A stretch of DNA of 20,245 nucleotides, from positions 1-20,245 of the IMG/VR virus record IMGVR_UViG_3300012950_000033, one strand, 5' to 3'. The position numbers and the translations under genes were made by a program. The notes under the pieces are model-generated. The model did no database searches. It worked only from the letters and a program-made list of their open reading frames with translations, and was not told the DNA's origin. Origin of the DNA: a virus. Every line of letters starts with the position of its first letter. The stretch's first letter is position 1. Shown here piece after piece: positions 1-20,245 of this stretch.

Positions 1-54
1 ATGCTTATGACCAAACTTTGCTTTAGCAGAATTTAATCTTCTTTTCTTGCCCAT
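1..54 (-). CDS. Start of a small basic phage protein (cut by window edge)
   Basis: An ATG on the minus strand at 54 opens a frame that stays open to the window edge. The 18 visible residues begin MGKKRRLNSAKAKFGHK and are very basic. AGGAG lies about 8 nt upstream, which makes this a credible translation start despite its short length. From memory, many T4-like marine phages have a small protein with a similar basic N-terminus (K-K-R-R-L-x-S) near the capsid genes; its function is not known to me. It follows the terminator of the preceding gene, so it should begin a new transcript. Because only the N-terminus is present, no function is assigned. Confidence 0.6.
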   Translation of the reverse strand, partial: MGKKRRLNSAKAKFGHKH

Positions 55-71
55 AAAAACTCCTGTTTTGT

Positions 72-84
72 ATAATAACTAGTA
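72..84 (-). promoter_or_regulatory. Weak candidate late promoter element
   Basis: On the minus strand this reads ACTAGTTATTATA, a loose variant of the ACTATTTATA element found ahead of other genes in the window. It lies between the terminator at 142-176 and the ATG at 54, where a promoter is needed. The match is imperfect, so confidence is low. The rest of the gap from 55 to 215 is AT-rich and holds only this element, the Shine-Dalgarno of the gene at 54 and the terminator. Confidence 0.3.
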
Positions 85-141
85 TAAAAAAGCGAAAATC
101 TCAAAAATTGTAGGCGAAAAAATTTAACAGATCGACATTTT

Positions 142-176
142 GAAAAAAACCCCCCAATCCGAAGAAAGGGGGGATT
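142..176 (-). terminator. Rho-independent terminator after the 150-aa virion-like gene
   Basis: On the minus strand six C pair with six G across a loop of about 12 nt, followed directly by seven T. An alternative pairing of the flanking AATCC and GGATT is also possible. The site lies about 40 nt after the stop codon at 216, as expected for an intrinsic terminator. Confidence 0.85.
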
Positions 177-215
177 AAATATAAAATATATTTTATTTAG
201 TATTTCTTTATCGGC

Positions 216-668
216 TTATCCAAAAACAACGGCCGCGGCGGTGTTGGAAAGGCCCACCACCATCCAGTCGTCATCATTATAGCATGCTAGCTGAACCCAG
301 TCGCCCACCGCTGCTCCTCCGGATTGATCGAAGATAATCTTCGTATTGCCGGATCCGGCAGTAGATTTACCGTTGTGAGCAGTAATGTTGCCAACAAAGT
401 CTTCCGTGTTGAGGGCACCTTGGACGATATCGACATCTGCCGTCGCATCAACAAGCCAAAACGTAAATGTAAGTCCTGTTGCCGCAGAAGGCAAAGTAAC
501 ATCGTGTGTAGTCGAACCATCAAGGAAAATAATTTTCCCCGAATCGGCTGCAGTTAAAGTTGTATCTGCGGTAGTCGTCATAGTCACCTGCTTCCGCATT
601 TGCATTGCATTGTTATTTTCGTTAATCAGGCTCTTAATTCTAGCCCAACCTACTCTTTTTGTTCCCAT
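216..668 (-). CDS. Small beta-rich virion-like protein downstream of the capsid gene
   Basis: The protein is 150 aa from the ATG at 668. That start is preferred over an upstream in-frame one at 704 because AAGGAG sits at normal spacing and the N-terminus MGTKRVGWARIKSLINE looks like a real leader. From memory, MGTKRVG-x-AR starts are common in structural proteins of marine T4-like phages. The rest is rich in Thr, Ala, Asp and Gly, with short hydrophobic strands. It contains LTAADSGK and TLPSAATGLTFTFWLVD and ends near DWMVV, the pattern of fibre or decoration domains also seen in the array at 3850-8424. It has its own candidate promoter (729-740), 5' hairpin and terminator, so it is probably expressed separately from the major capsid gene. 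A role as a head decoration or minor virion protein is inferred; no enzyme motif is visible. Confidence 0.75.
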   Translation of the reverse strand: MGTKRVGWARIKSLINENNNAMQMRKQVTMTTTADTTLTAADSGKIIFLDGSTTHDVTLPSAATGLTFTFWLVDATADVDIVQGALNTEDFVGNITAHNGKSTAGSGNTKIIFDQSGGAAVGDWVQLACYNDDDWMVVGLSNTAAAVVFG

Positions 669-708
669 AATATATTTCTCCTTATATAATATTGTTAAGG
701 TCAATTAA

Positions 709-728
709 CGAAAGGATTTCTCCTCTCG
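709..728 (-). promoter_or_regulatory. 5' leader hairpin with GAAA tetraloop
   Basis: On the minus strand CGAGAGGA pairs with TCCTTTCG (8 bp, one G-U) around a GAAA tetraloop. It begins directly after the candidate promoter element at 729-740, so it would sit at or very near the 5' end of the transcript. Hairpins in this position can protect mRNA from decay; that role is inferred. Confidence 0.55.
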
Positions 729-740
729 CCTATAAGTAGT
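729..740 (-). promoter_or_regulatory. Candidate late promoter (ACTACTTATAGG)
   Basis: The minus strand reads ACTACTTATAGG between the terminator at 753-779 and the gene starting at 668. It matches the element at 6499-6510 (ACTATTTATAGG) in all but one base, and both are followed by a GYGAGRG stretch and a hairpin. Its position after a terminator and before an isolated gene suits a promoter. Confidence 0.5.
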
Positions 741-752
741 TTTAGACAAACG

Positions 753-779
753 AAAGCCCCCGTCAAAGACGGAGGCTTT
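753..779 (-). terminator. Terminator after the major capsid gene
   Basis: A 12-bp stem (AAAGCCTCCGTC pairing with GACGGGGGCTTT on the minus strand, one G-T) has a 3-nt loop. It lies 23 nt beyond the stop of the major capsid gene. The T tract is short and partly inside the stem, so the main feature is the strong hairpin. Confidence 0.75.
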
Positions 780-801
780 ACATTTATATTGCTACTAGTG
801 T

Positions 802-2619
802 TTAGCTAGTTGCGCCTGCTTCACCAACAAGTCCGCGAACCACGACTAAGCCGTAGAGGTCAGGACGAACCATCTTCTTGGCATAGCGAGTCATCACGCC
901 CTTACGGGGCACGAAGTCCTCTGGTCCAAAGATGGTGGGTGTCGTCTGCAACGGTACGTATGGAGCGTACACATATCCGCTTTCAAGGAAAGAGGAGCCG
1001 CGACGACCAACAAGGACGAGGTTACGAAGGAAGTAAGGATCCACGATAACATCGAACTTCTTGGAAAGGCTACCAACCTTAACAGCACCGACCGAACCGC
1101 TCTCATCGTCGTGAGTGACACTTGCACGGAAACCAGCAGTGAACTCAAGGATGTTAGCAACCTCTGGGCCTACGACCAAGAAGTTAGCTCCACCACGAAG
1201 AGTCTTTCTGTGGATTTGTGCAGAAACATCGTTGATTGTCTCAACGAGTGTCTCATACCACTCGGACACTGTACCGGTGAAGTCGGGAGCAGCAGAGCTA
1301 GCGCCGATTTCTGTACCAGTTGAGCGGTCCAAGAAAAGACCAGGAGAGCGAGACCAGTAATATGTTGCAGCAGTTGCACCATTTACAAGGTCAGCGAGGA
1401 TCTCACGATCAATCTCAAGAGCAATCTGCTCAGAGAGGATGCTTGTAAGCTCGACCTCTGCATCAAGGTTGTGGTAAGCGTTAAGATCTTGTCCTAACTC
1501 TGGGGTCCACTTAGCCTTGAGCTTCTTGGTCTGGGCGGTAACAGCAATGCTATCCACCTTGATGTCGATCTCGGGGATGAACTCACTACCTTCAAGGCCC
1601 CACTCGGCAGCACCAACGACAGCGCCAAGAGTATCAGCCTTAGCAATGTTATCAGTCTGTGCGGTGTTAACTCTAAGGGTAACGCCAGATGCCTTCGAAA
1701 GAGTATCAATCGTAGCAAGGCTTGTTAGCCAATACATCTGTACAGCTGTAGTGCTTGTCTCTGAACCAGTGTGATGGGTCAGGCGACGAAGCTGCTGGGT
1801 GTTGGCCGAAGAAACAGCTGCAACTCCTAACAATGTTGCCAAGTCAGTACTAGCATGGCCAGAAGCCGCACCACCACTAATCGAGGACGAGAAAGCCGCA
1901 TAGTTATTATAATCTGTCTGAGTCGACAAACCACTTCTAAGAACATCGGCACGAACAATCCAGCGAGCAGTAGCGGACGAACTGAGGGAAATCAGATCGG
2001 GATCCCACTGAATGCTCTTCTTCTGAGCGTTAGTTGCACCAGTCAAACTGAAGTACTCAACGTGGATGGCACTAGATGTGATATTGGTTGAACCAGTTGG
2101 AGAGCCGTAGTTATAACCACGAGCGCCAACTGTGCGTGGACCCGAAAGATCCTCTTTAAGATCTCCGACGAGATCCACACCACCTGTAATCTCTGAACCA
2201 ACACGGTTTGTACCGTAAATTGACTTATCTTTGTAGTTACCAGAGCGGCTGGCTTCACTGCCATTTGCTCCAATATCTCCCGAGAACACAAAGTCAAGGA
2301 AGAAAATGAGACCACTAGGTAGACTCATCGGCTGAACGCTAACGAGGTCGTTAGCAATTAAGCCTGCGAAAACACGACGGACGATGGGGAATGCGACGGC
2401 GGCAAAACCTTCAACATCACCACTTGCCATAGCGGAACTTTCGCGGAGAAGCTCTTTGGCTTGATTCTCTAAGAGACGGGCCATAGCTCCTTTTTGTCGA
2501 TCATTTGTCAAGCCTTCTAAAAGACCTGTGCGCTCCCACTTCGAAAGAAGTGCGTGACCTTCGGCGCGCATATCGCGGTTAACAATACCTTCTGTTAACC
2601 TTTCAACGATACCAGACAT
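802..2619 (-). CDS. gp23: Major capsid protein, T4 gp23-like
   Basis: A 605-aa protein that forms the hexamers of the phage head. The N-terminus (LLSKWERTGLLEGL, then a LLENQAKELL-type segment) parallels the T4 gp23 propeptide. LLRE60 followed by SSA fits the [IL]-x-E cleavage rule of the gp21 protease and lies close to the T4 site after E65. The VSVQPMSLPSG segment matches VQPMNSPTG of T4. Residues about 365-410 (KLKAKWTPELGQDLNAYH, ending EIDREIL) match the conserved gp23 core, and GYVYAPYVPL near the C-terminus is typical. It is about 80 aa longer than T4 gp23, with the extra length in the Gly/Ser/Thr-rich region between about residues 112 and 365. The gene follows the scaffold gene by 37 nt, has an exceptionally strong ribosome-binding site and ends at a hairpin terminator. 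Confidence 0.97.
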   Translation of the reverse strand: MSGIVERLTEGIVNRDMRAEGHALLSKWERTGLLEGLTNDRQKGAMARLLENQAKELLRESSAMASGDVEGFAAVAFPIVRRVFAGLIANDLVSVQPMSLPSGLIFFLDFVFSGDIGANGSEASRSGNYKDKSIYGTNRVGSEITGGVDLVGDLKEDLSGPRTVGARGYNYGSPTGSTNITSSAIHVEYFSLTGATNAQKKSIQWDPDLISLSSSATARWIVRADVLRSGLSTQTDYNNYAAFSSSISGGAASGHASTDLATLLGVAAVSSANTQQLRRLTHHTGSETSTTAVQMYWLTSLATIDTLSKASGVTLRVNTAQTDNIAKADTLGAVVGAAEWGLEGSEFIPEIDIKVDSIAVTAQTKKLKAKWTPELGQDLNAYHNLDAEVELTSILSEQIALEIDREILADLVNGATAATYYWSRSPGLFLDRSTGTEIGASSAAPDFTGTVSEWYETLVETINDVSAQIHRKTLRGGANFLVVGPEVANILEFTAGFRASVTHDDESGSVGAVKVGSLSKKFDVIVDPYFLRNLVLVGRRGSSFLESGYVYAPYVPLQTTPTIFGPEDFVPRKGVMTRYAKKMVRPDLYGLVVVRGLVGEAGATS

Positions 2620-2624
2620 AATTA

Positions 2625-2636
2625 ATCACCTCCTTA
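2625..2636 (-). promoter_or_regulatory. Extended Shine-Dalgarno of the major capsid gene
   Basis: The mRNA-sense sequence TAAGGAGGTGAT is complementary to the conserved bacterial 16S rRNA 3' end over 12 consecutive bases. The GGAGG core lies 9 nt from the ATG at 2619. No other gene in the window has so complete a site, which suits the most abundant virion protein. Confidence 0.85.
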
Positions 2637-2656
2637 TATATAATGATTTTTTTAGT

Positions 2657-3784
2657 TTATTTTATTCCAGCTAATCTCTTCATTCGATCTTGGAAAGGAT
2701 CGGATGAAGGCTTCTCTGCGCGAGAAGCACGAATTACAGAAGAACGACGAGTAATTGCCTCGCTCAGCGATTGTGGGCTCTTTTTAGGAGTAGCCTGCGC
2801 TGTGCTTTGAAGCGTATCAAAAATTGTCCTTGCTTCCATAACTGAACCAGCACGTGAAATAGCTTCAACAATCGTTTCCTTTTGTCGCTCATTTAAGGAG
2901 GTATTTCTCAATACACGGTTCGTGTAGAGCAAGCGAGCATTGGAAAGATTTACATCTTGTAAACCTTCTTTCAGATCATTTGTTGCTTGCTTATATTGTT
3001 TGTTTTGCTCTTTAAGTTGTTTATTCTCAAAAACTAACTCTTCTTGAGCTTTTTTCAAATCTTTTAATTCTTCGGCCACTTCCGTACTGCGACGGTGGGC
3101 CATCTCTAATTCCATCTCATGCTTTTGTTCGGCGGATGATCGGCCGGCCCAGCCGGCCAAATCGGCGCCCATATCAACTGTTAATGTTTCTGCGATTGAA
3201 GCAACAAGGCCGTCTAGATCAATCTCCTCATCAATAACTGGTTCTTCCATCTGAAGATTTTCATCTTCATCAGTCTCGGCTGATTGGCCGGTGGCGGGGG
3301 TACCTACATCGATGTGCTCATCTTCTTCTGCAAGCATCTCTACGATGTCAGTTGCATCAAATTCATATTCTTGGCCCTCTTCAAGGGTGTTTGACAATTC
3401 CTTAATTGCTTCTTCGAGGGCGCCCAAATTTAAGTCAAATTCTGTGGGAGTTCCTTCTGCGGGGTTTCCAATTAAATTGTCTGCGGCGGCGAATGGGATC
3501 TCTTCGTCCGGATCGATATCTTCGGGGGGATCGCCGGCGAGGTCTGCAGCTATCGGATCTCCGGGTGTCTCCATGCCGCCAATATCGTCGACGGCAGGAT
3601 CCTCTTCGGCCCCCAAGTCAAGGCCCAAATCGGCCGAGGCCAGATCGTCCTGTTCTAGAAGCCTGTCTAGAGTATCTTTAACTTCAGAAGAATATTTCTG
3701 AATAATTGCCGTTTCGGCATTCTTTAAGGCGGCCTCTTTGAGCGCCTTTGCATCAACGATAGCCTCGTTCAATAAATTAGACAT
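2657..3784 (-). CDS. gp22: Prohead core scaffolding protein, T4 gp22-like
   Basis: A 375-aa protein expected to form the inner scaffold around which the capsid protein assembles, and to be digested by the gp21 protease. Residues about 30-200 are strongly acidic and low in complexity (Asp, Glu, Gly, Pro, Ala). Residues about 215-290 form a charged coiled coil, followed by LNERQKETIVEAI, which resembles LTESQKEKVSALVEG of T4 gp22. Several [IL]-x-E plus small-residue sites are visible, including LLNE7 before A8, LKE17 before A18 and LSE before A near the C-terminus. Its position directly before gp23 matches T4. It is longer than T4 gp22 (269 aa), mainly through the acidic region. AGGAG precedes the ATG, and a candidate promoter lies about 30 nt upstream. 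Confidence 0.9.
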   Translation of the reverse strand: MSNLLNEAIVDAKALKEAALKNAETAIIQKYSSEVKDTLDRLLEQDDLASADLGLDLGAEEDPAVDDIGGMETPGDPIAADLAGDPPEDIDPDEEIPFAAADNLIGNPAEGTPTEFDLNLGALEEAIKELSNTLEEGQEYEFDATDIVEMLAEEDEHIDVGTPATGQSAETDEDENLQMEEPVIDEEIDLDGLVASIAETLTVDMGADLAGWAGRSSAEQKHEMELEMAHRRSTEVAEELKDLKKAQEELVFENKQLKEQNKQYKQATNDLKEGLQDVNLSNARLLYTNRVLRNTSLNERQKETIVEAISRAGSVMEARTIFDTLQSTAQATPKKSPQSLSEAITRRSSVIRASRAEKPSSDPFQDRMKRLAGIK

Positions 3785-3815
3785 ACACGAACTCCTAAAA
3801 AAATACTAATTCAAA

Positions 3816-3824
3816 ATAAATAGT
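3816..3824 (-). promoter_or_regulatory. Candidate late promoter for the scaffold-capsid pair
   Basis: The minus strand reads ACTATTTAT in an AT-rich context, about 30 nt before the scaffold start. It shares the ACTATTTAT core with the elements at 6501-6510 and 8459-8468 but lacks the following AGG. A small, weak hairpin (AACAC paired with GTGTT) just upstream, at about 3839-3850, may end the preceding gene. Confidence 0.45.
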
Positions 3825-3849
3825 GCTAAACATATCAAAACACCCGTGT

Positions 3850-4989
3850 TTATGAGCCCGACTTGTTTACAATCCACCAGCGGGAGCCATCGGATTGAAG
3901 GGTGCGCACGGAGTAATTGGACTTTATCTGTATTTCTCTTGTGAAATCCATCAGGGCGCTCTCGCATCTAATCTTTAAATAATAGGCCGAAACAAACTTG
4001 AATTTTTCCTCTTCTCTGCAGATTTTCTTAATTGTTATGATCCGCCCAACATTATCTTTAGGGGGCGGCAGCGATATTGTAATATGATTGTTAGATGTAT
4101 CCGCCAATATTGTGTTGTCGGCCTCTATAATCTCACACTGTGCTTCTTTGACCGTGCGAATGCTTCTGTACAGGGCTCCATTTATTTCTAAGTCGCCATT
4201 GGCTTGTAAGTTACGATCAAATTGACCATCTAATGCCTTCATGCGGCCTCGCACGGATAATAATTTACTTTTCGAATCATATGTAAATTCTTCACATCCA
4301 CCAAGCTTTTGAGAATTGTTATATTGAACCGCATTCTTGCCTCCACTTGCTGCTGGTGTTTTTAAAACCAGATAGCCCTCATATAAATCTTTCAAAGTCG
4401 TGTGTCTGACTTGTGCTCTGTCTGCATCGTGAACCAAAAGGAGATCTACATCTGATAAGCTCTGGCCTCTTTGTTGAACGTCTAAAGAACTCAACATATC
4501 TACACAAAGCCGACCTCCTTGGAAGCCCAATCCAGAGTTAGGGTGCACAACAACGGCAACGCCATCTTCTGCAACTTTAACGCCATCGCCAGTATTCACA
4601 TCCAATACTGTGTCTTTGTGGCATAAGAGGCCGCTTCCGTAATTTATTGAACGACCAGGAATTTTTCCTAATATATGGTTGGCCGGTACGTCATATAGTC
4701 CGGTGGCGGATCCGCTCATACATCTGGCGCGTATGATTGGGGCCTCAAAAACTTTTCCGTCAAAGGACAAGATACGACTACTTTTAGCCACGTTGCCTCC
4801 CTCGTACACTAAAACACCACCAGTGATGTCGCTTGACAATTGCCGAATGGCGACGTTATCTTCTACCGCACATCTACTCTGACGGGTGCTATCATAAAAC
4901 GAGCTAGCACTCAACGAACCATCAATTCTCTGATTCCCTGTTTCGCCAACTATATCAGGCACTTTTCCTCTTTTAATATTATAAGCCAT
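3850..4989 (-). CDS. Fibre- or decoration-like virion protein (379 aa)
   Basis: I do not recognise a named family. The protein begins MAYNIKRGK, sharing the MAY[NK] start with the genes at 6587-7216 and 5086-6405. It contains GSLSASSFYDS near residue 25-35, similar to AISASVFYGDG and AISASSYHVK in its neighbours. The C-terminus has SLPPPKDNVGRIITIKK and ends SDGSRWWIVN, a layout typical of phage fibre or spike end domains (strand, Leu-Pro turn, closing aromatic strand). The centre includes DLLLVHDADRAQVRHTTLKDLYEG, which resembles fibre passages placed before the end domain. Start 4989 is supported by GGAGAG at good spacing. It has its own candidate promoter (5005-5014) after a strong terminator. 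Attachment to the head is inferred from the location; a tail fibre or spike is the alternative. Confidence 0.75.
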   Translation of the reverse strand: MAYNIKRGKVPDIVGETGNQRIDGSLSASSFYDSTRQSRCAVEDNVAIRQLSSDITGGVLVYEGGNVAKSSRILSFDGKVFEAPIIRARCMSGSATGLYDVPANHILGKIPGRSINYGSGLLCHKDTVLDVNTGDGVKVAEDGVAVVVHPNSGLGFQGGRLCVDMLSSLDVQQRGQSLSDVDLLLVHDADRAQVRHTTLKDLYEGYLVLKTPAASGGKNAVQYNNSQKLGGCEEFTYDSKSKLLSVRGRMKALDGQFDRNLQANGDLEINGALYRSIRTVKEAQCEIIEADNTILADTSNNHITISLPPPKDNVGRIITIKKICREEEKFKFVSAYYLKIRCESALMDFTREIQIKSNYSVRTLQSDGSRWWIVNKSGS

Positions 4990-5004
4990 TAATCTGCTCT
5001 CCGT

Positions 5005-5014
5005 AGTAAATAGT
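5005..5014 (-). promoter_or_regulatory. Candidate late promoter (ACTATTTACT)
   Basis: The minus strand reads ACTATTTACT between the terminator at 5019-5052 and the gene starting at 4989. It keeps the ACTATTTA core of the other elements. The terminator immediately upstream makes a fresh promoter here necessary. The predicted leader is very short, with the Shine-Dalgarno only a few bases downstream. Confidence 0.45.
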
Positions 5015-5018
5015 TAAT

Positions 5019-5052
5019 AAAAAAAAGGATGCCCCCCAATTGAGGGGCATCC
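5019..5052 (-). terminator. Strong Rho-independent terminator after the 439-aa gene
   Basis: The minus strand forms a perfect 9-bp stem, GGATGCCCC with GGGGCATCC, around an 8-nt loop and followed by eight T. This is the clearest intrinsic terminator in the window. Confidence 0.93.
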
Positions 5053-5059
5053 AGACAAG

Positions 5060-5077
5060 AACCAAGAAAACTTGGTT
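5060..5077 (-). terminator. Second hairpin just after the stop of the 439-aa gene
   Basis: AACCAAG and CTTGGTT form a 7-bp stem with a TTTT loop on the minus strand, between the stop at 5086 and the main terminator. It lacks a long T run and may stabilise the mRNA 3' end or assist termination. Confidence 0.55.
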
Positions 5078-5085
5078 AAGATTGA

Positions 5086-6405
5086 TTAGACAATTCGCCA
5101 GTCGTTGGCAACAACATAGACGAAAGTAATAGCACCAAAAGGTGACTCAAGACGAACAGTCTCGTGTTCTTTATCAATTAAATGTGAGCCGGCACAGGTG
5201 ACCGCAACATAGTTTGTTGCAGATGCAGATGCGTGACTCTTTAAAGTAACAACATCGCCGACGTCTGGTGAAGCCGGAAGCGTTACGGCGTGAGAAGCTG
5301 TCAAAGCTGCAGCAACATAGTTATAGCCCTCTACGAGTGCTTTACCGCTATATGCCGTGGTGACAGCACCACCGTCGGTAGAAAGCACACCAGCGGTAGC
5401 AGTAATACCAGCACCGGCCATTGCAGATGCAAGGTCGGCGAAGGTATCTCTACGAACTTTGCCACTGGTGACATCTAAGAAGTATATACTATCAGCACCA
5501 ACCGCAACCGCATGATCAGATGCGCCAGAAAGAGCAACATCACCCGAAAGCAATGTTCCTTCAGTGATGGTCAGATCATTCGCTGTCAACTGGCCTGAAC
5601 CTGAAATACCTGCTGCGCTAAGTCCTTGGGTAACAACAGCACCTTCGTTGCTGACAGTAAAGACACTTTGGCCAACATTAAGCCCGTAAAGAGTTGCTGT
5701 TCCAGAACCTGAAATAACGCCTGTTGCGCTAAGTCCTTGGGTAACAACAGCACCTTCGTTGCTGACAGTAAAGACACTTTGGCCAACATTAAGCCCGTAA
5801 AGAGTTGCTGTTCCAGAGCCGGAAAGAACAGTAGCAGCTGCGCTACCAGCAATAGTTAACGCACCGTCAGCCAATGTAAGCAAGTCAGTATCAGAGTCAC
5901 AACCAATGGTTGAGCCATCGTCTACTAACAAGCTCTTAAGGGCGGTATCACCATCAGCGTCGACTGTAAAGCCGGGCATTGTGATTGTAGCCATGGTAAG
6001 GTCACCCGCACCATCCAAGTTATCCACACCAGCGACGTTACCAGCAACCGTTAAAGCACCACCGAGGTGGGCGCCGATGCCGGCAGAAGCCGTAAGCGTC
6101 TTTCCGAGTAGAATGCTCTCGCTACTGTTAGTGGTAACGAACTTCAGATAGTCGTTGCCGCCCTGTTCAATTGTCAATGCTTCTGCCAAGTTGTCAGTAA
6201 GCTGAATTTTGTTTGTGGCAGTCGATCCGCTGAACTCAATCTTCAGTCCATCAGATGCATCAGCAACACCGATGCTATCAGCATAGATCGCTCCAACATT
6301 TGTGAGGTTTCCATCTTGGAAATCGCCCGACGTGAATTTACCGGGACCGCGCGCCTCTAAGGAGCCGCTGTAAAGACCAGCCCCAATTTGAAATTTATAA
6401 GCCAT
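5086..6405 (-). CDS. Repetitive fibre- or decoration-like virion protein (439 aa)
   Basis: A Gly/Ala/Thr/Ser/Asp-rich protein starting MAYKFQIGAGLYSGSLEA, built of short beta-strand repeats (for example GALTVAGNVAGVDNLDGAG, TDLLTLADGALTIAGSA). Residues about 197-270 contain a 37-aa unit, including LYGLNVGQSVFTVSNEGA, duplicated in tandem. The C-terminal domain (LPASPDVGDVVTLKS, then VRLESPFGAITFVYV, ending NDWRIV) is clearly homologous to that of the gene at 6587-7216 (LPVNLSVGDVVRVKV, VRLESPYGAVSLIYV, SYRIF). The two probably arose by gene duplication. GGAGGG precedes the ATG at 6405. The gene has its own candidate promoter, a structured leader and a double-hairpin end, so it is a single-gene transcript. 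The structure suggests a fibrous surface protein; head or tail location is not proven. Confidence 0.8.
   Translation of the reverse strand: MAYKFQIGAGLYSGSLEARGPGKFTSGDFQDGNLTNVGAIYADSIGVADASDGLKIEFSGSTATNKIQLTDNLAEALTIEQGGNDYLKFVTTNSSESILLGKTLTASAGIGAHLGGALTVAGNVAGVDNLDGAGDLTMATITMPGFTVDADGDTALKSLLVDDGSTIGCDSDTDLLTLADGALTIAGSAAATVLSGSGTATLYGLNVGQSVFTVSNEGAVVTQGLSATGVISGSGTATLYGLNVGQSVFTVSNEGAVVTQGLSAAGISGSGQLTANDLTITEGTLLSGDVALSGASDHAVAVGADSIYFLDVTSGKVRRDTFADLASAMAGAGITATAGVLSTDGGAVTTAYSGKALVEGYNYVAAALTASHAVTLPASPDVGDVVTLKSHASASATNYVAVTCAGSHLIDKEHETVRLESPFGAITFVYVVANDWRIV
5614..5817 (-). repeat. Exact 93-bp tandem duplication inside the 439-aa gene
   Basis: Bases 5614-5706 and 5725-5817 are identical on inspection, with a unit spacing of 111 bp (37 codons). 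The absence of silent differences points to recent duplication, gene conversion or slippage. The unit keeps the reading frame. Confidence 0.92.
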
Positions 6406-6473
6406 TTATAAAACCCTCCATATTATAGTTTTTTATGGTTTAAGGATAAATGCAGGTGCACCTATCCATATTG

Positions 6474-6497
6474 GAGAGCAAGATACAACTTGCCCTC
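6474..6497 (-). promoter_or_regulatory. 5' leader hairpin of the 439-aa gene
   Basis: On the minus strand GAGGGCAAG pairs with CTTGCTCTC (9 bp, one G-U) around a 6-nt loop. It starts 1-2 nt after the candidate promoter at 6499-6510, so it would lie at the mRNA 5' end. A 10-bp palindrome, AGGTGCACCT (6454-6463), follows in the same leader. The leader from promoter to ATG is about 95 nt, long for this region. Confidence 0.55.
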
Positions 6498-6498
6498 A

Positions 6499-6510
6499 CC
6501 TATAAATAGT
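6499..6510 (-). promoter_or_regulatory. Candidate late promoter (ACTATTTATAGG)
   Basis: This minus-strand element is the best example of the recurring motif. It lies in the longest untranslated gap of the region (6406-6586), upstream of a single gene. On the opposite strand it reads TATAAATA, the T4 late consensus, but no plus-strand gene follows, so the minus-strand reading is preferred. Between 6511 and 6586 I see no clear terminator for the preceding gene. Confidence 0.55.
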
Positions 6511-6586
6511 ATTTTCGGGCGCTGCGCATGTGTTTTTTTTTGAGCCGATCACAAGACTGCGTACGTTTTTACACATTTAAACAAAA

Positions 6587-7216
6587 CTAGAATATTCTGT
6601 AAGATCCGGAAGCCACATAGATGAGAGATACGGCTCCGTAAGGTGATTCTAACCTAACGGCCCCCACCCCATCGATATTGTGGCCTCCTTGTGCGGCAAT
6701 TGTAAGATGATTACCCGCACTAACGCCAGCAGAGACCTTAACTCTCACAACGTCTCCCACGCTTAGATTTACAGGAAGAAACCATGTCGCGGGACTGTCA
6801 AAAGTCGTCGTCGCATAGTTAAATCCAGCCGATAGTGTGTTGTTTCCGTCACCTATTCCTCGCACCGTCATGCTGTCAGAGGCGCTGGAGCCAGTAACTA
6901 TACCGCTTAACTTGCTGCCGTCGCCATAAAACACAGATGCGCTAATTGCGGAGCTAGCCGTTAAGTGGCCTGTTACAATTGCTGTTGAGCCGTCGAACGT
7001 AAAGTTTGATTCGCAAACTAGACTGTTAGCATCTCCGTTAACATTTGTCAGTATTGCGTTATTGGTAGCATTCGAAATTCTCGGGACGTTGACCACCGAA
7101 GCTCCATCAGATGTGCTTAAGTTTCCAGAAATGATTGCTGGGCTAGCACTCTCATACGGAATAATTCGCGTAGAGGGCGGGGTCATTATGGTGCCTGTGA
7201 GGACATTGTAGGCCAT
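6587..7216 (-). CDS. Fibre- or decoration-like virion protein (209 aa), paralogue of the 439-aa protein
   Basis: It begins MAYNVLTGTIMTPPSTRIIP. The middle carries LTASSAISASVFYGDGSKL, a motif type common in phage fibre proteins and echoed in the two neighbours. The C-terminal 65 residues (FLPVNLSVGDVVRVKV to SGSYRIF) align closely with the end of the 439-aa protein, including the RLESP[YF]GA core. It is Ser/Thr/Asn-rich, with no catalytic motif. GGAGGA lies 9-10 nt before the ATG at 7216. The gap to the upstream gene is 18 nt, so it is probably co-transcribed with the genes at 7235-8014 and 8014-8424 from the element at 8459-8468. The short form may be a minimal version of the family: anchor, linker and end domain. 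Confidence 0.8.
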   Translation of the reverse strand: MAYNVLTGTIMTPPSTRIIPYESASPAIISGNLSTSDGASVVNVPRISNATNNAILTNVNGDANSLVCESNFTFDGSTAIVTGHLTASSAISASVFYGDGSKLSGIVTGSSASDSMTVRGIGDGNNTLSAGFNYATTTFDSPATWFLPVNLSVGDVVRVKVSAGVSAGNHLTIAAQGGHNIDGVGAVRLESPYGAVSLIYVASGSYRIF

Positions 7217-7234
7217 ATGACATATCCTCCTACT

Positions 7235-8014
7235 TTAGAACACGAACCACTTACCGGATCCGTCGCAATACAAGTTAATTGCCCCCATCGTACCAGCAAG
7301 ATCATAATATGCATTACCATCTATGGTGTTTCCCGAACCTGCGGAGGTATAAACATGCACTGCGTTAGGAGAGCCACTGCGAGTTGCCTGCTCGTCTTTA
7401 ATAACTAAAAGGGCACCTTTCATTTCAGCAGATGCAGTGGGCAACCAAAGTTTAGTATCAACACTGGTGGCACAACCAACTATATAATCATCTCTGTGAA
7501 TTAAGAAACTATTATTTGGCGCGCCGGATCCGGTAACCGTTCTATATCTACCACTTAAACCTCTGACATGCACACGTTTTGGGTTAAAAGAAGAGCTAAA
7601 AATATATGCGGCGTCGAAATTGTACTCCTCGGCCTCGGGATTGTCTTCGCGATTAGTAGAGGCTGTTATGATTAAACTACCAGTTCTGATGTGGAGATCT
7701 TCATCGCTGTCGCCAAAGAACGTAGAACCAGAAATGTCCCAGTAAGTCTTCTGTTTAACGTGATAGGAACTTGCAGAAATTGCGCCTTTAACGTAGAGGT
7801 TACCAGTCAAAAACAACTGCGTATCAAGAGCCCCTAGGGTTCCGCCGCCTGCATTAGTATTTTTAAATGTAAAGTGGTGGGAGCCCGTTACCATGGCACT
7901 ACTGCTATAGAACATGACTGCTTTATCGGAGCCGTGAGAACCATTGGCTGGTCCTCGGGCGATTTCAGCAGTCGTACCGCTGCACTGGATATATGCCCAT
8001 CCCCACTGAGCCAT
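7235..8014 (-). CDS. Fibre- or decoration-like virion protein (259 aa)
   Basis: The protein starts MAQWGWAYIQCSGTTAEIAR. It contains LYVKGAISASSYHVKQKTYW around residues 73-92, where the ISAS[SV][FY] motif is shared with neighbouring proteins. The end domain contains LWLPTASAEMKGALLVIKD and closes with INLYCDGSGKWFVF. This resembles the widespread phage end domain in which a Leu-Pro turn, an IDG turn and a terminal aromatic strand recur. The ATG overlaps the stop of the upstream gene by one base (TAATG), so the two are translationally coupled. Sequence similarity to the 209- and 439-aa proteins is looser than between those two. A structural role is inferred. Confidence 0.75.
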   Translation of the reverse strand: MAQWGWAYIQCSGTTAEIARGPANGSHGSDKAVMFYSSSAMVTGSHHFTFKNTNAGGGTLGALDTQLFLTGNLYVKGAISASSYHVKQKTYWDISGSTFFGDSDEDLHIRTGSLIITASTNREDNPEAEEYNFDAAYIFSSSFNPKRVHVRGLSGRYRTVTGSGAPNNSFLIHRDDYIVGCATSVDTKLWLPTASAEMKGALLVIKDEQATRSGSPNAVHVYTSAGSGNTIDGNAYYDLAGTMGAINLYCDGSGKWFVF

Positions 8015-8424
8015 TAGCCTACTCCTATGGATCCAGAATAATTAGGGCCGTAACTGCCAGATGTTCTCTTGGACGGCACCGATGTGAGGCCAGCGACAAT
8101 ATCTACATTGTCGGATCCAGAGATCCATAATTGAGAAGTTTTAACCTCCAGCCTTAAGCTTTCTCTGCTTTTGCCAGATGCATCAGCTTTTCCAATAGTA
8201 AAATAATTACTGTTGCACACGCCAACTTTAGAAAACCCAACGCGGGCAGCATTAGAGGCATCATTGTTGACAACGACAACCCACCTAGTTACCGAGGGGA
8301 AAGTTACGTAAGTTGCGCCCACGGCATTTGAGCCGTTAATTGCGCCGCTGCAATATGGCTTGCCGCTGGCTTGATATGCTGGGACGTGGTTTAGGCCAGC
8401 CTCCATTTTCCATGAAACGCTCAT
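8014..8424 (-). CDS. Small beta-rich virion-like protein (136 aa), first of the fibre-like array
   Basis: It begins MSVSWKMEAGLNHVPAYQAS and contains VTFPSVTRWVVVVNN, ARVGFSKVG, SQLWISGSDNVDIVAGLTSVP and a Gly/Ser-rich tail. From memory, proteins with this LNHVPAYQ...AGLT pattern recur among structural genes of marine T4-like phages, but I cannot name a function. It could be a compact beta-sandwich decoration protein. GGAGG lies about 11 nt before the ATG, and a candidate promoter begins about 35 nt upstream, directly at the bS21 stop. It is therefore the likely first gene of a three-gene unit with the two downstream genes. The lack of the MAYN start and of the aromatic C-terminal strand sets it apart from the paralogues. 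Confidence 0.72.
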   Translation of the reverse strand: MSVSWKMEAGLNHVPAYQASGKPYCSGAINGSNAVGATYVTFPSVTRWVVVVNNDASNAARVGFSKVGVCNSNYFTIGKADASGKSRESLRLEVKTSQLWISGSDNVDIVAGLTSVPSKRTSGSYGPNYSGSIGVG

Positions 8425-8458
8425 CTTATAAAAAACCTCCGAAAAAAGTCATGTTCAT

Positions 8459-8468
8459 TATAAATAGT
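8459..8468 (-). promoter_or_regulatory. Candidate late promoter (ACTATTTATA) after bS21
   Basis: The minus strand reads TGACTATTTATA, where TGA is the bS21 stop codon. The element lies 35-45 nt before the start at 8424 and marks the switch from the overlapping operon upstream to separately promoted genes downstream. Confidence 0.5.
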
Positions 8469-8713
8469 CATCTATTTTTTCTATTGCGCCTTTCTTGCGC
8501 TCTTTGTTTCTTGAGTAATTCTCGGGCCCGAGACCGCTGGGCACGTATTCTCTTTTCTTTCTTAGCAACAGAAGGCTTTTTATACCTTCTTCTATCTTTT
8601 GCTTGTTCGATAATTCTCTCTTTCTTTACTTTCTTGGAGAATTTACGTATCAGCCTCTCATTGCTGTTCCTACACTCTCTAGCGTGGACTATTACATTCG
8701 CTTTTCTGCTCAT
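8468..8713 (-). CDS. rpsU: Phage-encoded ribosomal protein bS21 homologue
   Basis: An 81-aa, very basic protein. After a short start it follows the bS21 layout: an I/V strand (VIVHARE), a helix like ALRRFKR (here ERLIRKFSKKVKKERI), then DRRRYKKPSVAKKEKR, matching the REFYEKPTTERKR region of E. coli bS21, and a long basic C-terminal helix. E. coli bS21 is 71 aa; the extra length is in the basic tail. bS21 binds the 30S platform near the anti-Shine-Dalgarno and helps initiation. A phage copy could replace or supplement the host protein late in infection. Its ATG overlaps the upstream stop (ATGA), so it is translationally coupled to a head-associated gene. Phage bS21 genes are known in other large phages. 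A generic basic nucleic-acid-binding protein is the alternative. Confidence 0.85.
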   Translation of the reverse strand: MSRKANVIVHARECRNSNERLIRKFSKKVKKERIIEQAKDRRRYKKPSVAKKEKRIRAQRSRARELLKKQRAQERRNRKNR

Positions 8714-9144
8714 TTCATTGCCTGCCAGATCTTGCCGACGCCGCCCATTAAAGAAGAAATATCTACACCAGCATCGCCGGCATCTCCCAGATCAACAGAT
8801 CCTGCTTTCGGGGAACCACTCGCGGCCTCAGACATCGGCTGTGTTCCTTCGAACAAATTAACACCATTATAGGCATCTGTGCCTATAGAATCCATAAGGC
8901 GACGGCGATGTTGGTTAATTTTAGCATTTGTCTCGCTGGTTTTACGACGGGGGGCCTGTCTTTCAGCAACAGGTGGTGAGGGTGGTGATCTTTGTTCGGT
9001 TCGGGTCTCCACAATAAGACTGCTCTGCATGCCTTTGGCCACTTCAGAAACCACATTGGATAAGAGGCCTTCTTCTAAAAGAACCTCGTGAATGCATTCC
9101 TTAACCAGCGGCTTAATTATCTTTTTTAAATCTGTCTTATTCAT
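8710..9144 (-). CDS. Leader-bearing conserved T4-like head-region protein (144 aa)
   Basis: The N-terminus MNKTDLKKIIKPLVKECI is a predicted amphipathic helix ending in VLLEEGLLS, where L-E-E25 before G26 fits a gp21 cleavage site. A disordered Pro/Arg/Ser-rich linker follows (residues about 50-75), then RRRLMDSIGTDAYNGVNLFE and a C-terminal segment with GDAGVDISSLMG. From memory, this combination is conserved next to the prohead protease in several marine T4-like phages, but its function is not known to me. Its position after gp21 suggests a prohead core or internal head protein, perhaps taking the place of T4 gp67 or gp68, which are absent by sequence. The ATG overlaps the protease stop by 8 nt. 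Function is inferred from location and the leader. Confidence 0.78.
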   Translation of the reverse strand: MNKTDLKKIIKPLVKECIHEVLLEEGLLSNVVSEVAKGMQSSLIVETRTEQRSPPSPPVAERQAPRRKTSETNAKINQHRRRLMDSIGTDAYNGVNLFEGTQPMSEAASGSPKAGSVDLGDAGDAGVDISSLMGGVGKIWQAMK

Positions 9145-9739
9145 CTAATATCTCGTTTAATAGCCTATTAATTCTGTCCGCCTTAGTAAAGACCTTGTTG
9201 TTAAAAGACTTGGCCTCCTGCATCATGAATGCGTTCGGTGTTGAAGGCTCCGATACGAAATCAAAACAAATAAGCTGAAAGTCGTCTTCTACAACTGTTT
9301 GGCCGGCGCTTTCGGTGACAGAGCCCATTCCACGGGAAGAAATTCCAAGTTTAACGCCAGATTCTACAAGAGATTTAAGTATGCCGCCCGCGGGCGTGTC
9401 GAGTACTTTAACCTTTCCCATCACATTTTTCTGATCCCACCACACATCTGTTACCATATGGGAAGCGTTCTTAAGATTGATGACTGAATCTTCGGGGTGA
9501 TCTAGTTCGCCGAGGGCGCGGCGTTCTTTTACTAGTTTCTGGTAATTTTTCATCTCGCGCACCAAGACGGCATGAGGATAAACTCTGCCATTGCCATTTT
9601 GAACGTCCGCTTCCTGTAATTTTCCTGATAAAATCATTCCTCCGGAGGCCACGTATCTCTTTTCCTCTTCGGTTAAAAGATCTTGACAAACGCCGCCTTC
9701 GCATAGTTCATAATATTCTCTTAAAAGTTTTTTACTCAT
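9137..9739 (-). CDS. gp21: Prohead core protease, T4 gp21-like
   Basis: A serine protease that matures the prohead by cutting scaffold, capsid and internal proteins after [IL]-x-E. I use the ATG at 9739 (200 aa, MSKKLLREYYELC), because an upstream in-frame start at 9862 would overlap the preceding gene by 110 nt. In this numbering SGKLQEADVQNGNGRVYP is the conserved N-terminal strand region, GELDHP carries the predicted catalytic His81, and GISSRGMGS holds the catalytic Ser at 134 or 135 with the conserved Arg after it. A later acidic residue around D160 (CFDFVSEPSTP) is a candidate third member. The length agrees with T4 gp21 (212 aa). A weak GGA precedes the start, 14 nt after the upstream stop. 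The C-terminal part may be removed by self-cleavage. Confidence 0.95.
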   Translation of the reverse strand: MSKKLLREYYELCEGGVCQDLLTEEEKRYVASGGMILSGKLQEADVQNGNGRVYPHAVLVREMKNYQKLVKERRALGELDHPEDSVINLKNASHMVTDVWWDQKNVMGKVKVLDTPAGGILKSLVESGVKLGISSRGMGSVTESAGQTVVEDDFQLICFDFVSEPSTPNAFMMQEAKSFNNKVFTKADRINRLLNEILDE

Positions 9740-9752
9740 TTTATCATATCCA

Positions 9753-11057
9753 TTAATTTTTGTATTCCAATAAAGCTTCTTTAAAGGCATGCTCCAGGAG
9801 GCGGGCCACTTGATCCTTTTGGCCTCGACGAACCATTTGTCTACGAAGGGCCTTTTTAACATACTTGGAAAATTTCTGAAAGCTACTTGGGCTGCTAAAT
9901 ATGTCTTTAAGCTTGGGATCTTTCTCTAATAAGTCCCTATTGTCTGAAATAAATCTCGACAAGATCTTATCAAGAGGAGAGGCGCCCGGGGGAGCTAAGT
10001 CTCTGATATCAGAACGAGCAGAGGCCTTGTCGGCTTTTTGTTGTTTTCTCCAATCAAAGCCGGCTTGATGGTACTTTTGGAAAAGCGCATGGTTTAGCAG
10101 GCTTTGCATTAGCTGCTCAATTTGATCGCGGGGAACATTCTCAAACTCTGTCTGGCCTTCAGGAGTGGCCACCCAGCCACCGATACGGGCTCCGGAGGCG
10201 CCGGTTCTTTTAGACCACTTCAGAATAAGCTCCCTGAATGCGTCGGGATCTCCCGATTTTGCGGCTCGATGCATAGCTATCACCATCTGGGCGCCGTGGT
10301 CTTTGGCTTGCGGGGATGCCTTATCTTTCATTAAACTTTGTAGCTTTCCGAGAATGCTCTTTCTAACTTGGTTGGTAATAGTATCCTCTAATAAAAGCTC
10401 GCTCTGATGCTCCATAACCAATTTGGAAACCATATCTAGGCCCTCGGCAACTGGAATTCCTCTTTGCTTAAAGTATTTCGCTAGGCGTTGTGCTAATTTC
10501 TGGGCTGTTTGCTGCGATATTCCTGTCTGCTTCTGCAATTGCATAAACAGAGGCTGCTCTCGGGCTCCTCCTGGCTCAGTCGATACTTTCTGCCTTCTCG
10601 TTAACGAAAGAGGAGTATCATCTGGAAGCTTTTGTCTATCGTCTGATGCCGGATCGCCCGCCGGATCGCCGGCCGGATCGTCGGGGTCGGAGCCTGGAGC
10701 GGGAGGCGTTTCGGATCCGGAAGGCCAATCTTCTCCTCTCAATACAGCAACGGTCAAACTATGAATACGATCAGCTACGTGCGCACTGTCGGACATAAGA
10801 GCTTTTACTCTATCATCGCCATCAAGATCAAGAGACACCATGTCCTTCTTAAATTCTTTTCGTAGCCCATTGTATTTCTGATGGAAAGTCTTCAAGATAC
10901 TAACCAGTTTTCTATCTGAGCCTCCCAAGCCGGAAGTAGGGGACGATGACCGATCTCCGACGGCGCCGCGGAGGCGCGCCATCTGTCGGCCAATAAAGGC
11001 CTCAGAGATTATCTCCCTGATCTGTTCTAGCTGTTCTTTCGTCAACTTGCTGTGCAT
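9753..11057 (-). CDS. Leader-bearing unknown head-region protein (434 aa)
   Basis: I do not recognise a family. Residues 1-19 (MHSKLTKEQLEQIREIISE) form a charged amphipathic helix ending in ISE19 before A20, matching the [IL]-x-E rule for gp21 cleavage. The body is mainly helical and very rich in Lys, Arg and Gln. A Pro/Gly/Asp-rich linker around residues 118-140 includes DPAGDPAGDPASDD, encoded by short GC-rich repeats at about 10645-10690. The C-terminal part (KFSKYVKKALRRQMVRRG) is strongly basic, which would suit DNA contact inside the head. AAGGATCTT, identical to the site upstream of the gene at 11414-11992, precedes the ATG. A packaged internal or core protein is inferred from the position before gp21 and the leader. 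Confidence 0.75.
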   Translation of the reverse strand: MHSKLTKEQLEQIREIISEAFIGRQMARLRGAVGDRSSSPTSGLGGSDRKLVSILKTFHQKYNGLRKEFKKDMVSLDLDGDDRVKALMSDSAHVADRIHSLTVAVLRGEDWPSGSETPPAPGSDPDDPAGDPAGDPASDDRQKLPDDTPLSLTRRQKVSTEPGGAREQPLFMQLQKQTGISQQTAQKLAQRLAKYFKQRGIPVAEGLDMVSKLVMEHQSELLLEDTITNQVRKSILGKLQSLMKDKASPQAKDHGAQMVIAMHRAAKSGDPDAFRELILKWSKRTGASGARIGGWVATPEGQTEFENVPRDQIEQLMQSLLNHALFQKYHQAGFDWRKQQKADKASARSDIRDLAPPGASPLDKILSRFISDNRDLLEKDPKLKDIFSSPSSFQKFSKYVKKALRRQMVRRGQKDQVARLLEHAFKEALLEYKN

Positions 11058-11102
11058 AGCTAAGATCCTTTACAACAGCGACGAACCGGCTGCAACATCC
11101 AT

Positions 11103-11411
11103 TTATTGGTCCAATTTGTGTTCATGTTTCACTCCATTATCTCCGAAGAGCATTGTTAAAATATAAGATGTCCCCGAAGATATTCCTCCAAGTAAGAAGA
11201 AATTAAACACAGTTACATCAAAACTAAATAGTTCTGTGAATGGAGAAAGTAGCATTAAAAGCCACCCAACATGAAATCCCATGCACATTGGGCAGCTTGC
11301 CAATTCTCCAAGTTTGCCTTTCTTTGGTCTTAATCTCGAAAAGATCTTGCCGTAGACAAGAATTTGTGTGAGCCCGTAGGCGCAAAGTATAAATGTTAAA
11401 AGTTCTGTCAT
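11103..11411 (-). CDS. Small membrane protein with CPMC motif, DUF1360-like
   Basis: A 102-aa protein with hydrophobic segments at about residues 3-20, 48-62 and 66-88. Between the first two lie YGKIFSRLRP, GKLGELASCPMCMGFHVGW. The G-x-L-x-x-x-x-x-CPMC-x-GF-x-x-G arrangement resembles a family of small bacterial and phage membrane proteins that I associate with DUF1360; this assignment is from memory. The CxxC pair might bind metal or form a disulfide. Its ATG follows the upstream stop by two bases, so it belongs to the head-gene operon. A membrane protein here is unexpected; it could tie prohead assembly to the membrane, as T4 proheads assemble there, but nothing in the sequence proves this. 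The gap 11058-11102 holds only the Shine-Dalgarno of the next gene. Confidence 0.75.
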   Translation of the reverse strand: MTELLTFILCAYGLTQILVYGKIFSRLRPKKGKLGELASCPMCMGFHVGWLLMLLSPFTELFSFDVTVFNFFLLGGISSGTSYILTMLFGDNGVKHEHKLDQ

Positions 11412-11413
11412 TG

Positions 11414-11992
11414 TTATCTCGTTGGTCTGGTCTCTAGGGACCGTTCATCAGCTAAAAAGTCTTTCATCACTTGAGTTCCCCAATCATTCGGCAATACTCC
11501 TGATGCTCCATTTAGTTGTTCCATAGCAAACGCGACAAAAGGTCCATTAAGCAAAGGATTAATAGTTCCCTCATAAGCATCATGTACGTTCATCAAATCT
11601 AAAATAGGGTTTTGGTGGGTAGCGTTATCGTCTACTAACATAATACTAGCCAAAACTGCCGCATCATCTTTCAAGCTAACTTTCGCTCTTTTAGCAACCG
11701 CTCCTACGAGTTTGGCGCTGTTCTTTAAAAGGCCTAGGCCCACAACATCGGCCGTAATTTCTATTCCCGATTCGCTGGCTGCTGCTTCCAATTCTTTGCT
11801 GAAGGCGCCCCCACTAGCTATATCGCGAGCCATCACTCCCACTAAAAATTTAAGATCTTCCGCGGTAACTTGAGCACCCTGAATGCTCTTTAGACGAGAT
11901 AAAACATCTGCTAATCGCTCGCGGCGCTCGCGGCTCGAAGCCTCAACAATGCTGTGGCGCCACTTCTCCATTATTAGCTTCATTTCCGACAT
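11414..11992 (-). CDS. Leader-bearing unknown protein (192 aa)
   Basis: The N-terminus MSEMKLIMEKWRHSIVEAS carries an M-K-L-I-M-E-x-W-R pattern that I recall at the start of otherwise unrelated marine phage proteins. IVE17 before A18 fits a gp21 cleavage site. The remainder is mostly helical: an Arg/Glu-rich helix (SSRERRERLADVLSRLKS), an Ala-rich helical middle and a C-terminal part with NPLLNGPFVAFAMEQL. No enzyme motif is visible. The Shine-Dalgarno AAGGATCTT overlaps the stop region of the upstream gene, and the gap between the genes is 11 nt. The tryptophan-containing leader differs from the L-K-x-I-I type of the other leaders. A packaged internal head protein is possible; function is unknown. 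Confidence 0.72.
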   Translation of the reverse strand: MSEMKLIMEKWRHSIVEASSRERRERLADVLSRLKSIQGAQVTAEDLKFLVGVMARDIASGGAFSKELEAAASESGIEITADVVGLGLLKNSAKLVGAVAKRAKVSLKDDAAVLASIMLVDDNATHQNPILDLMNVHDAYEGTINPLLNGPFVAFAMEQLNGASGVLPNDWGTQVMKDFLADERSLETRPTR

Positions 11993-12003
11993 AGTGAAGA
12001 TCC

Positions 12004-12543
12004 TTAAATTGTGTACATATAGCTTAGCGAATAGGGATCTCGTATCATGCCCTTTCTAATGGAGCCCTGCTCTGTGTTATGCGGTACCTCTCCGAGTTCT
12101 GTCGCATCTTCTTTGTCGGGATGAACAATTTCGTCATCTGCCATTGAAATGATCGCCTCTGTGGATTCGAAGTACGGGCGCTCTTCAGTAATAAAATTAT
12201 TAATATTCACAAGAGCCATTTTTGCTGAACTGATGTCCTCCTTAACTGCATCTTGAAGCGTTGCCTCAAAAGAGCCGTAGAAAGAGCCCGCCTGGACGCT
12301 TTCCGCAATTACAATTCCCTTTTTGCGAAGATAGGCAAACAATCTATTTTGAGCACCATAAACTAAATCGTTCATCGATTCTTTAGGAAAAGCTAACACT
12401 TTCTTATTCTTAACAGACAATACAATATCAATATCTCCATGGTCGAAAATTATAAGATCACCATTTAAGCTTTTTCTAATGTCCATCTCAAGGTGGACAG
12501 TTGTGCTTTTTGCACCTTTACCAATTTTAACTTTGATCGCCAT
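12004..12543 (-). CDS. Unknown conserved-type protein after the portal (179 aa)
   Basis: It starts MAIKVKIGKGAKSTTVHLEM, a run of alternating residues that suggests beta strands, and continues with DLIIFDHGDIDIVLSVKNKKVLAFPKE. A helical segment (YGAQNRLFAYLRKKG) and an acidic C-terminal region (residues about 130-160) follow. It ends RDPYSLSYMYTI. No known motif is visible and I cannot assign it. It overlaps the upstream gene by 17 nt, with its Shine-Dalgarno (AAGGA) inside that gene, which implies coupled translation. Its place two genes after the portal suggests a structural or assembly role, but that is context only. Confidence 0.7.
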   Translation of the reverse strand: MAIKVKIGKGAKSTTVHLEMDIRKSLNGDLIIFDHGDIDIVLSVKNKKVLAFPKESMNDLVYGAQNRLFAYLRKKGIVIAESVQAGSFYGSFEATLQDAVKEDISSAKMALVNINNFITEERPYFESTEAIISMADDEIVHPDKEDATELGEVPHNTEQGSIRKGMIRDPYSLSYMYTI

Positions 12544-13360
12544 CTTCAGAAATTTCCTTCACAAGTTTTTGCGTCTTTAATACTGTCAATAAAACATTCT
12601 CATCGAGCCCTCTATTATAAAAAGAGACGAGCTTCTCTACAATTAGACCTGTTTTTCTTAACATGTCCTCATCAGATTTAATACTCTCATGGTCAAGAGA
12701 TACGACCAATTCTTTTTTAAGTCTACCGATCTCCTCATTTAAAAATACTTTTAGAGAGATGGAGTTATCAGCGAAAGAAGCAATGTAAAAATTCAATAAC
12801 TTCTTCTGTTCGTTCAATAATTCTTCGTCATACTTTTCATTAAATTTATTTACAAAGGAAGTAAACACAATATTATCAACCGGAGTGGTGGCGTCGGTGT
12901 GTTCAGGAGATTTCGTCATTATCTCAATAATTTGTTTTTCTAAAATAACTGAATTTTTCGGGGAGAGCTTGTCGGAGAAAATTTGGCTAATTGTTGCCAA
13001 GGTCTTGTAATTTGGTACAAATGTGTTATAAACTTCAGGAGTCAGTTGTTTGTTAACGTCGTCTATGAGATCGCTTTGCTTTACAAAGAGACCTTCAGTG
13101 TCCAAAAGTCGGCTTTTTATCTTGGCTTCGTTCAAAATCCTTTGCGCTGTATCGCGATCCATATGGACGCTCTCATATAGTGAACGATAACAATCTAAGT
13201 GAGTTCTTAAAACGGAATCCGGAGCAAAATGCTTTCTTATAATTTTGACTATCTTCTTTTGTGTGCTTTCGTCTCTCTTCAGCATGGCCGCGGTGGCCTC
13301 TTTAATCAAAGATTCATAAATAAAAGCCGTATTTCTTTTCTTATTGTGCCTTATCTTCAT
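12527..13360 (-). CDS. Conserved T4-like hypothetical protein with RHNKKRNTAF start (277 aa)
   Basis: The protein begins MKIRHNKKRNTAFIYESLIK, a start I recall from conserved hypothetical proteins beside the portal gene in marine T4-like phages. It is rich in Lys, Leu, Ile and Asn and looks almost entirely alpha-helical, with no membrane segment. Near residues 19-22, IKE before A would fit a gp21 site, though the surrounding helix is less leader-like. Its start overlaps the end of the portal gene by 20 nt, with GGAG 7 nt upstream, so it is likely coupled to portal translation. A role in portal or prohead initiation (T4 uses gp40 and other assembly factors) is speculation; no direct functional evidence is visible. 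Confidence 0.75.
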   Translation of the reverse strand: MKIRHNKKRNTAFIYESLIKEATAAMLKRDESTQKKIVKIIRKHFAPDSVLRTHLDCYRSLYESVHMDRDTAQRILNEAKIKSRLLDTEGLFVKQSDLIDDVNKQLTPEVYNTFVPNYKTLATISQIFSDKLSPKNSVILEKQIIEIMTKSPEHTDATTPVDNIVFTSFVNKFNEKYDEELLNEQKKLLNFYIASFADNSISLKVFLNEEIGRLKKELVVSLDHESIKSDEDMLRKTGLIVEKLVSFYNRGLDENVLLTVLKTQKLVKEISEDGDQS

Positions 13361-15374
13361 CCTGTTGCTCCGTTAATGATGTATTTTTATTTTCTAGATC
13401 TTCAAGGAGAACCTTTATCGACTTATTAATCTTAAAAAGTTTCTCCTCTTCCTTATGTTCTCTCAAATTATAAATAGATTCATCTTGCTCATAAATACCC
13501 CTAGCTAGCGTCTGTATGTCTCCTGCGCCCGGAATAATGTTTCTCAATGAAGAGCCTGCCACCTGTTTAGCCCATTGACCATTGTTGTGAGATTTAACGG
13601 CGGCGCCCTTTCTGCCATCCTTTCTGGGGTTGACTGGCCGGTAGACCTTGGTGCCGTGGGGCCCGCGATGTTTTCGCGGAGCCAGCCGCGGCGAATTGCG
13701 AGAGCCGGGGGGAACTGCGAGCAGTGCCGATTCATCTCCTCCGCCTTCTGCTTCTGCGCCGGCTTCGCCGGCTGGCATCTCTTCGGGGCCGCCTAGGTCA
13801 CCGCCGAGGTCGCCTCCGAGGTCGCCTCCGAGGTCGCCTCCGAGATCACCGCCGAGATCACCGCCGAGATCACCGCCGAGGCCAGCGCCTTCGCCGGCTG
13901 CTGCCGCTTCCGCAACTGCTTGTAGGGATGCATCATGTTTGCGATCGTAATACATCTCGCGCTGGTTGCGAATAAACTGTTCGTGTGACATGCCAAATAT
14001 ATTTTCAGCGACCCAACGACGAGAGAAATAGCCCTCAGTGGCACCGCCGGCAATATCAAACTTGGCCTTCCAGTGTTCAATCTCTTGCAACTCTGCAATT
14101 TTTGATGGATTGTTCAATGAAAGATTAAACGATAACAAGTCATCACCCCTAAACCCTAATGTATAAAGATGAATAATGCCCACCTTTTCAAGCTCTGCAA
14201 TAATGACGCGCTGCAATCTCTGAATTGTTCTTGCAAATCGAATGTCTTTTTGGGCGAGTGTGGTCTTGTCTTCCGCGGCTCCTTCGCCCATGGCGAGATA
14301 TGCTTGGGGAATTTTTAACGCGGAAAAGAGTTTATCGCGAAGATATTTAATGTCATCAATCGCTGTGATGTTCTGGGCGCCAGGGAGGGAAACAATATCA
14401 GTAGCAGTTCCAGGGCGTACGGGAATATAATAATCCTCCTCAATAGACATAGGGTTGTAACGCAAATCTATTCTACCACTATCAGCATCGACAACCGAAT
14501 GTCTTTTTAGCTGTGTAACAATCTTTTCCATATATTGTTCAACTTCGTTGGGAGGAATAGCACTGACGTCAATCTTGAAAATTCTACGTTCCGACGAACG
14601 AATGACGCGATAAGCCATCATGGCATCTTCCATGAGGACCAGTTGGCGCCAAATGCGGCGTGCTGGCTCTAAAATAGAAGTTCCATAAGGCGCATATTTA
14701 TCATTGCCTAAAATACGAAAATGAGCAATCTGCCAATTCTCAAAAGTCATACCAGCGGAATTCCACTGGTATTGAACGTAATTGGGGTTGGTAGAATCCA
14801 TACCTTCTAATCTTTCTACCTCCTGAATTGGCAAAGAAATTACTGACTGAACTCCAAACTTATCGTCTATATCCAAATACAAAAAGAAATCACCATACTT
14901 GCACAAAGTTCGGGCCCACCCAAAAAGGTTATATTGAACATTTAGAATCTGATCATATAAAATCTCTAAGACTGCCTTTAACTCTTCGTTGGGACAACTA
15001 ACCCTTATCATTGGGCTTAAATCCGTATATGTCGTCATCTCGTCCGCATATATATCCAAGGTAGATGCAATCTCAGGAGTATATTCCATCTGATCAAAAT
15101 CAATATAGCGCTCCGATCTACGCTGATTACCAACAGCGTTGGCCGCTATAACATCTAGCGGATTGTAAAGAGATTTCTTAAACTGCTGGCCAGAGGCAGA
15201 TTTAAATCGCGAGGAAAACTTATCAAGATGTTGGCGGCGGATCCGCCTACCTGTCTGAGACCTGTAATTGATTATTGGGCCAGAAAATAATCTCGTCAGC
15301 CTTTTAAATAATTCAGATTTTCTGTTGGCGGGATTTCTGCCTTGCTTGGGGTTTCTACGATTGTTGGGTGGCAT
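13341..15374 (-). CDS. gp20: Portal vertex protein, T4 gp20-like
   Basis: A 677-aa protein expected to form the dodecameric ring at the special vertex, through which terminase packages DNA and to which the tail attaches. A basic N-terminus is followed by the hallmark portal core: YTPEIASTLDIYADE, GWARTLCKYGDFFLYLDI, YGTSILEPARRIWRQL, EDAMMAYRVIRSSERRIFKI and DIKYLRDKLFSALKIP are all typical of gp20. Residues about 498-528 hold seven GGDL repeats, followed by a Glu/Gly/Ala-rich stretch and a C-terminal region ending in charged helices. T4 gp20 is 524 aa, so the last 150 or so residues are an extension. The ATG at 15374 lies 8 nt after the terminase stop, with a weak GAGA site. Confidence 0.96.
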   Translation of the reverse strand: MPPNNRRNPKQGRNPANRKSELFKRLTRLFSGPIINYRSQTGRRIRRQHLDKFSSRFKSASGQQFKKSLYNPLDVIAANAVGNQRRSERYIDFDQMEYTPEIASTLDIYADEMTTYTDLSPMIRVSCPNEELKAVLEILYDQILNVQYNLFGWARTLCKYGDFFLYLDIDDKFGVQSVISLPIQEVERLEGMDSTNPNYVQYQWNSAGMTFENWQIAHFRILGNDKYAPYGTSILEPARRIWRQLVLMEDAMMAYRVIRSSERRIFKIDVSAIPPNEVEQYMEKIVTQLKRHSVVDADSGRIDLRYNPMSIEEDYYIPVRPGTATDIVSLPGAQNITAIDDIKYLRDKLFSALKIPQAYLAMGEGAAEDKTTLAQKDIRFARTIQRLQRVIIAELEKVGIIHLYTLGFRGDDLLSFNLSLNNPSKIAELQEIEHWKAKFDIAGGATEGYFSRRWVAENIFGMSHEQFIRNQREMYYDRKHDASLQAVAEAAAAGEGAGLGGDLGGDLGGDLGGDLGGDLGGDLGGDLGGPEEMPAGEAGAEAEGGGDESALLAVPPGSRNSPRLAPRKHRGPHGTKVYRPVNPRKDGRKGAAVKSHNNGQWAKQVAGSSLRNIIPGAGDIQTLARGIYEQDESIYNLREHKEEEKLFKINKSIKVLLEDLENKNTSLTEQQDEDKAQ
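13789..13884 (-). repeat. 12-bp tandem repeat encoding Gly-Gly-Asp-Leu in the portal gene
   Basis: Seven 12-bp units (13789-13872) encode GGDL, and a degenerate eighth (13873-13884) encodes A/G-L-G-G. Units differ by a few silent changes (GAGGTCG versus GAGATCA on the plus strand). The array is in frame, so copy-number change would lengthen or shorten the linker without breaking the protein. Confidence 0.93.
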
Positions 15375-15382
15375 TTATATTC

Positions 15383-16969
15383 TCACTTTATAATCCATTT
15401 GTATTGTTGATACATTTTTTCTGCTTCTGTCATTTTATCAAATATATTGTCTTTTTTATAGCCCTCTTGGCCAGCAATTCTAGTATTAAAGGTTGTTTTT
15501 GTGGTTATAATTGCTCCAATAAAAGCTTTCTGATAATTTAAATCTCGGGCATTTGCCTGCAGTGCCGTGTCTCTAACCCAGCACGTGATGGCTAGCGCCA
15601 TGATTAAATCGTCATTATATCCCTTCATTGCTTCTGGCCGGCCATTCCTCCAAATAAATGTTTTCATCTCGTTAGCGGTGCGAGAAGAATATATGGTAAT
15701 TAGTTTGTTTCTGATAAACTCCTCTAATTTGGCAACTATGAGGGGGCGCGTTTTCATGGAGGTGGTAAAGCCCGGCACAGCTGAGCTTCTTGTCTCGGCC
15801 TGATGTTGTTCAATATATTCGTGCGTAGACTTAATTGAATGATAAACATTTGGATATTGATATTCGTTGATCAGCTTGTCTAAAACAGAGTACCCGATGT
15901 TATTGTTCTCAACCACAAGCATGCAATTTCCAAATTCTCTGCCAACACTGTTTAGCATATTGGCAAACATATCGATTGTTGGCTTTCCTTGATATTCGCC
16001 GACGACTTCTAGCGTTTCAAGTTTAACGATGTGGAATGTAGAGAAGTCGGCGCCGTCGCCGCGCGACACATCGGCGACCATTAAATAATTACAGGTAGAA
16101 TCAAATTCTTCCCAGATCCAAAAGTTACGGTCGAAACCGGTGCGATATTTGGGATCCTTAATTGTGGATAACAAATACTCCATACACTCCGGATCGATAA
16201 CTGTCTCGCCCGAAGTATTAAAGTTACACTCCAACTCCTGGGCAATCTGGCGTTTGGACATATTTTTGGTTTCTTTGTTATACCACTCCTCATCTCGTTC
16301 TGGGTGCACGCCCCACCGTAGCGTTGTGAGGTTAAAGTTATTGGTGCCGGCTTCGGCGTCTGTACAGGTTTTATGAAACCAGTTGCCCACACCATTGGGC
16401 GTTGATAATGCAATGCAGCGCCCACCTGTCGATAGCGTGGGATATAGCCCAGTCCACAACTCTTCAAGGTTTTCAATATGTGCGGCCTCATCTAACACCA
16501 AAAGCGATAGTGCTTCTGAACGGCCGGCATCGCCAGATGTAGAAGCGGCCTTAATTGACGAGCCATTAGAAAGCTCAAACGAGGTGCGGTTGTCTACACT
16601 GATTGTGGCAATCTTTAGCCAATCGGGGACATTGCGCATGATATGTTTAACTTTTTTAACCAAGTTTCCCGCTGTCGCAAACTTAGTTGCCATAACAAGA
16701 ATAGCCTTATCGCGGTGGAACAACATCATCCACACAATATAGCCTGCGGTAATCGTTGAGATGCCTAACTGTCGAGCTTTTAGAATAACATTAAAACGGT
16801 AATCATTAAAATCTTCGAGAAGGTCATCTTGGAAGTCGAAAGTGTTAAAAAGAATAAGTCCATGTAATGGGTGCGATATTCTTGCGTAGTTGTTAAGGAA
16901 GTAGGAGGGGTTTTTTCCACACTTAAGTATTTCTTTTACTTTTTCTTGTTTTGATAATTCGAAGCTCAT
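15383..16969 (-). CDS. gp17: Terminase large subunit, T4 gp17-like
   Basis: The DNA-packaging motor and nuclease, 528 aa from the ATG at 16969, which overlaps the upstream stop as TGATG; an in-frame TTG one codon upstream is less likely. The ATPase domain has a Walker A-like KARQLGIST at 64-72 and a Walker B LLVLDEA ending at E161, followed by AAHIE, with a coupling motif STP at 189-191. The nuclease domain shows VADVSRGDGADF with D300, VVENNNIG with E354 and GYNDDLIMALA with D453/D454, the acidic triad of the RNase H-like fold. It is shorter than T4 gp17 (610 aa), mainly at the N-terminus. The canonical Walker lysine before S/T is replaced by Ile, with Lys64 and Arg66 as alternatives. No small terminase is identified nearby. 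Confidence 0.97.
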   Translation of the reverse strand: MSFELSKQEKVKEILKCGKNPSYFLNNYARISHPLHGLILFNTFDFQDDLLEDFNDYRFNVILKARQLGISTITAGYIVWMMLFHRDKAILVMATKFATAGNLVKKVKHIMRNVPDWLKIATISVDNRTSFELSNGSSIKAASTSGDAGRSEALSLLVLDEAAHIENLEELWTGLYPTLSTGGRCIALSTPNGVGNWFHKTCTDAEAGTNNFNLTTLRWGVHPERDEEWYNKETKNMSKRQIAQELECNFNTSGETVIDPECMEYLLSTIKDPKYRTGFDRNFWIWEEFDSTCNYLMVADVSRGDGADFSTFHIVKLETLEVVGEYQGKPTIDMFANMLNSVGREFGNCMLVVENNNIGYSVLDKLINEYQYPNVYHSIKSTHEYIEQHQAETRSSAVPGFTTSMKTRPLIVAKLEEFIRNKLITIYSSRTANEMKTFIWRNGRPEAMKGYNDDLIMALAITCWVRDTALQANARDLNYQKAFIGAIITTKTTFNTRIAGQEGYKKDNIFDKMTEAEKMYQQYKWIIK

Positions 16970-17523
16970 CAATCATCTTGTGACTTGGACCTAGTATCAT
17001 TCTCGGGGCGTGTTCCGCCTTTTCCATTCCAGCCACCTTGATCAAGAAAGGATTTCCAACTGCCTTCAAGCCGGTCTTCCGAAGGAGCATCTACCTGCAT
17101 GTCTTCAGATAGGCCACCAACCTTATAGTGCATCTTTGCTATTACCCACGATCTCACACGGGATGAGTTTTCTACACGAACATCAATCTCGCCTTCAGAA
17201 GTCAATGATACAGAGCTACCGGTAATCTTCTTATATTCTTTCTTGAGGAAGGAGGCGATATCAGCAACGCGAGATTCAACATCGCTTTCGAAGCCGGCGG
17301 CATATACTTCTTTTAGCTGCACTTCTGATTGATACTTAATACACATCATGTTGCCGTAAAATGAAACTCCAAAACCATCGATAACTCTTTTGTCGAGTAT
17401 CATGTCTCCCTCTTCTCGCTGGAGGCCGGCCTTAAGAGCTTCGCCATCGTCGTCAAGGGCGCCATCATAAGCGTTTGCAGCTGCCTGGGAGAGGCCTTGC
17501 ACTATTTCATAAACTGTTGCCAT
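16969..17523 (-). CDS. Unknown protein immediately before the large terminase (184 aa)
   Basis: I choose the ATG at 17523 (MATVYEIVQGLSQAAANAYD), because GGAGAGA lies at proper spacing. A longer frame from 17637 would overlap the upstream gene and add an unlikely Pro-rich start. Two helices open the protein, followed by an alpha/beta middle (RVIDGFGVSFYGNMMCIKYQ, ESRVADIASFLKKEYKKITG) and a strand-rich part (VRSWVIAKMHYKVGG). The tail is polar and probably disordered. Small terminase is a tempting guess from position, but I see no helix-turn-helix or typical coiled-coil core, so I do not assign it. The stop overlaps the terminase start, implying coupled expression. Structural or packaging helper roles remain open. 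Confidence 0.75.
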   Translation of the reverse strand: MATVYEIVQGLSQAAANAYDGALDDDGEALKAGLQREEGDMILDKRVIDGFGVSFYGNMMCIKYQSEVQLKEVYAAGFESDVESRVADIASFLKKEYKKITGSSVSLTSEGEIDVRVENSSRVRSWVIAKMHYKVGGLSEDMQVDAPSEDRLEGSWKSFLDQGGWNGKGGTRPENDTRSKSQDD

Positions 17524-17524
17524 G

Positions 17525-17881
17525 TCATTCTCTCCTGTTAACCTGGGTACCGGGGGCTGCGCCGGCGGCACCGGTATCGGTGGCGGAGTCGGGATCATTT
17601 TTAAGCACCTTCTGCAAAACAATTGCAAGCTGATCAATTCTCTGCGCAGCGATCCCGCTAGCGATATTTGTCTCTTTTGCGGCCGCCGTTAAAAGCTCGA
17701 TCAGCGATTTCATTATTCCCCTCTCTGCGTTAGTGAGGCCCGCAGCGGCTTCTTTACTGCGATCGAGGGCGCCAGCTCGGAATTCGCCTCCGGATGCGCC
17801 GGTGGCGCCGGCGGTAAATTTATCCGCCTCCGACAGTACGTCTTTGATCATTTCTTTAAGAATTGTTTTGTTTAATTTCAT
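17525..17881 (-). CDS. Small leader-bearing protein (118 aa)
   Basis: Start 17881 (MKLNKTILKEMIKDVLSEA) is preferred over an upstream in-frame start at 17926, because GGAG lies 5 nt before it and the longer version adds only a Lys/Asp-rich stretch inside the upstream gene. Residues 1-18 form an amphipathic helix ending in LSE18 before A19, a good fit to the gp21 cleavage rule and to T4 internal-protein leaders (FIAE before A). The remainder is Ala/Gly-rich, with a helix around residues 50-95 (IMKSLIELLTAAAKE, IDQLAIVLQKVLKN) and a flexible tail. It overlaps the upstream gene by 26 nt and is separated from the next by one base. A small packaged head protein is inferred; function is unknown. 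Confidence 0.72.
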   Translation of the reverse strand: MKLNKTILKEMIKDVLSEADKFTAGATGASGGEFRAGALDRSKEAAAGLTNAERGIMKSLIELLTAAAKETNIASGIAAQRIDQLAIVLQKVLKNDPDSATDTGAAGAAPGTQVNRRE

Positions 17882-18251
17882 TGGGTCTCCATCCTTTTTT
17901 CCATCTTTCTTCTCTGTTCTCGACATATTTTACGTAACAATTGTTGCAACAGTCAAACTTGACGAGACAAACATCATCCATAGACTTCTTTGGGAAGCGA
18001 CCACAAATAGGACAACTTCTTAAAGATTCTCTATTAAGTAGTTTTTTTGAGATCTTAATCCCATTAACATCTACTTTTTCTTGCCATTCTTCATTTTTAC
18101 GCTGCTTATTATAAAAGTCGCGCGATTGTTCAAGATATTCTTTTTCCTTTTCCTCGGACCATCCGGATTTAGGATTCTGAATAGCCTCCTTACCGTACTT
18201 CTCAGCAATTGCTTTTTCTATCGCCGCAATTTTATTAAGATCTTTACTCAT
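17856..18251 (-). CDS. Cys-rich small protein, probably zinc-binding (131 aa)
   Basis: I choose the second Met (18251; MSKDLNKIAAIEKAIAEKYG), because it gives the usual short overlap with the upstream stop (8 nt). The N-terminal half is helical and charged. The C-terminal half has KISKKLLNRESLRSCPICGR, then CLVKFDCCNNCYVKYVE and REERWKKGWRP. The CPIC pair followed by a CC-x-x-C cluster looks like a zinc-ribbon or treble-clef site. From memory, very similar proteins (MSKDLNK start, CP-x-CG, GWRP end) occur as conserved hypotheticals in marine T4-like phages. The role is unknown; a nucleic-acid- or protein-binding adaptor is plausible. Its neighbours do not settle the matter, since it lies between lysis-like and packaging genes. 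Confidence 0.75.
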   Translation of the reverse strand: MSKDLNKIAAIEKAIAEKYGKEAIQNPKSGWSEEKEKEYLEQSRDFYNKQRKNEEWQEKVDVNGIKISKKLLNRESLRSCPICGRFPKKSMDDVCLVKFDCCNNCYVKYVENREERWKKGWRPNEIKQNNS

Positions 18252-18657
18252 TAAATGCTCTATAGCCGCCATATGTAGTCGCTATTCCTACTGCTATTCC
18301 CCCAGCAAACCACCACCACTTATTAGACGGGCCCTGGGCCAACATCGCATCCTGCAAGGCAGCAATCTCGATGTCTTTTTGTTCAATACGCAAATCATAT
18401 TCGCGAGTGAGGGCATCTAAGCGGATTTGAAAGTTCTGTCGCTCTAGCTGAAACTCTGTTGCCTGAACATCGATCTGATATTCTACTTCTAGATCGCACT
18501 CCATTCTATATTCCATCGGAAGCACTAGCAATTCGGCGATGCCTCGCTTGTTAAATAAAACACCCTCAAAGGGCGCTGGCTCATCTTGACCGACAATAGT
18601 AAACTGTGGCGGATCTGCGTGAGCCACCATAGAAAACAATAATGCTTTAAGGAACAT
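18244..18657 (-). CDS. Exported coiled-coil protein with C-terminal TM, spanin-like candidate
   Basis: A 137-aa protein. Residues 1-14 (MFLKALLFSMVAHA) look like a signal peptide with a cut before DPP. QDEPAPFEGVLFNKRGIAEL follows, a segment I recall from envelope-located phage proteins of unknown function. Residues about 50-105 form a coiled coil (EFQLERQNFQIRLDALTREY), and residues 112-130 are a membrane segment (WWWFAGGIAVGIATTYGGY). This topology, exported at one end and membrane-anchored at the other, resembles a unimolecular spanin, but there is no lipobox cysteine. It overlaps the i-spanin-like gene upstream by 11 nt, which supports a joint role in the last step of lysis. A general periplasmic or membrane accessory protein is the alternative. 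Confidence 0.68.
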   Translation of the reverse strand: MFLKALLFSMVAHADPPQFTIVGQDEPAPFEGVLFNKRGIAELLVLPMEYRMECDLEVEYQIDVQATEFQLERQNFQIRLDALTREYDLRIEQKDIEIAALQDAMLAQGPSNKWWWFAGGIAVGIATTYGGYRAFNE

Positions 18658-19057
18658 ATTGAAATCCGAATGTATCTGTTATTTCTTCTGCGAGTTCTTC
18701 TTTGTTTTCGGTGAACTGTTGCCGGTTGTCGATCGTTGTTTCAATTTCCACAATTCTCTCTTCAACCACCACTTCAATCTGTCCTCTTTCTTCTTCATAT
18801 TGTCTCTCCAATAATTCTAATGCTTCGCGATAAGTCTGCAAAGCTTGTTCTTTTCTTTCTAGTTCTTCAGTGTGAATTTCTTGCAGGCCATCAATCTGAT
18901 TTTGAAGAGACTGCTGGCTAGCTTGATAGGTGTTCTCAAGCTGCTTATAATCATAACGCATTTTTCCGATAACTGTAAGCAAAAGGATAATAATTGTTAT
19001 TTCTTTCCAGTTTTTCTTTGCGAGACCGAGAACTTTAAGCCGGTCAATCTTTAACAT
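18647..19057 (-). CDS. i-spanin-like TM and coiled-coil protein
   Basis: A 136-aa protein from the ATG at 19057, which overlaps the upstream stop as TGATG; an adjacent GTG one codon earlier is possible. A short basic cytoplasmic start leads to one membrane segment (ITIIILLLTVIG, residues about 20-32). A long Gln/Glu-rich coiled coil follows (residues about 35-115) with the pattern of Rz-type inner-membrane spanins. It ends EEITDTFGFQYVP. Spanins bridge inner and outer membranes during lysis of Gram-negative hosts. The neighbours, a two-TM holin-like protein before it and an exported coiled-coil protein after it, support the call. No family-specific motif proves it, so the name rests on topology and context. 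It also hints at a Gram-negative host. Confidence 0.7.
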   Translation of the reverse strand: MLKIDRLKVLGLAKKNWKEITIIILLLTVIGKMRYDYKQLENTYQASQQSLQNQIDGLQEIHTEELERKEQALQTYREALELLERQYEEERGQIEVVVEERIVEIETTIDNRQQFTENKEELAEEITDTFGFQYVP

Positions 19058-19248
19058 CACACGCCTTTCATCTTCGCAATACCGTCGATAACACCTTGGG
19101 CGCCGATGTAAATTGCGGAGAGCATTACCCAGTCGCCCGAATCAAGACCATAAAATGCCATAAGCCCTGTGGCTGTTAGCCAGACCAGAAATTTGCGAGA
19201 AATCATCTTCTCAACTAATCTGTCTAATTTTCCTTTTGTTTCTTCCAT
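19057..19248 (-). CDS. Two-TM holin-like protein (63 aa)
   Basis: A charged N-terminal helix (KGKLDRLVEKMISRK) precedes two hydrophobic segments at about residues 19-35 (FLVWLTATGLMAFYG) and 39-55 (WVMLSAIYIGAQGVIDG), joined by a short DSGD turn, and a basic end (AKMKGV). Size and topology suit a class II holin, and from memory very similar small proteins occur in many phages. The ATG overlaps the upstream stop (TAATG). The two genes downstream look like spanins, but no endolysin is seen in the window, so the lysis group is incomplete here or the enzyme lies elsewhere. It could instead be an antiholin or another small membrane protein. Confidence 0.72.
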   Translation of the reverse strand: MEETKGKLDRLVEKMISRKFLVWLTATGLMAFYGLDSGDWVMLSAIYIGAQGVIDGIAKMKGV

Positions 19249-20111
19249 TACTCTATTCCTTTTTCTTTTTTAACGCTCTTAACACATTTTTCGTATTTTT
19301 CTTTATCTTCTCGGCCAACTGAGTCAGTGCAAATTGCCCAGGGATTATCTTTTTTCTCTGCTACTTGGCCGACGTCATGCTGCTCAAAACTTCTCAACCT
19401 ATCATACAGTGATTTTAAAATAGGAACTATGCTTTTTCCTTGATATTGACCCGAAAGCTTGCTCTTTGCTTTGAGTGTGGCTATAGCCTTTGGAATATTC
19501 CCTCGACTCGTGTTATTGATAAACTTTTCCCAACTAAGAGCTACTTTGGCTATATCGTCAGGAGTATTTTTAACTACGGCTGGGCTCATGGGCGCCTCAG
19601 CGCCAGAAAACTCACTCGAATGAGGAGGAAATCCCTGCTTCGCCAATGTCTCGGCCTCATAAACATCCACACGATCATAGTCTTCGGGGTTTTCCAATAC
19701 TGCGCGGGCCCATGCTTCGCGGGTGCGCGGCTGGCCACTCTCTGGATCCATGCCGAAAGGTGTATATTGCCACGCTTCTTGGATTAAAAATGTGTAGTAT
19801 TCTTCTTGGATGATCTCATTTAAATTCTCTTTAAATCCCATCACCGGGCGATCGCCTTCGCCACCACCGGGCTGATATTCAGTTGGAAAGTCCTCTTCTG
19901 GCTCTCCTGGCTGTGCTGCGTCGGCTTGTGCCTGGAGTGCTTCTTCACCATACATATGAGTAAACACATCTCCGAAAACATCAGAGGTTACTTCAGCCTC
20001 CATTCCTTGAAGCATTGCGGCGATGGCCGGGCCGGCGATCTCTGGGGCCAACTCCTCTTTGATAACTTCTTCAGTAATAATTTGACGTAATCTTTCGGGT
20101 GTAATTTTCAT
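19248..20111 (-). CDS. Leader-bearing unknown protein with NPWAICT C-terminal motif (287 aa)
   Basis: MKITPERLRQIITEEVIKEE is a charged amphipathic N-terminal helix similar to those of other proteins here; [I]-x-E positions lie at 14 and 19, but the following residue is Glu, so cleavage is doubtful. The middle is acidic and Pro/Gly-rich (residues about 65-90), followed by a helical part with FLIQEAWQYTPFGMDPESG and a domain with KVALSWEKFINNTSRGNIP. The C-terminus carries NPWAICTDSVGREDKEKYEK followed by CVKSV, a two-Cys motif that I recall at the ends of various marine phage proteins. AAGGA lies 9 nt before the ATG. It is the first complete gene of the operon in this window. Function is unknown; a virion or structural protein is a reasonable guess. 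Confidence 0.72.
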   Translation of the reverse strand: MKITPERLRQIITEEVIKEELAPEIAGPAIAAMLQGMEAEVTSDVFGDVFTHMYGEEALQAQADAAQPGEPEEDFPTEYQPGGGEGDRPVMGFKENLNEIIQEEYYTFLIQEAWQYTPFGMDPESGQPRTREAWARAVLENPEDYDRVDVYEAETLAKQGFPPHSSEFSGAEAPMSPAVVKNTPDDIAKVALSWEKFINNTSRGNIPKAIATLKAKSKLSGQYQGKSIVPILKSLYDRLRSFEQHDVGQVAEKKDNPWAICTDSVGREDKEKYEKCVKSVKKEKGIE

Positions 20112-20145
20112 TATATTATTCCTTATGTCGCTAATCCATTCATAC

Positions 20146-20245
20146 TTAGTATTCTTCTTCTTCTTCTCGATACAGAAGGGGCCCCTGCGGACTAAGCATC
20201 GTATCCCAGAATTGAGCCGCAGCGGCGGGGTCGGTGTTAATAGCG
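20146..20245 (-). CDS. C-terminal end of a gene cut by the window edge
   Basis: The last 33 codons of a minus-strand frame are visible, including AAQFWDTMLSPQGPLLYRE and a closing run of five Glu before Tyr and a TAA stop. The frame is open to the window edge. The gap to the next gene is 34 nt and holds that gene's Shine-Dalgarno. An acidic tail with Pro/Leu turns gives no function. It is called because of the open frame, the gene-dense context and a stop placed just ahead of the next ribosome-binding site. Confidence 0.6.
   Translation of the reverse strand, partial: AINTDPAAAAQFWDTMLSPQGPLLYREEEEEY

Follow-up and report, generated by a model that had tools for sequence, protein, structure and literature searches.

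A variable gene array in the capsid cluster of marine viruses distantly related to phage T4 probably encodes exchangeable adhesive fibres

Genes between the prohead protease and the scaffold

The window, i.e., the whole stretch of 20,245 nucleotides that was analyzed, contains an array of five open reading frames, F1 to F5, all on the minus strand, which span positions 3850 to 8424 between the gp21 side and the genes gp22 and gp23. All flanking genes are also encoded on the minus strand. The gene gp21 (9137..9862) encodes the prohead protease (Peptidase_S77, E 1.2e-30), the translation of which likely starts at an inner methionine, residue 42. It is followed by two small genes, one for a protein of 144 aa that is conserved in relatives (8710..9144) and one for a phage-encoded ribosomal protein bS21 (8468..8713; PF01165, E 4.6e-8). 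On the other side, the scaffold gene gp22 (2657..3784) was assigned by its position, and gp23 (802..2619; Gp23, E 6.2e-72) encodes a major capsid protein of 605 aa, into which a long variable segment is inserted. The ORFs and the matches to Peptidase_S77 and Gp23 confirm the original prediction that an insert of five genes separates gp21 and two small genes from gp22 and gp23.

F1 (8014..8424) encodes a protein of 136 aa that lacks an XD1 domain and is predicted to be a single jelly-roll beta-sandwich. F2 (7235..8014; 259 aa) has a C-terminal XD1-type domain at about residues 170-259. F3 (6587..7216; 209 aa) starts with MAYN, contains a SASxFYGDGS repeat, and has the C-terminal XD1-type domain at residues 114-209. 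F4 (5086..6405; 439 aa) starts with MAYK and carries this domain at residues 353-438. F5 (3850..4989; 379 aa) again starts with MAYN and combines a shaft-like region (profile 120-184) with a divergent C-terminal XD1-type domain (276-374). Searches of Pfam and PHROGs with the window's own F1 to F5 yielded nothing informative except a tail-fibre hint for the end domain of F4, no Ig-like domain was detected in them with Pfam, and a direct tblastn search with F1, F4 and F5 against 50,697 phage records gave no match.

The common end domain and the individual proteins

Iterated profile searches revealed the same C-terminal domain of about 95 aa in F2 (E 1.6e-22), F3, F4 (2.4e-22) and F5 (3.1e-18), and found it absent from F1. 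At least two paralogues had been predicted from the end RLESP[YF]GA, which was borne out for F3 and F4 (BLASTP E 2.8e-15), and the number of genes with a homologous end domain was corrected upward to four. Folds without relation to each other were considered as well, and are not what was found for F2 to F5, which have this end domain in common. The earlier interpretation as related fibre genes holds for F2 to F5, but not for F1, which is not homologous to the others; its candidacy as an XD1 family member was rejected (hhalign probability 0.4%).

Profile matches of the end domain were the gp34-type long tail fibre 9f4a (1.4e-8), 9x3r (8.8e-7) and TSP4 of phage CBA120 (7rfo, 2.7e-4). Fold matching was performed for the F3 domain, and the domains of F2, F4 and F5 are tied in by sequence homology only. 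The structure predictions are monomers, and most of the F3 model has a low confidence (mean pLDDT 59); outside the end domain it was not interpreted because it is unreliable. The modelled end domain matched TSP4 (VIA Z 9.3), gp10 (8.2) and gp9 (8.1), and also the C-terminal residues 214-289 of the capsid spike of phage Pa223 (Z 6.8). The end domain of F2 to F5 is of the XD1 type, as in T4 gp9 and gp10, gp34-like fibres and CBA120 TSP4. The proteins gp9, CpaA and StcE have been listed as XD1 neighbours (PMC8825819), and all three were found among the matches of the array's end domain; in the same TSP4 paper XD1 is described as a spacer of unclear function (PMC8825819). The Pfam family T4_gp9_10_N was matched by 10 of 39 domain members (best E 2.3e-4), with no such match for F1 to F5 of the window, and families related to the end domain are labelled tail fibre or baseplate in PHROGs.

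The MAY[NK] start noticed earlier in three array genes is real and non-random, as a start M[AGS]Y (mostly MAY) is found in 67 of 75 F3- to F5-type genes of relatives versus 23 of 1217 other ORFs, and most of these 23 are array genes missed by the labelling. In the F2 proteins of relatives, the N-terminus has its own conserved tag, M[AS]xFGWAYxxC. F2, F3 and F5 contain the [SA]xSAS motif as predicted, but it carries little weight by itself because it belongs to a fibre repeat, SAS-FYGDGS-LTGI, that is also seen in fibre genes outside the array. A match of a triple-beta-spiral shaft repeat to solved fibres was obtained for F5 only, a region of which resembles this adenovirus-like type of shaft in its profile (tail fibre 9qgo, 4.5e-6; Afp fibre AfpX13, 9e-4; weakly adenovirus fibre, 0.07). 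F4 is the fastest-evolving member and varies in length. F1 is the most constant gene of the array and nearly always directly follows bS21. Its fold was weakly modelled as a single jelly-roll, with SH1 (Z 6.2), PR772 and the HFTV1 turret (5.8) and the KHP40 cement protein (5.3) as best matches. Unrelated jelly-rolls score alike, none of the matches is above background (Z about 6), and therefore F1 was assigned to no family; a known homologue was not found either.

Control signals and variation among relatives

A late-promoter-like CTATTTA is located on the minus strand before F1 (8461..8467), F4 (6503..6509), F5 (5007..5013) and gp22 (3817..3823). In relatives, the motif CTATTTAT is almost universal before F1 and gp22, and it is also found before F5 and sometimes before F4. 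CTATTTA was counted upstream of 113/115 F1 and 99/105 gp22 genes, versus 0/101 gp21, 0/114 S21 and 0/92 gp23 genes. CTATTTAT is probably a late promoter. The T4-type late promoter TATAAATA was rejected as a candidate; it is absent on the sense strand, and the CTATTTATA motif contains its reverse complement instead. Sigma-70 consensus sites occurred at chance level. An intrinsic terminator follows F4 (5027..5052, minus strand; 11-bp stem, T8), just ahead of the motif for F5. It is conserved after F4 in 22 records, and, thus, F5, gp22 and gp23 look like a separate late unit. By position and conserved signals, the array is encoded among capsid genes and has capsid-gene control signals, and the motif together with the place of F5 in the gp22-gp23 unit supports the earlier suggestion that it would be expressed together with the capsid. 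CTATTTA also precedes sheath, tube and neck genes, and therefore the motif cannot separate head from tail.

The array is carried by marine viruses that are distant relatives of phage T4. Dozens of relatives have it at the syntenic position between gp21 and gp22, so that the interval is not due to chance. A comparison of copy number revealed that the order is kept, while the array comprises 2-7 genes over 1.3-7.6 kb and gene lengths vary. Most relatives retain F2, F3, F4 and F5 together in unchanged order, and the minimal arrays consist of F1 and one further gene (L056, L057 and L020; in L020 the F2 slot contains PKD/Ig-like repeats). The median pairwise identities of F1 to F5 are 48, 46, 51, 34 and 37%, compared to 76% for the portal protein, 78% for gp21 and 57.5% for gp22, and the array has a much higher rate of evolution than the genes around it. 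The predicted duplication and shuffling of surface modules is supported by the end domain in four of five genes, the changing copy number, swapped middle regions and this rapid divergence.

In the large contigs G001 to G003 (155-203 kb) the end domain is almost confined to the array, and array-like genes of the MAYN..KGP type also occur at other loci, e.g., at 70029-72092 of G001. The baseplate wedge gene of G001 is located at 21.5-23.3 kb and the array at 164-169 kb, and the array, in the gp21-gp22 interval, is encoded outside the tail and baseplate module. A 484-kb phage has a single copy of the end domain, also just before bS21-gp22-gp23, and Pelagibacter phage Mosig has it within the tail-fibre cluster. 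Sister phages without the array exist, and the end domain is absent from immuto and Mel-JY01. The 388-aa gene at the array position of Mel-JY01 has no XD1 domain and no Pfam family; judged by eye only, its sequence looks ADP-ribosyltransferase-like. The Far-T4 paper contains no mention of tail fibres, gp21 or S21.

A putative fibre set and its known counterparts

It is proposed with moderate confidence that F1 to F5 form a modular set of virion fibres with late expression, most likely a head decoration, for reversible adhesion to cells or glycans. The fibre nature is supported by the gp34/TSP4/gp9-type domain and by the triple-beta-spiral-like shaft of F5. F2 to F5 would most likely be trimeric fibres, in which the short conserved N-terminal tag serves for attachment, the middle is a shaft that varies in length and sequence, and the conserved XD1-type beta-domain, at the distal end, serves for trimerisation or glycan contact. 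F1, as a small jelly-roll protein, may be a base or cement protein. The array would be made together with the capsid, F1 to F4 from upstream of the conserved terminator and F5 with gp22 and gp23, and in relatives it would diversify as middles are exchanged, members are duplicated, and genes come and go. End-domain homology, synteny, copy-number variation, divergence, and motif and terminator positions were computed here. Phage tail fibres and one capsid spike are known to have the common end domain, and, thus, the particle, most likely its head, is probably coated with adhesive fibres that form an exchangeable set.

The head rather than the tail or neck is the least certain part of this proposal, and head attachment can only be put forward as the favoured option, since the solved relatives of the end domain come mostly from tails. 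It is quite possible that F1 to F5 instead belong to the tail, neck or baseplate, as long or short tail fibres or as whiskers, and that their genes moved into the head cluster, with receptor binding as in T4 or Ackermannviridae. The XD1 type of the end domain, the PHROG labels, the tail-fibre cluster of Mosig and the fast-changing middle of F4, which is typical of receptor-binding fibres, all fit such a tail location. However, the array lies away from the tail and baseplate module on large contigs, F5 belongs to the terminator-bounded unit with gp22 and gp23, the same genomes have further fibre-like genes elsewhere, and the Pa223 capsid spike ends in the same fold. Unlikely, and compatible with head or tail, is an arrangement with F1 as vertex or cement protein of the capsid, on which only one or two of F2 to F5 are anchored, and with the others as a swap cassette of alternative, mutually exclusive tips instead of co-assembled parts. 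F1 is indeed constant while other members come and go, down to arrays of F1 plus one gene, and penton, turret and cement proteins of viruses are among its weak fold neighbours; but these matches are at background, and the joint retention of F2 to F5 in most relatives suggests joint use. That the proteins act outside the virion, as secreted or intracellular beta-proteins or as assembly aids riding in the late region, is highly improbable given the fibre-type domain and shaft and the motif common to sheath and tube genes, although F1 is without known homologue and neither virion proteomics nor microscopy was found for any array-family member.

Within the preferred reading of a head-borne fibre set, a more specific and rather doubtful version would be a previously undescribed multi-component adhesion organ of the head. 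The capsid would carry F1 as a base with a jelly-roll fold, perhaps docked to the enlarged insertion of gp23, and F2 to F5 would be trimeric fibres that assemble together and bind glycans by their XD1 tips, and would derive from a tail-fibre XD1 module that was recruited to the head, followed by tandem duplication and swapping of middles. Usually, a phage head is decorated by a single protein or by two, and the known receptor-binding arrays are those of tails. If the proposal is true, the head would also be a tunable adhesion surface, built from ordered, fast-diversifying, tail-type fibre genes in the capsid cluster of a widespread group of uncultured marine phages. The question of head versus tail is directly testable with the F1 to F5 proteins, and the late-promoter-like motif and conserved terminator offer a means to delimit late units in phages without a cultured host.

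The closest known proteins are T4 gp9 and gp10, gp34-like fibres and CBA120 TSP4 (PMC8825819), which are trimeric and share the end-domain fold and a detectable sequence kinship with the array. In these tail proteins XD1 is N-terminal or central, in contrast to its C-terminal position in four tandem genes of the head cluster. The Pa223 capsid spike (PDB 9ny6; 294 residues) has the fold at its C-terminal end like the array, but the comparison is via structure alone, as sequence kinship was undetected (9% identity in the aligned part), and no paper on this spike was found. The branched tailspike complex of Ackermannviridae (TSP1-4) likewise comprises several trimeric receptor-binding proteins per phage with common XD-type domains, but these are tail-borne enzymes that dock by XD2 and XD3; such docking was dropped for the array because its end domain is of the XD1 type. 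In bS21-encoding phages (PMC9723584), bS21 is likewise found among the terL, portal, protease and capsid genes in a late context, but on the opposite strand, whereas the bS21 gene of the window shares the strand of these neighbours and immediately precedes the array. If the array is head-borne, its proteins would be variable adhesive surface modules like Hoc, phi29 gp8.5 and similar head decorations (PMC7602432), a likeness to which the PKD/Ig-like repeats of L020 add. In contrast to these decorations, the array consists of several different, ordered genes, and its proteins in the window are without an Ig domain.

Composition of the array and its end domain

All recognised genes of the 20,245-bp virus record are encoded by the minus strand and follow the T4 head order, i.e., terL, gp20, several other genes, gp21, a 144-aa gene, bS21, the five array genes F1 to F5, gp22, and gp23. 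The array runs from 8424 down to 3850 on the minus strand and comprises F1 (8014-8424, 136 aa), F2 (7235-8014, 259 aa), F3 (6587-7216, 209 aa), F4 (5086-6405, 439 aa), and F5 (3850-4989, 379 aa). The original prediction had given the array coordinates, the F3/F4 paralogy and the MAY[NK] starts correctly. The phage-encoded ribosomal protein bS21 (8468-8713) directly precedes the array on the same strand, whereas it is on the opposite strand in described lake phages (PMC9723584).

An iterated profile seeded with the last 97 residues of F3 recovered F2, F3, F4, and F5 (E 5e-31 to 3e-18), in every case at the C-terminus, and matched no flanking gene. A second, separate profile of 39 such domains again detected F2-F5 and left out F1. 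Thus, the end domain is common to four of the five array genes, and F1 is, at the sequence level, without kinship to F2-F5. The profile alignment of F3 and F5 spanned most of both lengths (probability 97.8%), and F5 additionally matched adenovirus/Afp-type fibre shafts. The F1 model was a jelly-roll with fold matches at background level only, among them several viral vertex, turret or cement proteins. A gene after gp23 (216-668), kept in many relatives, gave a weak XD1-like match (E 0.004, filters off), and is possibly another array-type member.

Putative transcription signals

The motif CTATTTA[TA] occurred 240 times on the gene strand in 1.03 Mb, 133 times intergenically, versus 14 occurrences, none intergenic, on the other strand. 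It lay about 36-43 nt upstream of F1 in nearly all relatives, and was also present upstream of gp22 and F5, and sometimes of F4. In the window, the clade-wide motif ACTATTTATA is located on the minus strand at 3817-3823 (gp22), 5007-5013 (F5), 6503-6509 (F4), and 8461-8467 (F1). In a second sample of relatives, found through F1 and F5 and with contigs partly overlapping the first, it preceded F1 in 113/115 and gp22 in 99/105 cases, and was absent upstream of gp21 (0/101), S21 (0/114), and gp23 (0/92). Sheath, tube, and neck genes were also preceded by it in two large contigs, and the DNA polymerase, helicase, and reductase genes of contig G001 were not. The motif is thus probably a late promoter.

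In 22 records, the window among them, F4 is followed by a strong hairpin and T run; in the window this conserved intrinsic terminator lies at 5027-5052 (minus strand) and separates F4 from F5-gp22-gp23. Its stem showed paired changes (GGATG..CATCC versus GGGCG..CGTCC). Four further hairpin and T-run sites lay after gp23, out of a total of 32. F5-gp22-gp23 therefore appears to be a separate late unit.

Variation of the array among relatives

In 80 relatives found through gp21, the order gp21, 144-aa gene, bS21, F1 to F5, gp22, gp23 was kept within contig reach; the exceptions concerned array content, and many relatives had an extra gene between gp21 and the 144-aa gene. F1 was directly 3' of bS21 in 107/116 cases of the second sample, and seven more were tandem F1 copies. 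The 24 records spanning the whole interval, several of them near duplicates, had arrays of 2 to 7 genes (each at least 100 aa) and 1.3 to 7.6 kb. Median pairwise identities were 48% (F1), 46% (F2), 51% (F3), 34% (F4), and 37% (F5), compared with 76% for the portal, 78% for gp21, and 57.5% for gp22, in a sample picked by gp21 similarity and hence biased in favour of gp21. In the F2 slot the N-terminal tag was constant and the remainder variable; one relative (L020) carried there a 1473-aa protein with PKD/Ig-like repeats.

Sister phages differed in this region. Flavobacterium phage immuto lacks the array, and its genome contains no XD1-type domain; a 546-aa protein with tandem Ig-like-looking repeats is encoded shortly after gp23 (L084:19973-21613). 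Microcystis phage Mel-JY01 has bS21 plus a single unrelated 388-aa gene in the array position (L085:12389-13555), ADP-ribosyltransferase-like by eye and without a Pfam match. Just before bS21-gp22-gp23 of a 484-kb phage lie two fibre-like genes whose starts are similar, and one of them carries the XD1-type domain. The length of gp23 (802-2619 in the window) was 587-624 residues in array-bearing phages versus 523-544 in array-less immuto, Mel-JY01, and RM378 (its array status read from annotation only) and in the 484-kb phage. The additional residues sit in a long variable insertion of the array-bearing clade, which, as judged from this correlation only, may be a docking surface.

Probable location of the fibres on the virion

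The domain profile matched solved gp34-type proximal subunits of long tail fibres (1.4e-8 and 8.8e-7) and the solved CBA120 tailspike TSP4 (2.7e-4). For the predicted F3 domain, pLDDT was 86-94 across the greater part of residues 141-209 and fell to about 72 at 161-170; elsewhere the model was poor. The predicted domain superposed on TSP4 (Z 9.3), T4 gp10 (8.2), T4 gp9 (8.1), CpaA and StcE, and also on the capsid spike of Pseudomonas phage Pa223 at its C-terminal end (Z 6.8). In the paper on TSP4, XD1 was defined as the gp9/CpaA/StcE-like domain, which CpaA and StcE employ for glycan binding (PMC8825819), and the end domain of the array is therefore XD1-type. Most proteins with this fold belong to the tail, and at least one is a capsid spike; the fold thus does not decide the location.

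In contigs G001 (196 kb) and G003 (155 kb), 4/4 domain copies were in the array; G002 (203 kb) had five array copies and a sixth, weak one in a distant fibre-like gene. The baseplate wedge gene of G001 is at 21-23 kb versus 164-169 kb for the array. Further fibre-like genes with an array-type start or repeat were found at other loci, and therefore exchange between these loci and the array is likely. Very large unassigned genes near the baseplate wedge gene (L088:8117-19927, 3936 aa; G002 contig 78483-89666, 3727 aa) perhaps encode the true tail-fibre or tail-tip proteins.

The original prediction of duplicated surface modules, perhaps head fibres expressed together with the capsid, was partly supported: F1-F5 very probably form a late-expressed virion fibre set, and a head location is only somewhat favoured. 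Attachment to the tail or neck is a less likely alternative. The array is made of known module types; their ordered, rapidly changing arrangement within the head gene cluster is unusual.
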